Below, piece after piece: positions 1-64,000 of a DNA stretch of 64,000 nucleotides. Positions within the stretch are counted from its first letter, which is position 1. The number at the start of each line of letters is the position of its first letter. The translations under genes were made by a program, and so were the position numbers. This DNA comes from Jiangella asiatica (GTDB lineage: Bacteria > Actinomycetota > Actinomycetes > Jiangellales > Jiangellaceae). Below the pieces are notes generated by a model. The model searched no databases. It saw only the letters and a program-made list of their open reading frames with translations, and had not been told where the DNA came from. Location: NCBI RefSeq assembly GCF_004349065.1, contig NZ_SMKZ01000022.1:1-64000 (forward strand). The letters run 5' to 3'.

Positions 1-168
1 GGCTATGGGCGGGCTGGGTTTGATGGGCGGCCCGCCCGGTCGTGAGACCGAGCGTAGGCGACAACACGTTGCAGCAGCGTTGCGAGCCGCGGCGCCGCTC
101 ACCCGGTGGTCGACGCGGTCCCGGTGGATGGTGGCCGCGACGGCGAGGGGTGGCGTCAGACGGTGGCG

Positions 169-1446
169 TCAGCCGACGTGGCCGAGGTTGTCGTCGAGGT
201 CGGCGAGGACGGCGGCCGCCTCCGCCCGGTGCGGCGACGCGGGGGAGAGCCGGTCCAGGACGGCCCGCCAGATCTGCACGTCCTCGCGCCCGGACGCGGT
301 CCGGGCGTAGCGCCGCAGCGCCTCGGCGTCGCCGCTCTGCAGCAGCACATTGCGCAGCCAGCCGTGCAGCCGGTAGCGCATGGTGACCACGCCGGGGGCG
401 ATGGATCGCGGCAGCAGGTCGCCCGGGTACAGCTGGACGGCGCCGCAGTGGTCGCCGTCGGCCAGCCGGTCGGTGACGTCGTCGGCGTCGGTGCGCAGCT
501 GCATGCGCAGCCGGTACCGGCCGGCCGGCGACACCAGGTCGGGGACGGCCTTGCGCAGCCGCGACATCTCCGCGCGGACGGTGACCTCGGCCGCGTCGTG
601 CTCGTACAGCTGCCAGGCCAGCTCGCTGGCGGACAGGCCGTCGGGGTTGGCTGACAGCAGGAGCAGCAGCTCGGTGTGGCGCAGGCTCAGCTCGACCGGC
701 TTGCCGCCGAGGACGAGCAGGCCGCGGTCGCGGCCCAGCACCTCCAGCCGGCCGGTCGCCGCCGGCACGGCGCCGGCGGCGGGGCGCACCAGCCGCAGCT
801 CGGACTCCATGACCGCGACCACCGAGCGGACCAGGATGGCCGATTGCGGCTCGACCACCGACGCGCCGCCGGTGATGTCGAGCACGCCGATCAGCGCGCC
901 CGTGTGCGGGTCGCGGATGGGTGAGGCGGTGCAGCTCCACGGCTGGACGGTTCGCGCATAGTGCTCGCTGCCGAACACCTGGACCGTCTCGCCGAGCGTG
1001 AGGGCGGTGCCTATGGCGTTGGTGCCGATGTCGTCCTCACGCCAGGCCGAGCCCGCCATCAGGTGCATGCGTTCGGCACGGCGGCGCAGGTCGTCGTCGC
1101 CCTCGGCCCACAGGAGGCGCCCTTCGGCGTCGCCGACGATGACCAGCACTCCGGTGTCGGCGGCGTCCTCGACCAGGAGCTTGCGCACCACCGGCATGAC
1201 GTGGCGCAGCGGGTGTGCGGCGCGGGCCTCGGCGAGCGCGTCGTCGACCAGCGGAACCGGCGATGCGGCCCTGTCGGGGTCGACGTGCAGGGCCGCCGAG
1301 CGCCGCCATGACTCGAGGACCAGCGGCCGGACGTCGGTGCCGGCACCGGGTTCGGCGCTGAGGAAGGACTCGTGTGCCCGCGCCGTGACGCGCCAACGGG
1401 TGACCGGATCGACGCCGTGCGGGAGTGCAAGCGAGAGTCTGGGCAC
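169..1446 (-). CDS. GAF-domain transcriptional regulator with winged-helix C-terminus
   Basis: This looks like a cytoplasmic ligand-sensing transcription regulator of the AcoR/GAF group that actinobacteria often keep beside aldehyde or alcohol dehydrogenase genes. Residues about 60-215 form a GAF-like sensor ending in GALIGVLDITG. There is no AAA+ sigma-54 domain; residues about 240-320 (RHTELLLLLSANPDG and what follows) look like a winged helix. I chose the GTG at 1446 because GGAGGAG lies just upstream. An in-frame ATG at 1560 would add 38 residues that do not resemble the family. It is divergent from mshB. Its targets are not visible, because only 168 bases remain beyond its stop and I see no gene in them. 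Confidence 0.75.
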   Translation of the reverse strand: MPRLSLALPHGVDPVTRWRVTARAHESFLSAEPGAGTDVRPLVLESWRRSAALHVDPDRAASPVPLVDDALAEARAAHPLRHVMPVVRKLLVEDAADTGVLVIVGDAEGRLLWAEGDDDLRRRAERMHLMAGSAWREDDIGTNAIGTALTLGETVQVFGSEHYARTVQPWSCTASPIRDPHTGALIGVLDITGGASVVEPQSAILVRSVVAVMESELRLVRPAAGAVPAATGRLEVLGRDRGLLVLGGKPVELSLRHTELLLLLSANPDGLSASELAWQLYEHDAAEVTVRAEMSRLRKAVPDLVSPAGRYRLRMQLRTDADDVTDRLADGDHCGAVQLYPGDLLPRSIAPGVVTMRYRLHGWLRNVLLQSGDAEALRRYARTASGREDVQIWRAVLDRLSPASPHRAEAAAVLADLDDNLGHVG

Positions 1447-1642
1447 GTCACTCCTCCGGGGGAAGTGGTCCGCTGACACGCATAGAGTAGGCGCTTCGCA
1501 CCGCCGGCGAGCGCGAAGGCGGTGATCCCAGCTGTCACCGAATTGTCGTCGCGTGGTCATCGGGGAGTCATTTGAGAGTCATCGGGCGGTCATCACACCG
1601 TGAGTTGCGGAGGCTGTCGGAGGGCTTCATTAGGCTGGCGAC

Positions 1643-2566
1643 ATGCCTGTTGAGCTCCCTGACCGCCGGCTCGTGCTGGTGCACGCCCATCCCGACGACG
1701 AGTCCATCGGGACCGGCGCCATCATGGCCCGGTATGCCGCCGAGGGCGCGCACGTCACGTTGGTCACCTGTACCCAGGGCGAGCAGGGCGAGATCCTGGT
1801 CCCTGAGCTGGCGCACCTCGCGCCCGACCGCGACGACACCCTGGGTCTGCACCGCGCCGGCGAGCTGGCCGACGCGATGGCACAGCTCAAGGTGGCCGAT
1901 CACCGCTTTCTCGGCGGCCCCGGCCGCTACCGCGACTCCGGCATGGTCTGGGGCGACGAGGGGCGGCGGGCGGTGGCCCCGCCGCAGGTCGACCCACGTA
2001 GCTTCTGGGCGGCCGACCTGCGCGAAGCCGCCGACCACCTCGTCGAGGTGTTGCGCGAGGTCCGGCCGCAGGTGCTGGTCACCTACGACGACAACGGTGG
2101 TTACGGTCATCCGGATCACATCCAGGCGCACCGGGTCGCCACCTACGCCTGGGCGCTGGCGGCAGTGCCGACGTACCGCCGCGACCTCGGGCCGGCCTGG
2201 CAGGTGGCGAAGGTCTACTGGATCGCCACGCCGCGCGGCGCGCTGCAACGGGCCATCGACGCCGCCCGGGAGCGCGGCGAAGACCTCTTCGATGGCGTCG
2301 CCTCCGCCGACGATCTCGGCTTCGTCGTCGACGACGCCGACATCTCCGCCGTCGTCGACGGGTCGGCGCACCTCGACGCGAAGATGGCGGCTATGCGCGC
2401 ACACGCCACCCAGATCGACGTGCGGTGGCCGTACTTCGCGCTGTCCGACAACGTCGGCCAGCCGCTGTGGGCGCACGAGCAGTTCCGGCTCGCTTACGGC
2501 GAGCAGGGGCCGGTCAACTCGCAGACGGGCTACGAGACCGACCTCTTCGCTGGGCTCGACACCTGA
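1643..2566 (+). CDS. mshB: N-acetyl-GlcN-inositol deacetylase, mycothiol biosynthesis
   Basis: MshB is a zinc amidase that removes the acetyl group from 1-D-myo-inositol 2-acetamido-2-deoxy-glucopyranoside, the second committed step to mycothiol, the main thiol of actinobacteria. The metal-binding motif AHPDDE is at residues 15-20 and the distal ligand motif GYGHPDH near residue 150, both as in LmbE/PIG-L deacetylases. The length, 307 residues, is normal for MshB. The ATG at 1643 follows a short leader. The next gene starts one base after the stop, so the two are probably co-transcribed. The same pair is found in mycobacteria. Mca, the amidase paralogue, also carries AHPDDE, but the gene context favours MshB. 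Confidence 0.92.
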
Positions 2567-2567
2567 G

Positions 2568-2951
2568 ATGACCGATCGGGGGAGAGTCGGCCGCTCGCGC
2601 TGGTGGTCGGTCGCGGGCCTGGCCGGGCTGGCGCCGGTCGCGGTGGCGGTGGCGGTGGGCGGCGCGTTCGTCCATCGCTGGGCCAGTCCGGTGGGGCTGC
2701 TGCTCGCGGTGGGCGGCGCCATCGGGCTCGCGGTGCTGGCGAGGGCATGCGCCCGCAGCCGGCTCGGGCTCGCCGTGGTGGCGCTGCTGTGGCTGGCGCC
2801 CGTGCTGGTGTTGTCTCAAACACCGCCGGGTGAAGACCGCGTCATCACCGGTGACGAAGCCGGCCTTGTATTCCTCTTCGCCGGGACGACGAGCCTGGCC
2901 ATCGCCCTGGGGCGGGGCGTCGAGGCCAGATCGACTCGACGAGTCACGTAG
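2568..2951 (+). CDS. Small integral membrane protein, DUF6113-like
   Basis: This 127-residue protein has about four hydrophobic segments (roughly residues 12-38, 43-62, 66-84 and 97-114) and a basic C-terminus, so it should be an inner-membrane protein. The ATG at 2568 lies one base beyond the mshB stop, which implies translational coupling. A small membrane protein in this position after mshB is usual in actinobacteria and is annotated DUF6113 in many genomes; I assign the family from position and topology, not from a search. No catalytic motif is visible, and the function is unknown. The coupling suggests a role linked to mycothiol or simply a conserved transcription unit. Confidence 0.7.
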   Translation: MTDRGRVGRSRWWSVAGLAGLAPVAVAVAVGGAFVHRWASPVGLLLAVGGAIGLAVLARACARSRLGLAVVALLWLAPVLVLSQTPPGEDRVITGDEAGLVFLFAGTTSLAIALGRGVEARSTRRVT

Positions 2952-3014
2952 GATGCGCTGGGCAAGACCTGACTGTTCACGAATTGCGCATATTCAACCG
3001 ATAGGTGTCCCAGC

Positions 3015-6000
3015 GTGACCGACCAGCCATCCAGCCGAGGCCGCGCCCCGGCGGGCTCCGCCGAACCGGGCTCGGGTGTCGGCGTCAGCGGGGAAGACGC
3101 TGCGCTCGCCGCAGACTCTACCTCCGCCGCCGACGCGGCCGACGCCGGCCCGACCACTGAGACGAACGACACAGCCACTGCCAAGGACGTGGGCGGCGGT
3201 TCCACCAGCGGCGCAGCCCGGGGTTCCGGCACCCGGGATGCCGCCGCCGGAACTGCTGCCTCTGGCGGCGCTGGCGCCGCGAGTGCTGACGGCCGGGGCT
3301 CGGGAGCCGGGACTGCTGGCACCGCTGCCGGACAGAACGATGGATCGCCGGAAGACACCGCCACGTTCGTGGCAGCCGTCACGGCCGCCCTCTCCCGGGC
3401 CGGCAACGTCGCGGAAGCCGAGTCCGGCTCGGCGTCATCCGCTGGCCGGCCCGCCCGGGCTTCCGGGAGCGACGACGCCAGCGCACCGCCCAGCCGCCAG
3501 GACACAGGCTCCGCTCGCGGCCAGGCCGCCACAAGTGGTCAGGCCGCTGCTCGCACTCAGGATGGCGTGGGCAGCCGAGGTGCCACTGGCGGTCAGGCGG
3601 CCGCTGCCGGGCAAGCTGCCACAGCCGCGCAGCTGGCCGCTCGCCGTCAGAACGGCCCGGGCGGTCAGGGTGCCGCTGGCGGTACCGGCGAACCGGCTTC
3701 CGACGCGCTCAGCGGTGCGGACGCGGGTACCGGCGACTCCACAGCGGCAGCGGACGGTTCGGCCGCGGGCGCGCCGGCCAGGCGCCAGGGCGCGGCCGAC
3801 CGCCGGCCCGTCAACGGCCGTGGGACGTCCGGTGCCGCCGGGCCGGCGGATGCTGCTGCCGACAACGGAGCACCCGACCCCGATGCTGCCGCTACGACCG
3901 CCACAGCCAGTACTGGTGGGTCGACACCTGCCGGTGAGGACGGCGCCAAGGGCGCCCAGCCTGCATCGCCGGCGGACACCGCCGGCGGCGATGCTGCCAG
4001 CAGCGCGTCCACTGTCGCACCCGCTGGACGCACCCCGACGAGGAGCACCGCGGCCGGGAGCGCGCCGGCCAGGCGCCAGGGCGCTGCCGACCGCCGGCCA
4101 GTCCCTCAGCCCGCCACTGCAGCTGCGGCCAGCGGTGCTGCGGGCGCCGGTTCGGGCGCCGGTTCCAACAGCGCTGCTGCCGATAGCTCTGCCGCATCGG
4201 GTGCGGCAGCGGCCCAGACACCCGGCGCTGCGACCGCGCCGGCCACAGCCAAGCCGGCCACAGCCACGCCGGCTGCGGCCGCCAACCCGTACGCGCCTCC
4301 GGGCCACCCCACCGATCCGGCCACGGCCGGCGACGACACCGCTCCGATGGGTCGCACCGCGACGCTCGCCGCCGACGGCGCCGCGCCTCAGGTCGCCCAG
4401 GAGAGTAGCGACGCGGACGGCCCAGGCGACAGCACCGGCGGCCCTCACGACGACACCAGCGACACAGGCGACGGGAGCGGCGACGGGACGTCCCGCCGTG
4501 GCCGCGTCGTGCTCATCGCGCTCGCGGCGGTCGTGGTCGTGCTCGGCATCGCCTACGGCGTGGCGTTCGCCGTCGCCGGTGACTCCTTGGCCCGCGGCGC
4601 CACGGTCGCCGGCATCGAGGTGGGCGGCATGACGCCAGAGGAGGCCGAGGCGACGCTCACCGAGCAGCTGCCCGGCGTCGTCGACCAGCCGATCCACCTG
4701 ACGGTCGGTGAGGGCGAGACCACGTACGAGATCGTTCCGTCCGCAGCCGGGCTGACCGTGGACGTGCCGGCCACCGTGGCCGAGATCCCGGGCGGCAGCG
4801 CCAACCCCCTGTCGCTGTTCCAGGCCCTGCTCGGCGCGGGCGAGACCGACCCGGTTGCCTCCGTCGACCGGACCGCGCTGGAAGCGGCACTGGCCGAGGT
4901 GGCCGCGCAGGCCGACACCGAACCGGTCAACGGTGCGGTCGCCTTCGACGGCGGTCAGGTGGTCACCAGCGAGCCGCAGGTGGGTCAGGGCGTCAACATC
5001 GAGGCCACCAGCGAGCAACTGGAGGCGGCGTTCTTCGGCGACCGGTCCACGCTCCCGATCGGCGACATCCCGCTGGTCATCGACGAGATCCAGCCGGCGA
5101 TCAGCGCCGAGGAGGTCCAGCGCGCCGTCACCGAGTTCGCCGAGCCCGCCATGGCCGCGCCGGTCACCGTCGTCGCCGGTGAGCAGAGTGTGGAGCTGCC
5201 GCCGGAGCTGATCGGCCAGGCGCTCACGCTGACACCCGACGACGCCGGGACGCTGCAGCCCGCACTGGACGGTGCTGCACTCGCCGAGGTCGCCCGCGAC
5301 CTGCTCGCCGAGGTCGGTCAGGAGGGCCGGGACGCCACTGTCACCATCGAGAACGGCGCACCGGTCGTGGTACCGGCCGAGATGGGCCAGGGCATCGCCC
5401 CGGACGCGCTGAGCGCCGCCGTGCTGCCGGTTCTCACCGAGCAGGGCGATGCCCGCCAAGCGGCGGTCGAGCTCGCCGAGGTCGACCCGGAGCTGACGAC
5501 GGAGGCAGCCGAGCAGCTCGGCGTCACCGAGGTCGTGGCCGAGTTCACGACGCGGTTCCCGCACGCGGACTACCGCAACGTCAACATCGGCACGGCCGCC
5601 GAGCGCATCGACAACACACTGATCCTGCCGGGCGACGAGTTCAGCCTGAACGGCATCGTCGGCGAGCGCACCGAGGCCAACGGCTTCACCTCCGGCACCA
5701 TCATCAACGGTGGCCGGTTGGAGGAGTCGCTGGGTGGCGGGGTCTCCCAGGTCGCGACGACGACGTTCCACGCCGCGTTCCTGGCCGGCCTCGACGACAT
5801 CGAGCACTGGCCGCACTCGATCTACTTCGACCGCTACCCGATCGGGCAGGAGGCCACGGTCGCCTGGGGCTCGAAGGACATGCGGTTCGGTAACGACACC
5901 CCGTACGGCGTCGTCGTCGACACCAGCTTCACCGCGAGCACACCCGGCAACCAGGGGACGCTGACGGTGCGTATCTGGAGCACGGAGCATTACCGGGTCG

Positions 6001-6239
6001 AGACATCGGTGTCGGAGCGGTCCAACTACACCTCGCCGCAGACCATCTACGACACCTCGGACAACTGCCAGGCGCAGGGCGGCAGCCAGGGGTTCGACAT
6101 CACGTCGTACCGCCAGGTCTGGGCACCCGACGGCACTCTGGTCAAGGACGAGGCCGACCCGTGGACCTACAACCCCAACCACCGGGTCATCTGCGGCTCC
6201 GACCCCGGCCAGGGCAACGGGAACGGCAACGACGACTGA
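3015..6239 (+). CDS. VanW-family envelope protein with long disordered N-terminus
   Basis: This is a 1074-residue single-pass membrane protein. Residues 1 to about 490 are almost only Ala, Gly, Ser, Thr, Asp and Pro with scattered Gln/Arg and should be disordered in the cytoplasm. A basic RRGR precedes one membrane helix (about 495-517). Outside it are two repeats that resemble the YoaR/peptidoglycan-binding type-4 domain (GGMTPEEAEATL near 535 and a second copy near 690), then a VanW domain (about 850-985, with GDEFSLNGIVGERT and GGGVSQVATT). VanW proteins are wall-associated, but their reaction is not established. The GTG start at 3015 is the first in frame. The tail-to-tail neighbour ends 18 bases away. 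The N-terminal region is far longer than usual for the family. Confidence 0.85.
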   Translation: MTDQPSSRGRAPAGSAEPGSGVGVSGEDAALAADSTSAADAADAGPTTETNDTATAKDVGGGSTSGAARGSGTRDAAAGTAASGGAGAASADGRGSGAGTAGTAAGQNDGSPEDTATFVAAVTAALSRAGNVAEAESGSASSAGRPARASGSDDASAPPSRQDTGSARGQAATSGQAAARTQDGVGSRGATGGQAAAAGQAATAAQLAARRQNGPGGQGAAGGTGEPASDALSGADAGTGDSTAAADGSAAGAPARRQGAADRRPVNGRGTSGAAGPADAAADNGAPDPDAAATTATASTGGSTPAGEDGAKGAQPASPADTAGGDAASSASTVAPAGRTPTRSTAAGSAPARRQGAADRRPVPQPATAAAASGAAGAGSGAGSNSAAADSSAASGAAAAQTPGAATAPATAKPATATPAAAANPYAPPGHPTDPATAGDDTAPMGRTATLAADGAAPQVAQESSDADGPGDSTGGPHDDTSDTGDGSGDGTSRRGRVVLIALAAVVVVLGIAYGVAFAVAGDSLARGATVAGIEVGGMTPEEAEATLTEQLPGVVDQPIHLTVGEGETTYEIVPSAAGLTVDVPATVAEIPGGSANPLSLFQALLGAGETDPVASVDRTALEAALAEVAAQADTEPVNGAVAFDGGQVVTSEPQVGQGVNIEATSEQLEAAFFGDRSTLPIGDIPLVIDEIQPAISAEEVQRAVTEFAEPAMAAPVTVVAGEQSVELPPELIGQALTLTPDDAGTLQPALDGAALAEVARDLLAEVGQEGRDATVTIENGAPVVVPAEMGQGIAPDALSAAVLPVLTEQGDARQAAVELAEVDPELTTEAAEQLGVTEVVAEFTTRFPHADYRNVNIGTAAERIDNTLILPGDEFSLNGIVGERTEANGFTSGTIINGGRLEESLGGGVSQVATTTFHAAFLAGLDDIEHWPHSIYFDRYPIGQEATVAWGSKDMRFGNDTPYGVVVDTSFTASTPGNQGTLTVRIWSTEHYRVETSVSERSNYTSPQTIYDTSDNCQAQGGSQGFDITSYRQVWAPDGTLVKDEADPWTYNPNHRVICGSDPGQGNGNGNDD
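3771..4098 (+). repeat. Direct repeat in the VanW-protein tail (two 37-bp copies)
   Basis: Two copies, at 3771-3807 and 4062-4098, differ by one base and are 291 bases apart, so they stay in frame. Each encodes the peptide ARRQGAADRRP, the only strongly basic motif in an otherwise acidic and neutral disordered region. A docking or nucleic-acid-contacting motif is possible, as is a recent internal duplication. Confidence 0.8.
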
Positions 6240-6257
6240 CCGCCGCGGCCGGCGCCG

Positions 6258-7238
6258 TCAGCGCAGTCGGCGGTAGTGGTAGGCGTGGTGTTCCACGAAG
6301 CCCAGCCGCCGGTAGGTCATCTGAGCGGCCGTGTTGGGTTCGGTGACCTGGAGGTACGCCTCCTGGGCGCCGAGCCCTGCCGCCCATGCGGCCAACCCGG
6401 AGACGATGTGGCTGCCAAGCCCACGCCGCCGTGCCGATGGCGCCACCTCGACGGCGGCTATGCCCAGCCAGCGCCGGCCGCTGGGGGCATCGGTCACCGC
6501 ACCGCGCGCGATCGCGACCCGGACACCGTCGTCGTCGACCGACGCGAACCCGACCGTCGAGGCGTTGACCAGCACGTCGATCGCGTGGGCCGGCAGCTCG
6601 CCGCCGCGGTAGTGGTAGCCGGCGAGCCAGGCGTCGTCGGGGCGATCGTCGACGCGGACCGGCGGCAGCTCGGCGCGGGCCGCGGCCCGCGCGTCGTCGA
6701 CGGGAGCCGTCATGACCAGTGTCCGGTCCTCCAGCGGCGGCCATCCCCGTGCGTCGAGCACCGGGCTGAGCGTGACGCCGAGCGGCTCGGGGACCTGGAA
6801 GGCCGGGACCAGTTCGCGTTCGCGGTACCACCGCTCCACCTGGGCGACGGCGTCCGTCACCGGTAGGCCGGGGTCGTCCAGCGGCATGCACGAGTTGGCG
6901 CGCCCGGTGAACCCGCCCGACGCGCGCAGCAGCCAGCCACCAAGCCACGCCGTCTCCAGCGCCCGCCAGCCGTGTACCGCGGCGGCCTCCAGGTCTCGGA
7001 TGTCGCGCCGGGTCACCGTCCGAGCCGGGATGGCCTTGATGGCGACGACGTCCGACTCGGCGACGTCGACCCGGTCGCCGCCGCGGTCGGGCACGACCCG
7101 CAGCAGACCGCCGGACCACGACTCGAGCATCCCCAGCACGTCGGTGGCGCCGAAGTCGCCGTCGTGCAGGCGATACCGGACCACGACACGCCTTCCGACC
7201 AGGGCGGACGGGTCGAGTTTGGCGCTGGGCTGTCTCAT
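6258..7238 (-). CDS. GNAT-family N-acetyltransferase
   Basis: This is a probable acetyl-CoA-dependent N-acetyltransferase. The C-terminal half carries the GNAT fold: AAVEVAPSARRRGLGSHI matches the acetyl-CoA-binding motif A (V-x-P-x-x-R-x-x-G-x-G/A), followed by AYLQVTEPNTAAQMTYRRLGF, seen here in part as motif B. The first 70 residues resemble a small SH3-like domain. The acceptor is unknown. I prefer the ATG at 7238 (MRQPSAK), preceded by AAGG, over the ATG six codons upstream at 7256. The length is then 326 residues. It is divergent from fdxA, with which it shares a roughly 100-base promoter gap. Confidence 0.8.
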   Translation of the reverse strand: MRQPSAKLDPSALVGRRVVVRYRLHDGDFGATDVLGMLESWSGGLLRVVPDRGGDRVDVAESDVVAIKAIPARTVTRRDIRDLEAAAVHGWRALETAWLGGWLLRASGGFTGRANSCMPLDDPGLPVTDAVAQVERWYRERELVPAFQVPEPLGVTLSPVLDARGWPPLEDRTLVMTAPVDDARAAARAELPPVRVDDRPDDAWLAGYHYRGGELPAHAIDVLVNASTVGFASVDDDGVRVAIARGAVTDAPSGRRWLGIAAVEVAPSARRRGLGSHIVSGLAAWAAGLGAQEAYLQVTEPNTAAQMTYRRLGFVEHHAYHYRRLR

Positions 7239-7308
7239 AGGCTGACCTTGGTGCACGATGGGAGATGACCACCGCGATACTAGGTGGGTGGCCAGCGTGA
7301 TTGTTCAG

Positions 7309-7324
7309 CCGGTTCACTAACCGG
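7309..7324 (+). promoter_or_regulatory. Inverted repeat in the fdxA leader
   Basis: CCGGTT and AACCGG flank CACT, giving perfect 6-bp arms that end about 20 bases before the fdxA GTG and just before its AGGAGG ribosome site. It could be an operator or a short RNA hairpin acting on fdxA. No factor can be named. Confidence 0.4.
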
Positions 7325-7346
7325 TTTTCGATAGGAGGACATCGCC

Positions 7347-7676
7347 GTGACGTACGTCATCGCGCAGCCTTGCGTCGACCTCAAGGACCTCGCGTGCGTC
7401 GAGGAGTGCCCGGTCGACTGCATCTACGAGGGCGAGCGGATGCTCTACATCCACCCGGATGAATGCGTCGACTGCGGTGCGTGCGAGCCGGTCTGCCCCG
7501 TCGAGGCGATCTTCTACGAAGACGACGTCCCCGGCGAGTGGAAGGACTACTACACCGCGAACGTAGAGTTCTTCGACGACCTCGGCTCGCCCGGCGGCGC
7601 AGCCAAACTCGGCCCCATCGCCAAGGACCACGCGCTCATCGCCGCTCTGCCGCCGCAGGAGACAGGGGAGCACTGA
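7347..7676 (+). CDS. fdxA: 7Fe-type ferredoxin (FdxA/FdxC)
   Basis: This 109-residue soluble electron carrier belongs to the 7Fe-8S (one 3Fe-4S, one 4Fe-4S) group. Cys residues occur in C-x-D-L-K-D-x-x-C-x-x-x-C-P near the N-terminus and in [12 protein letters not shown] at about residues 40-52, the 4Fe-4S ligand motif. The C-terminal 45-residue extension is typical of actinobacterial FdxA/FdxC. AGGAGG lies nine bases before the GTG start. dapC begins five bases after the stop, an arrangement conserved in mycobacteria. Physiological partners may include P450 systems or pyruvate-type oxidoreductases; the sequence does not say which. Confidence 0.93.
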
Positions 7677-7680
7677 GCTC

Positions 7681-8769
7681 GTGCCGCGGTTGCCCGATTT
7701 CCCGTGGGACTCGCTGGTGCCCTTCGGGAATCGGGCCGGCCAGCACCCGGACGGCGTCGTCGACCTCTCCGTCGGCACGCCGGTCGACCCGACGCCGGAC
7801 GTCGTGCGGCGCGCGCTCGCCGCGGCGTCGGACGCGCCCGGGTACCCGACCACCCTGGGTACGGCCGCGCTGCGGGAAGCCGCCGTGCGCTGGCTCGGCC
7901 GCCGGGCCGGCGCGCCGGGCCTCGACCCGGGCGCCGTCATCCCGACCGTCGGCTCGAAGGAGCTCGTGGCGTGGTTGCCGACGCTGCTGGGTCTGGGAGC
8001 CGGCGACGTCGTCGTCTTGCCCGAGCTGGCGTACCCGACGTACGACATCGGTGCCCGGCTGGCCGGCGCCGACCCCGTCGCCAGCGACTCCGTCACCGCA
8101 CTCGGCCCGCGCCGGGTCGGCTTGATCTGGGTCAACTCGCCGGCCAACCCGCACGGCAAGGTGCTGCCGGCCGCGCACTTGGCGAAGGTCGTCGAATGGG
8201 CCCGCGAGCGCGGCGCCGTCGTCGCCTCGGACGAGTGCTACCTCGAGCTGGGCTGGGACGCCGCGCCCGTGTCGGTTCTCGACCCCGCGGTCAACGGCGG
8301 GTCGCTGGACGGCGTGCTGGCCGTGCACTCGCTGTCCAAACGGTCCAACCTGGCCGGCTACCGCGCCGGCTTCGTCGCCGGCGACCCGGCCCTGGTGTCG
8401 CGGGTGCTAGAGGTGCGCAAGCACGCCGGGCTCATGGTGCCCACACCCGTGCAGGCCGCCATGACCGCCGCCCTCGACGACGACACCCACGTCGACGAGC
8501 AGCGGGCGCGGTACCGCCGTCGGCGCGAGGTCCTGCGTGCCGCGCTGGTCGAGGCCGGGTTGCGCATCGAGCACTCCCAGGGCGGCCTCTACCTATGGGC
8601 GACCCGCGACGAGCCTTGCTGGGACACCGTCGGCTGGCTGGCCGATCGCGGCATCCTGGTCGCGCCCGGTGCCTTCTACGGCGCGGCCGGCGGTTCGCAC
8701 GTGCGCGTCGCCCTCACCGCTTCGGACGAGCGCATCGACGCCGCCGCCAAGCGCCTCACCGCCGCCTGA
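7681..8769 (+). CDS. dapC: N-succinyldiaminopimelate aminotransferase
   Basis: This fold-type I, PLP-dependent aminotransferase converts N-succinyl-2-amino-6-ketopimelate to N-succinyl-LL-diaminopimelate in lysine and peptidoglycan precursor synthesis. The PLP lysine is Lys220 in SLSKRSNLAGYR. The segments WVNSPANPHGK and SDECYLEL carry the family's cofactor-contacting Asn, Asp and Tyr. The length is 362 residues. The GTG start at 7681 follows the fdxA stop by four bases. dapD and dapE lie at 13.1-14.0 and 17.8-18.8 kb, so three steps of the succinylase branch are encoded nearby. The DapC assignment over a general aminotransferase rests on position next to fdxA. Confidence 0.88.
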   Translation: MPRLPDFPWDSLVPFGNRAGQHPDGVVDLSVGTPVDPTPDVVRRALAAASDAPGYPTTLGTAALREAAVRWLGRRAGAPGLDPGAVIPTVGSKELVAWLPTLLGLGAGDVVVLPELAYPTYDIGARLAGADPVASDSVTALGPRRVGLIWVNSPANPHGKVLPAAHLAKVVEWARERGAVVASDECYLELGWDAAPVSVLDPAVNGGSLDGVLAVHSLSKRSNLAGYRAGFVAGDPALVSRVLEVRKHAGLMVPTPVQAAMTAALDDDTHVDEQRARYRRRREVLRAALVEAGLRIEHSQGGLYLWATRDEPCWDTVGWLADRGILVAPGAFYGAAGGSHVRVALTASDERIDAAAKRLTAA

Positions 8770-8801
8770 TGAGCGCCTCCGATGTGACGCGCCGGGCACG
8801 A

Positions 8802-8887
8802 AATGATCACGTTCAGCAGGATCACCCGAGCCTCACCATGCTTGTAGGCGTGGTGCGACACGAGATTACGTGCTGAACGTGATCATT
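8802..8887. repeat. Intergenic palindromic element, type A copy 1
   Basis: Perfect 17-bp arms AATGATCACGTTCAGCA (8802-8818) and its complement (8871-8887) enclose 52 bases that contain an inner imperfect palindrome, CACCATGC with GCGTGGTG. The element fills the gap between the convergent dapC and metallopeptidase genes and would form a long stem in RNA from either strand. There is no U-run. A near-identical copy is at 55171-55254 and a degenerate one at 63251-63333. Confidence 0.85.
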
Positions 8888-8904
8888 CCGGGCGGCGGCG
8901 AAGG

Positions 8905-10449
8905 TCAGGAGATGGCGGCCGCGGCGGTCTCGGCGTCGGGGCCGATGCCGAGCGCGACTTCGGAGTCCGTGCAGCTCACGACCGCTGACTGTTCGGAGCC
9001 GGCGAACACGGCGCTGCCGCCGTCGTCGGTGCGGGTGGCGTCGGGGAAGGCGGCCGCGTAGAAATCCGTCACGGTCTCGCACAGCGGCGTGGCGTCGCCG
9101 CGGTCGGCCAGCACCAGGCCCAGCGCTGTCTGCTCGCCCTGGCCCCAGACGGTGACCTCGCCGCCCGCCCAGGCCCCCACCCGCTCGGATGGGTCTGACA
9201 AGGCCGCGGCCTCGTCGTCGCCGGGGGCCTCGAGCAGGAACAGCAGGTCCGCGGCGCCGAAGGTGTCGGTGCGGAGCTCGTCCCAGCCGGTGGGGCCGGC
9301 GGGGTCGCGGACGTCGACGGCCGCCTCGCTGGCGCGGTAGCGGTCGGGGAACAGGATCTGCGCCGTCGTGGTCGGCAGCGTGGAGTACGTCTCGTCGATG
9401 GCGTCCCAGCCGCCCTCGAGGAACACATCGCAGCTGAACGTCATGCCCTCGACGTACGGGAACTCCAGCTGACGGGCGATGAAGTGCGGCAGCTGGTCGA
9501 GATCGGCGGTGGTCTGCCCGGACTGCGCCTGAAGCGACATCAGCTCGTCCAGCGGCAGGTGCGACCCGATGAACTGTTGGCTGTACAGCGACGCGTCGCC
9601 CTCGATGACGTTCAGCGCGGCATAGGCGGCGTCGGAGCCGGAGTCGGCGGCGATGGCTTCCTGGTCCGGCAGCCCGAGCTCGGCGTCGGCTTGGGCGTGG
9701 ACCAGCTCGTGCGCGGTGACGAACGTGCCGAGCGCGTCCATCTCCTCCGATCCGATGACCAGCTCCTGTGTCTCGGGGTCGTAGAAGCCGCCGACGCCGG
9801 CATCCAGCGCGTCGAGCTGGGACTGCAGCAGGTCGGTGCCGGGCTCGACGGCGCCCAGCGCGGCGAGCAGCCGCGAGTCGACCGCCGCCCGCTCGGGATC
9901 GAGCTCCTCCGACGTCAGCTCCACGGCACGACGCTGGACCTCGTCGATGCTCACGAACTCGATGTCCAGAGCCTCGGTGGCCGGCAGCCCGCGCTCCTCG
10001 GCGACGATGTCCTGGATCGCGGCCACCTGCGTCTCGACGTCGCCGTCGGGGATGGAGCCCTCGCCGCCGATGCCGAGCCCGCTGCCGCCGAGGCACTGGA
10101 AGAGGATCGGGTCGATGTCGCCCATGCCGCCCAGGTCGCCGAGCAGGCCCTCCAGACCGGAGCCGTCGCCGCCGAGGAGATCCTCGAGCCCGCCGAGGTC
10201 GCCGCCGAGGAGGTCCTCCAGCGAGCCGTCGGAGCCCGACTCCTCGGCCACGGCCAGCTCCTCGCGGGCGGCGTCGCGCTCGGCGCGCAGGTCGTCGACC
10301 CGGTCGTCCATGACCAGGTAGACCACGCCGGCCAGGATGAGGCCCACCGCCAGGGCCAACGCCGTGGCCAGCTTCCACACCACGGTGCCCGTCCCGTCCG
10401 CCGAGCCCGACGGCGACGGGGGCGGGGGCGGCGACGACGGGCTGCTCAT
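8905..10449 (-). CDS. Membrane-anchored putative zinc metallopeptidase (HELVH)
   Basis: This 514-residue protein has a Pro/Ser-rich cytoplasmic N-terminus, one membrane helix at about residues 30-52, a coiled-coil-like stretch rich in Asp, Glu, Arg and Ala, and an extracellular domain. VTAHELVHAQA near residue 246 carries the HExxH zincin motif. A downstream Glu-rich helix (NVIEGDASLY) could supply the third ligand, as in gluzincins. It is thus a probable surface-attached metalloprotease, although inactive relatives are known. I start at the ATG at 10449; the upstream in-frame start at 10497 would place charged residues before the Pro-rich tail. A Gly/Asp/Leu repeat (LLGGDLGGLEDLLG) lies at about residues 75-110. 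It is 51 bases downstream of ggt on the same strand. Confidence 0.7.
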   Translation of the reverse strand: MSSPSSPPPPPSPSGSADGTGTVVWKLATALALAVGLILAGVVYLVMDDRVDDLRAERDAAREELAVAEESGSDGSLEDLLGGDLGGLEDLLGGDGSGLEGLLGDLGGMGDIDPILFQCLGGSGLGIGGEGSIPDGDVETQVAAIQDIVAEERGLPATEALDIEFVSIDEVQRRAVELTSEELDPERAAVDSRLLAALGAVEPGTDLLQSQLDALDAGVGGFYDPETQELVIGSEEMDALGTFVTAHELVHAQADAELGLPDQEAIAADSGSDAAYAALNVIEGDASLYSQQFIGSHLPLDELMSLQAQSGQTTADLDQLPHFIARQLEFPYVEGMTFSCDVFLEGGWDAIDETYSTLPTTTAQILFPDRYRASEAAVDVRDPAGPTGWDELRTDTFGAADLLFLLEAPGDDEAAALSDPSERVGAWAGGEVTVWGQGEQTALGLVLADRGDATPLCETVTDFYAAAFPDATRTDDGGSAVFAGSEQSAVVSCTDSEVALGIGPDAETAAAAIS

Positions 10450-10500
10450 GATGCCTCTACCGTAGCCGTCCGGTGCGACAGCCGGCAGCAGCCGCAACCG

Positions 10501-12057
10501 TCACGCGGACGTCACCGCCGTCGTCTCCACCCTGGCGTCGCGTGCCGACAGCCGAGCGCCGTCGTCGTCGACCTTGATGAGAGAGACCGGACCCCACCCG
10601 GACTGCGGCCCGTCGACCGGGGTCACCTCGTGACCGAGCCGCCGCAACCCGTCCACGACGCGCGGTGCGACGTCGGGTTCCATGTAGACGTGAGACCCCG
10701 CGGGCTGCTCCGACGGCAGGGACACCGTCCACCGGGCCCGCTCCTGTGCGACGTCGGGATCCTGGCCCGCGCCCAGCACCCACGCCGCCATCTGCTCCAC
10801 CAGCTGCGGCTGGACGTGCCCGCCGCGGGTGCCCAGCAGCAGCGCCAGGTCGCCGTCGCGGGTCCACAGCGTCGGCGACAGCGTGTGCAGCGGCCGCCGT
10901 CCCGGCGCCAGCTCGCCAGGGTGGCCCTCGACGAGTGTGAAGCCGCGGCCGCGGTCGTGCAGGAGGAACCCGGCAGACCCGGCACCGACACCGGAGCCGA
11001 GGCCAGAGAAGTTGGACTGGATGAGCGAGACGCCCATGCCGCCCGCGTCGAGGACGCACAGGTACGCGGTGCCGCCGGCGGCGAGCGCGGCCGGGTGCCG
11101 CTTCCGGGCCGCGGACGGGTCGACGCTCGCCGCGACGGCATCCAGCCGGGCTGGGTCGAGCAGCAGGTCCAGCCCCACCGGCACGTGCGCCGGGTCGACG
11201 ACGACGACGTCGCGCTCGGCGGCCAGCGCACGATACGCCTCGATCATCAGGTGCCAGTCACCCGGATCGGCCGGGTCAGCGCCCCAGCCCAGCCGCTCCA
11301 GCACCGCGCATGCCCCGATGCCCAGGTAGCCCTGCGAGTTCGGCGGGACCGTCCACCCGATGGCGCCCCAGACGTCGACCGACAGCGGTTCGACCCAGTC
11401 GGCCTGTTCGCGCCGTAGGTCGTCGGCGGTGATGACGCCGTCGAGAGCGGCGCTGATGGCGGCCCCCGGTGCACCCTCGTAGAACGCCGCGCGGCCGCCG
11501 TCGGCGACGGCATGCAGTGTCTCGGCGAGCTGGGGCCGCACCACCGTCGCACCCACTCGGGTGGCGGCGAGCATCGGCGCGGCGGACTCCTGCCCGGCCA
11601 GGAGGTCTCGCCCGAGGCGGAAGGACCGCACCAGCTCTTCGCTGGCCGGGAACCCGTCGCCGGCCAGCCGGATGGCCGGGGCGAGCACCGAGGCCAGCGG
11701 CAGCCGGCCGAGCCGGGACAGCGCGACGAACCCGTCGACGCAGCCCGGCACCGGGATGGCGCCGGGATGGTTGCGCGGGATCTCCTGGTGGCCGGCGGCC
11801 CGCAGCGCGGCCGCGTCGACCCCGGAGCCCGCGCGTCCGGACGCGTTGAGCGCCAGCGGTGCGGCCTCGCCCGGGCGGTGGACCAGCGCGAACAGGTCGC
11901 CGCCGACGCCGCAGGTCTCCGGCGCCACCACGCCCTGGACCGCGATGGCCGCAATGGCCGCATCGACGGCGTTGCCACCGGCCTGGAGGATCTCCACGCC
12001 GGCGCGCGTGCTCATGGTGTGCGGGGTGGCGACCACCCCGCCGTGACTGCTCGGCAT
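10501..12057 (-). CDS. ggt: Gamma-glutamyltransferase family protein
   Basis: This is an Ntn-hydrolase that cleaves or transfers gamma-glutamyl groups. The family matures by self-cleavage before a Thr; here that is the Thr of GGTAYLCVLDAGG near residue 328, with SLIQSNFSGLGSG and the glycine-rich GTRGGHVQPQ downstream. The N-terminal block ATPHTMSTRAGVEILQAGGN is typical. The length is 518 residues, slightly shorter than the E. coli enzyme, and there is no signal peptide, so it should act in the cytoplasm. In an organism that uses mycothiol in place of glutathione, the substrate may be a different gamma-glutamyl compound. It starts four bases after the upstream gene's stop and is probably co-transcribed with it. 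Confidence 0.88.
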   Translation of the reverse strand: MPSSHGGVVATPHTMSTRAGVEILQAGGNAVDAAIAAIAVQGVVAPETCGVGGDLFALVHRPGEAAPLALNASGRAGSGVDAAALRAAGHQEIPRNHPGAIPVPGCVDGFVALSRLGRLPLASVLAPAIRLAGDGFPASEELVRSFRLGRDLLAGQESAAPMLAATRVGATVVRPQLAETLHAVADGGRAAFYEGAPGAAISAALDGVITADDLRREQADWVEPLSVDVWGAIGWTVPPNSQGYLGIGACAVLERLGWGADPADPGDWHLMIEAYRALAAERDVVVVDPAHVPVGLDLLLDPARLDAVAASVDPSAARKRHPAALAAGGTAYLCVLDAGGMGVSLIQSNFSGLGSGVGAGSAGFLLHDRGRGFTLVEGHPGELAPGRRPLHTLSPTLWTRDGDLALLLGTRGGHVQPQLVEQMAAWVLGAGQDPDVAQERARWTVSLPSEQPAGSHVYMEPDVAPRVVDGLRRLGHEVTPVDGPQSGWGPVSLIKVDDDGARLSARDARVETTAVTSA

Positions 12058-12061
12058 CCCG

Positions 12062-13039
12062 TCAGGACCCTTCGGCGACGTCGATGTGGACGTGGTCCAG
12101 GTGGCGCAACGTCGCGTCCTCGGTGTTGCCGGAGGGGTGCGTGTAGTCGCGCCATCCTTCGTCGGACCGGCGCGCCGACCATATCTTGTCGTCGTAGATG
12201 ACGGTGGCCACGCCCAGCTCGTCGGCGTACGCCGTCACCCAGTGCGCGAGCACCCAGCCACGCCGGTTGACCTCAGTGTCGTCGTACGGGCGCAACATGA
12301 CGTCGAGCGCGCGGCCGTCGTAGTGCGCCGAGCCCTCGACGTGGCCGGAGTCGATGCCGCCGGGCTGGAACCCGCCGATGTCGAGCTCGCCGAACGTGGT
12401 GACCAGGTGGTCGCGGACGGCGCGGGCGCGGTCAGTCAGCCCGTCATCGCCCTCGGACTGCGCGGCGTGGTCGCCGGGGGAGAACTGGCAGGCGAACGCG
12501 GCCTCGGAGTGGCCGGTCAGGGCCGAGGCGAGCACCCGGGCGTCGTCCTCGTGGTCGGCGTAGGCGTCCGGGAAGGCGCTGCGCTGGACCTCCTGTGCCG
12601 CGACGGTGATCTCGAGGTCGCGGTAGTCGGGGATCTGCTCCAGCGCGTCGTAGAAGGCGCCGGCGGCATAGACGGGGTCGCGGATCTGCTCCGCCGTGCC
12701 CCAGCCCTGCGACGGACGCTGCTGGAACAGTCCCAGCGAGTCGCGGTCGCCGTAGCTGAGGTTGTAGATGTCGGACTCCTGGTACGCGGTGGCCAGGGCG
12801 ATGGTGACGGCGCGCGCCGGCAGGCCGCGCTTCTCGGCGACGGCGGCGATGGTGGCCGCCTGCCGGGCCTGCTCGGGCGTGAGCGTGACGGTGCGCCCGT
12901 CGACGGTGGCCCGGCACTCGGCTCGGGTGCCCAGCGGCCCGTCGCCGCTACTCGCCCACCAGATGAGCAGCGCGGCGATGCATCCGCCGAGGGCGAGGAG
13001 GGTCCCGATGGTGGCCATCAGGCGGGCAGCACGGCTCAT
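12062..13039 (-). CDS. Exported two-domain wall hydrolase-like protein
   Basis: This is a 325-residue exported or membrane-anchored protein with an N-terminal hydrophobic segment (about 8-30). Residues about 60-165 resemble a lytic transglycosylase core: AYQESDIYNL supplies a candidate catalytic Glu and DSLGLFQQRPSQGWG matches the conserved GLFQ-type motif. The C-terminal half (about 215-325) contains GSAHYDGRALDVM and HLDHVHIDV, matching the metal-binding S-x-H-x-x-G-x-A-x-D and H-x-H of LAS (M15-like) peptidases; the domain is known as ARB-07466-like. Both glycan and peptide cleavage are therefore possible, by inference. The ATG at 13039 (MSRAARLM) is chosen because the signal segment follows directly. 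Confidence 0.68.
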   Translation of the reverse strand: MSRAARLMATIGTLLALGGCIAALLIWWASSGDGPLGTRAECRATVDGRTVTLTPEQARQAATIAAVAEKRGLPARAVTIALATAYQESDIYNLSYGDRDSLGLFQQRPSQGWGTAEQIRDPVYAAGAFYDALEQIPDYRDLEITVAAQEVQRSAFPDAYADHEDDARVLASALTGHSEAAFACQFSPGDHAAQSEGDDGLTDRARAVRDHLVTTFGELDIGGFQPGGIDSGHVEGSAHYDGRALDVMLRPYDDTEVNRRGWVLAHWVTAYADELGVATVIYDDKIWSARRSDEGWRDYTHPSGNTEDATLRHLDHVHIDVAEGS

Positions 13040-13100
13040 GAGGTAGTGAGAACGTCTTCGAGTCGGCCGGCGGTTCCGGGGCGGTCCGGATGTCCTGGTG

Positions 13101-14033
13101 TCAGTTGGCGTGCAGCGCCGCGTTGAGGCCGCCCCAGTCGCCGGATCGGGCCAACGCCTCCACCGCACCGGTGAGACTGTTGCGGCGGAACAGCAGGCCG
13201 TCGCGGCCGGACAGCTCCAGGGCCTTGACGACGCGGCCGTCGGGCAGACTGACCTTGGTGCCGGCGGTGATGTAGCAGCCGGCCTCCACGATGCAGCCGT
13301 CGCCCAGCGAGATGCCGATGCCGGCGTTCGCGCCGACCAGGCAGTTGCTGCCGATGGTGATGGTCTCCTTGCCGCCGCCGGACAGCGTCCCCATGATCGA
13401 GGCGCCGCCGCCCACGTCGGACCCGTCGCCGACGACGACACCGGCGGAGATGCGCCCCTCGACCATGGAGGAACCGAGCGTGCCGGCGTTGTAGTTGACG
13501 AAGCCTTCGTGCATGACCGTGGTACCGGGGGCCAGGTGCGCGCCGAGCCGCACCCGGTCGGCGTCGGCGATGCGCACACCGGACGGCACGACGTAGTCGA
13601 CCATGCGCGGGAACTTGTCGATGCCATGGACCGTCACCGGGCCGCGGCGCATCAGCCGCAGCCGGGTGCGCTCGAACCCGTCGACCAGGCACGGACCGTG
13701 GTTGGTCCACACGACGTTGGTGAGCACCCCGAAGACGCCGTCGAGGTTCTGCTCGCGCGGCGCCACCAGCCGGTACGACAGCAGATGCAGGCGAAGATAG
13801 GCGTCGAAGGCGTCCTCGGGTGCGGTGTCGAGCTCGATCTCGGTCTCGACGATGGCACGCCGGACCGCGCGGTCGCGGTCCTCGCCCTCGAGCTCGCGCA
13901 GCTCCAGCAGAGCGTCGTCAGTGGAGGTCGGCGGTTTGCCGAGGGCCGGAGATGGGTACCAAACGTCCAAGATCGTTCCATCTGCGGCTATTGTTGCCAG
14001 CCCGAAGCCCCAGGCCGATCGCACGTCGGTCAT
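13101..14033 (-). CDS. dapD: Tetrahydrodipicolinate N-succinyltransferase
   Basis: DapD transfers succinyl from succinyl-CoA to tetrahydrodipicolinate, opening the succinylase branch to meso-diaminopimelate and lysine. The protein has an N-terminal alpha/beta part and, from about residue 150, hexapeptide repeats of a left-handed beta-helix ([52 protein letters not shown]). The length of 310 residues fits the long actinobacterial form. The start is uncertain between ATG 14033 ([14 protein letters not shown]) and ATG 14039 two codons upstream; I kept the former because it matches the usual family beginning. It is divergent from the I36-type inhibitor gene. Confidence 0.93.
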
Positions 14034-14112
14034 GGGCATCAGCCTACGGAACGACGAAGCGGAGAGCGTGACCAGGCACGGCGAATCGCTGCGGAGCGGA
14101 GGGAGAGGCTGG

Positions 14113-14745
14113 ATGGCTCGACGGCGGACGATGGCGGCCCTGGTGGGAATGGTGGTCGCATTGGCCGCCACCTCCACCGGAGCCCGAGCTGTTGAATCCG
14201 ATGCTACGGACCTGACGGTGAGCGCCAGCGGGCCACTGGCGGCGGAGCTGACCGAGGCACTCGAGCAGCTGCCCGGCGGCGTGCAGGTGTCGGACAACGC
14301 GATCGCCTGGGACGGCGGCGAGATCATCGCGGTCTGGCCGGATCCGGGCGAGGAAGCCGCACCGGCCGGCCTCGGCGACGGCGTTCGCGAGGACGTGGTG
14401 GCTCAGCTCGGCCTGACCGACCTCGCCGACCTGAGCGACCCGGAGGCCGGCGCTGTGCAGCCGCGCGGCAGTGCGAGCTCCTGCCCGTCCGGGTACTACT
14501 GCTTCTACACGTCCACGAACTTCGACGGGGCCCGGTACCAGTTCTCCAGCACCTGCTCGGGCTATGCGAGCTCCTACGGCTTCGACAACGCCACGTCCTC
14601 GTGGGTCAACCGCACTTCGTCGAGGACGCTCGGCGCGTACGACTCCCAGGGCGGCACCCGGCTCTGGACCATGAGCCCGAACGCCAGCAGCTCCTATGTC
14701 GGTTCCGCCGACGACAACCGGATGAGCTACTGGACTTGCTCCTGA
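14113..14745 (+). CDS. Secreted peptidase-inhibitor I36-type protein
   Basis: This is a predicted secreted protein of 210 residues. A basic start and hydrophobic segment ending ATSTGARA (about residue 26) form a signal peptide. The C-terminal 90 residues contain [16 protein letters not shown] and a second Cys pair, the pattern of Streptomyces metalloprotease inhibitors (family I36) with a beta/gamma-crystallin-like fold. It may inhibit a secreted protease or act as a small structural domain. GGAGGGAGAGG precedes the ATG at 14113. An in-frame GTG at 14068 is possible but would bury the signal peptide. The gene has its own promoter space against dapD and is followed by a 656-base gap. Confidence 0.78.
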
Positions 14746-14781
14746 ACCTGCTCCTGATCGCTCGCGCGGCCGCCGCCGCCC

Positions 14782-14842
14782 GTTGATCATGGAGTAGGTC
14801 TCCTTCCCGCGGTCTCGGAAGCTGCTCTACTCCGTGATCAAC
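14782..14842. repeat. Intergenic palindromic element, type D copy 1
   Basis: The arms GTTGATCATGGAGTAG (14782-14797) and CTACTCCGTGATCAAC (14827-14842) match at 15 of 16 positions. Inside is a second short stem, CTTCC with GGAAG. It is 37 bases past the I36-type stop codon. Confidence 0.8.
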
Positions 14843-15088
14843 CCAGGGGGTGGTTCCGGGAGGGGGTCGGTTGCCTCGCTGGTGATTGTCCGGGCGCGTC
14901 GAGGGCGCCTTGAGGGGGCGCTTCGCCGCCTGGGCGAGGTCCCCTGGACTCGCCGGTCGCGGGACTGGCTTGCTGGGTGCGGGCCCGGCGTCGGGCTGGC
15001 TGGTGGTCGCGTGCTGGCCTGGCGTCACGCTTGGCGGCCCGATTCGCTCGGTGGTCGAGCGTGACCGGGGGGCCAGATTGTCACCGCT

Positions 15089-15196
15089 TGATCATCAACG
15101 ATCCGTGACATCACGAGGCGTTCTCGCGCTCCACCAGGGTTGCAAGCATGGTGGAGCACACACCATCCTCGTGATGTCGGCGTTCGTTGATGATCA
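15089..15196. repeat. Nested triple palindrome (type B)
   Basis: Three perfect inverted repeats are nested with a common centre: TGATCATCAACG with its complement (15089-15100, 15185-15196), GACATCACGAGG with its complement (15107-15118, 15167-15178), and GCTCCACCA with TGGTGGAGC (15128-15136, 15149-15157). The core GCAAGCATGGTG is shared with the type A copy at 63251-63333, which links the two types. Confidence 0.85.
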
Positions 15197-15322
15197 CGAG
15201 GCACCGCGCATCCGACCCCGTGCCCACACTCTCGCCGTCCCTCTGATAGCTGCCCCACAAGGTCGCGTCCGGTGGCGGCTGGACAAAGGGGACGGCGAAC
15301 CCCAGGATCCGCGACACAACCG

Positions 15323-15385
15323 CGTTGATCATGGGCGAAGGCACCTTCCGAGCGTGTGGAAGGAGCACTTAGCCCATGATCAACG
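15323..15385. repeat. Intergenic palindromic element, type D copy 2
   Basis: Perfect 14-bp arms CGTTGATCATGGGC (15323-15336) and its complement (15372-15385) enclose an inner stem CCTTCC (15344-15349) with GGAAGG (15358-15363). It ends 16 bases before the stop of the convergent permease gene. Confidence 0.85.
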
Positions 15386-15401
15386 GGAGGATGGGGGGGT
15401 G

Positions 15402-16832
15402 TCAGTTGACGGGGCCGCCAACGCCGAGGTTCTCCGGGTCTCCCAGGTCGCCCGGCGGGCGGTGCAGGCGGCGGTTGACCAGCCAGGTGATGAACCACAG
15501 GACGACGCCGATGGCGAGCAGGACGCCGGCGATGCGGTACTGCTCGTTGTCGCGGCCGGTGAGCGGCGTCGCGAGGTATGCACAGGTGATGGCGCCGATG
15601 ATCGGGATGATCGTGGGCGCGCGGAAGTGCTTGTGTTCGACAGGGCTGCGCCGAAGGACCAGCACCGCCACGTTGACCACCGAGAACACCGCGAGCAGGA
15701 GGAGTGCGGTGGTGCCGCCCAGTGCCGGGACCTCACCGACGAAGGTGATGAGCGCGACCGCGAGCGCCGTGGTGAAGATGATGGCGACCCACGGGGTGCG
15801 CCGGCTGGGGTGCACGCGGCCGAGAGGGCCGGGCAGCACGCGCTCGCGACTCATGCCGTAGACCAGCCGGCTGGCCATGAGCATGTTGATGAGCGCGGAG
15901 TTGGCGACGGCGAAGATCGTGATGAAGGCGAAGACGCGCAGCGGGAAGCCGGGCGCCCCTGCCTCGACCACTTGGAGCAGTGGCGTATCGCCCTCGCCGA
16001 GCTGCGCGACCGGGACGAGCGCGACCGACGAGATGGCCACCAGCACGTAGATGGTGCCGGTGATGATCAGGCCGGCGAGCATGACCTTCGGGAAGATGCG
16101 CACCGGCTCCTTGCACTCCTCGGCCATGTTGACCGAGTCCTCGAAGCCGACCATCGCGAAGAACGCCAGTGCTGTCGCGGCCGTGACGGCGCCGAACACG
16201 CCCTGGCCCTGGGTGTCGAACTCGGTGACCCGGGACATGTCGGCGTCGCCGCCGCCGATGGCCCACAGGCCGATCATGATGATGATCAGCAGACCGCTCA
16301 GCTCGACGCACGTGAGCACGACGTTGGCCTTGACGCTCTCGCCGACGCCGCGGAAGTTCACGATGGCGACCAGCAGGATGAACCCGAGCGCCACCAGCGT
16401 GATGCCGACACCGGTGCCGAGGTCGAGCTCGAACGCCGCACCGAGGTTGGAGGCGAACGCCCGCGACGCCGTGGACGCCGACGTGATGCCCGAGCACATG
16501 ACGGTGAACGCGACGATGAACGTGACGAAGTGGACGCCGAAGGCCTTGTGCGTGTACAGCGCGGCACCCGCGGCCTGCGGATATTTCGTCACCAGCTCCA
16601 GGTAGCTGAAGGCGGTCAGGATGGCGACGATGAAGGCGACCAGGAACGGCAGCCACGCCGCGCCGCCGACCTCCGCCGCGACCTGACCGGTCAACGCGTA
16701 GACGCCGGTGCCGAGAATGTCGCCGACGACGAACAACAACAGCAGACTCGGGCCCATCACCCTTTTCAGGCTGGGCTGTTGCTCGGGCTCGGGTGGGCGT
16801 TCTCCGGTGGCCTGTGCGGGTGCATCGGACAT
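15402..16832 (-). CDS. APC-superfamily amino acid permease
   Basis: This 476-residue polytopic membrane protein has about twelve hydrophobic helices separated by short charged loops. The first helix contains DILGTGVYALTGQVA, close to the G-x-G-x-Y/I-x-x-x-G motif of APC amino-acid transporters, and the loop FAMVGFEDSVNMAEECKEP near residue 240 is the conserved substrate-gating loop of the cationic/polyamine-type subgroup. It probably imports an amino acid or amine by proton symport or exchange; the substrate cannot be read from sequence. The ATG at 16832 is preceded by GGAGG. It lies downstream of LOG on the same strand but is separated by a hairpin. Confidence 0.85.
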   Translation of the reverse strand: MSDAPAQATGERPPEPEQQPSLKRVMGPSLLLLFVVGDILGTGVYALTGQVAAEVGGAAWLPFLVAFIVAILTAFSYLELVTKYPQAAGAALYTHKAFGVHFVTFIVAFTVMCSGITSASTASRAFASNLGAAFELDLGTGVGITLVALGFILLVAIVNFRGVGESVKANVVLTCVELSGLLIIIMIGLWAIGGGDADMSRVTEFDTQGQGVFGAVTAATALAFFAMVGFEDSVNMAEECKEPVRIFPKVMLAGLIITGTIYVLVAISSVALVPVAQLGEGDTPLLQVVEAGAPGFPLRVFAFITIFAVANSALINMLMASRLVYGMSRERVLPGPLGRVHPSRRTPWVAIIFTTALAVALITFVGEVPALGGTTALLLLAVFSVVNVAVLVLRRSPVEHKHFRAPTIIPIIGAITCAYLATPLTGRDNEQYRIAGVLLAIGVVLWFITWLVNRRLHRPPGDLGDPENLGVGGPVN

Positions 16833-16875
16833 GTACCGCCTCCAATCAGTGGCCTTGGTCTACCGCTTGGAGGGT

Positions 16876-16902
16876 GTGACGCGCAAGCATGTGCGCAGTC
16901 AC
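16876..16902 (-). terminator. Hairpin between LOG gene and permease
   Basis: GTGACGCGCA (16876-16885) pairs with TGCGC (16892-16896) and GTCAC (16898-16902) around a six-base loop with one bulged A. It follows the LOG stop on the minus strand by about 30 bases and could end that transcript; it could also be an operator for the permease. Confidence 0.45.
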
Positions 16903-16930
16903 GAATGTCGGAATCGCTCCCGCACGCGCC

Positions 16931-17752
16931 TTACTCGCGACCCGTGGAGCGACCAGCCGAGCGGCGCGCCTTTTCGGCCCTGGCCAGCACGTCGAGTACG
17001 CCGTCGAGGTCGTCGGTGACGGTGAGCAGGTCGACGTCGAGCGGTGAGATCTTCTTCTCCGCGACCACCGTGTCACGCAGCCAGTCGACGAGACCTTTCC
17101 AGTACTCGACACCTATCAGAATGATGGGAAAGGCCGTCACCTTGTGCGTCTGGACCAAAGTCATGGCCTCGAACAGCTCGTCGAGTGTGCCGTACCCGCC
17201 GGGAAACACCACGAATCCCTGCGCGTACTTGACGAACATGGTCTTCCGGGCGAAGAAATAGCGGAAGTTCACGCCGAGGTCGACATAGGCGTTGATGCCC
17301 TGCTCGAACGGCAGCTCGATGCCCAGGCCGACGGAGACCCCGCCGGCTTCGTGGGCACCCCTGTTGGCGGCCTCCATGATGCCGGGACCTCCGCCGGTGA
17401 TGACGGCGTAGCCGGCCCTGGCCAGCCGGGCGCCGAGATCGACCGCACGCTCGTAGTGGGGGTCGTCGGAGAGCGTGCGGGCGGAGCCGAACACGCTGAC
17501 GGCCGGGCCGAGCTCGGCGAGCGCGCCGAACCCCTCGACGAACTCGGACTGGATGCGCAGCACCCGCCACGGGTCGGTGTGTACCCAGTCCGACGGTCCC
17601 ACCTCGTCGAGCAGCCGCTGGTCGGTGGTGGTCACGTCGTACTGAGCTCCTCGCTTGATGACAGGTCCGCTGTGCTGCTCGCCGGTGCGCACGGGCTGGG
17701 CTCGCCCGTCGTCCGGCCACCCCGGCCGTTCGAACTCCTCGTGTCGTGTCAC
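16931..17752 (-). CDS. LOG-family nucleotide 5'-monophosphate phosphoribohydrolase
   Basis: This 273-residue Rossmann-fold protein belongs to the LOG/TIGR00730 family, which releases the base from nucleoside monophosphates and in some organisms activates cytokinins. The signature PGGYGTLDELFE near residue 185 and the upstream ITGGGPGIMEAANRGA are both complete. About 55 residues precede the core and are weakly conserved. The start codon is GTG at 17752. It is 24 bases after the dapE stop and probably co-transcribed with it, the same pairing as in mycobacteria. Whether the physiological role is nucleotide salvage or signalling is open. Confidence 0.88.
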   Translation of the reverse strand: MTRHEEFERPGWPDDGRAQPVRTGEQHSGPVIKRGAQYDVTTTDQRLLDEVGPSDWVHTDPWRVLRIQSEFVEGFGALAELGPAVSVFGSARTLSDDPHYERAVDLGARLARAGYAVITGGGPGIMEAANRGAHEAGGVSVGLGIELPFEQGINAYVDLGVNFRYFFARKTMFVKYAQGFVVFPGGYGTLDELFEAMTLVQTHKVTAFPIILIGVEYWKGLVDWLRDTVVAEKKISPLDVDLLTVTDDLDGVLDVLARAEKARRSAGRSTGRE

Positions 17753-17776
17753 GCGGCCAGGGTAGTTGCGGCCTGG

Positions 17777-18841
17777 TCAGCCGCGCAGCCAAGCTCGCAT
17801 GCGCTGCTCGCACAGATCGATCTCGGCGACGTCGACTCGCTCGTCGTCGGCGTGGGCCAGCTGCGGGTCGCCGGGCCCGTAGTTGACCGCCGGCACGCCG
17901 AGGGCGTCGAACCGGGCGACGTCGGTCCAGCCGACCTTGGCCTGCGGCTGGCCGCCGACCGTCGTGACGAACGCCGCTGCGACCGGTCGGTCCAGCCCGG
18001 GCCGGGCACCGGGCGCGGAGTCGACCAGCCGCACGTCGTAGCCGTCGAACACCTTGGCGACGTGCTCGAACGCCTCCTGCTCGGTGGCGCTGGGCGCGAA
18101 CCGGTAATTGACCGTGACCACGCAATGGTCCGGGATGATGTTGCCGGCGATGCCGCCGCTGATGGCTACCGCGTTGAGCCCTTCGCGGTAGGCCAGGCCG
18201 TCGACGACGACCGTGGCCGGCTCGTACTCCGCCAGCCGCCGCAGCACCGGAGCGGCGGCGTGGATGGCGTTGCTCCCCATCCACCAGCGGGCGCTGTGCG
18301 CGGCGGTGCCGGTGAGCTCGACCGCGACCCGCAGGGTGCCGTTGCAGCCGCCCTCGACCGCCGCGGCGGTGGGCTCCATCAGCACCGCGAAGTCGGCGCG
18401 CAGGAGCTCGGGGCGGTGCGAGGCGACCCGGCCGAGGCCGTTGCGCTCGGCCTCGACCTCCTCGTTGTCGTAGAAGACGTAGGTGACGTCGCTGGCTGGG
18501 TCGGGGACGTGCGCGGCGAGCCGCAGCGCGACCGCCACCCCGCCCTTCATGTCGACCGTGCCGCGGCCCCACAGGGTGCCGCCGTCGAGCCGGGTGGGCA
18601 GGTTGCCCGCCGGCGGCACGGTGTCGATGTGCCCGGCGACGACGACGCGTGAGTCGCGGCCCAGAGTGGTGCGGGCGACGACGGCGTCACCGTCACGGTC
18701 GACGGTGAGGTGCGGGTACGAGCGCAGCGCGGCCTCGACGGAGTCGGCAAGCGCCTTCTCCTGCCCGCTGGGTGAGGCGAGGTCGCACAGGACGGCGGTC
18801 AGCGCGGGCGCGGGCAGGTCGAGATCGAGGTGTGGTGCCAC
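17777..18841 (-). CDS. dapE: Succinyl-diaminopimelate desuccinylase
   Basis: DapE is a dinuclear zinc M20 hydrolase that releases succinate from N-succinyl-LL-diaminopimelate. Metal and catalytic residues are seen in VVAGHIDTVP (His/Asp near residue 68), the Asp of GRGTVDMKGG, EE of YDNEEVEAERN and the Glu of LMEPTAAAVEGG; the distal His is in QLAHADDERV. The length of 354 residues is normal. The GTG start at 18841 lies ten bases beyond the VOC gene's stop on the same strand, so VOC-dapE-LOG may form one unit. With dapC and dapD it covers the succinylase branch of diaminopimelate synthesis. Confidence 0.93.
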   Translation of the reverse strand: MAPHLDLDLPAPALTAVLCDLASPSGQEKALADSVEAALRSYPHLTVDRDGDAVVARTTLGRDSRVVVAGHIDTVPPAGNLPTRLDGGTLWGRGTVDMKGGVAVALRLAAHVPDPASDVTYVFYDNEEVEAERNGLGRVASHRPELLRADFAVLMEPTAAAVEGGCNGTLRVAVELTGTAAHSARWWMGSNAIHAAAPVLRRLAEYEPATVVVDGLAYREGLNAVAISGGIAGNIIPDHCVVTVNYRFAPSATEQEAFEHVAKVFDGYDVRLVDSAPGARPGLDRPVAAAFVTTVGGQPQAKVGWTDVARFDALGVPAVNYGPGDPQLAHADDERVDVAEIDLCEQRMRAWLRG

Positions 18842-18851
18842 GCCGCAGAGC

Positions 18852-19544
18852 CTACGGTCCGGCGGTGAAGGCGCAGAACTCGTTGCCCTCGGGGTCGGCC
18901 ATCACGTGCCAGGAGACGTCGCCGCCCGGCTCGCGCAGTACCCGGGCCCCTCGGGCCGTGAGCAGCGCGACGTCGGCAACGGTGACGTCCCAGTGCACGC
19001 GGTTCTTGGTGGTCTTGGGCTCGGGCACCGGGACGAAGCAGAGGTAGTCGAACGGCAGCACGCCGCCGCCCTCCAGCGCGGCGAAGTGCCCCTTGGGCTC
19101 CCGCTCGGCGACCAGGCCGAACAGCTGCGCCCACCAGTCGGCCTGGGCGTACGGGTCGGCGCAGTCGACCACCACCTCGTAGAGCCGGCCCGGCAGGGAG
19201 GCGCGCGCGGGGCGGACGAAGGCGCAGAACTCGCCGCCCTCGGGGTCGGCCATGACGTACCAGGAGATCTCCTCGTCCGGCTGTCGCAGCACGGTGGCGC
19301 CGATGGACAGCAGACCGTCGATGTCGCCGACGTCGACGTCGAGGTGCACGCGGTTCTTCGCCGACTTCGGCTCCGGCACCGCGTCGACCCAGACCTGCTC
19401 GGCTTCTGCTTCGCCCACCAGGTGCGTAGGATCGTCAGCGTCTGGCCGGCGGCCGAGAGCCGTCGACCAGAACTCGGCAAGTCGGGACTGGTCGCTCGCG
19501 TCAAGGCAGAGTGCGTGCCAGGTGGCGACGGGTGGCTGGCTCAT
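18852..19544 (-). CDS. Two-domain VOC-superfamily protein
   Basis: This 230-residue protein is two tandem vicinal-oxygen-chelate (glyoxalase/bleomycin-resistance fold) modules of about 110 residues. The halves match each other: PKSAKNRVHLDVDV with PKTTKNRVHWDVTV, and SWYVMADPEGGEFCAF with SWHVMADPEGNEFCAF. The family is a metal-binding scaffold used by dioxygenases, isomerases and resistance proteins; no specific reaction is implied. The ATG at 19544 (MSQPPVATWHALCLDA) fits the usual domain start. The open frame runs further upstream to 19901, but that part overlaps the divergent sigma gene. It is divergent from the ECF sigma factor. Confidence 0.82.
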   Translation of the reverse strand: MSQPPVATWHALCLDASDQSRLAEFWSTALGRRPDADDPTHLVGEAEAEQVWVDAVPEPKSAKNRVHLDVDVGDIDGLLSIGATVLRQPDEEISWYVMADPEGGEFCAFVRPARASLPGRLYEVVVDCADPYAQADWWAQLFGLVAEREPKGHFAALEGGGVLPFDYLCFVPVPEPKTTKNRVHWDVTVADVALLTARGARVLREPGGDVSWHVMADPEGNEFCAFTAGP

Positions 19545-19613
19545 TCCGGCAACGCTAGCCGAGGGCACCGACAAGCCATCCGGACCGCTGCGGCAGGTGG
19601 ACACGAGACGACC

Positions 19614-20339
19614 ATGAGCACCTTGGACGCACCGCCCGATGACCAATTGTGGTCCCGGGCCCGCCGGGGCGACCCGGCCGCGTTCGGTGAGCTGTTCACC
19701 CGTCACTCCACCGTGGTCTACAACTACTGCTTCCGCCTCACCGGAAGCTGGAAGACCGCGGAGGACCTCACGTCCGTGGTGTTCCTCGAGGCATGGCGCC
19801 GGCGCGAGGACGTCACCGTCGAGGCCGGCGCGTTCGTGCCGTGGCTGCTCGGCCTCGCCTCGAAGGTGGCCCGCAACAGCACCCGGGCGGTGCGGCGCCA
19901 CCGACGGCTGCTGGCCAAGCTACCGCCGGCGGTCATCGAGGGCCGGGCCGGCGACGACGACCAGCCGTCCACCGCCCGCGACGGCGCCGGCCCGGACGCG
20001 CCGGACCCGGCCGATCCCGATCACCCCGACGGCGTCGACCACGCCCACGGTGTAGGCGAGGCGCCCGACACCGCCGACTCCGAGCGGCGCATGAAGCAGA
20101 TCCTGCGCGTCTTCCGCCGCCTGCCCAAGCAGGAGCAGGAGGTCCTCGCTCTGTGCGTCTGGGGCGAGCGCACCTACGCCGAGGCCGCTGTCGCCCTGGG
20201 CATTCCTGTCGGCACCGTGCGGTCGCGGCTGGCCCGAGCCCGCGCGCACATGGAGCGGATGACCGAGGCCGCCGCCGCGAAGAGCCGCGGCACCCAGACA
20301 CCACCGGGCACCAGAACCGAAGGGGCGCACCACCGATGA
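19614..20339 (+). CDS. ECF-type RNA polymerase sigma factor
   Basis: This 241-residue sigma-70 family protein has region 2 (about residues 10-95, with YNYCFRLTGSWKTAEDLT) and region 4 (about 165-225, with LGIPVGTVRSRLARARAHM). Between them is an unusually long linker rich in Asp, Pro and His (about 110-160). It would direct RNA polymerase to a private regulon. The ATG at 19614 follows a short leader. Its stop overlaps the next start as ATGA, so the sigma factor and its membrane partner are translationally coupled, the standard layout of a sigma/anti-sigma pair. The linker is variable in the family and may control stability. Confidence 0.88.
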   Translation: MSTLDAPPDDQLWSRARRGDPAAFGELFTRHSTVVYNYCFRLTGSWKTAEDLTSVVFLEAWRRREDVTVEAGAFVPWLLGLASKVARNSTRAVRRHRRLLAKLPPAVIEGRAGDDDQPSTARDGAGPDAPDPADPDHPDGVDHAHGVGEAPDTADSERRMKQILRVFRRLPKQEQEVLALCVWGERTYAEAAVALGIPVGTVRSRLARARAHMERMTEAAAAKSRGTQTPPGTRTEGAHHR

Positions 20340-21472
20340 GTCCGATCAGCTCGAACCTCGCGTTCGACGTACCACCGCGGCGCGAGCTCCCACCGCAGCG
20401 CCGTGAGGCGATCCGGCGGCTGCTGGAGGAGACCGTCGCGCGCGGTGTGGTCCCGCCCCGCCCGCGCCGCACCCGCCAGCTGGTCTGGCCGGCCGCCGGC
20501 ATCGCGGCGGCGTCGGCGGTGGCCGCGGCGGTGCTCGTCGTCGCCGACCCTGGCACTCCCGGCAGCGACGTCGTCCACGCCGCGACCCCGCCGGTGCTCG
20601 CCGCGGAGCTGAGCGTCGGGCAGCCGGCCGGGCCGCAGCTGCGCGAGCTGGCGGCCGCCGCCTCCGGAACGGAGTCCGATGACGTGGAGCCGGGCGGCGC
20701 GGAGCCGGGCGGCGCACCCGCCGACACGACGGTGCGGACGGAGAGCTGGCTGCTGGCCGTCACCGTCGACGGCGGCACGGAGGACGCCGCGGGCCCCGCC
20801 GAGGGCGCCGCACCGGACGTCGGCGAGGCCGCGGGCGTCCCGGCCGAGGGCGCGGCCACCCTCGGCTACGGCGCCGAGACAGGCACCGAGGTCGTCACGT
20901 CCGCCGTCGTGCCCGTCATCAGTGAGCGGACGTTTCGCGAGGACGGCTCGATCCACCTGCGCGAGGAACACGGCCAGCCCCGGTTCCCGAACGAGGAGTG
21001 GGACGAGTCGGACGTCCCTGCCGGTGCTGGCGAGGTGCTCGTCGACCAGACCTTCCCGGTCGGCGAGCTGCCGTCGGCCTATCCGGCGCAGCTGTCGGCC
21101 GACCCGGTCGTGCTGCGTGACCAGCTGTTGACGGTCTGGCCGGAGGCCGACGACCCCGCGGCCGCGCTGTTCCAGGCGGTCCGTGAGGTGTACGGCGAGC
21201 GAGCGCTCGGGCCCGCGGTGCAGGCGGCGACCCTGGCCATGCTCGCCAGCGAGCCCGGCGTGGTGGCGCTGGGCGAGATGACCGACCGCAGCGGCCGGGA
21301 CGCGGTCGCGTTCGGCACCGACAGCGACGACTCCGGGCTCGACCGGCGCCACGTCCTGCTCGTCGATCCCGAGTCCGGCCGCATGCTCGGCTACGAAGAG
21401 GTGCTCACCGGCGACGTCGGTGCCCTCGACGTCGAGGCACCGGCGGTCGCCGCCTACGACACCTTCCACTGA
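20336..21472 (+). CDS. CU044_5270-like membrane protein, putative sigma partner
   Basis: This 378-residue protein has an N-terminal cytoplasmic segment of about 45 residues, one membrane helix (WPAAGIAAASAVAAAVLVVA, about 50-70) and a large extracytoplasmic domain. This is the layout of the actinobacterial CU044_5270 family, typically encoded directly after ECF sigma genes. The short cytoplasmic part lacks an H-x3-C-x2-C zinc motif, so an anti-sigma role is inferred from coupling only. The outer domain contains acidic, Gly/Ala-rich inserts (about 115-175) and a C-terminal beta-rich part. Translation is coupled to the sigma factor by an ATGA overlap. The gene ends 12 bases before a palindromic element. 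Confidence 0.75.
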   Translation: MSPISSNLAFDVPPRRELPPQRREAIRRLLEETVARGVVPPRPRRTRQLVWPAAGIAAASAVAAAVLVVADPGTPGSDVVHAATPPVLAAELSVGQPAGPQLRELAAAASGTESDDVEPGGAEPGGAPADTTVRTESWLLAVTVDGGTEDAAGPAEGAAPDVGEAAGVPAEGAATLGYGAETGTEVVTSAVVPVISERTFREDGSIHLREEHGQPRFPNEEWDESDVPAGAGEVLVDQTFPVGELPSAYPAQLSADPVVLRDQLLTVWPEADDPAAALFQAVREVYGERALGPAVQAATLAMLASEPGVVALGEMTDRSGRDAVAFGTDSDDSGLDRRHVLLVDPESGRMLGYEEVLTGDVGALDVEAPAVAAYDTFH

Positions 21473-21484
21473 CCGATCACCACA

Positions 21485-21535
21485 TGATCATCAACCGGTG
21501 GCGACCTTAAGTACGTCGCCAACCGTTGATGATCA
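21485..21535. repeat. Intergenic palindromic element, type C copy 1
   Basis: Arms of 21 bp (21485-21505 and 21515-21535) match at 19 positions around a 9-base loop. The outer sequence is TGATCATCAACC. The right arm overlaps the end of the LuxR-type gene: the TGA of the terminal TGATCA is that gene's stop codon. Confidence 0.88.
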
Positions 21536-24502
21536 CGGGCGGCCGACCCAGGCTCGATGCGCGACGGCGGCCGCCTCGCCACGGCCGGACACGCCCAGCT
21601 TGGTCAGGATGTTCGACACGTGCACGCTGGCGGTCTTGGCGCTGATGAACAGCTCCTCGCCGATCTGGCGGTTGCTTCGGCCGGCGGCGACGAGCCGCAG
21701 CACCTCGTGTTCGCGTTGGGTCAGCGCCGCGAGCAAGCCGTCGCCGTCGCCGTCCGCCGCGCCGGCGGGTACCAGCCGGGCACGACGGCGAAGGTCGTCG
21801 ATCCAGCCGCGCACGAGTGCGGCGCCGAGCTCGTCGGCGTCGCCGGCGGCCTGGGTCAGCGTCGTCGCGGCGGCGTCGCGCTCTCCCGTCGCGATCTGTG
21901 CCTCACCCAGCCGGTAGCCCGCGTACGGCCGCAGGTAGACCGGGCCGCCCGCGGTCGCGACGGCGTCGAGCACGCGCCGCCAGGCGTCCGGCGCGGGTCC
22001 GTGCAGGCCGGCCAGGTGGGCCTCGACGACGGAGCGCCACAGCGGCACCGGCCCCCAGCCCTCGAGCTCGTCCATCCGGCTGCGCAGCCAGGCGACCTCG
22101 GTGGCCACATCACCGTCAGAACCGGAGCCGGCGGCTGCGTCGACGTCCCCGGAGCTTCCGGCAGGTTGGCCGCCCCACAGACGCGTCTCCAGCGCCCACG
22201 CGGCCGTGGCCAGCAGCGGCTGGTCGTAGCCGGGCTGCGGCCGCGGTGACGCCTCGACGGCGGCCGTGACCTCCGCCCACGCCTGGCCGGGCTCGCCGCG
22301 GACGATGGCGACCTCGGCCCAGGTCTTGGCGAGCGCCAGCACGTACTGCGGACCGGGTTGCCGGCCGGCCTCGCGGGTGCGGATGTCGTCGGCCAGTCGC
22401 GTCGCGGTCTCGACGTCGCCCTGCCACAGCGAGAGCCAGGCCCTCAGCCGCAGCATCTGCCACGCGTGCCGGCCCGGCGGGTCGAGCTCGATGGCGCGGT
22501 CGATCAACTGCCCGGCCGTGCTCCAGTCGCCCAGCGCCAGCAGCGGTTCGGCCGCGTTGCCGGTGAGCATGGAGCCCAGGGTGCGGGCCAGGCCGACCTC
22601 GCGGGTGCGGTCGATGCCGTCGCGGGCTACCTCGGCGGCCTCGGCATACCGGCCGAGCAGGTGCAGCGAGTCGGACAGGTTGATGTGATAGCTCATGAGG
22701 CGCTCGGGGAGGCCGGCGGCGAGGTCGCGGCAGGCTCGCAGGATGGCGATGCCCTCGTCGGTCCGGCCCAGGCTCACCAGACAGGGGCCGAGCACCACCT
22801 CGGCCCGGAACTCCGCCTCGGCCTCGCCGGTGGCCCGGGCCATGGCCGCGGCCTCCTGGGACACCTCGGCGGCCTCGTCGGTGCGGCCCTCCATCATCAG
22901 CCGGGAGCCCAGCTTCTGCAGCAGCCGGGCTCGTTGCGGCGTGGGCGGCTGCGCCGGGACGAGGTCGAGTGCCCGCCGGATGAGCTCGATCCCGCCGGGG
23001 CGGCCGAGGTCGCCGAGCAGGGTGGCCCGGAACGCCAGCAGCCGGGCCAGCCGTGGTGCGTCCACGTCCGGCCGGGAGGACGCCTCTGACCGGGACTCCG
23101 CCTCGGACAGCGCGGCGTCGACGAGCGCCAGCGCGCGGTCGATCTCGCCGGCGTTGGTTGCGGCCGAGCCGGCGCGTGCCAGCAGCTCGACGTGGTCGAT
23201 GCCAGCCTTCACCTCGGGGTCACGTACCTGGTCCCACAGCTCCAGCGCGCGTTCGAGGTTGCGCTGGGTCTCGGCGTACGCGACGGTGGCCCGTGACTCC
23301 GCGGCGGCTGCCAGCGAGGCGACGAACGCCCTCTCCTGTTCGTGCGCGCAAAACCAGTGATGGGCGACCTCGGCCATGACGGCACGGCCGGGCCGGGCGC
23401 TCTCGTCGGCCCACTGCTCCAGCGTCGCGGCGTAGCGCGAGTGCAGCCGGCCGTGCTCACCGGGCAGCAGGTCGCCGTGGACGACCTCACGGACCAGCGC
23501 GTGCCGGAACGCGTAGCCGTCGCCGTCGACCCGCAGCAGGTTCGCAGAGACGCCCTCGCGCAGGCTCGCGTCCAGCGCGTCGGGGTCGAGATCGCTGACG
23601 GCGGCGAGCAGCTCGTGGTCGACGCGGGTGCGGCCGACGGCGAGCAGCCGGATCAGCTGCTGGGCGTCGGGCGACAGCGCCTCGACCCGCACCAGCAGCA
23701 GGTCGCGCAGCGACTCCGGCAGTTCGGCGCCGGCCTCCAGCCCGGCGAGCTGCTCGACGAGGAACGGTACACCTTCGCTGCGTGCGTGGATGCGCCGGAC
23801 GGTGCCGCGGTCCGGTGGCGCCCCGACGAGTGCGGTCAGCTGTTCGCCGACCTCGTTCGCGGTGAGCCGCGGCAGCTCGATGCGGTGCACGGTGCGGACC
23901 CGCTCCAGCTCGGCCAGCATCGTCCGCAGCGGATGCTTCCGCCCCATCTCGTCGCTGCGGTAGGTTCCGACCAGCAGCACCCGGGCGGTGGTGAGGGCGC
24001 GGACGACGAACTGCAGCAGCTGGCGGGTGGACTGGTCGGCCCAGTGGAGGTCCTCGACGACCAGCACCAGCGGTTGGTCGGCCGCGACCTGCTCCAGCAG
24101 GCCGGTGACCGCTTCGAACAGCCGGCCCTGGCTGCCGGGGGCGTCGCCGGCGTCGATGCCGAGTTCGGGCAGGAGGCCGGCCAGCGCGCCCCGTCCGGGC
24201 CCGGCGACCTCGAGCAGTCTCGCCGTGCCGACCTGCCCGGCCAGCTCGCGCAACGCGCCCGCCACCGGCGCGTAGGGGCTGGCCGCGCCGATGTCGACGC
24301 ACTGCCCGACGATGACGCGCGCGCCCCGGCGAACCGCGTCGTCGGCGAACTCCGTGACCAGCCGGGTCTTGCCGACGCCCGCCTCGCCGCCGAGCACCAC
24401 GGTGACCGTGGCGCCGCCGGCGGCGGAGGCGAGCGCGGCCCGCAGCTCGGCGAGCTGGGCCGCCCGGCCGACCATGACCGGGCTGTGGGCTGCCGATGTC
24501 AC
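21533..24502 (-). CDS. Large ATP-binding LuxR-family (LAL/STAND) regulator
   Basis: This 989-residue signal-integrating transcription factor starts with an AAA-16/STAND ATPase: Walker A GGEAGVGKT near residue 40 and Walker B LVLVVEDLHWAD near residue 148. A long helical middle (about 330-900) resembles TPR repeats. At the C-terminus (about 925-985) is a LuxR helix-turn-helix with LTQREHEVLRLVAAGRSN and VHVSNILTKLGV. Such proteins bind ATP, sense inducers through the TPR region and activate catabolic or secondary-metabolite genes. Targets are unknown. The start codon is GTG at 24502. The last codon and stop lie in a palindromic element shared with the convergent gene's tail. Confidence 0.9.
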   Translation of the reverse strand: MTSAAHSPVMVGRAAQLAELRAALASAAGGATVTVVLGGEAGVGKTRLVTEFADDAVRRGARVIVGQCVDIGAASPYAPVAGALRELAGQVGTARLLEVAGPGRGALAGLLPELGIDAGDAPGSQGRLFEAVTGLLEQVAADQPLVLVVEDLHWADQSTRQLLQFVVRALTTARVLLVGTYRSDEMGRKHPLRTMLAELERVRTVHRIELPRLTANEVGEQLTALVGAPPDRGTVRRIHARSEGVPFLVEQLAGLEAGAELPESLRDLLLVRVEALSPDAQQLIRLLAVGRTRVDHELLAAVSDLDPDALDASLREGVSANLLRVDGDGYAFRHALVREVVHGDLLPGEHGRLHSRYAATLEQWADESARPGRAVMAEVAHHWFCAHEQERAFVASLAAAAESRATVAYAETQRNLERALELWDQVRDPEVKAGIDHVELLARAGSAATNAGEIDRALALVDAALSEAESRSEASSRPDVDAPRLARLLAFRATLLGDLGRPGGIELIRRALDLVPAQPPTPQRARLLQKLGSRLMMEGRTDEAAEVSQEAAAMARATGEAEAEFRAEVVLGPCLVSLGRTDEGIAILRACRDLAAGLPERLMSYHINLSDSLHLLGRYAEAAEVARDGIDRTREVGLARTLGSMLTGNAAEPLLALGDWSTAGQLIDRAIELDPPGRHAWQMLRLRAWLSLWQGDVETATRLADDIRTREAGRQPGPQYVLALAKTWAEVAIVRGEPGQAWAEVTAAVEASPRPQPGYDQPLLATAAWALETRLWGGQPAGSSGDVDAAAGSGSDGDVATEVAWLRSRMDELEGWGPVPLWRSVVEAHLAGLHGPAPDAWRRVLDAVATAGGPVYLRPYAGYRLGEAQIATGERDAAATTLTQAAGDADELGAALVRGWIDDLRRRARLVPAGAADGDGDGLLAALTQREHEVLRLVAAGRSNRQIGEELFISAKTASVHVSNILTKLGVSGRGEAAAVAHRAWVGRP

Positions 24503-24573
24503 GGGTCCATCCTGCTACGTCTCGGTCCGTCAGCCCACGTCCGGCGCGCTCCGGTGTCGTCATGAGACGCGGC

Positions 24574-24606
24574 GAGGGCCCGGCGCCTGTCGGCTGCCGG
24601 GCCCTC
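24574..24606 (-). terminator. Strong hairpin terminator after the 66-residue gene
   Basis: GAGGGCCCGGC (24574-24584) and GCCGGGCCCTC (24596-24606) are perfect 11-bp arms around an 11-base loop. It begins 14 bases after the stop of the small minus-strand gene and precedes the LuxR-type gene, so it probably separates the two transcripts. There is no U-run, as is common in actinobacteria. Confidence 0.75.
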
Positions 24607-24619
24607 GGGATGCGTGCTG

Positions 24620-24820
24620 TCACACCGCGTGGCGGCCTCGCTGGCGCCGCACGGAACCCCGCAGGAGCCCGGTGGAGCGCCGGGTGGCGTCCCGCTGGCC
24701 GTCGGCGGCTCGCTTCGTAGCGCGGAGCGCGGTCCGGGCCAGCCGGTCGGCGGCTGCCTCGGCCCGAAGCTGCGTCGCACGCTCGTCGTGGATGATCTGG
24801 GCGAGGTACTCGCTGGACAT
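24620..24820 (-). CDS. Small basic hypothetical protein (66 residues)
   Basis: I do not recognise this gene. It encodes 66 residues, strongly helical and rich in Ala and Arg, beginning MSSEYLAQIIHDERATQL and ending in an Arg-rich tail (GSVRRQRGRHAV), so it is a candidate nucleic-acid- or membrane-surface-binding peptide. Support for its being real: AAAGAGG lies about eight bases before the ATG, a perfect 11-bp hairpin follows the stop, and the region upstream (about 24845-24900) is clearly less G+C-rich than its surroundings, as promoters are. An overlapping plus-strand frame has no such signals. It might be co-regulated with the neighbouring LuxR-type regulator. Confidence 0.6.
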   Translation of the reverse strand: MSSEYLAQIIHDERATQLRAEAAADRLARTALRATKRAADGQRDATRRSTGLLRGSVRRQRGRHAV

Positions 24821-25052
24821 GGCCGGACCTCTTTCGTGGAACCTGCTTCATATGACATAGATGAGTGTGATCCGTAAGGGGTGGTCGCCACATTGGGCGA
24901 GTACCGCATCTTCGCTGCTGAGCGGCACCTTAGAAGCGCTGTGCGGGCTGCTCGGATCCGCATAAGGACCCCCTACGGGCACCTCAGGCCGGCACCGACG
25001 GCCTCAGAACCCGCGCGGTATGGGTGGTGAATGCAGGCCGCCTCGAGCCCGC

Positions 25053-25919
25053 TCAGGCCAGGCCGCGCAGCGGCGCGGCGGGCGGCCGGTCGCCGCGGAT
25101 CGAGGCCACCATGTCCAGCACCTGCCGGGTGGCGGCGACGTCGTGGGCGCGGAACACCCGGGCGCCGTGCCAGGCGGAGACGGCGGTCGCGGCCAGCGTG
25201 CCGGCCAGGCGCTCGCTGACTGGCAGGTCCAGCGTCTCGCCGACGAAGTCCTTGCGCGACAGGCTGACGAGCACCGGCCAGCCGGTTGCCACCAGCTCGT
25301 CCAGACGCCGGGTCAGCTCCAGCGAGTGGTACGTGTTCTTGCCGAAGTCGTGCGTCGGGTCGATGACGATGCTCTGGCTCGGCACGCCCAGGCCGACCGC
25401 CCGCTCGGCCAGCGCGACCGTGGTGGCGAGCACATCGGCGACCACGTCGTCGTAGCTGACACGGTGTGGGAGGGTGCGCGGGCGCATGCCGCCGGTATGG
25501 CTGCAGACGAGACCGGCGCCGTGCTCGGCCGCCACCGCCGCGACCTCGGGGTCCGAGCCGGCCCAGGTGTCGTTGATTAGGTCGGCGCCGGCCCGGCACA
25601 GCGCGTCCGCGGTGCCGGCCCGGTAGGTGTCGACACTGACGACGACGTGCGGGTAGCGCTCCCGGATCGCGCTGACCAGCCCGGCCGTGCGGTCGATCTC
25701 CTCGGCTTGGCTCACCGGTTCGCCGGCGCCGGCCTTGACCCCGCCGACGTCGACGATGTCCGCGCCCTCCGCGACCACCTCCTCGACCCGCCGCCAGGCC
25801 CGCTCGAAGGCGAACGTCGCACCCTGGTCGTAGAAGGAGTCCGGCGTGCGGTTGACGATGGCCATGACGGCGAATCGGCCGGCCTCGAACGTCGACCGGC
25901 CCAAGTGTAGGGACCCCAC
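25053..25919 (-). CDS. folP2: Dihydropteroate synthase-like protein (FolP2 type)
   Basis: The protein has the TIM-barrel of dihydropteroate synthase (288 residues), which normally condenses para-aminobenzoate with dihydropterin pyrophosphate. Recognisable blocks are AIVNRTPDSFYDQGAT (family usual: LNVTPDSFSDGG), DVGGVKAGAGEPV, ADLINDTWAGSD and IDPTHDFGKNTYHSLELTRR. Several of these depart from the canonical enzyme, as in mycobacterial FolP2, which is reported not to act as a dihydropteroate synthase, so folate synthesis should not be assumed. Its place near tagA and DUF3117 also matches FolP2. The GTG start at 25917-25919 lies in the centre of a perfect GACCC/GGGTC repeat. Confidence 0.85.
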   Translation of the reverse strand: MGSLHLGRSTFEAGRFAVMAIVNRTPDSFYDQGATFAFERAWRRVEEVVAEGADIVDVGGVKAGAGEPVSQAEEIDRTAGLVSAIRERYPHVVVSVDTYRAGTADALCRAGADLINDTWAGSDPEVAAVAAEHGAGLVCSHTGGMRPRTLPHRVSYDDVVADVLATTVALAERAVGLGVPSQSIVIDPTHDFGKNTYHSLELTRRLDELVATGWPVLVSLSRKDFVGETLDLPVSERLAGTLAATAVSAWHGARVFRAHDVAATRQVLDMVASIRGDRPPAAPLRGLA

Positions 25920-25992
25920 GGGTCAAGCCTCGCACGCGCCGGCGTACGGGGTGAGGTGGAGGCGCGGCGCGGGCGTGGCACGATCGGGTGTC

Positions 25993-26421
25993 ATGGTCGT
26001 CGTCTTCGTCGTCCTCGCCGCGGTCGTGCTGTTCGCCGCCGTCATGGTGGTGCTCGGGCGAGGCGACCTCCTGGAGCCTGACGTCCCGCTCGGCACCGAG
26101 CGGCTGCTGCCCGATGGTGCGGTCGGCGCCGACGACGTCAACGGCGTGCGGTTCGCGGTGGTCCAGCGCGGCTACCGCATGGACCAGGTCGACAGCGTCC
26201 TCGACCGGCTCGAGGGCGAGCTGGACTGGCGCGACCGGCGCATCGCGGAGCTGGAGTCGCGGCTGCCGGGCCTCCGGCCGGCGGGTGCCGCTCCGCCGCC
26301 GGGGCCGGCCGCCGGGATGCCACTGCCGCGGCGTCGCCCGGTCCCGCCCGGTGCACCTCCTGGTACGTCGCCCGGCGCGTCGTCGGGCGCACCCGGCGCC
26401 ACCGCCGCGCCGGGCGAATGA
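25993..26421 (+). CDS. DivIVA-domain membrane protein
   Basis: This is a 142-residue protein with an N-terminal membrane helix (about 1-22) and then a short DivIVA-like motif: NGVRFAVVQRGYRMDQVDSVLDRLEGEL (shown in parts: VNGVRFAVVQRGYRMDQVD) followed by a brief coiled coil. The last 45 residues are a Pro/Ala/Gly tail. DivIVA/Wag31 motifs place proteins at curved membrane and the growing pole in actinobacteria; an accessory role in polar growth is an inference. The ATG at 25993 is the only start that keeps the helix. The following gene begins eight bases after the stop. A homologue lies between folP2 and tagA in mycobacteria, matching this order. Confidence 0.78.
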   Translation: MVVVFVVLAAVVLFAAVMVVLGRGDLLEPDVPLGTERLLPDGAVGADDVNGVRFAVVQRGYRMDQVDSVLDRLEGELDWRDRRIAELESRLPGLRPAGAAPPPGPAAGMPLPRRRPVPPGAPPGTSPGASSGAPGATAAPGE

Positions 26422-26428
26422 GCGGCGG

Positions 26429-26893
26429 GTGCCGGTGAGCGCCGTCGTCCGGGTCACGCGGACCGTGCCGGCCGCCGCCGACCACGTCTGGCAGGTGCTG
26501 ACCGACTGGTCGGCCCAAAGCGACTGGATACCGCTGACCCGGGTGCGAACGACAGGCGACGGGCTCGGGCACGAGGTCGGCGGCCGGATCGAGGCATGGA
26601 CCGGCGTTGGCCGGGTCGGCTTCCTCGACACCATGGTCGTGACGGCATGGGAGCCGCCGCGGCGCTGCGAGGTCATGCACACCGGCCGGCTGGTCCGCGG
26701 TCCGGGGCTTTTCGCCGTCACCGCGCTGGGCGAGCGGCATGCCGTCGTGACCTGGGAGGAACGGCTGGACCTGCCGCTGGGCCGGCTCGGGAGGGCGGGG
26801 TGGCCGCTGGTCCGGCCGCTGGTGCGTGCCGGGCTCGGGCTGGCGCTGCGCAGGTTCGAGGCGTACGCCGTGCGGCGGTTGCCGGCGGCATGA
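26429..26893 (+). CDS. SRPBCC (START-like) family protein
   Basis: This 154-residue single-domain protein has the polyketide-cyclase/START-like fold. Evidence is the N-terminal strand pattern VVRVTRTVPAAADHVWQVL, typical of SRPBCC proteins, then VGGRIEAWTGVGRVGF, WEPPRRCEVMHTG and a long C-terminal helix (ALRRFEAYAVRRL). Such proteins bind hydrophobic ligands in a deep cavity; some are cyclases or dehydratases. No catalytic residue can be identified. The start is GTG at 26429 or GTG at 26435. It follows the DivIVA-domain gene by seven bases and ends 11 bases before the convergent tagA stop, so no separate terminator fits between them. Confidence 0.78.
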   Translation: MPVSAVVRVTRTVPAAADHVWQVLTDWSAQSDWIPLTRVRTTGDGLGHEVGGRIEAWTGVGRVGFLDTMVVTAWEPPRRCEVMHTGRLVRGPGLFAVTALGERHAVVTWEERLDLPLGRLGRAGWPLVRPLVRAGLGLALRRFEAYAVRRLPAA

Positions 26894-26904
26894 CCAGACC
26901 TGCC

Positions 26905-27492
26905 TCAGCGGGCGACGCAGCCGGCGAGGTGGTCGTTGACCAGGCCGGCCGCCTGCATGGTGGCATACGCCGTCGTCGGGCCGACGAAGACGAACCCGCG
27001 CTTCTTGAGTGCCTTGGCCAGCGCCACCGACTCCGGGGTGGTGGCCGGGACGTCGGCCAGCGAGGCCGGCACCGGGCAGGCGGCGGGATCGGGCGCGAAG
27101 GACCAGACCAGCCGGTCCAGCGCGCCGTCGCCGTCGGCGTCGCGCAGCGCGACCAGTGCCTTCGCGTTGGTGATGGCGGCGGCGATCTTGGCGCGGTTGC
27201 GGACGATACGTGCGTCCTGCATGAGCCGTTCGGCGTCGGCCTCGTCGTAGCCGGCCACGACGTCGGCGTCGAAGCCGGCGAAGGCCGCCCGGAACCCGTC
27301 ACGCTTGCGCAGGATGGTGATCCACGACAGACCCGACTGGAAGCCCTCGAGCGTCAGCCGCTCGTAGAGCGCGGCGTCGCCGTGCACCGGGCGGCCCCAC
27401 TCGGTGTCGTGGTAGTCGAGGTAGTCCGGCGTGCTCATGCCCCACGGACAGCGCGGCTCGCCGTCCGGCCCGGCGACGAGGTCAGCGGCCAC
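26905..27492 (-). CDS. tagA: DNA-3-methyladenine glycosylase I
   Basis: TagA removes 3-methyladenine from alkylated DNA and starts base-excision repair. The N-terminus RCPWGMSTPDYLDYHDTEWG contains the conserved W-x-Y-H-D-x-E-W-G type block (here DYLDYHDTEWGRPVH), and ESLxLExFQSGLSW is present as LTLEGFQSGLSWITILRKR. The zinc-binding Cys near the N-terminus (CPW) and the C-terminal His/Cys (NDHLAGC) are both present, as in the E. coli structure. The length of 195 residues is normal. The GTG start at 27492 overlaps the end of the enoyl-CoA hydratase gene by 11 bases, so it is the last gene of a paaX-ech-tagA unit. Confidence 0.92.
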   Translation of the reverse strand: MAADLVAGPDGEPRCPWGMSTPDYLDYHDTEWGRPVHGDAALYERLTLEGFQSGLSWITILRKRDGFRAAFAGFDADVVAGYDEADAERLMQDARIVRNRAKIAAAITNAKALVALRDADGDGALDRLVWSFAPDPAACPVPASLADVPATTPESVALAKALKKRGFVFVGPTTAYATMQAAGLVNDHLAGCVAR

Positions 27493-28267
27493 GGAACACC
27501 GGCTCCTGCTTGGCCAGGAACGCCCGGACGGCGTCGAGGTGGTCGGCGGACTCGCCGGTGCGCTGCATCATCCGCGCCTCGTGCTCCAGTGACTCGTCGA
27601 GCTCGTGGGTGGCCGAGAACTCCAGCGCCTGGCGCAGCGCCGCATAAGCCAACGTGGGACCGGCCGCCAGCCGCCGGGCCATCTCCAGCGCCCGCGGCAG
27701 GACGTCGGCGGCCGGGACGACCTCGGTGGCCAGGCCGAGCCGCTGCGCGTCGGCGGCGGAGACCGTGCCGGGCAGGAACAGCAGCTCGCGTGCCTTGGCC
27801 CAGCCGACCAGCCGCGGCAGCGTCCACGACGACCCTGTGTCGGACGACAGCCCGATGGCGGCGAAGGCGAGATTGAAGCCGGCGGTGTCGGCGACGATGC
27901 GCAGGTCGCAGGCGAACGCGTACGACGCCCCCGCGCCGGCGGCGACCCCGTTGACCGCTGCGACCACCGGCTTGGGCATGGCGAGCAGCGCACGGACCGT
28001 GGGGTTGTAGTGCTCGCGGACGGTGCGGGCGAGCCCGGAGTCGCCGGCCTCGAGCGCCTTCGCGTGCTCCTTGAGGTCCTGCCCGACGCAGAACGCCTTG
28101 CCGGCACCGGTGAGCACCACGGCCCGGACCGCGGTGTCGTCGGCGGCGGACACGACGATGTCGCGCAGCGCGTCCTTGGTGGCGGTGTCGAGGCTGTTCA
28201 TCGCCTCCGGCCGGTTCAGGGTGATGAGGCCGACGCCGTCGTCGACCTCGTAGCGCACCGGGGTCAC
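27482..28267 (-). CDS. Enoyl-CoA hydratase/isomerase (PaaG-like)
   Basis: This 261-residue crotonase-fold enzyme carries the oxyanion-hole segments NRPEAMNSLDTATKDAL and the central KPVVAAVNGVAAGAGASYAF, followed by FAAIGLSSDTGSSWTLPRLVG, which resembles PaaG/PaaB isomerases of phenylacetate degradation (Asp in place of the second Glu of hydratases). Location directly after a PaaX-type regulator supports action on an acyl-CoA from an aromatic or fatty-acid route, although no other paa genes are in the window. The start is GTG at 28267 and overlaps the paaX stop as GTGA. A general hydratase in beta-oxidation remains possible. Confidence 0.82.
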   Translation of the reverse strand: MTPVRYEVDDGVGLITLNRPEAMNSLDTATKDALRDIVVSAADDTAVRAVVLTGAGKAFCVGQDLKEHAKALEAGDSGLARTVREHYNPTVRALLAMPKPVVAAVNGVAAGAGASYAFACDLRIVADTAGFNLAFAAIGLSSDTGSSWTLPRLVGWAKARELLFLPGTVSAADAQRLGLATEVVPAADVLPRALEMARRLAAGPTLAYAALRQALEFSATHELDESLEHEARMMQRTGESADHLDAVRAFLAKQEPVFRGR

Positions 28268-29088
28268 AGGTCACCTTTCGTGGTCGGGACCGCCGTGGCC
28301 TGGCCGCCGGTGGCCAGGCAGGCGTCGACGAAGCGCGCGGCGGCGGGCTGCAGCCGGGCGGCGTGCTGGTCGAAGAACGAGGCGGCGTCGTCGCCTGGCC
28401 ACGCCGCGGGCAGCAGCTCGCGCGGCAGCCCGGGGTCGGTGAACAGGAACTTGCGCCACTCGTGGACGAGCCGGCTGCGCACCGCGAACGCCTGCTCGTC
28501 GCTGGGCTGCTCCGGCACCGACGACAGCAGATTCCGGGCGTCGGACAGCCAGCGCAGGTACGAGCGACCGACGGCGTCGAGGTCCCAGGCGCGGCGCACC
28601 AGCTCGGCGTCGTCGCCCTGGTGCCGGGCGCTGAACCGCTCGGCCCGCAGGCCTTCGGCCTCGAGCAGCGAGGCCAGCTCCGGTGAGGGGCGGGCGGCGA
28701 TCCAGGTGCCGTCGCCGACGGGCGCGTAGCCCAGGTAGGCCAGGCCGTTGCGCAGCCGCTCCCGCGCGGCCCGCTGTGCCGAGCGTTCGGGGACGACGAC
28801 GTGCCAGCGGCCGTCCCACCTGCCGCGACCGTCGGTGCGGTAGATGCGGCTGGCGGCTTCCTCCAGCCGGTGGTCGGCCCGGTCGGTCAGCGCGTAGCCG
28901 GACGCGCCGTCGATGCGGACCGGGCGGAGCCAACCCTGCTTGACCATGCGCGATACGGCGGTACGAACCGCCGGCGCGGCGATGCCCAGCGGCGACAGCA
29001 GCAGGACCAGCGCGGCGACCCTGGCCCGGCCGCCGCGTGAGCGCAGGTGATCGCCGTAGAGGTCGAACAGGGCGGATCTGGCGTTCAC
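28264..29088 (-). CDS. PaaX-family transcriptional repressor
   Basis: This 274-residue regulator has an N-terminal winged helix (SALFDLYGDHLRSRGG through AVRTAVSRMVKQGWL, residues about 1-70), a central domain (WDGRWHVVVPE...) and the C-terminal PaaX dimerisation domain (WRKFLFTDPGLPRELLP). PaaX proteins repress acyl-CoA catabolic genes and release DNA when bound to phenylacetyl-CoA or a related thioester. The GTG start at 29088 has GGAG five bases upstream. The open frame extends further to 29463, but that part is not family-like. The coupled enoyl-CoA hydratase is its most likely target, with probable autoregulation. It is divergent from the DUF3117 gene. Confidence 0.85.
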   Translation of the reverse strand: MNARSALFDLYGDHLRSRGGRARVAALVLLLSPLGIAAPAVRTAVSRMVKQGWLRPVRIDGASGYALTDRADHRLEEAASRIYRTDGRGRWDGRWHVVVPERSAQRAARERLRNGLAYLGYAPVGDGTWIAARPSPELASLLEAEGLRAERFSARHQGDDAELVRRAWDLDAVGRSYLRWLSDARNLLSSVPEQPSDEQAFAVRSRLVHEWRKFLFTDPGLPRELLPAAWPGDDAASFFDQHAARLQPAAARFVDACLATGGQATAVPTTKGDL

Positions 29089-29183
29089 AACTCCACATCC
29101 TGCCAGGCCGGTGCGACAGCCTCCGACGGCGTGCGGTGTCAGGACAAACCGACGGCGGTCTCCCCGCGGCGACCAACATGCGG

Positions 29184-29248
29184 GATAATGACCTCCATCG
29201 TGACGCACACGGTCGTGCCTCCCTGGCAAATCAGGGGGTTCGTGTGCG
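29184..29248 (+). promoter_or_regulatory. Probable promoter and structured leader of the DUF3117 gene
   Basis: GATAAT at 29184-29189 is close to a consensus -10 element. Just downstream, where the transcript should begin, is a two-part hairpin: CGCACACG (29204-29211) pairs with CGTGTGCG (29241-29248), and inside it CCCTG (29221-29225) pairs with CAGGG (29232-29236) around GCAAAT. The stem ends 27 bases before the ATG and just before the AAGGAAAGGGG ribosome site. A leader RNA element or protein-binding site is likely. No clear -35 box is seen. Confidence 0.55.
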
Positions 29249-29275
29249 CGCCTGAAGAAGGAAAGGGGTGCGCGG

Positions 29276-29443
29276 ATGGCGGCGATGAAGCCGCGGACTG
29301 GCGATGGGCCGCTCGAGGTCACCAAGGAGGGGCGCGGCATCGTCATGCGTGTCCCGATCGAGGGTGGCGGTCGTCTGGTCGTCGAGCTCACGGCTGACGA
29401 GGCCGGCGCGCTGGGTGATGCGTTGAAGGATGTTGTCGGCTGA
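29276..29443 (+). CDS. DUF3117 small protein
   Basis: This 55-residue protein begins MAAMKPRTGDGPLEVTKEGR and ends LGDALKDVVG. It matches DUF3117, a short, strikingly conserved actinobacterial family (Rv1211 in M. tuberculosis, which lies next to tagA as here). It has no membrane helix and no known function; the sequence suggests a single small beta-rich domain (IVMRVPIEGGGRLVVELT). AAGGAAAGGGG precedes the ATG at 29276. It is too short for most gene finders but has its own promoter-like and leader elements upstream and a hairpin 60 bases downstream, so it appears monocistronic. Confidence 0.9.
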   Translation: MAAMKPRTGDGPLEVTKEGRGIVMRVPIEGGGRLVVELTADEAGALGDALKDVVG

Positions 29444-29503
29444 CGTGTCGCTGCCGTGAGCATTGCATAGGTGCCCTCGTCCGGCGCCGCGAGGTGCTGG
29501 GCG

Positions 29504-29521
29504 GGGGCATTACTCTGCCCC
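29504..29521 (+). terminator. Hairpin between DUF3117 gene and pepA
   Basis: GGGGCA (29504-29509) and TGCCCC (29516-29521) form a perfect 6-bp stem around TTACTC. It is 60 bases after the DUF3117 stop and 36 before pepA. A terminator is the simplest reading; there is no U-run. Confidence 0.45.
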
Positions 29522-29556
29522 GGTGGGTTCTGTTTGACGTGTGACGAGGAGTTCGC

Positions 29557-31155
29557 GTGTCAGGTGAGAGAACGATCCGGCCGACCGAGGTCGTGACCGA
29601 TGCCCGGTTGCTGCTGGACGCCGAGTGCGGCGTGGTCGCGCTTGCCGTCTGGCCGGGGTCTGCCGGCGACGACGCCCGCGACGACGTCGACGGCGGCGAC
29701 GAGCGCGCCGCCGGTGCCGGGCCGTGGATCGGGCCGGGCGGCGCAGAGGTCACCGAGTCGCTGGGCCTGGACCTGTTCGCCGCGCTGGAGCGTGAGCGGG
29801 CCACCGGCAAGGCGGGCGAGGTCGTCTCCGTCCCGGTCTTCGGCGCGGGCCGGGGCGCGGCCAGCGTGGACGGCGAGGTCGACGTCACCCTGGTGCTGCT
29901 GGTCGGGCTCGGTGACGGCTCGGTCGCGGCACATCGTCGCGCCGGCGCGGCGCTGGCCCGGGCCGCCCGCGGGATCGACCGGCTGGCCAGCACCGTCACG
30001 CTGACGTCCGACGATGCCGCGCTGCGCGCGTTCGTCGAGGGCGCGGTGCTCGCCACGTACGCGCTCGGCGGATTCCGCACCAAGCCGGTCGACGACGCCC
30101 GGGCGCCGCTGGGCACGCTGGCGCTGGCCGGCGACGGCGCCCGCGACGAGGTCGTGGCCACCGCGGTCACCATCGCGCTGGCCAGCTGGACCGCCCGCGA
30201 CCTCGCGCAGACGCCGTCCAACGTCAAGGACCCGGAGTGGCTGGCCGGCCGGGCGCGACAGCTCGGCGCCGAGCATCGCCTCGACGTCCGCGTTCGCGAC
30301 GAGAAGGCACTGGCCGACGAGGGCTTCGGCGGCATCCTCGCGGTCGGCATGGGCTCGGTCCGCCCGCCCCGCCTCATCGCGATGCGTTACGAGCCGCCGA
30401 AGGCCGACCGGCGCACGCCGCACGTCGTCCTCGTCGGCAAGGGCATCACGTACGACACCGGCGGGCTGTCGCTCAAGCCGCGCGAGGGCATGGTGCCCAT
30501 GAAGACCGACATGACCGGCGGCGCCGTCGTCATGGGCGTCCTGGCCGCCGTGCGCGAGCTGGGCGTCGAGGTCCGCGTGACGGGCCTGGTGGCCGCCGCC
30601 GAGAACATGCCCGGCGCCGCGGCACAGCGCCCCAGCGACGTCATCACCCAGTACGACGGCACCACGGTCGAGGTGCTGAACACCGACGCCGAGGGCCGGC
30701 TGGTGCTGGCCGACGCCATCGCCTACGCGGTCGCGGAGCTGGAGCCCACCGTCGTGGTCGACGTCGCCACCCTCACCGGCGCGGCGACGACGGCGCTGGG
30801 TCGCGGCATCGGCGCCCTGTACTCCGCGGACGACGCGCTGGCGGGCGCGCTGCGCGACGCCGGCGAGGCGGCGGGCGAGCGACTGTGGCGGATGCCCCTG
30901 GTCGACGACTACCGGTACGCGCTGGACTCCGCCATCGCCGACATCGCACACATCGAGACGACGAAAGTGGGCGGTGGTTCCATCACCGCGGCGCTGTTCC
31001 TGCAGCGGTTCGTCCGCGACGTCCCCTGGGCGCACCTCGACATCGCCGGCCCGGCACGCGCGGAGTCCGACAAGAACGAGCTGGTCAAGGGCGGCACCGG
31101 GTTCGGCGTGCGCGCCCTGCTGTACTGGCTCGAGGCCGGCGCGCCGGTCACCTGA
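29557..31155 (+). CDS. pepA: Leucyl aminopeptidase (M17)
   Basis: This 532-residue cytosolic di-metal aminopeptidase removes N-terminal residues, chiefly Leu, from peptides. The metal ligands and catalytic residues occur in VGKGITYDTGGLSLK (Lys and Asp), MVPMKTDMTGGAVVMG (Asp) and the family signature NTDAEGRLVLADA (Asp and Glu with the catalytic Arg). The N-terminal 190 residues form the less conserved regulatory domain, with an acidic insert near residue 45. The GTG start at 29557 is preceded by GAGGAG. Some PepA proteins also bind DNA, but this is not indicated here. A small gene follows after 23 bases with its own GGAGG site. Confidence 0.93.
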   Translation: MSGERTIRPTEVVTDARLLLDAECGVVALAVWPGSAGDDARDDVDGGDERAAGAGPWIGPGGAEVTESLGLDLFAALERERATGKAGEVVSVPVFGAGRGAASVDGEVDVTLVLLVGLGDGSVAAHRRAGAALARAARGIDRLASTVTLTSDDAALRAFVEGAVLATYALGGFRTKPVDDARAPLGTLALAGDGARDEVVATAVTIALASWTARDLAQTPSNVKDPEWLAGRARQLGAEHRLDVRVRDEKALADEGFGGILAVGMGSVRPPRLIAMRYEPPKADRRTPHVVLVGKGITYDTGGLSLKPREGMVPMKTDMTGGAVVMGVLAAVRELGVEVRVTGLVAAAENMPGAAAQRPSDVITQYDGTTVEVLNTDAEGRLVLADAIAYAVAELEPTVVVDVATLTGAATTALGRGIGALYSADDALAGALRDAGEAAGERLWRMPLVDDYRYALDSAIADIAHIETTKVGGGSITAALFLQRFVRDVPWAHLDIAGPARAESDKNELVKGGTGFGVRALLYWLEAGAPVT

Positions 31156-31178
31156 CCACGTCGTCGATGGAGGACACC

Positions 31179-31520
31179 ATGTACGGACTGTCGGTTCGCT
31201 GGTCGCTGGCCGAAGCGCCGGCCGACGTGGACGAGGCGCTGCGCGAGTACGTGCACGGCACGTCGCTGGAGCGGTTCGGCGCGATGGAGGGGTTGCGGTT
31301 CAAGACCTGGCGGACCCGGCCGGGCGAGTGGTTCGAGGGCACCTACGTCTTCGAGAACGCCGCCGCGCGCGACGAGTTCGCCGCGTCGTTCGCGAGGACC
31401 GCCGCCGACTCCCCGGGCTCGAAGATCATCGGGTCCGCACCGGTGCTGCAGGAGACGTTCGACGTGGTCGCGATCGCGGAGGGCAGGGCCGGCTTCACCG
31501 CCGGGCCCGGTCCGAGCTGA
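31179..31520 (+). CDS. Small dimeric alpha/beta-barrel (YdhR-like) protein
   Basis: This 113-residue single-domain protein begins MYGLSVRWSLAEAPADVDEAL and contains LRFKTWRTRPGEWFEGTYVFENAAARDEF (in part: EWFEGTYVFENAAARDEF), a pattern of strands and helices like the dimeric alpha/beta-barrel superfamily and the YdhR/antibiotic-monooxygenase type in particular. The assignment rests on pattern only. No cofactor site is visible, as expected, since this group needs none. ATGGAGGACACC precedes the ATG at 31179. It may be co-transcribed with pepA, 23 bases upstream. It ends 16 bases before the convergent hydrolase stop. Confidence 0.6.
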   Translation: MYGLSVRWSLAEAPADVDEALREYVHGTSLERFGAMEGLRFKTWRTRPGEWFEGTYVFENAAARDEFAASFARTAADSPGSKIIGSAPVLQETFDVVAIAEGRAGFTAGPGPS

Positions 31521-31536
31521 CACTGCGGGGAGGCGC

Positions 31537-32415
31537 TCACCCGACGGTGTGGGCGACGATCTCGCCGATCGCCAGGTCCCACAGCGGCTCCGGGACGTAC
31601 TGGTGGCCCATGCCGGGCATCGCCACCAGCCGGGCGCCGGGGATCTCGCGGGCCAGCGCCTCGCCGTGCGGGAAGGGGAGCAACGGATCGTCTGTGCCGT
31701 GGAGTACCAGGGCGGGCGCCGTGATCGCGCCCAGCCGGTCGCGCAACGGCCCGGTGCCCTCGAGGATCCAGTGGTTGGTCTGCATGGCCGCCATGTCGGT
31801 GGTGCGGTCGTACACTCGGGCCGCGAGGCGCCGGGCCCGCTCGGCGTCGAACGGAACCGAGCCGGCGAAAATCCGCTCGCCCTCGACCATCGCCTCGATC
31901 GCGGCGTCGCGGTCGCTCCAGGCCACGCCGGGACTCTCCGATGCGAACAGCTCGGCCAGCCGCGGTTCCATGGGTGGCAGGTCCGGCTGGTCCGGTCCGC
32001 CGGGGCCGGCCGGGCTGGTGGACTGCAGCGTCAGGCTCGCGACGCGGTCGGGGTGGTCGACGGCCAGGTGTTGCGCGATGCCGCCGCCGAGTGAGAGACC
32101 GACCAGGTGTGCCCCGTACACCCCGAGCCCGTCGAGGACGGCGAGCGCGTCGGTCACCAGGTCCGCGCCGGTATAGCCGGGCTCCCCCGCCGGATAGTTG
32201 GTGGATCGGCCGGTGTCGCGCAGGTCGTACCGGATGACGTACCGTCCGGCGGCCGCGATGGGCTCGCAGAACTCGTCCTCCCAGAAGTCCATGGATGCCG
32301 CCGCGCCACCGATCAGGAGCACCGCTGGATCGGTGGCCCGGCCGAACGTCTCCGCGCAGATCCGGGCCTCGCCGGACGGTAGGAACGATTCGCCGGAGCG
32401 GGTGGGCGAGACCAT
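31537..32415 (-). CDS. Alpha/beta hydrolase
   Basis: This 292-residue alpha/beta hydrolase has an intact triad: the nucleophile Ser in GLSLGGG near residue 110, Asp in HGTDDPLLPF and His in MPGMGHQYVP near the C-terminus. The oxyanion region is LIGGAAASMDFW. The best guess is an esterase or a haloperoxidase-like hydrolase; the substrate is unknown. It is divergent from an HxlR-type regulator gene with a 65-base gap that holds three related half-sites, so it is the likely target of that regulator. No signal peptide is present, so it should be cytoplasmic. Confidence 0.85.
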   Translation of the reverse strand: MVSPTRSGESFLPSGEARICAETFGRATDPAVLLIGGAAASMDFWEDEFCEPIAAAGRYVIRYDLRDTGRSTNYPAGEPGYTGADLVTDALAVLDGLGVYGAHLVGLSLGGGIAQHLAVDHPDRVASLTLQSTSPAGPGGPDQPDLPPMEPRLAELFASESPGVAWSDRDAAIEAMVEGERIFAGSVPFDAERARRLAARVYDRTTDMAAMQTNHWILEGTGPLRDRLGAITAPALVLHGTDDPLLPFPHGEALAREIPGARLVAMPGMGHQYVPEPLWDLAIGEIVAHTVG

Positions 32416-32436
32416 GGTCGACTCCCAACTATCAAA

Positions 32437-32467
32437 AACGTAGTAGCTGCTATGGTGAACGTAGCAG
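32437..32467 (+). promoter_or_regulatory. Putative HxlR operator between divergent genes
   Basis: AACGTAGTAG (32437-32446) and AACGTAGCAG (32458-32467) are direct repeats with starts 21 bases apart, two helical turns. Between them CTGCTA (32447-32452) makes an inverted pair with TAGTAG. The array ends 13 bases before the regulator ATG and overlaps its ribosome-site region, as expected for autoregulation plus control of the divergent hydrolase. Confidence 0.5.
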
Positions 32468-33111
32468 AAGGAGGTGTGAGATGGCCAGGACCTATGGCGA
32501 GGGATGCCCGATCGCGCTCTCGCTCGACCTCGTGGGCGAGCGGTGGGCTCTGCTCGTCGTGCGCGAGCTGCGGCTCGGGCCGCGCCGCTACCGCGACCTG
32601 CAGGATGCCCTGCCCGGCATCACCCCGGCGGTCCTGTCGCGCCGGTTGAAGGAGCTCGAGGGGAGCGGCGTCCTGCGCCGCCACCAGCTACCGCCACCGG
32701 CCGCGGCCTGGGTGTACGAGCTCACTGCCTGGGGAGCCGAGCTCGAACCGGTCTTCCAGGCGCTGGCACGCTGGGGCGTCAGGTCACCGGTCGTCCCGCT
32801 CGCCGGCGAGGTCAGTGCCGACTCCGTCATGCTCGGCCTGCGCACGTTCTTCGGCTCCAGGTACGACGACGAGCGCGCGGCATGGTCGGCGACGTACGAG
32901 ATCTGGCTCGACCGCGACCCCTACCGACTACGGGTGGACGACGGCCGCCTGGTCGAGCTGGCCCGGGGCGGCGCGAACGGCGGACCCGACGTCATCGTGC
33001 GCACCACCAAAGCGACCTGGCAGGCAGTCCTGGACCGGAGCGAGCCACTCGCCGACGCCGTCGCCGCCGGCCGGTTGGACGTCACCGGCGACCTCGGCCT
33101 GCTCCAGCGCC

Positions 33112-35409
<2,298 letters not shown>

Positions 35410-35535
35410 GGTCCGACGGTAGTACTCGCGGCCCTCGCCGGGGAGGCCACCGGCTCGGGCAGCTGGTCGATCGACGGCCCGTTGCCGTACTCGTGGACGC
35501 GGACGGCTCGCATCGGCACCAATCTCTTCGTCGAT

Positions 35536-35565
35536 GCTGTGACGGTGTGGACGCACCGTCACAGC
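35536..35565 (+). promoter_or_regulatory. Perfect 12-bp inverted repeat between ydeP-type gene and fdhD
   Basis: GCTGTGACGGTG (35536-35547) and its exact complement (35554-35565) flank TGGACG. It lies 127 bases from the ydeP-type start and 87 from fdhD. The size and symmetry suit a dimeric repressor or activator site; a stem in the fdhD leader RNA is the alternative. No regulator is encoded next to it. Confidence 0.6.
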
Positions 35566-35651
35566 GGGAAGGGCCGGCACGTGGACAGTCCTAGTCCGAT
35601 GGCGATAACCGACAGGCTGCTTGACGGCGACGAAAGGGGGAAGATGGAGAC

Positions 35652-36452
35652 ATGGGGCAGATGACGACGCGGCGGCCGGTGCTCCGGCTGCGCCCCGGCA
35701 GGGCGGCGCGACGGCCCGACACACTCGCCGTCGAGGAACCGCTCCTGGTGCGCGTCGGCGACCGCGTCCTCACCTCCACCATGCGCACGCCGGGCCACGA
35801 CTTCGACCTCGTCGCCGGCTGGCTGGTCGGCGAGGGAGCGGTCCGCGAGAAGCCCGAAATCGCCGGCCTGAAGGAATGCATCAACGAGGACAACACCATC
35901 GAGGTCACACTGGCCGTCGGCGTGGCGCCGCCGCGGCAGCGGGCGTTCGAGACCACCAGCGCCTGCGGCGTGTGCGGCGCCGACCGCATCGTCGACGTCG
36001 CCTCGGCGATGCGGTGGAAGCTGCGCGACGATCCCACCCGTGTCGACGTGGCGGTCCTTTCGGCACTGCCCGATGCGATGCGCGCCGAGCAGCGGGTGTT
36101 CGACCGCACCGGCGGCCTGCACGCGGCCGGGCTGTTCACCACCTCCGGCGGCGTCGTCATCGTGCGCGAGGACGTCGGCCGGCACAACGCGGTCGACAAG
36201 GTCGTCGGCGCGGCGCTGCTGGCCGGGCGGCTGCCGCTGGCCGGTCACGTCCTGCAGGTCAGCGGCCGGGCGTCGTTCGAACTGGTCCAGAAGGCGGCGG
36301 CGGCCGGGGTACCGGTCCTGGCCGCGGTGTCCGCGCCGTCCAGCCTCGCCGTCGACCTCGCCGACGAGTGCGACCTCACCCTGGTCGGCTTCGTCCGCGG
36401 CGGCGGCATGAACGTCTACACCCACCCCGAGCGGGTCCGGGTGGCCCGCTGA
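35652..36452 (+). CDS. fdhD: Formate dehydrogenase accessory sulfurtransferase
   Basis: FdhD carries sulfur from a cysteine desulfurase to the molybdenum cofactor of formate-dehydrogenase-type enzymes. The sulfur-carrying motif CGVCG is at about residues 108-112, followed by FDRTGGLHAAGLF and EDVGRHNAVDKVVG, the family signature. The length of 266 residues is normal. The ATG at 35652 is the first in frame; ATG 35661 gives better spacing from GGAG and may be the true start. Divergence from the YdeP-type gene supports its role with that enzyme. The gene ends 15 bases before a strong palindromic element. Confidence 0.93.
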   Translation: MGQMTTRRPVLRLRPGRAARRPDTLAVEEPLLVRVGDRVLTSTMRTPGHDFDLVAGWLVGEGAVREKPEIAGLKECINEDNTIEVTLAVGVAPPRQRAFETTSACGVCGADRIVDVASAMRWKLRDDPTRVDVAVLSALPDAMRAEQRVFDRTGGLHAAGLFTTSGGVVIVREDVGRHNAVDKVVGAALLAGRLPLAGHVLQVSGRASFELVQKAAAAGVPVLAAVSAPSSLAVDLADECDLTLVGFVRGGGMNVYTHPERVRVAR

Positions 36453-36467
36453 CCGCGCCCCCGTTCC

Positions 36468-36525
36468 CCCATGATCATCAACGGTTGGCGACGCCATGAT
36501 GTCGCCAACCGTTGATGATCATGGG
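36468..36525. repeat. Intergenic palindromic element, type C copy 2
   Basis: The arms at 36468-36492 and 36501-36525 are perfect over 25 bp with an 8-base loop (GCCATGAT). The outer sequence CATGATCATCAACGG matches the copy at 21485. The stop codon of the convergent GNAT gene (36519-36521) is the TGA in the right arm's TGATCA. It is the cleanest copy in the window. Confidence 0.92.
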
Positions 36526-37046
36526 ATGGAGGTGGCGGGGACCCAGTAGCGCAGCTTGCCGTGGCGCTCGTCCTCGAACTCGCCGCCCGCGCTCTCGATG
36601 ACCTTGCGGGACGCGATGTTGTCAACGTCGCAGGTGACGAGCGCCGGGTCGATGCCGAGCTTGGCGCACCAGGGCATCGCCTGGCGGAGCATCGTGGTGG
36701 CGTGGCCCCGGCGGCGGGCGGTCGGGCGCACGTCGTACCCGATGTGGCCGCCGTAGTCGTGCAGCCACGGGGTGAGGCGGTGCCGGATGGACAGCCGGCC
36801 GATGAAGTACGTGCCGTCGATGTACCACAGGTGCGTGGACGGGACCATGCCGCGCGAGCGTGGTGCGTCGTCGTGCTCGTCCTCGAGCTGGCGGCGGACG
36901 TAGGCGGCGAAACCGTCGGGACGGACCATGTCGGCGAGCTGGAGGTCGTCGGCCCAGCGCGGCTCGTAGCCGGGCTCGCCGACGGCCTCGAGCCACGACT
37001 CGTGGACGTCGACGGTGGGGCGGACGAGTTCGGGCACGAGGTCCAT
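36519..37046 (-). CDS. GNAT-family N-acetyltransferase
   Basis: This 175-residue acetyltransferase has the acetyl-CoA motif IGYDVRPTARRRGHATTM near residue 110 and the downstream ALVTCDVDNIASRKVIESAG, typical of the RimJ/RimL-like and aminoglycoside-type GNATs. FIGRLSIRHRLTPWL precedes motif A as the usual strand pair. The acceptor is unknown. I chose ATG 37046 (MDLVPELVRP), with GGGG upstream; the longer frame would need TTG. The C-terminal residues and stop lie in the palindromic element shared with the fdhD downstream region. It is downstream of the O-methyltransferase gene on the same strand, but a hairpin separates them. Confidence 0.82.
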   Translation of the reverse strand: MDLVPELVRPTVDVHESWLEAVGEPGYEPRWADDLQLADMVRPDGFAAYVRRQLEDEHDDAPRSRGMVPSTHLWYIDGTYFIGRLSIRHRLTPWLHDYGGHIGYDVRPTARRRGHATTMLRQAMPWCAKLGIDPALVTCDVDNIASRKVIESAGGEFEDERHGKLRYWVPATSIP

Positions 37047-37085
37047 CGTGCCCCGATCAGGCAGGCTCAATCGACGGGATTCCGA

Positions 37086-37123
37086 TTTCCACCCGGACCC
37101 CGCCCGCGGCCACCGGGTGGGAA
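37086..37123 (-). terminator. Hairpin terminator after the O-methyltransferase gene
   Basis: TTTCCACCCGG (37086-37096) and CCGGGTGGGAA (37113-37123) pair at 10 of 11 positions with a 16-base loop. It lies six bases past the methyltransferase stop on the minus strand and 40 before the GNAT start. It is probably a factor-independent stop without a U-run. Confidence 0.6.
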
Positions 37124-37129
37124 GGGACG

Positions 37130-37783
37130 TCAGTCCGGACGCTTGACCGCGGCCAGCAGGCCGTCGCCGACCGGGAGCAGCGCCGGCACGAGGTCGTCGT
37201 TCTCGCGGACCAGGCGGCCGAGCTCGCGGATGGCGACGGTCTCGGGGTCACGCTGCGCGGAGTCGGCCACGCGATCGTGCCAGAGGGCGTTGTCGAAGGC
37301 GAGCGCACCGCCGGGGCGCAGCAGGCGCAGTGCCTGCTGCAAGTAGTCGCCGTACTCGGTCTTGTCGCCGTCACAGAAGACGAGGTCGTATGCGCCGTCG
37401 GTGAGACGCGGCAGCACCTCCAGCGCGGCGCCGGCGATCAGCCGGGTGCGGTTGGCCGCGATGCCGGCCTCGGTGAACGCCTCGCGGGCCAGCCGCTGGT
37501 GCTCGGACTCGATGTCGACGCTGGTGAGGACGCCGTCAGCGTGCATGCCGGAGAGAAGGTAGAGCCCGGACACGCCGGCGCCGGTGCCGACCTCGACGAC
37601 CGTGCGCGCGCCGAGCGCGGCGGCCAGCAACCGCAGAGCCGCACCACCGCCCTGGCCGATCGGGGTGGCGCCGACCTCGGCGGCGCGTTGCCGGGCGCGG
37701 CCGAGGATGTGGTCCTCGTCGAGGTAGGCCTCCGCAAAGGCCCACGACTCCGGGCTGATCGTCGTGCTGCTGCCCGCGGGCAT
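37130..37783 (-). CDS. O-methyltransferase (Rv1220c-like)
   Basis: This 217-residue class I SAM-dependent methyltransferase belongs to the catechol/caffeoyl-CoA O-methyltransferase group. The SAM-binding glycine loop is VVEVGTGAGVSGLYLL near residue 62; VDIESEHQRLA supplies the acidic ribose-binding residue and YDLVFCDGDKTEY the metal-ligand Asp. AGGAGG precedes the ATG at 37783; an in-frame start eight codons upstream is less likely. A homologue is divergent from sigE in mycobacteria, exactly as here. The substrate is not known. Confidence 0.85.
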   Translation of the reverse strand: MPAGSSTTISPESWAFAEAYLDEDHILGRARQRAAEVGATPIGQGGGAALRLLAAALGARTVVEVGTGAGVSGLYLLSGMHADGVLTSVDIESEHQRLAREAFTEAGIAANRTRLIAGAALEVLPRLTDGAYDLVFCDGDKTEYGDYLQQALRLLRPGGALAFDNALWHDRVADSAQRDPETVAIRELGRLVRENDDLVPALLPVGDGLLAAVKRPD

Positions 37784-37854
37784 GACGCCTCCTGCCAGTC
37801 CAGCCAATGGTCAGTGCTGAGCTTAGAGCGTCCGGCACCCCGCGCGGTGGACCC

Positions 37855-37882
37855 GGAACCCCCGGACCGGGTCGAATCGTTC
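37855..37882 (+). promoter_or_regulatory. sigE: Candidate ECF sigma promoter of sigE
   Basis: GGAACC at 37855-37860 is followed after 17 bases by CGTT (37878-37881). This matches the -35 GGAAC and -10 CGTT pattern of SigE-type ECF sigma factors, so sigE may transcribe itself. The predicted start is about 60 bases before the GTG at 37948. Confidence 0.5.
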
Positions 37883-37947
37883 CTGGGTCGAGGGAACGTC
37901 AGGAATAGATGGGGGGCTTCCCTGATTGGCCACGAAAGGGGCAATGG

Positions 37948-38595
37948 GTGACCATGGACGTAGCGCTCGCACCGGCGAGCCGTGTCGAGGGAGGTCCCGA
38001 GGTGGCTGACGCTGAGACCTGGACGCCGCCGAGCTGGGACGAAATCGTCCGTGAGCACTCGGCGCGCGTCTACCGGCTCGCCTACCGGCTGACCGGAAAC
38101 GCCCACGACGCCGAGGACCTCACTCAGGACGTGTTCGTCCGGGTCTTCCGTTCGCTGTCGTCCTACACCCCGGGCACGTTCGAGGGCTGGCTGCACCGCA
38201 TCACCACCAACCTGTTCCTCGACTCGGTGCGCCGCAAGCAGCGCATCCGGTTCGACGCCCTGGCCGACGATGCCGCCGAACGGTTGCACGGACGCGAGCC
38301 CACGCCCGAGCGCGTGGTCGCCGACCGGATGCTCGACGCGGACATCCAGCGAGCTCTCGAGGCACTGCCGCCGGACTTCCGGGCCGCGGTGGTGCTCTGC
38401 GACATCGAGGGCCTGTCGTACGAAGAGATCGCGGCGACCCTGGGCATCAAGCTGGGCACCGTCCGCAGCCGCATCCACCGTGGACGGGCACAGTTGCGGG
38501 CGGCGCTGGACCACCGCGCGCCTGACGATGCCAGCGCTCTCGAGGCTGAGCAGCCTGGGGCCGACGCGCCGCGCGAACACGGAGATCCGGCATGA
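37948..38595 (+). CDS. sigE: ECF sigma factor SigE
   Basis: This 215-residue ECF sigma factor controls the envelope-stress response in actinobacteria. Region 2 is at about residues 35-105 ([20 protein letters not shown]) and region 4 at 140-195 ([21 protein letters not shown] then [17 protein letters not shown]). The GTG at 37948 has AAAGGGG upstream; ATG at 37954 is an alternative. The stop overlaps the next start as ATGA, coupling it to its anti-sigma factor. The following genes encode an RseB-like protein, HtrA and TatB, the conserved mycobacterial sigE neighbourhood. A candidate self-dependent promoter lies about 70-90 bases upstream. Confidence 0.92.
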
Positions 38596-39164
38596 AACAT
38601 CTCGACGAGCGGATCAGCGATCTCGTCGACGACCGCCTCGAACACGATGAACGCGACCGTGCTCTGGTCCACCTGACTGTCTGCGCGCAATGCCGCGAGG
38701 CCGTCGAGCTGGAGCGCGACGCGAAGAACGCCCTGCGATCCCTGCCCGACGCGCAGCCGTCGGAGCGGCTGGTCCAGAAGCTCCTGCTCCTGGCCGAGCC
38801 CGGCGAGCCGCTGCCGCCGCCGGCCGCAGACTCCCACCCCGCCCCGGTGGCGGCATGGCGCCCACGCGACACCCGCCCCGTCGCCGGTCCGAAGTTCGGC
38901 CGCGGCCCGGAACGGTCGCCACGCCGGGTGCGCGTCGTCCGGGTGGCGGCGCTGGGCATGTGTACCACCGGCGCGATGCTGGTCCTGCTCGCCTCGCTCG
39001 GCGGCCCGTCCGACTCGCCCGACACGCCCGAGGCGCCGGTCAGCGTGGTCCCGCCGCTGGAGGAGTTCACCGAAGAGCACGCCCGGTCCACCGGCGTCCT
39101 GCCGTTCGCCGAGCCGGCGCCCTTCCTCGTCACCCCGAGCGCCACCGTGGGGGACGGCTGGTGA
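38592..39164 (+). CDS. rseA: Zinc-finger anti-sigma factor RseA-like
   Basis: This 190-residue anti-sigma factor holds SigE inactive. The N-terminal ZAS motif H-x3-C-x2-C is [11 protein letters not shown] near residues 24-34, preceded by [15 protein letters not shown] hydrophobic stretch ([21 protein letters not shown], given in part: [17 protein letters not shown]) near 120-138 may anchor it in the membrane. The C-terminal part is Pro/Glu-rich and probably outside. In mycobacteria RseA is released by redox and by phosphorylation-dependent ClpC1P2 degradation; only the zinc motif is visible here. ATGA overlap with sigE and a GTGA overlap with the next gene make one translationally coupled unit. 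Confidence 0.88.
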
Positions 39165-40273
39165 GCTTCGGCCACCGCGCAGGCACCGGTGTGGCAGGCG
39201 GACTCGCCGCTCTCGTCGTACCGGTACTCGCCGTGCCCCTGCTGGTCAGCGCGCTGGCCGTGTTCGTCCAGGCCCCGCTGGCCTCGTCGCGCGACACCGG
39301 CGACGACCCCCGTGCCGTCGAGCTGCTGCGCCAGTCGGCCAGTTCGGCCGAGCGCGTCTCCTACAGCGGCACCCAGTACGTCTCCACCTGGTCCGCGCTG
39401 GCCAAGTCCGCTGCCGCCACCAGCGCCGTCGTCCAGGTGCGGCACGAGGCCGGCGGGTCCACCGAGATCAGCCTGCACGACCGCCAGACCGCCATCCTCG
39501 ACGGCCGCACCGCCACCCGGTGGCTGGCCGGCGACGGCCCGGCCGACCTCCTGCTCGGCGCCTACACCGTCCGGCTGGCCGGCGAGGACCAGGTGGCCGG
39601 GCGGCACACCGACGTCGTCGAGGCGCGCCGGCAGGACGGCTCGGTCGCGGCCAGGCTGTGGATCGACCGCGAGACGGCCCTGCCGCTGCGGCGCGAGGCG
39701 TTCGACGATGACGGCTACCCGCTCAGTGCCAGCGCGTTCGTCGAGGTCAACATCGGCACCTCCGGCCACTGCTGCAAGACCGGTGCCGGCACCGCGGTCG
39801 ACGAGGTCGACACGTTCGACACCGACGAGTCGATGCTGCGCTGGAACGACATCGCCGAGCTGCGCGACGAGGGCTGGCACTGCCCGGGCGAGATCGCCGA
39901 CGGCATGGTCCTCTACGAGGCACGCCAGGTCGGCGACGCCATCCAGCTCAGCTACTCCGACGGCGTCATGACGGTATCGGTGTTCGAGCAGGTCGGCTGG
40001 CTCGACCCGGAGAAGCTTGAGGGCTACCAGACCGCCGACTACGGCGACGGGGTCGTGTACACGCGCCCCGGCCCACCGGCGCGGCTGATGTGGTCCAGCG
40101 GCGACCGCGTCATCACCGTCGTCGCCGAGGCTCCGCTCGACGTCGTCGGCGACCTGCTCGACGCGCTGCCGCCGGAGCCGGCCGCCCAGCCGCAGGAGGA
40201 CAAGGACGGCTTCCTCGACCGCATCGGTCGCGGCGCCGGGCGAGTCGGCTCGTGGCTCAACCCCTTCGACTGA
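39161..40273 (+). CDS. RseB/MucB-like sigma regulatory protein
   Basis: This 370-residue protein has one N-terminal membrane helix (about 12-42) and a large outer domain that begins with a MucB/RseB-like lipid-sensor fold: SYSGTQYVSTWSALAK, WLAGDGPADLLLGAYTV, RLWIDRETALPLRREAFD. In enterobacteria RseB shields the anti-sigma factor from proteolysis. A like role at the outer face of RseA is inferred from coupling (GTGA overlap with rseA). SGHCCKTG contains a vicinal Cys pair that might be redox-active, and HC near residue 245 another Cys. Mycobacteria do not have this gene between rseA and htrA as far as I recall, so the module is larger here. Confidence 0.78.
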   Translation: MSFGHRAGTGVAGGLAALVVPVLAVPLLVSALAVFVQAPLASSRDTGDDPRAVELLRQSASSAERVSYSGTQYVSTWSALAKSAAATSAVVQVRHEAGGSTEISLHDRQTAILDGRTATRWLAGDGPADLLLGAYTVRLAGEDQVAGRHTDVVEARRQDGSVAARLWIDRETALPLRREAFDDDGYPLSASAFVEVNIGTSGHCCKTGAGTAVDEVDTFDTDESMLRWNDIAELRDEGWHCPGEIADGMVLYEARQVGDAIQLSYSDGVMTVSVFEQVGWLDPEKLEGYQTADYGDGVVYTRPGPPARLMWSSGDRVITVVAEAPLDVVGDLLDALPPEPAAQPQEDKDGFLDRIGRGAGRVGSWLNPFD

Positions 40274-40330
40274 CCGCGGTGGGACGAACCGGACCGTGCG
40301 TCCGGCCCGATCGACGTGGAGAATGACGGC

Positions 40331-41683
<1,353 letters not shown>

Positions 41684-41740
41684 CGTGCAACGTACTCTTG
41701 GTCGGACGGATGCACGCATGCCACGACGTGGGGGCCGGTA

Positions 41741-42721
41741 GTGTTCGACATTGGGATCGGCGAGGTGTTCGTCCTGCTCGTCGTGGCCCTGCTGGTCTTC
41801 GGTCCGGATCGGCTGCCGGAGATGGCCCGCCAGGCCGCATCGTTCATCCGCGACCTGCGGACCATGGTGGCCAATGCCCGCCGCGATCTCTCCGGCAGCG
41901 TCGGTGACCTCGGCATCGACAAGGACGACCTGAAGACGCTGGCCGACCTGCGCAACCCCAAGTCGTTCGTGCGCAGCAAGGTCCTCGACGGCGTCGACCT
42001 CGGCCTGGACGACATCGGCCTCGACGACGAGCCGAAGTCGCGCAACGGCGCGGCGAAGAAGACCAGCCAGAGCCGCAAGAGCTCCACCTCGCACGAACAG
42101 CCGCCGCCAGACCCGGTGCCGGTTGACACCGACGGCGGCAGCGCGAGCGCCAAGGCCGCTACCGGTACGGCCGGCGCAGACGCCTCGGCGGCATCGACCT
42201 CGTCGTCCACCGCATCGGCGTCCTCGTCCGCCGTTGGCTCACCCGAGGCGTCGGCGGACGCGAGCCCCCCAGCCGCTGGCGCGGCCCGCAAGACCACGGC
42301 CAGCAAGACCAGCGCGGCCCGCAAGTCCACGGCCAGCAAGACCAGCGCGGCCCGCAAGTCCACGGCCAGCAAGTCCACGGCCAGCAAGTCCACGGCCAGC
42401 AAGTCCACGGCCAGCAAGTCCACGGCCAGCAAGTCCACGGCCAGTAAGACCACGGCCAGTAAGACCACGGCCAGCAAGACCAGCGCTGCCCGAAAAACGA
42501 GCGCCGCGCGCAAGACAGCTGCTGCCGACAGTGCGGGCGCCGCAGCCAAGACCAGCACTGCCCGCAAGGCCGCCGCGGCCGGCACGGCTCCTGCCGCCGG
42601 CACTGCCAATGGCGGTGACGCAGCCGGCGCGGCCGGAGGTACGGACGTGGACGGCGGGATCGTTGCCGGCGTCGCCCCCGGCGGCGAGTCGCCTCCGCGC
42701 TTCGACCCCGACGCGACCTGA
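41741..42721 (+). CDS. tatB: TatB with a long H1-like Lys/Ala/Ser/Thr tail
   Basis: TatB is the substrate-receptor subunit of the twin-arginine translocase. Residues 1-60 are typical: FDIGIGEVFVLLVVALLVFG is the membrane helix, with the conserved Glu at 8 and Pro-Glu after it, then an amphipathic helix (FIRDLRTMVANARRDL). The protein is 326 residues, about twice the common bacterial length. Residues about 180-270 are built from STASK pentapeptides and KTSAARKSTAS units, so the tail resembles histone H1 or the basic tails of mycobacterial HupB. It should be disordered and cytoplasmic. The GTG start at 41741 is the only one before the helix. Confidence 0.9.
   Translation: MFDIGIGEVFVLLVVALLVFGPDRLPEMARQAASFIRDLRTMVANARRDLSGSVGDLGIDKDDLKTLADLRNPKSFVRSKVLDGVDLGLDDIGLDDEPKSRNGAAKKTSQSRKSSTSHEQPPPDPVPVDTDGGSASAKAATGTAGADASAASTSSSTASASSSAVGSPEASADASPPAAGAARKTTASKTSAARKSTASKTSAARKSTASKSTASKSTASKSTASKSTASKSTASKTTASKTTASKTSAARKTSAARKTAAADSAGAAAKTSTARKAAAAGTAPAAGTANGGDAAGAAGGTDVDGGIVAGVAPGGESPPRFDPDAT
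42356..42475 (+). repeat. tatB: Eight 15-bp tandem repeats in tatB
   Basis: Eight units of 15 bases run head to tail. The first six are AAGTCCACGGCCAG plus C or T; the last two have AAGACC. Each encodes K-S/T-T-A-S. Directly upstream, a 33-base unit (KTSAARKSTAS) occurs twice. The near-identity at DNA level suggests recent slippage, so the copy number may vary between strains. Confidence 0.92.
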
Positions 42722-42759
42722 GCAGGTTCTGTCGCGACGCTCCTCGCGGCACCCGACAC

Positions 42760-43030
42760 CCTTGATCATGTTCCCCCGCGGTCTCCTCGGCGGCTGTCGT
42801 CTGAGTCGCCGTTGCCGTTCGTCCAAGCGCAAGATCTGCTGTGCCGCGTGCATGGCTCGCTGACGGTGACCCTGGCTCGCTGAAAGCGACCAGCTGCGCC
42901 GGATATGCCCGGTTCGTGGAGCGCTTCAGTGTGCCAGGCGTTCGCGAGCCCGCGGATTCTCCGGTCGGCGCCGCGGTCGCCGGACTTGCGCGCCTGCGTC
43001 GTCGGCGACCGCAAAGGAACATGATCAAGG
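42760..43030. repeat. 271-base segment bounded by 15-bp inverted repeats
   Basis: CCTTGATCATGTTCC (42760-42774) and its exact complement (43016-43030) bound 241 bases with no convincing gene. The ends are of the same TGATCA-containing kind as the short palindromes, but the interior is longer and contains a direct repeat, TGGCTCGCTGA. It may be a non-autonomous mobile segment or two half-elements. The rest of the 738-base gap up to 43459 holds a further half-element (ATGATCAAGG, 43296-43305) and the GntR operator; no gene was seen. Confidence 0.65.
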
Positions 43031-43357
43031 CATCGGCGGTGGAACCACGCCTTCGATCCGCGTCGACCCGCGGCCGGCCCTCTGGCCAGGCAGCGGTGCG
43101 AGATGGGTGTGCCAGCAACGTGAGGGCACCGTCGCGCCCGCGACAACGACGCCGCACCGTTGCCGCATCCATCTCACACCCAAGCTTGCTGGCCGCCGCG
43201 GAGTGGCGCCTGGACGCCGCCGCCGACGTCGCCCGCGGAGGTGGTTAATGCGGGCACGGTCGATGACGCAACCACCAGGGTGGGGTCGATCGCCGATGAT
43301 CAAGGGCTGGGGCGTCGGGGTTTGTTGCGATTGGATCACGAGGCCTCGACGCGGAAA

Positions 43358-43377
43358 ATCACCTAGTGATCTAATCA
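43358..43377 (+). promoter_or_regulatory. Overlapping inverted repeats, putative GntR operator
   Basis: ATCAC-CTA-GTGAT (43358-43370) overlaps TGAT-CTA-ATCA (43367-43377); both have perfect arms around the same CTA centre. The site lies 80-100 bases before the GntR gene in a locally A/T-rich stretch, as expected for autoregulation of the cluster. Confidence 0.55.
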
Positions 43378-43459
43378 ATTCCACGCCGGGCGTCCGTCGA
43401 CGCTCGCTCCAGGCGCCCGGCGTACATCGATCGCAACGCTCGCAGTCGAGGGGACGCCG

Positions 43460-44167
43460 GTGAACGTGGGTGACGTGAGCCGCCGCACCCTGGCGGACGA
43501 GCTCGCCACCGGCGTGGTCGAACTGATCCGTGAGCAGCGCCTCGAGCCCGGCGGCCAGCTCGACACGGTCCGTACGCTCGCCACCAGGTTCTCCGTCGCC
43601 GTCCCGACCATGCGGGAGGCGCTGCGCCGGCTGGAGGCGATGGGGGTCGTCGTGCTGCGGCACGGGTCCGGGGTGTACGTGGGCGAGAACGTGGGCCGCT
43701 CGGTGCTGCCGAATCCGCACAGCCCCATCCTCACCGGTGAGCGCCTGATCGACCTGCTCGAGGCGCGGCGGACCATCGAGCCGCCGATCGCCGCGATGGC
43801 CGCCACCGTCCGCGATCCCGACGGTGTGGCCCGGCTGACCGAGACGCTCGACGAGGCCGAGCAGTGCTTGCGCCTGCACGACGAGCGGCTCTGGATCGTC
43901 AACCTCGAGTTCCACCGCGCCCTGGCGCAGGCCTCCGGCAACACCGTCCTGGCCGAAGTGGTCGACTCGATCGTGCTGGTCCACGCGCAGGAGCAGCGCG
44001 AGATCCTGCGGCTGCACGGCGACGAGTCCGAGGACTTCGCCGAGCACCAGCGGATCATCCGGGCCGTGGTCGACGGGAGCGCCGACGAGGCCTTCGGGGC
44101 GACGCACGAGCACCTGACGAACGTCATCGACGTGATAAGAGCTCGCAACCTCGGCTCCGAACATTGA
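43460..44167 (+). CDS. FadR-type GntR transcriptional regulator
   Basis: This 235-residue regulator has a GntR winged helix (residues about 8-75: DTVRTLATRFSVAVPTMREA then LRRLEAMGVVVLRHGSGVYV) and a helical FCD ligand-binding domain (about 90-225), whose metal-binding pattern is seen in the Asp/His residues NLEFHRALAQASGN and DEHQRIIRAV (here EHQRIIRAV). FadR-type members usually sense sugar acids or other carboxylates, in keeping with the acid-sugar dehydratase later in the cluster. The start is GTG at 43460. It is probably the repressor of the transport and catabolic genes that follow in the same direction. Confidence 0.87.
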   Translation: MNVGDVSRRTLADELATGVVELIREQRLEPGGQLDTVRTLATRFSVAVPTMREALRRLEAMGVVVLRHGSGVYVGENVGRSVLPNPHSPILTGERLIDLLEARRTIEPPIAAMAATVRDPDGVARLTETLDEAEQCLRLHDERLWIVNLEFHRALAQASGNTVLAEVVDSIVLVHAQEQREILRLHGDESEDFAEHQRIIRAVVDGSADEAFGATHEHLTNVIDVIRARNLGSEH

Positions 44168-44255
44168 GCACTCGTCGGACATACTGACGTGTCACGATCG
44201 CGTGCCGATCGGTTATTTCAAAAGTCAAGTATTCACAACAACGAGGTGGTCGAAC

Positions 44256-45518
44256 GTGAGACTCCGTTACAGCGGGGCGGTCGCTGCCCTGGCAGCGTCG
44301 GCGCTCGTCCTGGCCGCGTGCGGCGGCGATGGCGACGACGAAGCTGCCGAGGCGCCGGGCACCGTGGCCTTCTACACCGACAAGGCCGCATGGGAACCAC
44401 AGTTCCTCGAGGTGTCCGACGTGTCCGAGAGCAGCCTGGGTCTGGGCCTGGACTTCACCGGCTACTCCGACGCCGACCAGTACTCGGCCTTCATCCGGCA
44501 GGCGTTCCGCACCGACGAGAAGCCCGAGCTGTTCACCTGGCACACCGGCAGCGAGCTGGAGGACCTGGTCGCCGAGGGTCTGGTGGCGCCGACGACGGAC
44601 ATCTGGCAGGCCGCGATCGACAACGGCGATGTCCCTGAGGCAATGCGCGAGTACTTCACCGTCGGCGAAGATCAGTACTGCGTCCCGATGAACGCCGCCT
44701 ACTGGGTCATGTACTACAACAAGGCGATCTTCGACGAGCACGGTCTGGCCGAGCCGACCAGCTGGGCCGAGCTGATGACCGCCGCCGACACCCTGCTGGC
44801 CGCGGGCGTCACGCCGTTCTACGAGACGAACATCCTGTTCTCGTTCGTCTGGTTCCAGACCCTGCTGGCCGGCACCGACCCGGAGCTGTACAACGCGCTG
44901 TCCAGCGGCGAGGCCAGCTACACCGACCCCGGCGTCGTCGAGGTGATGAACCAGTGGCGGGGGATGCTCGAGGCCGGCTACTTCGGTGACCCGGGCGACC
45001 AGACCACGCCGCAGGACCAGCTGAAGAACGGCACCGTCGCGATGATCAACTTCGGGACGTTCCTCAGCGGCCAGCTGAACAGCGTGGACATGGTGTCCGG
45101 CACCGACTACGACTTCTTCATCATCCCGAACGTCAACGCCGAGCTCCCGCAGACGTCGCTGATCTTCGAGACTGGCCCGATGTGCACCGCCGAGGAGGCG
45201 GAGAACCGCGACACCGCACTGCAGTATGCCGACTGGTGGATGAGCGAGGAGGCGCAGACGGCGTGGGCCAACGCCCGCGGTGACGTGTCCTTCAACCCGA
45301 AGGCACTGGTCAACGACGAGCAACTGGCGGCTCTCAACGAGGAGGCCAGCGCCGAGTCCTACCTGCTGCTGGAGCGGTACTTCGAGGCGACGCCGGTGCC
45401 GGTGCTGGCCGCCGCGCTGGACGGCTTCAGTGCGTTCGTCACCAACCCGGGCGACCCGATGCCGATCCTGGAGACCATCCAGGCCGAGGCGGACGCCTAC
45501 TGGAGCAGCCAGGGCTGA
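44256..45518 (+). CDS. ABC sugar-transporter solute-binding lipoprotein
   Basis: This 420-residue lipoprotein is the extracellular binding subunit of a CUT1-type carbohydrate importer. The signal peptide ends in the lipobox LVLAACGG (Cys about residue 22). The mature part has the family-1 pattern: NAAYWVMYYNKAIFDEHGL, TSWAELMTAADTL and a C-terminal YADWWMSEEAQTAWA. The GTG at 44256 has GAGGTGG seven bases upstream. A longer frame from 44202 would hide the signal peptide. The ligand is unknown. Two permease genes follow after 38 bases. No ATPase is in the cluster, so a shared MsiK-type ATPase elsewhere in the genome is expected. Confidence 0.9.
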   Translation: MRLRYSGAVAALAASALVLAACGGDGDDEAAEAPGTVAFYTDKAAWEPQFLEVSDVSESSLGLGLDFTGYSDADQYSAFIRQAFRTDEKPELFTWHTGSELEDLVAEGLVAPTTDIWQAAIDNGDVPEAMREYFTVGEDQYCVPMNAAYWVMYYNKAIFDEHGLAEPTSWAELMTAADTLLAAGVTPFYETNILFSFVWFQTLLAGTDPELYNALSSGEASYTDPGVVEVMNQWRGMLEAGYFGDPGDQTTPQDQLKNGTVAMINFGTFLSGQLNSVDMVSGTDYDFFIIPNVNAELPQTSLIFETGPMCTAEEAENRDTALQYADWWMSEEAQTAWANARGDVSFNPKALVNDEQLAALNEEASAESYLLLERYFEATPVPVLAAALDGFSAFVTNPGDPMPILETIQAEADAYWSSQG

Positions 45519-45556
45519 TCCGGCACGCGAGGACGAAGCACGGGAGGAGTTGACCG

Positions 45557-46495
45557 ATGTCCGGGCTGGCCGTCGCCGCGCCTGAACAGACACCCGAGCA
45601 CCCGACGGCGGCGTCGCGCCGGCGCCGTCGCGGGTCGTACCGATGGTCCGCGCGGGCGTTCAGCCTGCCGGCGGTGCTCGTGGTGGCGGTGCTGCTGTAT
45701 CTGCCGTTCCTGTGGACGACGTGGATCAGCTTCACCGAGTACAACGGTCTCGGCTCACCGTCGTGGGTCGGCCTGGACAACTACCGCGACATGTTCGCGG
45801 ATCCCAACTTCACCACCTCGCTGCGCAACACCCTGATCTGGGTCGTCGGCACCATCACGGTGCCGGTCAGCCTGGGTCTGCTGATCGCGGTGCTGTCGCA
45901 CGGGATGCGGTTCGGCAGCTGGTTCCGGCTGCCGTTCCTCATCCCGTACGCGATCTCCGGCGTCGCCGTCGGCGTCGTCTGGCGGTTCGTGCTCCAAAAC
46001 GGCGGCGGGCTGAGCCAGGCGCTGGACGCTCTCGGCCTGCCCGGTGCCGACTCCCGCTGGCTGCTGGACGCGCCGATGAACACGCTGGTGATGATCGGGG
46101 CCGCCGCCTGGCAGCAGACCGGCGTGAACGCGCTGCTGTTCGTCATAGGGCTGCAGTCGATCCCGCGGGAGCCGATCGAGGCGGCCAAGCTCGACGGTGC
46201 CTCCGGCTGGCGGATGTTCCGGCACATGCACTGGCCGATGCTGCGCCCCCTGACCACGGTCGTCGTCGGGCTGTCGCTGGTGGCCAGCCTGAAGACGTTC
46301 GACATCATCTGGGTGATGACCAAGGGCGGGCCTGGCCGCAACTCCGAGACGCTCGCGGTCACCATGTACGAGGAGACGTTCGTGACCAGCGCCTACGGGG
46401 CCGGCTCGGCGGTCGCGGTGTTCCTGACCGTCGTGACGTTCATCGCCGCCATCACCTACCTGCGCCGCCAGCTGTCGACCGAGAGGACGGTGTGA
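45557..46495 (+). CDS. ABC sugar-transporter permease, MalF-like
   Basis: This 312-residue inner-membrane subunit has about six helices after a basic N-terminus (SRRRRRGSYRW). The EAA loop that contacts the ATPase is EAAKLDGASGWRMFRHMHWP near residue 215. The pattern GLDNYRDMF after the first helix is typical of the first permease of CUT1 importers. The ATG at 45557 has GGAGGAG upstream. Its stop overlaps the start of the second permease gene (46492-46495). It should pair with that protein to import the substrate bound by the upstream lipoprotein. Confidence 0.92.
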   Translation: MSGLAVAAPEQTPEHPTAASRRRRRGSYRWSARAFSLPAVLVVAVLLYLPFLWTTWISFTEYNGLGSPSWVGLDNYRDMFADPNFTTSLRNTLIWVVGTITVPVSLGLLIAVLSHGMRFGSWFRLPFLIPYAISGVAVGVVWRFVLQNGGGLSQALDALGLPGADSRWLLDAPMNTLVMIGAAAWQQTGVNALLFVIGLQSIPREPIEAAKLDGASGWRMFRHMHWPMLRPLTTVVVGLSLVASLKTFDIIWVMTKGGPGRNSETLAVTMYEETFVTSAYGAGSAVAVFLTVVTFIAAITYLRRQLSTERTV

Positions 46496-47319
46496 CGTCC
46501 ATGGCCGCTCGCGTGCTGCGCCCCGCCATCCTGCTGATCCTCGGCCTCATCTGGCTGGTGCCGGTGTACCTGCTGGTCGTCAACGCCGCGAAGCCCGCGG
46601 CGCGTTACGCCTCGGACCAGGTCTGGCGGCCGGTCGGCGAGTTCGCCCTGTTCGACAACATCCAGGAGGCCTGGGAGCTGGCGGGCCTCGCCGACGCGGT
46701 CACGAGCACCCTCATCTACAGCGTCGTCGCACCGGCGCTGGCGGTGCTGATCGGCGCCGCGATCGGCTTCGGCATCGTCGCGCTGCGGCTGCGGCACGGG
46801 TTCTTTTGGTTCGTGCTCGTCTTCGGCGGCACGGTGTTCCCGCTGCAGATGATCCTGATGCCGTTGTTCGTGGGCTACGTCGAGGCCGAGATCTACGACA
46901 GCCGGCTCGGCATGCTCGCCATCTACACGGCCATCACGCTGCCGTTCTCCGCGCTGGTCATGCGCAACTTCCTCGGCGGCATCGCGCACCAGGTGTTCGA
47001 GGCCGCGGTCATGGACGGAGCCACCACCTGGCGGATCTTCTGGCGCATCTACCTGCCGATGTCCACCAGCGCGCTGGTGGCGGTGTTCATCCTGCAGGCC
47101 ACGTTCGTCTGGAACGACCTGCTGCTTGGGCTGGTGCTGAGCCAGTCCGACGAGGTCCGCCCGCTCATGACGGCGCTGACCAGCCTGCAGAACACCTACG
47201 GCGGGTCCCAGCTGGTGACGGTCCTCGCCGGCGGCCTGCTGGTGTCGCTGCCGACGGTCGTGCTGTTCCTGTCCACCCAGCGCATCTTCAGCCGGGGCCT
47301 CAACCTCGGCCAGTTCTAG
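46492..47319 (+). CDS. ABC sugar-transporter permease, MalG-like
   Basis: This 275-residue second permease has about six helices. The EAA loop is EAAVMDGATTWRIFWRIYLP near residue 180, and the C-terminus ends in QRIFSRGLNLGQF, close to the usual MalG-family ending (F-x-x-G-x-x-x-G-A-V-K) but without the final Ala-Val-Lys. The start is GTG at 46492, overlapping the preceding stop as GTGA. GGAGG follows just after the stop and serves the next gene, 11 bases away. Confidence 0.92.
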   Translation: MTSMAARVLRPAILLILGLIWLVPVYLLVVNAAKPAARYASDQVWRPVGEFALFDNIQEAWELAGLADAVTSTLIYSVVAPALAVLIGAAIGFGIVALRLRHGFFWFVLVFGGTVFPLQMILMPLFVGYVEAEIYDSRLGMLAIYTAITLPFSALVMRNFLGGIAHQVFEAAVMDGATTWRIFWRIYLPMSTSALVAVFILQATFVWNDLLLGLVLSQSDEVRPLMTALTSLQNTYGGSQLVTVLAGGLLVSLPTVVLFLSTQRIFSRGLNLGQF

Positions 47320-47330
47320 GAGGAAACCCG

Positions 47331-48125
47331 ATGAGGGTTGTCGTGGTCACCGGTGGTGGCGCGGGCATCGGGCGGGCCGCCGTCGAGCGGTTCGCGAACG
47401 ACGGTGAGCTGGTGGTCGCGTTGGATCGCGACGCCGCGGCACTGGACGATCTGGCCGGCCGGGCCGCCGATGCCGGGTGGACCGTGCGCACGCAGCAGCT
47501 CGACGTCGCCGACGACGTAGCGGTCGGGCGGCGCGCCGCGGAGCTGGCCGAGGAGTTCGAGACCATCGACGCCCTGGTCTGCGCTGCCGGCATCCAGCGG
47601 TACGGCACCGTCGAGGAGACCAGCATGGAGCTGTTCGACGAGGTCGTCGGCGTCAACCTGCGCGGGGTCTTCGCGACCTGCCATCACCTGATGCCACTGC
47701 TGCGGGCCGACGGCGGCGGCAGCGTCGTCGTCGTGTCGTCCATCCAGGCCTACGCGTCGCAGTCCGGAGTGGCCGCCTACGCCGCCACCAAAGGCGCACT
47801 GTTGGCGCTGGTCCGGTCGATGGCCGTCGACCACGCGCGCGACGGGGTCCGTGTCAACGCCGTCTGCCCGGGCTCGGTCGACACGCCGATGCTGCGCTGG
47901 GCCGCCGAGCTGTTCAGCGACGGCCGCCCGGCCGACGACGTCGTCGCGGAGTGGGGCCGCACGCACCCGCTCGGCCGGGTGGCCCGGCCCGGCGAGGTGG
48001 CGGACGCGATCGCGTACCTGGCCGGACCGCAGGCGAGCTTCGTCACCGGCACCGAACTGGTCGTCGACGGTGGCGTCCGGGCGGCGCTGGGGGTAGCGCT
48101 GCCGGAATCGACAGGGGGTAACTGA
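47331..48125 (+). CDS. Short-chain dehydrogenase/reductase
   Basis: This 264-residue classical SDR has the NAD(P)-binding TGGGAGIG at residues 7-14, the Asp at the end of strand 2 (VALDRDA) that favours NAD over NADP, CAAGI in place of NNAG, and the catalytic Ser (VVSSIQA) and Tyr-x-x-x-Lys (YAATK). The C-terminal GTELVVDGG is typical. It probably oxidises a sugar or a sugar-acid hydroxyl imported by the adjacent transporter, perhaps to the lactone or acid used by the next enzyme. AGGAGG lies before the ATG at 47331. The next gene begins four bases after the stop. Confidence 0.9.
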
Positions 48126-48129
48126 GCAG

Positions 48130-49371
48130 ATGCACATCGTGGACGTACGAGCGACCACCGTCACGGTGCCGCTCGAGGCGCCGCTGCGGCACAGCAACGG
48201 CGCGCACTGGGGGCGGTTCGTCCGGACGGTCGTGGAGGTCGAGGCCGACAACGGGCTGATCGGCCTGGGGGAGATGGGCGGCGGCGGGCAGAGCGCGGAG
48301 GAGGCCGTGCGCGGCCTGCGCGAGTACCTCGTCGGCCACGACCCCGCCCGCACCGAGGCGCTGCGGTTCATGCTGGCCAACCCGACCGCCAGCCTCTACA
48401 ACAACCGCACCCAGCTGCTGGCGGCCATCGAGTTCGCCTGCCTGGACCTGCAGGGTCAGCACCTGGGCGTGCCCGTGCACGAGCTGCTCGGCGGCAAGGT
48501 GCGCGACCGCGTGCCCTTCGCCAGCTACCTGTTCTTCCGCTACCCGGCGGCCGACGGAACCGGCGAGGTCCGCACCCCGGAGCAGCTGGTCGAGCAGGCC
48601 CGCGAGCTCAAGGCCCGCCGAGGTTTCACCGTCCACAAGCTCAAGGGGGGTGTGTTCCCGCCGGAGTACGAGCTCGAGTGCTACCGCGCGCTGGCCGAGG
48701 CGTTCCCCGGCGACCGGCTGCGCCACGACCCGAACGGCGCGCTCTCCGTCGAGGACGGCATCCGGTTCGCCAGGGCCATCGAGGACCTCGACAACGACTA
48801 CCTCGAGGATCCCACGTACGGCATGAACGGCCTGCGCCGGGTCCGCGAGCGTACGACGATCCCGATCGCCACCAACACCGTCGTGGTCAACTTCGAGCAG
48901 CTGGCGGCGAACGTCCGCGACCCCGCCGTCGACGTCGTCCTGCTCGACACGACGTTCTGGGGCGGCATTCGCCCGTGCATTCGCGCCGCCGGGGTGTGCG
49001 AGACGTTCCAGCTCGGCGTCGCGGTGCACTCGTCTGGCGAGCTGGGCATCCAGCTGGCGACGATGCTCCACCTGGGCGCCGTCGTGCCCAACCTGTCGTT
49101 CGCGGCCGACGCCCACTACCACCATCTGACCGGCGACGTCGTCACCGGCGGGCCGCTGGCCTACCGCGACGGGGCCATCGACGTGCCGGCGGCGCCGGGG
49201 CTCGGCGTCACGCTAGACCGGGACAAGCTGGCCGAGTACGCCGAGCTGTACCGCGAGTTGGGCAGCTACCCGTACGATCGCGACCCCGGCCGCCCCGGCT
49301 GGTACCCGCTGCTCCCCAACGGCAGCTGGGCCGACCCGGCCGCCGCCGGTCCCGTCGACCTCGCCTCGTGA
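48130..49371 (+). CDS. Enolase-superfamily acid-sugar dehydratase (GlucD-like)
   Basis: This 413-residue enolase-superfamily enzyme should dehydrate an acid sugar. It has the K-x-K pair in HKLKGG, the metal ligands Asp (RHDPNGA), Glu (YLEDPTYG) and Asn ([10 protein letters not shown]), and the His/Asp dyad in [10 protein letters not shown] and LLDTTFWGG. This set follows the glucarate-dehydratase subgroup, although the usual HSNNH is HSSGE here, so another hexarate or aldonate is likely. The ATG at 48130 follows the SDR stop by four bases. No aldolase or 5-keto-4-deoxyglucarate dehydratase is in the cluster, so the product must be handled elsewhere. Confidence 0.85.
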
Positions 49372-49390
49372 GAAGGGTTCTGATCGATCC

Positions 49391-51457
49391 ATGCGGGTGA
49401 CACCGACCGTCGACGACTTCACCGCCGACACCGTCACGCAGCGCTACGACGACATGTTCAACCCGCCGGGGCTGACCAACTTCCTCGGCGCCGTCCAGGT
49501 CGACCACGACGTGACGGCCGTGCGCAGCGTCAACTTCGCGCCGGTCTCCCACGGTGACACCGTCACCGCGGCGCTGTTCGTCGACGGCCGGCTGTTCCGG
49601 TCCTTCGGCTCGCCGGTCTCGGTCCAGTGGCGCCCGGACCGCGTGGTCCGCTCCGCTCAGCTGGGCGACCTGGCCATCACGACGACGACGGCGACACCGC
49701 CCGGCCTCAGCGGTGTCGTCGTCGACATCGAGGTCACGAACATCTCCGACGCGCCGCGGACGGTCCGGCTGGGCCTGTCGGTCGCGTCGTCGGTCACGCG
49801 GACGACACCGTGGCGCGCGTCGATCCCCCCGTCGGAGCCGAACACGCTGGAGCTCGCGGCCGGCCGGGCGGCACTGCTGGGCCGGGCATCGTCGTCGGCC
49901 GCGGTGAGCGTCCAGGGCGTCGACGCCGACGACGCTCGAGTGCGCGGCCGCTCGGTCGAGGTCGACGCGACCATCGATGCCGGAGCCACCTACCGGCTCG
50001 GCTACGCGCACGTCATCGCCGTCGCCGAGGAGGAGGCGCTGGCGGCCTACGACGCCGCCGTGGCGGACGTGCCCGGAGGGATCGCCGCGGCCCGCGACTC
50101 CTGGAACGCCACGCTGGAGGCCGCGTTCACCCCCGGCAACAACGAGTTCAGCGGGCACGTCCCGACCCTGGAGACGTCGAACGACGCGCTGCGCCGGCTC
50201 TACTGGTGGGGTGTGCTGGGCGTCATCTGGTTCCGCCGTGACAACCCGGCCAGCGTTCTCGGCCGGGTCTACGACACCTTGATGCCCCGGAACTGGCAGA
50301 CCACCACGTTCATCTGGGACTTCAGCCTCAGCTCGATGATCCACGCGCTGCTGGACCCGGAGCCGATGCGCAAGCAGATCGAGCACTGGATCGCGCTGGA
50401 CATTCACCGGCACTTCGGCACCGAGTGGCAGACCGGCGGGCCGGCCGGCTACTGGTACTCCGTCAACGACTACGCCATGACCCGTCTGGTCCGCGACTAC
50501 GTGCGCTGGAACGGCCGGCCCGACTTCCTCGAGGTCAAGCTGGCCGCGCACGACGGCCCGGCGCGGCCGGTCGCCGACCACGTCAGCGACTGGGCCACCG
50601 CCTGGGAGCGGTTCCGCACGTCGCACGCGCTGGCCGACTACGGCGAGATCGACAACCTCATGGAATGCGTCAGTTCCTACATCCACGAGGTGGCCAGCCT
50701 CAACGCCGCCAACGTGTGGTGCATGCGGGCCGCTGCCGATATCGCCTCGCTGCGCGGCGACGACGGCGCGGCCGCGGACCTGCGTGAGCGGGCCGCCGCA
50801 CTGGTACCGCACGTGCGTGAGCTCTACGTCGAGGGCGAGGGGTTCTGGCACGCCCGGCAGCCCGACGGCCGGATGGTCCCGGTGCGGCACTGCTACGACT
50901 TCACCACAGTCGGCATGACCATCGCCGCCGACCTGCCCGAACGGCAGCGCGCGGAGATGGTCGAGTTCTTCGTCCGCGAGCTGCGCACACCGGCGTGGAT
51001 GCGGGCGCTGTCGCCGTACGACGACGACGCCAGCTTCAGCCTGCGCCCGGACCACCAGTGGAACGGGGCCTACCCAGCCTGGCCCGCCGACGCCGCCCGG
51101 TCGCTCATCGAGCTGGGCCGGCCCGACGTCGCCGCGGACTGGCTGCCCGGCCTGGCCCGCACCGCCAACCAGGGCCCGCCCGCGCAGGCACACCTCGTCG
51201 AGGAGGCGGGTGATCCGGTCAACGGCGGAGCGGTGAAGGCGCCGCCGCAGATCCCGTACATGATCGACTGGTCTTGCTCGGCCGCGGGCGCGTGGGCGGC
51301 GCTGGTCGTCGAGGGATTCTTCGGTGTCCGGCCGGACGTGGACGGGACGGTCTGGGTGGAGTCCCAGCTGGCCGCGGTCGACCCCGGCGCCCGGTTGCGA
51401 AATCTGCGGATCGGCGACGCGCTGGTGGACGTCTCAGTAGACGGCGTCATCGGTTGA
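49391..51457 (+). CDS. Putative six-hairpin-type glycoside hydrolase (unassigned)
   Basis: This 688-residue protein without a signal peptide should act in the cytoplasm. Residues 1-230 look beta-rich (VTNISDAPRTVRLGLSVAS), and from about 250 the chain is helical with motifs like those of (alpha/alpha)6 glycosidases such as GH63 or GH15: TFIWDFSLSSMIHALLDP, LHRHFGTEWQTGGPAGYW (here IHRHFGTEWQTGGPAGYW) and a late DHQWNGAYPAWPADAARS. WDFS and QWNG could hold the acid and base. I cannot assign a family. As the last gene of the sugar cluster it probably releases the acid-sugar precursor from an imported glycoside. The ATG at 49391 is 19 bases after the previous stop. Confidence 0.6.
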   Translation: MRVTPTVDDFTADTVTQRYDDMFNPPGLTNFLGAVQVDHDVTAVRSVNFAPVSHGDTVTAALFVDGRLFRSFGSPVSVQWRPDRVVRSAQLGDLAITTTTATPPGLSGVVVDIEVTNISDAPRTVRLGLSVASSVTRTTPWRASIPPSEPNTLELAAGRAALLGRASSSAAVSVQGVDADDARVRGRSVEVDATIDAGATYRLGYAHVIAVAEEEALAAYDAAVADVPGGIAAARDSWNATLEAAFTPGNNEFSGHVPTLETSNDALRRLYWWGVLGVIWFRRDNPASVLGRVYDTLMPRNWQTTTFIWDFSLSSMIHALLDPEPMRKQIEHWIALDIHRHFGTEWQTGGPAGYWYSVNDYAMTRLVRDYVRWNGRPDFLEVKLAAHDGPARPVADHVSDWATAWERFRTSHALADYGEIDNLMECVSSYIHEVASLNAANVWCMRAAADIASLRGDDGAAADLRERAAALVPHVRELYVEGEGFWHARQPDGRMVPVRHCYDFTTVGMTIAADLPERQRAEMVEFFVRELRTPAWMRALSPYDDDASFSLRPDHQWNGAYPAWPADAARSLIELGRPDVAADWLPGLARTANQGPPAQAHLVEEAGDPVNGGAVKAPPQIPYMIDWSCSAAGAWAALVVEGFFGVRPDVDGTVWVESQLAAVDPGARLRNLRIGDALVDVSVDGVIG

Positions 51458-51495
51458 GCACTTCGTGGGTGTGACCGCGTCGTCGGTGTGACGCA

Positions 51496-51562
51496 CCCGT
51501 TGATCGTGGCCGGATCGGGGTTCCGCCAGCCCCGGGACCCCGATCCGCCCATGGTCAACGGG
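51496..51562. repeat. Intergenic palindromic element, type D copy 3
   Basis: The arm starting CCCGTTGATCGTGG at 51496 pairs imperfectly with the arm ending CCATGGTCAACGGG at 51562; the inner CGGATCGGGGT part is exact. It lies 38 bases past the glycosidase stop and would serve as its transcript end. The terminal TGATCA has changed to TGATCG and TGGTCA. Confidence 0.75.
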
Positions 51563-51682
51563 CGGGAGCGCACGATGCACAGCGGGCGCACAGGGCGGGC
51601 CGGGCCGGCGCTCAACTTCGGCGGCGAGCCGCGGGACATCGCACCGATCGGGGCGTGTCCACCGCCCTCACCTGGAGGACCG

Positions 51683-51845
51683 ATGTCCGACACGACCACC
51701 ACACCCACCCGCCAGCGGCTGCAGCGCTGGAGAACGCCGATCGTCACCCGCGGCCGTGACCGGTGGCTTGCTGCTGGGCGACCACGGCTCGGACGACGAG
51801 TCCGAGTCCGGTCGGAGGCCGGAACCGCCAGCTGACCGGCGATAA
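51683..51845 (+). pseudogene. Remnant of a PspC-like small membrane protein gene
   Basis: GGAGG and the ATG at 51683 begin a reading frame, MSDTTTTPTRQRLQRWR, like the start of PspC-domain proteins, which normally continue into a hydrophobic core. Here it runs into Arg-rich nonsense. A second frame over the same DNA ends VTGGLLLGDHGSDDESE and then reaches TAA at 51843, which looks like the end of a membrane helix and acidic tail. The simplest reading is an internal deletion joining the two ends out of frame. A strong terminator follows at once. If translated as it stands, the first frame gives a 50-residue basic peptide (to 51835). The identity is tentative. Confidence 0.4.
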
Positions 51846-51850
51846 CAGGA

Positions 51851-51879
51851 CGTCGCCACCTCCCCCGGGGGTGGCGACG
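51851..51879 (+). terminator. Strong hairpin terminator
   Basis: CGTCGCCACC (51851-51860) and GGTGGCGACG (51870-51879) are perfect 10-bp arms; the loop itself contains CCCC/GGGG complementarity. It is six bases beyond the TAA of the PspC-like remnant, which supports that stop as the original gene end. Confidence 0.75.
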
Positions 51880-51977
51880 CCCTGCCCGCCGCGCGGCCAA
51901 CTGGCCGCGGGTCCTACGGCCGCTGGTTCACAGGCCGCTCATAACGTGCCCACAACTTGCGCCCTTACACCTGAAAC

Positions 51978-52586
51978 ATGACAGAACCGGCGACGCTGAC
52001 CCGGGCGGACGGCTCGCCGCCGCGGGTCCTGGTGGTCGACGACGAGCCGAACCTGGCCGAGCTGCTGACCTCCGCGCTGCGCTACGAGGGGTGGGTGACG
52101 TCGACGGCGCTGTCCGGCGGGGACGCGATCCGCGCCACGATCGAGCTCGCACCTGACGCCGTCGTGCTCGACATCATGCAGCCCGACGTCGACGGCATCG
52201 ACGTCATGCGCCGCATCCGGACCCACCAACCCGACGTGCCGGTGCTGTTCCTGACCGCCCGCGACGCCGTGGAGGACCGGGTGGCCGGTCTCACCCCCGG
52301 CGGCGACGACTACGTGACCAAGCCGTTCAGCCTGGAGGAGCTGGTGGCCCGGCTGCGCGGCCTGGACGGCGCACCCCGGCTCCGGGTTCCCGCCGGTCAG
52401 TCGTTGCAGCGGTCCAGGAGCAGGTACGTGCTGCCGTCGCGAGCGACTCCGGTGACGGTGGCCGTCCCGGCGCCGGCACCGCTGAGCACCACTCGCCGCG
52501 TCGCCACGCCGTCCTGCTCGGTCGTGACGTCGCTGTCCGGGGGCGATGCCTTCGCGAACGCCGTCTCGGCCAGGTGGTCCACGTAA
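51978..52586 (+). CDS. Truncated OmpR-type response regulator, receiver only
   Basis: Residues 1 to about 130 are a complete receiver domain: VLVVDDEPN, phospho-acceptor Asp in VVLDIMQPDVDG, LFLTARD and YVTKPFSLEEL. In full-length OmpR/PhoB proteins a linker and a winged helix follow. Here similarity stops at about 52370 after VARLRGL, and the remaining 70 codons run antisense through the end of the convergent lipoprotein-like gene (stop at 52397), so they are not a real domain. No histidine kinase is adjacent. This looks like the stump left by a deletion or insertion. The receiver might still be expressed and phosphorylated. The ATG is at 51978. Confidence 0.7.
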   Translation: MTEPATLTRADGSPPRVLVVDDEPNLAELLTSALRYEGWVTSTALSGGDAIRATIELAPDAVVLDIMQPDVDGIDVMRRIRTHQPDVPVLFLTARDAVEDRVAGLTPGGDDYVTKPFSLEELVARLRGLDGAPRLRVPAGQSLQRSRSRYVLPSRATPVTVAVPAPAPLSTTRRVATPSCSVVTSLSGGDAFANAVSARWST

Positions 52587-53389
52587 GCGTCGACGGCGTC
52601 GTCCAGGCCGGCATCGTCGGTGACGCGCACGACGGCGACGAAGCCGCCGGTCGCGCAGGTCGGCATGACCGGCGGCGCGAGCAGCTCGAACCCGTCGAGG
52701 AGGCGGTAGTCCTCGCCACCGGGGACGAACGGCTCGCCGAGCGCGTCGCCCGCAGCGGGTAGTGCTGGGAACGGCGGCGGGATGACCGGCGACTCACCCG
52801 CCGGTGGCGGCGCCGGCGCCTCCAGATCGGGCAGCGGCGACGACGGGGTGTCGTGGACCTCGGTCAGCCGGATGAACGACAGGTACGGTTCGGCCCGCTC
52901 GCTTACGATGAGCTGGACGTCCAACCGGTACCCGCCGGGCCCGAACGCGTGTGCCGCGCACTCCAGCGACAGCTCGTCGTCGGGCACGTCCGGTGACCCC
53001 AGCGGCCGGCGTTCGCCCACGGCGTCGGGGTAGGAAACGTCGGCTACCTGGCAGAACGCGGGGTCGGTCTGCTCGTCGGGGTGGTACGTGAGCGCCTCCA
53101 GCCCGGCCGCCGTCACCTGCTCGACGAGGTCGGCGAAGGCCTCGACGGGGTCGCCGGTCACCAGCAGCAGGGCCTCGACACCGGCGACGGGCCCGTCCGG
53201 CGCGTCGGCATACGCGAACGGGGAACCGAGCAGCAGCGTGCCGGGCGGTGTCGACAGCTTTGCCGTGACTGGGGTGCCCGGCGCAGCGCCTTGGGGCGTC
53301 GCCTCGCCACTGTGATGATGGTGCGCGGACGTGCCGCCGCACGTCGTCGTCAGGGCCGCGGCGAGCAGCAGGGCCGGGCCGGCGCGCAT
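52397..53389 (-). CDS. Exported His-rich hypothetical protein
   Basis: I do not recognise a family. The 330-residue product starts with a signal peptide (MRAGPALLLAAALTTTCGG); the Cys at 17 may be lipidated, although TTTC is a poor lipobox. Directly after it is SAHHHHSGE, a His cluster that could bind zinc, nickel or copper. The mature part has an internal duplication: LLLVTGDPVEAFADLVEQV resembles FVAVVRVTDDAGLDDAVDAY, both before an Ala/Leu helix. A Pro-rich linker lies near residue 195. It is seven bases upstream of... downstream of mrp on the same strand, so co-transcription with the Fe-S carrier is likely. The start is ATG at 53389. Confidence 0.65.
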   Translation of the reverse strand: MRAGPALLLAAALTTTCGGTSAHHHHSGEATPQGAAPGTPVTAKLSTPPGTLLLGSPFAYADAPDGPVAGVEALLLVTGDPVEAFADLVEQVTAAGLEALTYHPDEQTDPAFCQVADVSYPDAVGERRPLGSPDVPDDELSLECAAHAFGPGGYRLDVQLIVSERAEPYLSFIRLTEVHDTPSSPLPDLEAPAPPPAGESPVIPPPFPALPAAGDALGEPFVPGGEDYRLLDGFELLAPPVMPTCATGGFVAVVRVTDDAGLDDAVDAYVDHLAETAFAKASPPDSDVTTEQDGVATRRVVLSGAGAGTATVTGVARDGSTYLLLDRCND

Positions 53390-53396
53390 GCGCCGG

Positions 53397-54545
53397 TCAG
53401 CCGGCAGGGGACAGGCTCAGCGACATGCCGGCCAGGCCGCGCTGCCGGTGCGACAGCCGGCGGGCGATGTCGCGCATCGCCTGCGCGCCCGGAGCGTCGG
53501 CCTCGGTGAGCACCAAGGGCTGCCCGGCGTCGCCGCCCTCGCGCAGCCGGGTGTCCAGTGCGATCTCGCCCAGCAGCGGGACCGCGGTGCCCAGCCGGCG
53601 CGACAACCCGTCGGCGACACGTTGCCCGCCACCGCTGCCGAACACCTCGAGGCGGTGCTCGTCGCCGCAGTGCGGGCACGGCAGGTAAGACATGTTCTCG
53701 ATGACGCCCGCGACCTGCTGGTGGGTCTGGATGGCTATCGACCCGGCCCGCTCGGCGACCTCCGCGGCCGCGAGCTGCGGTGTCGTCACGACGAGGATCT
53801 CGGCGTTGGGCAGCAGCTGTGCCAGCGAGATGGCGACGTCGCCGGTGCCGGGCGGCAGGTCGAGCAGCAGGACGTCGAGATCGCCCCAGTACACGTCGGT
53901 GAGAAACTGCTGCAGCGCCCGGTGGAGCATGGGCCCGCGCCAGGCGACGGGGGTGTCGCGGTCGGGCTTGAACATCTCGGTGGAGATGACCTTCACCCCG
54001 TGCGCCGGCACCGGCATGATCATCTTCTCGACGACGGTCGGCTGTGAGCCCTCGATGCCGAACATCCGTGGGATCGAGTGCCCGTAGATGTCGGCGTCGA
54101 CCAGGCCGACCGACACGCCGTCGGCGGCCATCGCGGCCGCGAGGTTCGCCGTCACCGACGACTTGCCCACACCACCCTTGCCGGACGCGACGGCGTAGAC
54201 CCGAGTGAGCGAGCCGGGCTTGACGAACGGGATCTCGCGCTCCGGTGCGCCACCGCGCAACTGCCGGGACAGGTCCGCGCGCTGCTCGGCCGACATCACA
54301 TCCAGCACGACGTCCACCGATGTGGAGCCGTCCAGCGCCATGACCGCCGCCGAGACGTCGCGGGTGATGGTGTCGCGCAACGGACAGCCGGCGACGGTGA
54401 GATACACCTCGACGGTGACCCGGCCGTCCGCCGCCACATCCACCGACTTGACCATGTTCAACTCGGTGATGGGCCGCCTGATCTCCGGGTCTTTGACGTC
54501 GGCGAGGGCCGTGGTGACGTCCTCGGCGGTTAGGAGCGCGCTCAT
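53397..54545 (-). CDS. mrp: Mrp/NBP35-family Fe-S cluster carrier ATPase
   Basis: This 382-residue cytosolic P-loop protein carries Fe-S clusters to apo-proteins. An N-terminal MIP18/DUF59 domain (about 1-95, with VKDPEIRRPITELNMV and TVAGCPLRD) precedes the ATPase with the deviant Walker A ASGKGGVGKSSV near residue 120, VGLVDADIYGHS and LLLDLPPGTGD. The cluster-binding C-x-x-C is YLPCPHCGDEH near residue 280. All key residues are present. It is the first gene of a unit with the His-rich exported protein and is divergent from marR. Position matches mycobacterial mrp, downstream of the tatB region. Confidence 0.92.
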   Translation of the reverse strand: MSALLTAEDVTTALADVKDPEIRRPITELNMVKSVDVAADGRVTVEVYLTVAGCPLRDTITRDVSAAVMALDGSTSVDVVLDVMSAEQRADLSRQLRGGAPEREIPFVKPGSLTRVYAVASGKGGVGKSSVTANLAAAMAADGVSVGLVDADIYGHSIPRMFGIEGSQPTVVEKMIMPVPAHGVKVISTEMFKPDRDTPVAWRGPMLHRALQQFLTDVYWGDLDVLLLDLPPGTGDVAISLAQLLPNAEILVVTTPQLAAAEVAERAGSIAIQTHQQVAGVIENMSYLPCPHCGDEHRLEVFGSGGGQRVADGLSRRLGTAVPLLGEIALDTRLREGGDAGQPLVLTEADAPGAQAMRDIARRLSHRQRGLAGMSLSLSPAG

Positions 54546-54657
54546 ACGTCGATGCTACGTCCGCGGCGATCGGCACCGGGCGTGGCGTCCTGTGCTCGGA
54601 CGCATCTGCGCGCTTCTGCGCGATATGCGGCTGGTCGGCGCTTACTATCTGGACACC

Positions 54658-55113
54658 ATGACGGCCAGCAAGGACACCGACCAGTGGGTCACGCCGGAAC
54701 AGTTCGAGGTGTGGCGCCAGTTCATCAAGGTGCAGGCGCGGGTGCTGCGGCGCCTCGAGGCTGACCTGCTCGACCGACACAACATGCCGCTGGCCTGGTA
54801 CGACGTGCTGGTCCGGCTGCTGGAGGCCGACCACCGCCGGCTACGAATGAGCGAGCTGGCCGAGCGCGTCATGCTCTCGCCCAGCGGCCTCACCCGGCTG
54901 GTCGACCGGATGGTGGACGAGGGCCTGGTCGCCCGCTCCCCGGCCGAGCGCGACGGTCGCGGCTTCTACGCCGTCCTGACCGATGTCGGCTACGAGCGGC
55001 TGCGCGAGGCCAGCGGCACCCACCTGCGCGGCATCCACGAGTACGTCGTCGGCCGGTTCGACGAGGAGGAGCTGGCCACCCTCGCCTCCCTCCTTCGCCG
55101 AATCGAGCCCTGA
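54658..55113 (+). CDS. MarR-family transcriptional regulator
   Basis: This 151-residue winged-helix repressor of the MarR type shows LRMSELAERVMLSPSGLTRL (recognition helix) and LVDRMVDEGLVARSPAERDG, with the wing Asp-x-Arg-Gly (ERDGRGFYAVLT). TACTAT at 54643-54648 is a good -10 box only nine bases before the ATG, so the mRNA may be leaderless; this supports the start at 54658 over an in-frame ATG at 54625. Typical ligands are phenolic compounds or oxidants. No divergent efflux gene is present; mrp lies 112 bases away on the other strand. A palindromic element follows 57 bases after the stop. Confidence 0.88.
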   Translation: MTASKDTDQWVTPEQFEVWRQFIKVQARVLRRLEADLLDRHNMPLAWYDVLVRLLEADHRRLRMSELAERVMLSPSGLTRLVDRMVDEGLVARSPAERDGRGFYAVLTDVGYERLREASGTHLRGIHEYVVGRFDEEELATLASLLRRIEP

Positions 55114-55170
55114 CCCCCTCGTCGCGTGACCGCTGATCCAACCCGCCGCAACCACCCTCGCCCGCCCGGG

Positions 55171-55254
55171 ATGATCACGTTCAGCAGGATTGCCTGTGCA
55201 TCACCAGGCTTGCACGCCTTGTGCGACACGGGATTTCGTGCTGAACGTGATCAT
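55171..55254. repeat. Intergenic palindromic element, type A copy 2
   Basis: Perfect 16-bp arms ATGATCACGTTCAGCA (55171-55186) and its complement (55239-55254) enclose 52 bases that align with copy 1 at 8802 (shared TGTGCGACACG, and GATT...CG). It lies in the gap between the convergent marR and ECF-T genes. No gene is seen in the rest of this 240-base gap. Confidence 0.88.
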
Positions 55255-55353
55255 TTTGGAGGCCGGGGCGCGGGGTAGGCGGACCACGCCGAGTTCGTCT
55301 GCCACTCCGCCCGCACAGACGCCAGATGGGAGCCGGTGCCGACAGGACTGAGA

Positions 55354-56160
55354 TCAGCCGAGGACGGGGTTCCAGGCGCCGGTGACGACGGCGAGGGTGA
55401 CGGCTGCGGCCGTCAGCGCGACCGAACCGGCGACCAGTGCGGCGTCGGCCCGGGCGAACGCCTGCCGCCGGGCGGAGGTCCGCTGGGCAGTGGAGTCGAA
55501 GCCGCGGGCGTCCATCGCCGCCGCCAGCTGGGTGCCGCGCCGTACCGCGCCGACGAGCAGCGCGAACAACCGCCCGGCCAGGACGGACGCGGCGGCGAAT
55601 GGGTTGCGGTCGCCGCCCAGCCCTCGTGCCCGGCGGGACCGGCCCAGCACCTCCCACTCAGCTGCGGTGAGTGGCGCCAGGCGGAACGCGGCCAGCGACC
55701 CGTAGGCGAACCGCGGCGGCACCCGAAGCTGCTGGACGAGGGCGTCGGCGAGGTCGACCGGATCGATGGTGAGCACCGCTAGCACGCCCGGCAGCGCGAT
55801 CGCCGCCACGCGCAGCCCGGCGACGGCCCCCGCCGCCAGGCTCTCCGTGGTCACCAGCAGCGGTCCGAGGTCCAGCAGTGTCTCGCCGCCCTTGCGGTCG
55901 GTGAAGACCGCGTTGCCCAGCGCGACCATCGCGACGGCCAGCCCCAGCGGCCACAGCCGGCGCACCAGCCCGCGCCACCGCAGCCCCCATGCTGGGACGC
56001 TGGCCAGCGCCGCCGCCAGCAGCAGCGTCGACGTCACGGGGTCCACGCTGACCAGCAGCGCCAGCAACGGCAGCAGGGCGGCACCGATCTTGGCGACGGG
56101 GTTGCGCCTGGCCAGCGGCGCGGCGGGGTCGGCGGAGATGTGGGTCTGCAGCAGGGTCAC
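55354..56160 (-). CDS. ECF transporter T component (YkoC-like)
   Basis: This 268-residue membrane protein is the transmembrane coupling (EcfT) subunit of an energy-coupling-factor importer. It has about five helices and the two Ala-Arg-Gly signatures: RSRRARGLGG near residue 185 and AMDARGFD near 225, which contact the ATPase. The GTG start at 56160 overlaps the upstream ATPase stop as GTGA. The S-A-T gene order, the YkoE-like S component and the TPP riboswitch upstream assign the system to thiamine or its pyrimidine precursor. It is the last gene of the unit and ends near a type A palindrome. Confidence 0.87.
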   Translation of the reverse strand: MTLLQTHISADPAAPLARRNPVAKIGAALLPLLALLVSVDPVTSTLLLAAALASVPAWGLRWRGLVRRLWPLGLAVAMVALGNAVFTDRKGGETLLDLGPLLVTTESLAAGAVAGLRVAAIALPGVLAVLTIDPVDLADALVQQLRVPPRFAYGSLAAFRLAPLTAAEWEVLGRSRRARGLGGDRNPFAAASVLAGRLFALLVGAVRRGTQLAAAMDARGFDSTAQRTSARRQAFARADAALVAGSVALTAAAVTLAVVTGAWNPVLG

Positions 56161-57635
56161 GCGGCCACCTCCGTCGTGAGCCGGCCGGCCGCGACCTGGA
56201 CCCGGTGATCGGCCAGCGCGGTCGCGAACGCCTGGTCGTGCGTGACCGCGACGATGGCCGTCCCGTCCGTGCGCAGCTGGACGCACAGGTCGAGCAGCTC
56301 GGCCCAGGTCTGCGCGTCCTGGCCGAACGTCGGCTCGTCCATGACCAGCAGGTCCGGTGACGTCGCCAGCACCGCCGCCACCGAGAGGCGGCGCTTCTCG
56401 CCGCCGGACAGTGCGAACGGGTTGGCGCCGGCCAGTCGGTCCAGCCGGAGCCGGGCCAGCAGCTCGTCGCAGCGCTCTCTGGCCACGACGGCGTCGAGGC
56501 CGACCCGGCGCGGCCCGACCAGGAGTTCGTCGCGCACGGTCCGGGCGACGAACTGGTGCTCAGGGTCCTGGAAGACGGTACCGACGCGCCGGCACAGCGC
56601 GCGGGAGCGCCACCTGTGCAACGGCCGGCCGGGGGAGTCGTTGAGCTCGACGGTGCCGGCGTCGGGCGGAAGCAGACCAGCCAGCAGCATCGCCAGGGTG
56701 GACTTGCCGCTGCCGTTCGGGCCGGTGACGGCGGTGGCCTCGCCGCGGCGGACGGTGAGGTGGACACCGTCGAGGGCGGGGCGGTCGGTGCGCGGGTAGG
56801 TCAGGGCGAGGTCGCGGGCGGCGAGAAGTGGTTCGCCGCCGGGCCCGGGGACGTACGGCGGTGGCGGCGGGCCCCATGGAGCGGGCACCCACACGCCAGC
56901 GGCGGCCAGCGCGGCGCCGCGCCGGCCGAAGACCTCGGCCGGGGTGCCGTCGTCGACGACCCCGCCGCCGGGTTCGAGCACGACGACGCGGTCAACCAGC
57001 CCGACGACGTCGTCGACCCGGTGCTCGACGATCAGCAGCGTGGTGTCCGTTCGGGCACCGCCGGTGGTGGGCGCCACCGTCGCGGTCACCGCGCCCAGCA
57101 CCGCCGCGGCGCCCGGCGGGTCGAGGTTCGCCGTCGGCTCGTCCAGTACCAGCATCGACGGACGGCGTGCCAGCGCACCGGCCAGGGCCAGCCGCTGCTG
57201 CTCGCCGCCGGAGAGCGCCGTCGTGGGGCGGTCGCGTCCGTACCCGAAGCCGACCTCGCGCAGGGCGGCGTCGACCCGCGGCCAGATCTGGTCGGCGGGG
57301 ACGCCGGCGTTCTCCAGGCCGAACGCGACGTCGTCGCCGGAGCGCGACATCACCAGCGACGCCTCGGGATCCTGGAACAGCACGCCGACGCGGTCGCGCG
57401 TGGTTGCCGCGGGCCGCCCGTCGACCAGAACCTTGCCCTCCTGCTCGGCGGCGGTCTGCGGGTCCAGGAGCCCGGCGACGGCGCGCAGCACCGTCGACTT
57501 GCCGGCCCCGGATGGGCCGACCAGGAGCACCCGCTCGCCGGCGGCGATCTCCAGGTCGACCCCGCGGCAGGCCCACGCCTTCCGGCCCGCGTAGCGCCAG
57601 CCCCAGCCACGCAGGCTGATCGCGGCAGCCGGCAT
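56157..57635 (-). CDS. ECF transporter ATPase, two fused domains (YkoD-like)
   Basis: This 492-residue protein is two ABC ATPase domains in one chain. The first has Walker A GPSGAGKST near residue 42, signature LSGGEQQR and Walker B MLVLDEPT; the second has GPNGSGKST near 305, LSGGEKRR and LLVMDEPT. Both halves are complete, so it can form the full ATPase of an ECF importer. A Pro-rich linker (PWGPPPPPYVPGPGG) lies at about 250-268. The ATG at 57635 overlaps the S-component stop as ATGA. The fused layout matches B. subtilis YkoD, part of a thiamine-precursor transporter. Confidence 0.9.
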   Translation of the reverse strand: MPAAAISLRGWGWRYAGRKAWACRGVDLEIAAGERVLLVGPSGAGKSTVLRAVAGLLDPQTAAEQEGKVLVDGRPAATTRDRVGVLFQDPEASLVMSRSGDDVAFGLENAGVPADQIWPRVDAALREVGFGYGRDRPTTALSGGEQQRLALAGALARRPSMLVLDEPTANLDPPGAAAVLGAVTATVAPTTGGARTDTTLLIVEHRVDDVVGLVDRVVVLEPGGGVVDDGTPAEVFGRRGAALAAAGVWVPAPWGPPPPPYVPGPGGEPLLAARDLALTYPRTDRPALDGVHLTVRRGEATAVTGPNGSGKSTLAMLLAGLLPPDAGTVELNDSPGRPLHRWRSRALCRRVGTVFQDPEHQFVARTVRDELLVGPRRVGLDAVVARERCDELLARLRLDRLAGANPFALSGGEKRRLSVAAVLATSPDLLVMDEPTFGQDAQTWAELLDLCVQLRTDGTAIVAVTHDQAFATALADHRVQVAAGRLTTEVAA

Positions 57636-58249
57636 CAGATCTCGCTCTGCGTGCGGCCGGAGGCGAACGACGCCAGGACGCCGGTGCGGGCCAGTGCCCG
57701 CACCAGCAGGTGCCCCAGGACGCCGGCGACGACCAGCCCGGTGGCGATCGCGCACAGCACGTAGACCAGCTTCCAGTCGGCCGAGTACTGCGGGACGGAC
57801 ACGATGATCTCGTAGACGCCCATCGCCACGCCGGCGCCGCCACCGGCGAGCACCGCGGCCCCAAGGCCCCAGCGGCGGTAGAGCAGCAGCGCGAACACCA
57901 GTTCCGCGCCCAGGCCCTGCCAGACACCGGACATGAACACCGACAGGCCCCACACCGAGCCGAAGAAGATGGACAGCGTCGCCGCCACGACCTCGGTGTA
58001 CAGCGCCGCACCGGCCTTGCGGATCACCAGGCCGCCGACCACCGCCGGCAGCAGCCAGACGCCGGCCACCAGCGGACCGGTCGGCGTTCCATCCAACGGT
58101 CCGCTGACGGTGGTGTAGATGAGGTTGTTCCAGACCGCGAACAACAGCCCGAATGTCACACCGAGCACCGACGCGACGACGATGTCGACCGTGCGCCACC
58201 GCTGCCGGCCGAGATGGTCGGTCTGGTCCTGGCTCCGGGACTGGGCCAT
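57635..58249 (-). CDS. ECF transporter S component (YkoE-like)
   Basis: This 204-residue substrate-binding membrane subunit has about six helices. WNNLIYTTVSGPLDG near residue 42 and GVWLLPAVVGGLVIRK follow the YkoE family, whose members bind thiamine or hydroxymethylpyrimidine. ASVLGVTFGLLFAVWN resembles the usual helix 1 of S components, which docks on EcfT through small residues. GGAGCC lies six bases before the ATG at 58249. It is the first gene behind a TPP riboswitch about 120 bases upstream. The three genes overlap at their ends, so subunits should be made in balance. Confidence 0.87.
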   Translation of the reverse strand: MAQSRSQDQTDHLGRQRWRTVDIVVASVLGVTFGLLFAVWNNLIYTTVSGPLDGTPTGPLVAGVWLLPAVVGGLVIRKAGAALYTEVVAATLSIFFGSVWGLSVFMSGVWQGLGAELVFALLLYRRWGLGAAVLAGGGAGVAMGVYEIIVSVPQYSADWKLVYVLCAIATGLVVAGVLGHLLVRALARTGVLASFASGRTQSEI

Positions 58250-58370
58250 CGGAAGGCTCCTCTCGCACTGGGGGACGTACGACAGGGAACCGGTGCGGAC
58301 ATGGGTCAGCGCGCCTTCGCGGGGCCATCGAGGCCCGCCAAGACGCGCTGCCGCTGTCGAGGTGTCGACT

Positions 58371-58452
58371 TCCTGCGCCGGCATTACCCGGATCAGGTTC
58401 GAGGGTCTGCGGGTTGGTCCCGCACTCTCAGCGCTGCAGCGCTCCCCTGTCG
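58371..58452 (-). promoter_or_regulatory. TPP riboswitch (THI element)
   Basis: Read on the minus strand, the segment contains GGGGAGC, CTGAGAGT, ACCCTCGAACCTGATC and CGGGTAATGCCGG in the order of the thiamine-pyrophosphate aptamer. Between it and the ykoE-like start is a GC-rich hairpin (GCGGGGCC 58319-58326 with GGCCCGC 58332-58338) that could be the switch-controlled terminator. High TPP should turn the transporter off. Confidence 0.95.
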
Positions 58453-58465
58453 TGGGTATGAAGTT

Positions 58466-58481
58466 ATCTCGTGAACGAGAT
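58466..58481. promoter_or_regulatory. Palindrome upstream of the TPP riboswitch
   Basis: ATCTCGT (58466-58472) and ACGAGAT (58475-58481) flank GA. The 16-base site lies 14 bases before the riboswitch start, in the expected promoter of the transporter unit, in an A/T-richer stretch. It may be an operator that adds protein control to the riboswitch. Confidence 0.45.
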
Positions 58482-58667
58482 TACACCCCTTTCGTCCCAC
58501 CCGTGTTGATCAGCGACGATGACGCTCCGGAGGTGGCCGGCGGGCGAGAGCCAGGTAACGTTTCGGTGACGACCGGGACGAACGGTGGGTATGCTCCATG
58601 AGGCGCTCCGCCCGGAGCCGCCTCAGTGCACACCGCCTGATCCTTGGGTAGGAGAGGTCCGCCGCTG

Positions 58668-59414
58668 ATGCAACTGGTCGTTCGCCGACTGGCTGCAGCC
58701 GCTACCACGGTGGCGCTGACCGTGGCCTTGACAGCTTGTACATCCGGCCCGGAACACCAGGCCGTCGCGCCGCTCGCGCAGATCAGCATGGACGAGCGGA
58801 GCGACGCGGCCAACGGCATCAACGAGCTGGCGCCGCCGGAGGTCCTCGAGCGAGCCATCACGGCGATGCGTGGTGCCGGGACGTACCGCGTCACCGGCAC
58901 CACGGTCGCGGGCAACGCCATCGACATCGCGTTCCACGACGGCGTCGGCTCGACCGGCACGGTGGGCACGGAGACCACCGTCCAGCTGGTCGCCACCACC
59001 GCCGGGATCTACGTCACCGGCGACACCGCCAGTCTGGCCGCGCAGGTGGGCGCCGACGTCGACACCACCATCGCCGGCAAGTGGCTGCTGATCTCGGCGG
59101 AGGCCGCGTCCGGGTTCGCCATCTTCGCCGACGGCTCCGCGTTCGCCAGCGCTGTGCTGGGCGCCGAGGCCCCGACGAACATGACCGAGGTCACCGAGGT
59201 CGACGGTCAGCCGGCGGTCGGCCTGCTGTTCCCCGAGACCGGTGGGACGCTCTGGGTCGCGGCCACCGGCGAGCCGCTGCCGCTGCGGCTGGAGGAGAAG
59301 GGCGCCTCGGTCGGTGCCGGCGTCATCACGTTCAGCGGCTACGGCACCGAGGTCGCGATCACCCCGCCGGCCGAGGACGCCGTCGTCGACCTCACGAAGA
59401 TCCCGGCCTCGTGA
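58668..59414 (+). CDS. Lipoprotein, LppX/LprAFG-like
   Basis: This 248-residue lipoprotein has a signal peptide ending in LALTAC-type lipobox (ALTACTSG, Cys about residue 25). The mature part alternates beta strands and one helix (LERAITAMRGAGTYRVTGTT), as in the LppX/LprAFG fold, which binds lipids and carries them to the outer envelope in mycobacteria. The match is at pattern level. GGAGAGG precedes the ATG at 58668. It is transcribed away from the thiamine transporter and is followed after 55 bases by an acyltransferase gene with its own promoter-like box. A role in lipid handling would fit that neighbour. Confidence 0.65.
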   Translation: MQLVVRRLAAAATTVALTVALTACTSGPEHQAVAPLAQISMDERSDAANGINELAPPEVLERAITAMRGAGTYRVTGTTVAGNAIDIAFHDGVGSTGTVGTETTVQLVATTAGIYVTGDTASLAAQVGADVDTTIAGKWLLISAEAASGFAIFADGSAFASAVLGAEAPTNMTEVTEVDGQPAVGLLFPETGGTLWVAATGEPLPLRLEEKGASVGAGVITFSGYGTEVAITPPAEDAVVDLTKIPAS

Positions 59415-59469
59415 CTCGCGCCAGCACCGCCGTCCGCGCCCTGTCGGCGCGGTGAGCTAGTCTGCATCC

Positions 59470-60201
59470 GTGGAACTCGTCGGCGCCGTCGCCACCGGTC
59501 TGACCAGGCTGTTCGGCCGGGTCGAGGTTGAGGGGCTCGGCCACCTGCCGCTGCGTGGGCCGGCCATCGTCGCCGTCAACCACACCACCATCGCCGACGT
59601 ACCTCCGGTGCTCTCCACGCTCTACCACGCCGGTCTGCGCCCCAGCATCCCCTGCCACCGCGACGGCTGCGGCGTCGACCACGGTCACGTGCGGTTCATG
59701 GCCTCGTCGCTGGTGTTCGGCAACCCCTTCATCGGGCCGCTGGCCCGGCAGGCAGGCATGATCGAGGTCGGCGGCCGGCAGGCCGGCGCGGCCGCGCTCA
59801 AGGCCGCCCACGACGCGCTCGGCCGCGGCGAGGTGGTCGGCATCTACCCGGAGGGCGACGTGTCGGCGACACTGGACGGGTCGCCGCGCCGGTTCCGCTT
59901 CGGCGTGGGCCGGCTGGCCGCCGATGCGAAGGCCCCGGTGGTGCCGGTCGCGCACCACGACGCGCGCCGCATCGGGTCGGGGTCGGTGGCGCGCAGCCTC
60001 GGCGGCGCGCTGACGTCCATCGTGCGCCGGCCCACGATCCGGCTGCGGGTCGGACGGCCGGTGCTGCCCGACGAGTACACCGGGCTGCCGCTGCGCGACG
60101 TCGTCGAACTCCTCCAAGAGCGGGTCGCCGACGTGTGGCGGGTCGTCTCCGGCGAGACGGTGCCCGATGTAGACCTGGACCAGCGGGAAAAGCCATTGTG
60201 A
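59470..60201 (+). CDS. 1-acylglycerol-3-phosphate acyltransferase family
   Basis: This 243-residue PlsC-family enzyme transfers acyl groups to lysophosphatidic acid or a related acceptor at the membrane. The catalytic H-x4-D is NHTTIAD near residue 38, and the acceptor-binding motif is YPEGDVSAT near 125 (usually F-P-E-G-T-R-S). The Thr/Arg-Ser of the latter is changed, so the acceptor may differ. TAGTCT at 59458-59463 is a -10-like box just before the GTG start, suggesting a leaderless mRNA. It stands in the same direction as the lipoprotein gene and is followed by a hairpin 28 bases beyond the stop. Confidence 0.85.
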   Translation: MELVGAVATGLTRLFGRVEVEGLGHLPLRGPAIVAVNHTTIADVPPVLSTLYHAGLRPSIPCHRDGCGVDHGHVRFMASSLVFGNPFIGPLARQAGMIEVGGRQAGAAALKAAHDALGRGEVVGIYPEGDVSATLDGSPRRFRFGVGRLAADAKAPVVPVAHHDARRIGSGSVARSLGGALTSIVRRPTIRLRVGRPVLPDEYTGLPLRDVVELLQERVADVWRVVSGETVPDVDLDQREKPL

Positions 60202-60229
60202 ACGCGCGCAGCCCGATGCACTGTAGATA

Positions 60230-60251
60230 CGGCTCCGCGGCTGCGGAGCCG
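60230..60251 (+). terminator. Hairpin terminator after the acyltransferase gene
   Basis: CGGCTCCGC (60230-60238) and GCGGAGCCG (60243-60251) form a perfect 9-bp stem with a four-base loop, 28 bases after the stop codon. A second hairpin (GAGCCC 60324-60329 with GGGCTC 60336-60341) stands right before the GGAAGGAGG ribosome site of the next gene. Confidence 0.7.
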
Positions 60252-60359
60252 ACACGCGATTGGTCCAGATTTTGCCTGTGTGTTCCCTGCGGAGCGGATG
60301 GGCCACACTAGAGTCAGAGCGTCGAGCCCTGGCCTGGGCTCGGGAAGGAGGCGTGGCGC

Positions 60360-60866
60360 GTGAACACCCTCGTTCTGAACGCCTCCTATGAACCGCTGGC
60401 CGTTGTCTCCGTTCGCCGCGCTGTCATCCTGATCCTCACCGAGAAGGCCGTCGTCGAGCACGCCGACGCCGGCAAGCTCATCCGCTCGGCCACCCGTGAG
60501 CTGCCGACGCCGTTGGTGGTGCGGCTGCTGCGGTTCGTCCGGGTCCCCTATCGCCGCAAGGTGCCGTGGTCGCGCAGCGGGGTCCTCGAGCGCGACGGCC
60601 GCCGCTGCGCCTACTGCGCCGGACGGGCCAACTCCATCGACCACATCGTCCCGACCTCCCGCGGCGGTGCCGCCCGCAGCTGGCGGAACACCGTTGCCGC
60701 CTGCGTCGCGTGCAACCAGGACAAGGCCGACCGCACACCGGCCGAGGCGGGCATGCGGCTGTTGATCGAGCCGTTCGAGCCGAAGGCGCACCGTGCCCTC
60801 GTGCTCGCGCTGGGCGTCACCGCCGCCGAGGGGCTACCCGACTGGTTGCTCGCCGCCACCGCGTAG
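60360..60866 (+). CDS. HNH endonuclease-fold protein
   Basis: This 168-residue protein has an N-terminal segment (NTLVLNASYEPLAVVSVRRA) found in a widespread actinobacterial HNH group. The HNH core at about 80-130 reads RCAYCAGRANSIDHIVPTSR, then WRNTVAACVACNQDK, with two C-x-x-C zinc pairs, the His of DHIVP and the Asn of N-T-V. All catalytic and zinc positions are present. It is solitary, not part of a restriction system, and the biological target is unknown. GGAAGGAGG lies nine bases before the GTG at 60360, and a hairpin stands just upstream of it, which may tune translation. Confidence 0.87.
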   Translation: MNTLVLNASYEPLAVVSVRRAVILILTEKAVVEHADAGKLIRSATRELPTPLVVRLLRFVRVPYRRKVPWSRSGVLERDGRRCAYCAGRANSIDHIVPTSRGGAARSWRNTVAACVACNQDKADRTPAEAGMRLLIEPFEPKAHRALVLALGVTAAEGLPDWLLAATA

Positions 60867-61020
60867 CCGCACCCTGCCCCGTCGTCGTCGCGGCCCGCCC
60901 GTCGCCTGCTGCCCGTCCTCGAAATGATCACGGGGCGCGCAGAATCCTGGCGATGTCCACGCCGAATCAGCCGTCCGATGATCGCCTGCGCGAGTACTGT
61001 CGGCCGGTAGGAGGTGTGCC

Positions 61021-61506
61021 ATGGTGAGTCCTGTTCCTGGTCTCCCGACCGGCCTCGTGGTCGGGACGTACGACGACTACCCCGCGGCGCAGCGGGCCGT
61101 CGACTTCCTCGCCGACCAGAAGTTCGCCGTCGAGAACCTCGCCATCGTGGGCAGCGAGCTGCGCCAGGTCGAGCGCGTCACCGGCCGGCTCACGTGGGGC
61201 AAGGCCGCGCTCGGTGGCCTGGCGACCGGTGCCTGGCTGGGTCTGTTCGTCGGATTGCTGCTCGGCCTGTTCACTGACGAGGGGTGGCTGGCGATCATCC
61301 TGCTCAGCGTGCTCTGGGGTGCCATCTTCATGGCGATCTTCGGCGTCGTCGGCTACGCGCTCGCCGGCGGGCGGCGTGACTTCACGTCGCAAAGCGTCAC
61401 CATCGCCGGCCGGTACGAGGTCTACTGCCAGCACCAGCACGCCGAAGAGGCACGTAACCTGCTGGCCAAGCTGTCGCTGCAGACCGGGACCACGTCACCG
61501 GGCTAG
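61021..61506 (+). CDS. General stress protein 17M-like membrane protein
   Basis: This 161-residue protein has an N-terminal general-stress-protein-17M-like domain (VVGTYDDYPAAQRAVDFLAD, about 13-55), two membrane helices (about 65-88 and 92-115) and a short cytoplasmic tail with QHQHAEEARNLL. Such proteins are common in actinobacteria, and their role is unknown. TAGGAGG precedes the ATG at 61021, and TACTGT about 20 bases further upstream may be its -10 box. Its stop and that of the convergent corA share the four bases CTAG, so no terminator separates the two genes. Confidence 0.82.
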   Translation: MVSPVPGLPTGLVVGTYDDYPAAQRAVDFLADQKFAVENLAIVGSELRQVERVTGRLTWGKAALGGLATGAWLGLFVGLLLGLFTDEGWLAIILLSVLWGAIFMAIFGVVGYALAGGRRDFTSQSVTIAGRYEVYCQHQHAEEARNLLAKLSLQTGTTSPG

Positions 61507-62489
61507 AGCCAGCCGCGGCGCTTGAAGTTCCAGTACAGCCCCAGGCAGATCGCGGCCATGAGCAGCATGACGCCCGGATAGCCGAGCTCCCAGCGAAGCT
61601 CGGGCATGTGCCGGAAGTTCATGCCGTAGATCCCGGCGATGGCGGTCGGAACCGCGATGATCGCCGCCCACGACGTGATCTTGCGCATGTCGTTGTTCTG
61701 CGACACGGAAAGCTGCGCCAGGTTGGCCTGCAGCATCGAGGCGATGGTCTCGTCGTGACCGGCCAGCAGGGTGTGGACCCGATCGAGGTGGCCGCTGACC
61801 TCGCGGAAGTAGGCCTGGATCTTCGACGGCAGGATTCCTGGTGCCGGCTGTGACAGCTCGCGTACCGGGTGGCTCAGCGGCAGGACCGCCCGGCGCAGCG
61901 TCAGCAGCTCCCGTTTGGCCCGGTAGATGCGTTCGGCCTGGTTGTCGCGGACGTCGGCGAAGACCGCGGCCTCGATCTCGGTCAGGTCCTCCTCGAACTC
62001 CTCCGCCGCGTCGAGATAGCCGTCGACGGTGACGTCGGCGGCTGTGTACAGCAGCGCCGTCGGGCCCTGGGCCAGCAGCTTCGGCTGCTCCTCCAGCCGG
62101 CGCAGCGCGAGGTCCAGCGTGCCCGGGTCGCCGCGGGCGACGGTGAGAACGAAGTGCGCTCCGGCCACGGCGGTCAGCGCACCGGTGTCGAGCATCTCGT
62201 TGCGCTCCGGGCCCTCGTGCCGGACGTAGCGCACCGTCCGCAGCACCATCGAGACGACGCCGTCGTAGTGGGCGAGCTTGGGGCTCGGCCGCGGGTCGAG
62301 CGCGTCCTCGACGACCAGCGGGTGCAGGCCGAAGTCGGCCGCGGCCTTGCGCCATCGCTCCTGGTCCGGTTCGCTCAGGCCGACCCAGACGAAGCCGTCG
62401 CCGGACCGCGCGGCATCGACGGCCTCCGGATAGCCGACGCCGTCCTGCCGGCGACCGTCGCGGAACAACGCCCACTCCGTGACCGTCAC
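61503..62489 (-). CDS. corA: CorA-family magnesium/cobalt transporter
   Basis: This 328-residue channel-type divalent cation transporter forms pentamers. The long cytoplasmic helical domain is followed by two C-terminal membrane helices; the loop signature YGMNF (GIYGMNFRHMPE) after the first helix is the CorA selectivity filter. The end NFKRRGWL is the usual basic tail. The GTG at 62489 has GGAGGA upstream; the in-frame ATG at 62513 would lack a ribosome site. It ends tail to tail with the stress-protein gene, sharing CTAG. A homologue occupies the same place in mycobacteria. Confidence 0.92.
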   Translation of the reverse strand: MTVTEWALFRDGRRQDGVGYPEAVDAARSGDGFVWVGLSEPDQERWRKAAADFGLHPLVVEDALDPRPSPKLAHYDGVVSMVLRTVRYVRHEGPERNEMLDTGALTAVAGAHFVLTVARGDPGTLDLALRRLEEQPKLLAQGPTALLYTAADVTVDGYLDAAEEFEEDLTEIEAAVFADVRDNQAERIYRAKRELLTLRRAVLPLSHPVRELSQPAPGILPSKIQAYFREVSGHLDRVHTLLAGHDETIASMLQANLAQLSVSQNNDMRKITSWAAIIAVPTAIAGIYGMNFRHMPELRWELGYPGVMLLMAAICLGLYWNFKRRGWL

Positions 62490-62606
62490 GGTTCCTCCTC
62501 GGCGAAGTGTCATCGGCTCCAACGCCACCAGCGCTAGCGTTACCAGCATGACGACGTTCCGGCAGCGGAATCGACAGGCTCACCGCTCGGCCGCGCGTGG
62601 GCAGCG

Positions 62607-63173
62607 ATGAGCGGGCCGGAGCTGTGGCTCGTCCGGCACGGGCAGACCGAGTGGAGCCGCGACGGCAAGCACACCAGCAACACCGACCTGCCGCTGACGC
62701 CCGAGGGCGAGGTGGCGGCGCGGGCCATTGGCGAGCGGCTCGCGACGACGACGTTCGACCTCGTCCTGGCCAGTCCGCTGAGGCGAGCCCGCACGACGGC
62801 GGCGCTGGCTGGTTTCCCCGACCCTGAAATCACCGACGACCTGCGCGAATGGGACTACGGCGAGTACGAGGGCATCACCACGCCGACGATCCGCGAGCGC
62901 GACGCCGACTGGTCGCTGTGGATGGACGGGGCACCCGGCGGGGAGTCGCCGGCCGAGGTCGCCGCCCGGACCGACCGCGTCGTCGCCCGGGTTCGCGCCG
63001 ACGCGGCCACCCGGGTGTTGGCGTTCGCGCACGGGCACATCCTGCGGGTGCTGGCGGTGCGCTGGCTCGGTCTGCCCGTCGACGACGGCGCCCACCTGCG
63101 GCTGGACACGGCAACGGTGTCCGTCCTCGGCTGGGAGCGCGAGACACCCGCCGTCGCGCGGTGGAACGCCTGA
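62607..63173 (+). CDS. Histidine phosphatase (phosphoglycerate-mutase-like)
   Basis: This 188-residue branch-1 histidine phosphatase has the catalytic motif LVRHGQTEW at residues 8-16, the second Arg in SPLRRARTT, the Glu of REWDYGEYEG and the second His in LAFAHGHILRVL. The set is complete. Members dephosphorylate sugar phosphates, nucleotides or phosphoproteins; the substrate is not readable. The ATG at 62607 is the first in frame. It is divergent from corA with a 117-base gap. A degenerate type A palindrome begins 77 bases after its stop. Confidence 0.87.
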   Translation: MSGPELWLVRHGQTEWSRDGKHTSNTDLPLTPEGEVAARAIGERLATTTFDLVLASPLRRARTTAALAGFPDPEITDDLREWDYGEYEGITTPTIRERDADWSLWMDGAPGGESPAEVAARTDRVVARVRADAATRVLAFAHGHILRVLAVRWLGLPVDDGAHLRLDTATVSVLGWERETPAVARWNA

Positions 63174-63250
63174 CGAGCGCCCCCGGCGGGCACCGGGCGA
63201 CGGCCGGGAACGGCACGCACCACCAGGATGCCGCGTCCCGCGCACTCGCC

Positions 63251-63333
63251 CTTTCTCATCACCAGGCATGCCCGATCCTCATGAGGCTTGCAAGCATGGT
63301 GCGACACGCAATTTCGTGCTGAACGTGATCATT
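63251..63333. repeat. Degenerate type A palindromic element
   Basis: Only the right arm TGCTGAACGTGATCATT (63317-63333) and the inner part (GGTGCGACACG, ATTTCG) match the copies at 8802 and 55171. The left arm is gone, replaced by a sequence with a second CACCAGGCATGC motif, as if part of the element had been duplicated. GCTTGCAAGC (63286-63295) forms the core. Confidence 0.75.
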
Positions 63334-63393
63334 TGGGGCCGGGGGTGGGCGAGCGGCTTGACCGCGCCGGTCTGACGCGACAGCGTCGGGGTC

Positions 63394-64000
63394 GTGAAAG
63401 GCGAACGAACCTGTCCTCGGTGCGGCACCATCGCCAGGCCGCCCGGTGCGTGGTCCAGCCGGTGGATCTGCCCGCTGCACGGTGAGATCTACCCGCTGGC
63501 CCCGTTGGTGGCGCCAAGCGCGCGGCTGGTCCACCAGCTCGGCGAGACGTCGGACGTTCCACTGTGGCTGCCGTGGCCGCTGCCGCGCGGGTGGGTCGTC
63601 GGCGCCGTCATCCACGCCGGCGACGACGCATCGGGCGTGCGGGCGGTGGGTGTGGGCATCAGCGGCCCGAACCCGATGGGCGGGCCGGGCGACTTCCTGC
63701 TGGTTGCCGAGGAACCGGGTGTCGGCCTAGGGGCAGGGCTGGCCGGCCTGGAGGGCGCCGACCCGGGCAAGGCCGTCGAGGGGGAGCCGCACGCGAGGAT
63801 GCACGTGCACGGCCGCGCGGTGCCGCTGTGGTTCGTCGAAGGGCCGGCCGACCGCGCGGTCTACGTCGGCCACTGGAGCGGGAGCTGGCTGTGGGTCATT
63901 CTGTACCCGCAGAGCGCCGGGGTCCTGCTCCTGGAGGACCTCGCGGTGGTCGATCTACGTGATCTTGGCCACGAGGCGGACCTGCTGCCGTACGGAACGC
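63394..64000 (+). CDS. DUF6758-like zinc-ribbon protein (3' end outside window)
   Basis: The reading frame from GTG 63394 stays open to the end of the window, giving at least 202 residues. It starts VKGERTCPRCGTIARPPGAW and continues to ICPLHGEIYPL, so a C-x-x-C plus C-x-x-H zinc ribbon lies in the first 35 residues. The rest (WPLPRGWVVGAVIHAGDDAS, ISGPNPMGGPGDFLLVAEEP) follows an actinobacterial family annotated DUF6758, of unknown function. No membrane helix is seen. There is no strong ribosome site, which leaves the start uncertain. Assignment is from recall of the family pattern. Confidence 0.75.
   Translation, partial: MKGERTCPRCGTIARPPGAWSSRWICPLHGEIYPLAPLVAPSARLVHQLGETSDVPLWLPWPLPRGWVVGAVIHAGDDASGVRAVGVGISGPNPMGGPGDFLLVAEEPGVGLGAGLAGLEGADPGKAVEGEPHARMHVHGRAVPLWFVEGPADRAVYVGHWSGSWLWVILYPQSAGVLLLEDLAVVDLRDLGHEADLLPYGT

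Follow-up and report, generated by a model that had tools for sequence, protein, structure and literature searches.

A glycosidase-like protein of the (alpha/alpha)6 fold, encoded beside a sugar importer and one of two alternative catabolic modules, as a candidate cytoplasmic D-mannose-releasing enzyme

Several described systems resemble parts of the locus studied here. In Thermoplasma, the dehydrogenase AldT and a mannonate dehydratase, encoded by adjacent genes, oxidize mannose (PMC6901390). In the D-arabinan locus of Microbacterium, the exo-enzymes belong to GH172 and GH116, and the route encoded there leads to ribulose 5-phosphate (PMC10509167). GH183 enzymes studied thus far cut D-arabinan, and DgGH4185b has two catalytic aspartates, 18 residues apart (PMC10115798). 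In GH63, GH37 and GH94, helices 5 and 6 of the barrel are separated by an insert that carries the acid; GH63, GH78 and GH37 share another position, which is that of their base (PMC7263609). In MhGgH, a PF22422-type relative, roles are given for D43, D182 and E419 (PMC6608630). Among the papers listed in our searches of the open literature, none treats the glycosidase/importer system presented below. We know of no activity for any member of this glycosidase family. We offer a testable function for the family, to which no GH family is assigned: its members would be cytoplasmic, inverting exo-glycoside hydrolases of the (alpha/alpha)6 type, similar to GH63, GH94 and GH78, that free an aldose, most likely D-mannose, from an imported oligosaccharide. 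We hold this proposal tentatively, with a little less than even confidence.

The window, that is, the whole stretch of DNA analysed, is 64,000 nucleotides long and comes from Jiangella asiatica (contig NZ_SMKZ01000022.1, positions 1 to 64,000 of the forward strand). The gene under study stands at the end of the following cluster, as it does in loci with SDR and dehydratase genes.

43460..44164, + strand: GntR/FCD regulator, from the family scan
44202..45518, + strand: ABC substrate-binding protein, sugar type, from weak matches under the cut-offs
45557..46495, + strand: ABC permease A, sugar type (GlcT, 122 bits, under the model's cut-off)
46492..47319, + strand: ABC permease B, named from place and sequence; start approximate
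47328..48125, + strand: SDR dehydrogenase, with glucose 1-dehydrogenases as best PDB matches; start codon provisional
48130..49371, + strand: sugar-acid dehydratase of the enolase superfamily, glucarate-dehydratase-like (KxK), from sequence matches
49391..51457, + strand: glycosidase-like gene, ATG start, 688 aa, (alpha/alpha)6 glycoside hydrolase-like, without visible signal peptide

The ORF list also holds a minus-strand ORF of 661 aa (49208-51193) that overlaps this gene, and the codon-position G+C score favours the plus-strand ORF. One genome scan gave 119 relatives. Because the best 80 of these match the 688-residue protein nearly end to end, at 45-80% identity over the best segment, it is no chance ORF, and the earlier note was right to read 49391-51457 as a real gene. 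Inspection by eye found no hydrophobic stretch at the N-terminus, so that a cytoplasmic location, also claimed in that note, is likely as far as the sequence tells. The family is rare: at E <= 1e-20 it was found in 3 of 396 genomes of the phylum, the window genome counted. Besides one Ignavibacteriaceae genome (locus L081), those with a member include Jiangella, Kribbella, Microbacterium, Glycomyces and further taxa. A phmmer search of PDB sequences with the whole protein gave no match.

Neighbours were counted around the best 80 of the 119 relatives by tblastn at E <= 1e-15, with one query per family; the neighbour gene tables come from a clustering of crude gene calls and include some false minus-strand ORFs. 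The importer is found in most of these loci (substrate-binding protein in 75 of 80, each permease in 76). Type A loci, of which there are 37 and to which the window gene likewise belongs, have the dehydratase (37), the SDR (36) and a GntR regulator (34), together with an AXE1-type esterase in 12 and a propeller protein, c3, in 26; in the gene tables, the AXE1-type esterase lies between dehydratase and glycosidase in 8 type A loci. Type B loci (40 of 80) have a mannose-6-phosphate-isomerase-like protein, c5 (40), a LacI regulator (36) and a ROK kinase (34), with a GDSL-type esterase in 13 and c3 in 36. One type B locus has an SDR match and one type A locus a LacI match. The dehydratase and the isomerase-like gene occur together in none of the 80 loci of the best relatives, and the three loci with neither module (L026, L037, L062) are all on short or cut stretches. 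The tie of the glycosidase to its cluster, from which the earlier note drew a link to the pathway, is supported by this gene association across 80 loci. Its claim of a fixed place at the cluster end applies to the SDR/dehydratase loci; in the isomerase-like/ROK type, the glycosidase gene comes after the permease genes.

In a tree of 79 proteins, made by a quick method and with several long branches and an uncertain deep part, the B label changes four times, three of them forced by well-supported branches, and the A label changes three times, two of them forced. L054 (Tessaracoccus) and L075, both type B, lie within a well-supported group of 15 proteins, 13 of which are type A. The module has been swapped at least two or three times, with importer and glycosidase retained. 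Because two disposal routes alternate behind the same importer and enzyme, there is probably one common released sugar, and both types of locus probably handle one and the same sugar. That either of two catabolic modules can accompany one enzyme and its importer amounts to a natural experiment, from which the choice of released sugar can be narrowed before any assay. AXE1, GDSL and PF00756 esterases, three families in all, adjoin relatives, which suggests that the substrate of the pathway is acylated.

The SDR of the window is of the classical type, nearest to aldohexose dehydrogenases. Its best PDB matches, 3vtz and 2dtd, both deposited as glucose 1-dehydrogenases, score 169 and 155 bits, a modest lead over the 145 of other SDRs; 2dtd is presumably Thermoplasma AldT. 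The SDR is below the cut-off of all 25 NCBIfam models listed, and none of its 53 PDB matches at E <= 1e-30 is a uronate dehydrogenase by name. The nearest matches of the dehydratase are putative glucarate dehydratases, with ManD further away, and its K170, K172, D200, E226, N249, D273 and H300 are identical in five aligned rows; the glucarate-dehydratase likeness is therefore a point in favour of a uronate. Enolase-superfamily sugar-acid dehydratases act on many acids. On the type B side, one c5 member matches the mannose-6-phosphate isomerase 1qwr (E 3.3e-8), and among 36 aligned c5 rows LQVHP and TQDESYY are retained in the consensus at the level of 90% or more, while PAGxxH is present in 35; we take QVHP, QDE and PAGTxH to be metal-site motifs of mannose-6-phosphate isomerase. 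When c5 proteins were compared with Pfam and NCBIfam, nothing came above cut-off. The ROK protein passes the Pfam ROK model, and ROK kinases are best known for acting on hexoses. The isomerase-like/ROK module and the SDR/dehydratase module can each fit D-mannose, and we put the chance that the released sugar is mannose at about one half.

The propeller gene c3 is found near 62 of the best 80 of 119 relatives. None is near the window gene, and the window genome has three weak partial matches (E 3e-6 to 4e-6, one query member). The predicted structure of c3 (pLDDT 89.7) matches 4hbs (Z 32.8, E 6.5e-17) and the GH183 enzyme EndoMA1 (Z 28.3, E 1.7e-13), and others have Z <= 20. The c3 member of locus L042 scores 35 bits with DUF4185 (cut-off 39.5) and 33.7 bits with DUF5005 (cut-off 29.6), and the DUF4185 proteins of L081 reach 55.7 and 106.9 bits, above the 39.5-bit cut-off. 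Two aspartates of c3, 18 residues apart, are kept: of 23 rows, 21 have D65 and 22 have D83, the others being gaps (2 and 1). We regard c3 as a GH183-like secreted branch that possibly acts on something other than D-arabinan.

Rather unlikely, in our estimate, is that the same type of enzyme and the same pathway logic serve another sugar, namely D-arabinose, lyxose, talose or some other aldose that fits both modules. The closeness of the secreted companion to 4hbs and to GH183 endo-D-arabinanases, with its Asp pair kept, the many acids used by the dehydratase superfamily and the non-specific SDR match are all consistent with such a sugar, whereas the mannose-6-phosphate isomerase type of c5 and the hexoses on which ROK kinases are best known argue for mannose. 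As for D-arabinose, neither a GH172 nor a GH116 gene was found among the scanned neighbours (one member each of six clusters and some L081 and L084 genes), which speaks against it.

Around the Ignavibacteriaceae gene at L081, which is from another phylum than the window, are encoded two DUF4185 proteins and GH38-family, esterase, ROK and c5-like proteins, the last recognized by its motifs and without a Pfam match. GH38 enzymes are mostly alpha-mannosidases. A GH78-type N-terminal fragment closes the locus. One DUF4185 (GH183-type) protein, L081:6895-7971, has no visible signal peptide and is encoded directly before the glycosidase gene; it is perhaps a cytoplasmic GH183-like enzyme. The second carries a secretion tail. 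In the c5 proteins L057:2125-4830 and L081:12212-14062, which come from two phyla, the N-terminal ~230 residues match no recognized family.

The window genome has a paralogue of the glycosidase on contig C33 (L084 9517-11628, minus strand), which gave no match with PF22422. Beside it are encoded a dehydratase that shares 72% identity with its window paralogue, and DUF6807, cupin, UPF0261 and SMP-30 proteins, and ABC transporter genes, recognized by eye, adjoin these genes. The second copy thus repeats the association of enzyme and dehydratase, and the region L084:5332-12581 is a third arrangement of the system. A plasmid search found only partial relatives (~35% identity), spread over five Streptomyces and Embleya records. 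A LamG-annotated protein on a Streptomyces atratus plasmid (L132:11122-14070) contains a distant copy of the glycosidase; it probably has a signal peptide, judged by eye, and keeps the equivalents of D310 and D416.

An AlphaFold2 model of the 688-residue protein was made from an alignment of the window protein with 33 of the best 80 relatives (34 rows). The model (pLDDT 88.8, pTM 0.91) begins with a beta domain, which two linker helices join to an (alpha/alpha)6 barrel; a small beta part follows at the C-terminus. It is less certain in the loops at ~540-560 and 590-630.

49391..50020, + strand: N-terminal beta domain, ~residues 1-210, strands in the model; boundary approximate
50027..50125, + strand: linker helices, residues 213-245, from the model
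50165..51319, + strand: (alpha/alpha)6 barrel, ~residues 259-643, from the model and fold searches; boundary approximate

With strands up to residue 210 and a helical remainder, the model reproduces the beta-rich N-terminal domain and the helical part described in the earlier note, and its suggestion of an (alpha/alpha)6 glycosidase is supported by structure prediction and fold search, which led to GH94, GH78 and GH63. Foldseek ranks GH94 cellobiose phosphorylases at the top (E 4e-21), with GH63 YgjK from rank 13. VIA-align gives Z 29.6 over 397 residues to GH78 and Z 28.7 over 619 residues to GH94, a tie, the Z range to the two families being 28-30. By its predicted fold, the protein appears to belong with the (alpha/alpha)6 enzymes of GH94, GH78 and GH63.

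The whole protein reaches the cut-off of no Pfam or NCBIfam model and has no match to PF22422 (MGH1-like) up to E 10. Taken alone, the catalytic half (residues 403-688) passes the PF22422 cut-off of 27 bits with 35.9 bits, in a match that covers profile positions ~173-347 of 356 only; a longer catalytic piece scores 32.7 bits and a six-frame genome search 32.9 bits. The L081 relative passes PF22422 as a whole protein (40.1 bits). The statement that there is no clear family is partly supported: against Pfam and NCBIfam it holds for the whole protein, less so for its catalytic half and for L081. The hhalign comparison of the family with five PF22422-type proteins gave E 1.2e-5 and a probability of 81%, and a model built from 11 PF22422-type proteins detects all 13 family members tried, the window protein at 19.5 bits. 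At E <= 1, GH94 touches 12 of the 34 aligned members and PF22422 touches 8. The GH94 model has no match in the window protein, and its best score among the 34 members, 24.8 bits for L081 (E 1.1e-5), is below the Pfam cut-off of 27 bits; the profile of the 34 rows touches chitobiose phosphorylase at E 0.003, with no individual stretch significant. The GH78 rhamnosidase model PF17389 has no match in the window protein and touches 2 of the 34 members (best E 0.0086). A search of 40 relatives found no strong GH94 gene, with six weak matches of which two were above cut-off, and 148 genomes of the same class have none at E <= 1e-30. Because of the profile matches, the protein is placed by sequence in the PF22422/GH94 superfamily, at superfamily level only and in no defined GH family.

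Conservation was followed in 86 aligned rows, in which W309, D310, D416, E425, D554 and H555 are invariant. W557 is kept in 84 rows and N558 in 83, so the Trp-Asp and Trp-Asn motifs pointed out in the earlier note are indeed conserved. Candidate catalytic sites are as follows.

50315..50320, + strand: W309-D310, 86/86 rows, paired by hhalign with SWD in PF22422-type proteins, putative -1 subsite
50636..50638, + strand: D416, favoured candidate for the general acid, 86/86 rows
51053..51067, + strand: H555-G559 (HQWNG), paired by HMMER with WRG in PF22422-type proteins
51200..51202, + strand: E604, favoured candidate for the general base, E in 80/86 rows and D in 3/86

The model puts D416 within the long loop 409-434, and the last long helix (630-643) is preceded by the loop that carries E604. 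D416 pairs with DWND of chitobiose phosphorylase, in a stretch that scores only 5.9 bits, and a second alignment (with 4zle) would have E419, three residues further on, as the acid; this residue is variable (E in 51 rows, G in 30 of 86) and was set aside. D421, which hhalign pairs with the Asp of GxDNS, was rejected, and D416 is preferred to it, because D421 varies (D in only 76 of 86 rows; E, A, Q, N, G or H in others). The invariant E425 is a possible acid. The hhalign and HMMER alignments place the WD and WRG-like motifs and end before E604, which is therefore assigned by position only; the three rows without a carboxylate there (A, L and V once each) include the Streptomyces and Embleya rows. 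We take the base position shared by GH63, GH78 and GH37 as the C-terminal loop. GH63 hydrolases carry an Asp acid in the A' region and a Glu base near the C-terminus; the loop positions of D416 and E604, conserved candidates placed from sequence, may fit this layout, although the alignments disagree on the acid.

An attack by phosphate, as in GH94, would instead yield one sugar as its 1-phosphate and release the other free. That GH94 heads the Foldseek list, with top rows aligned over 619-630 residues, that its model touches about a third of the aligned members (12/34) and that D416 aligns, weakly, with DWND agree with a phosphorylase. We nevertheless think one unlikely: the GH94 score stays under its cut-off even in L081, whereas PF22422, a hydrolase family, is passed, and 83 of 86 rows have a carboxylate at 604, where hydrolases carry their base, a correspondence made by position. 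A uronate or rhamnose glycosidase, with SDR and dehydratase as uronate dehydrogenase and aldarate dehydratase, was suggested by the substrates named in the earlier note and is improbable: for uronate, the dehydratase likeness with its KxK, N249 and H300 has against it an SDR nearest to aldohexose dehydrogenases, with no uronate dehydrogenase among its named matches, and a type B module (40/80 loci) unsuited to a uronate, and for rhamnose, the GH78 Z score, within 1 of GH94, and the fragment that closes L081 have against them the near silence of PF17389.

The favoured reading, a mannose-releasing hydrolase, would then run as follows, in the order of steps that we presume. A secreted GH183-like propeller, encoded beside most relatives and absent beside the window gene, would cut a glycan outside the cell, and the sugar ABC transporter would bring in an oligosaccharide. 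Some genomes also encode an esterase, with no signal peptide visible, that would remove acyl groups. The 688-residue enzyme would hydrolyse the presumed linkage with inversion, D416 acting as acid and E604 as base, and liberate the aldose, most likely D-mannose. In type A loci, the SDR would turn this sugar into a lactone and the enolase-superfamily enzyme would dehydrate the sugar acid, and in type B loci the ROK kinase and the mannose-6-phosphate-isomerase-like enzyme would route the same sugar to glycolysis. A fuller version is possible, although on balance doubtful: a new GH family that frees mannose from an acylated oligosaccharide, itself made outside the cell by a new GH183-like branch, with importer and enzyme kept while an oxidative and a phosphorylating mannose pathway were swapped.

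Compared with known enzymes, the window protein shares the (alpha/alpha)6 barrel with the PF22422 MGH1-like enzymes (GH63 mannosylglycerate/glucosylglycerate hydrolases such as MhGgH), and the WD and WRG-like motifs of PF22422-type proteins align with it. It differs from the short PF22422 members by an additional N-terminal beta domain, and the ESGxDNS stretch of PF22422-type proteins becomes LADYGxxDN in the window family. With GH94 phosphorylases (chitobiose, cellobiose) it has the domain order in common over the full length (top rows of 619-630 residues, Z 28-29), but the top VIA-align rows are just 11-16% identical to it. The GH78 alpha-L-rhamnosidases Rha-2 of Aspergillus and AoRhaA align over ~400 residues (Z 29.4-29.6), and their acid sits elsewhere (PMC7263609). 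At the level of the locus, the AldT-ManD mannose route of Thermoplasma likewise has a dehydrogenase gene beside a dehydratase gene, but the window dehydratase is glucarate-dehydratase-like. The Microbacterium D-arabinan locus (PMC10509167) likewise combines a secreted DUF4185/GH183 enzyme, a sugar ABC transporter and an (alpha/alpha)6 exo-enzyme, whereas the present system has a different GH and mannose-type modules.
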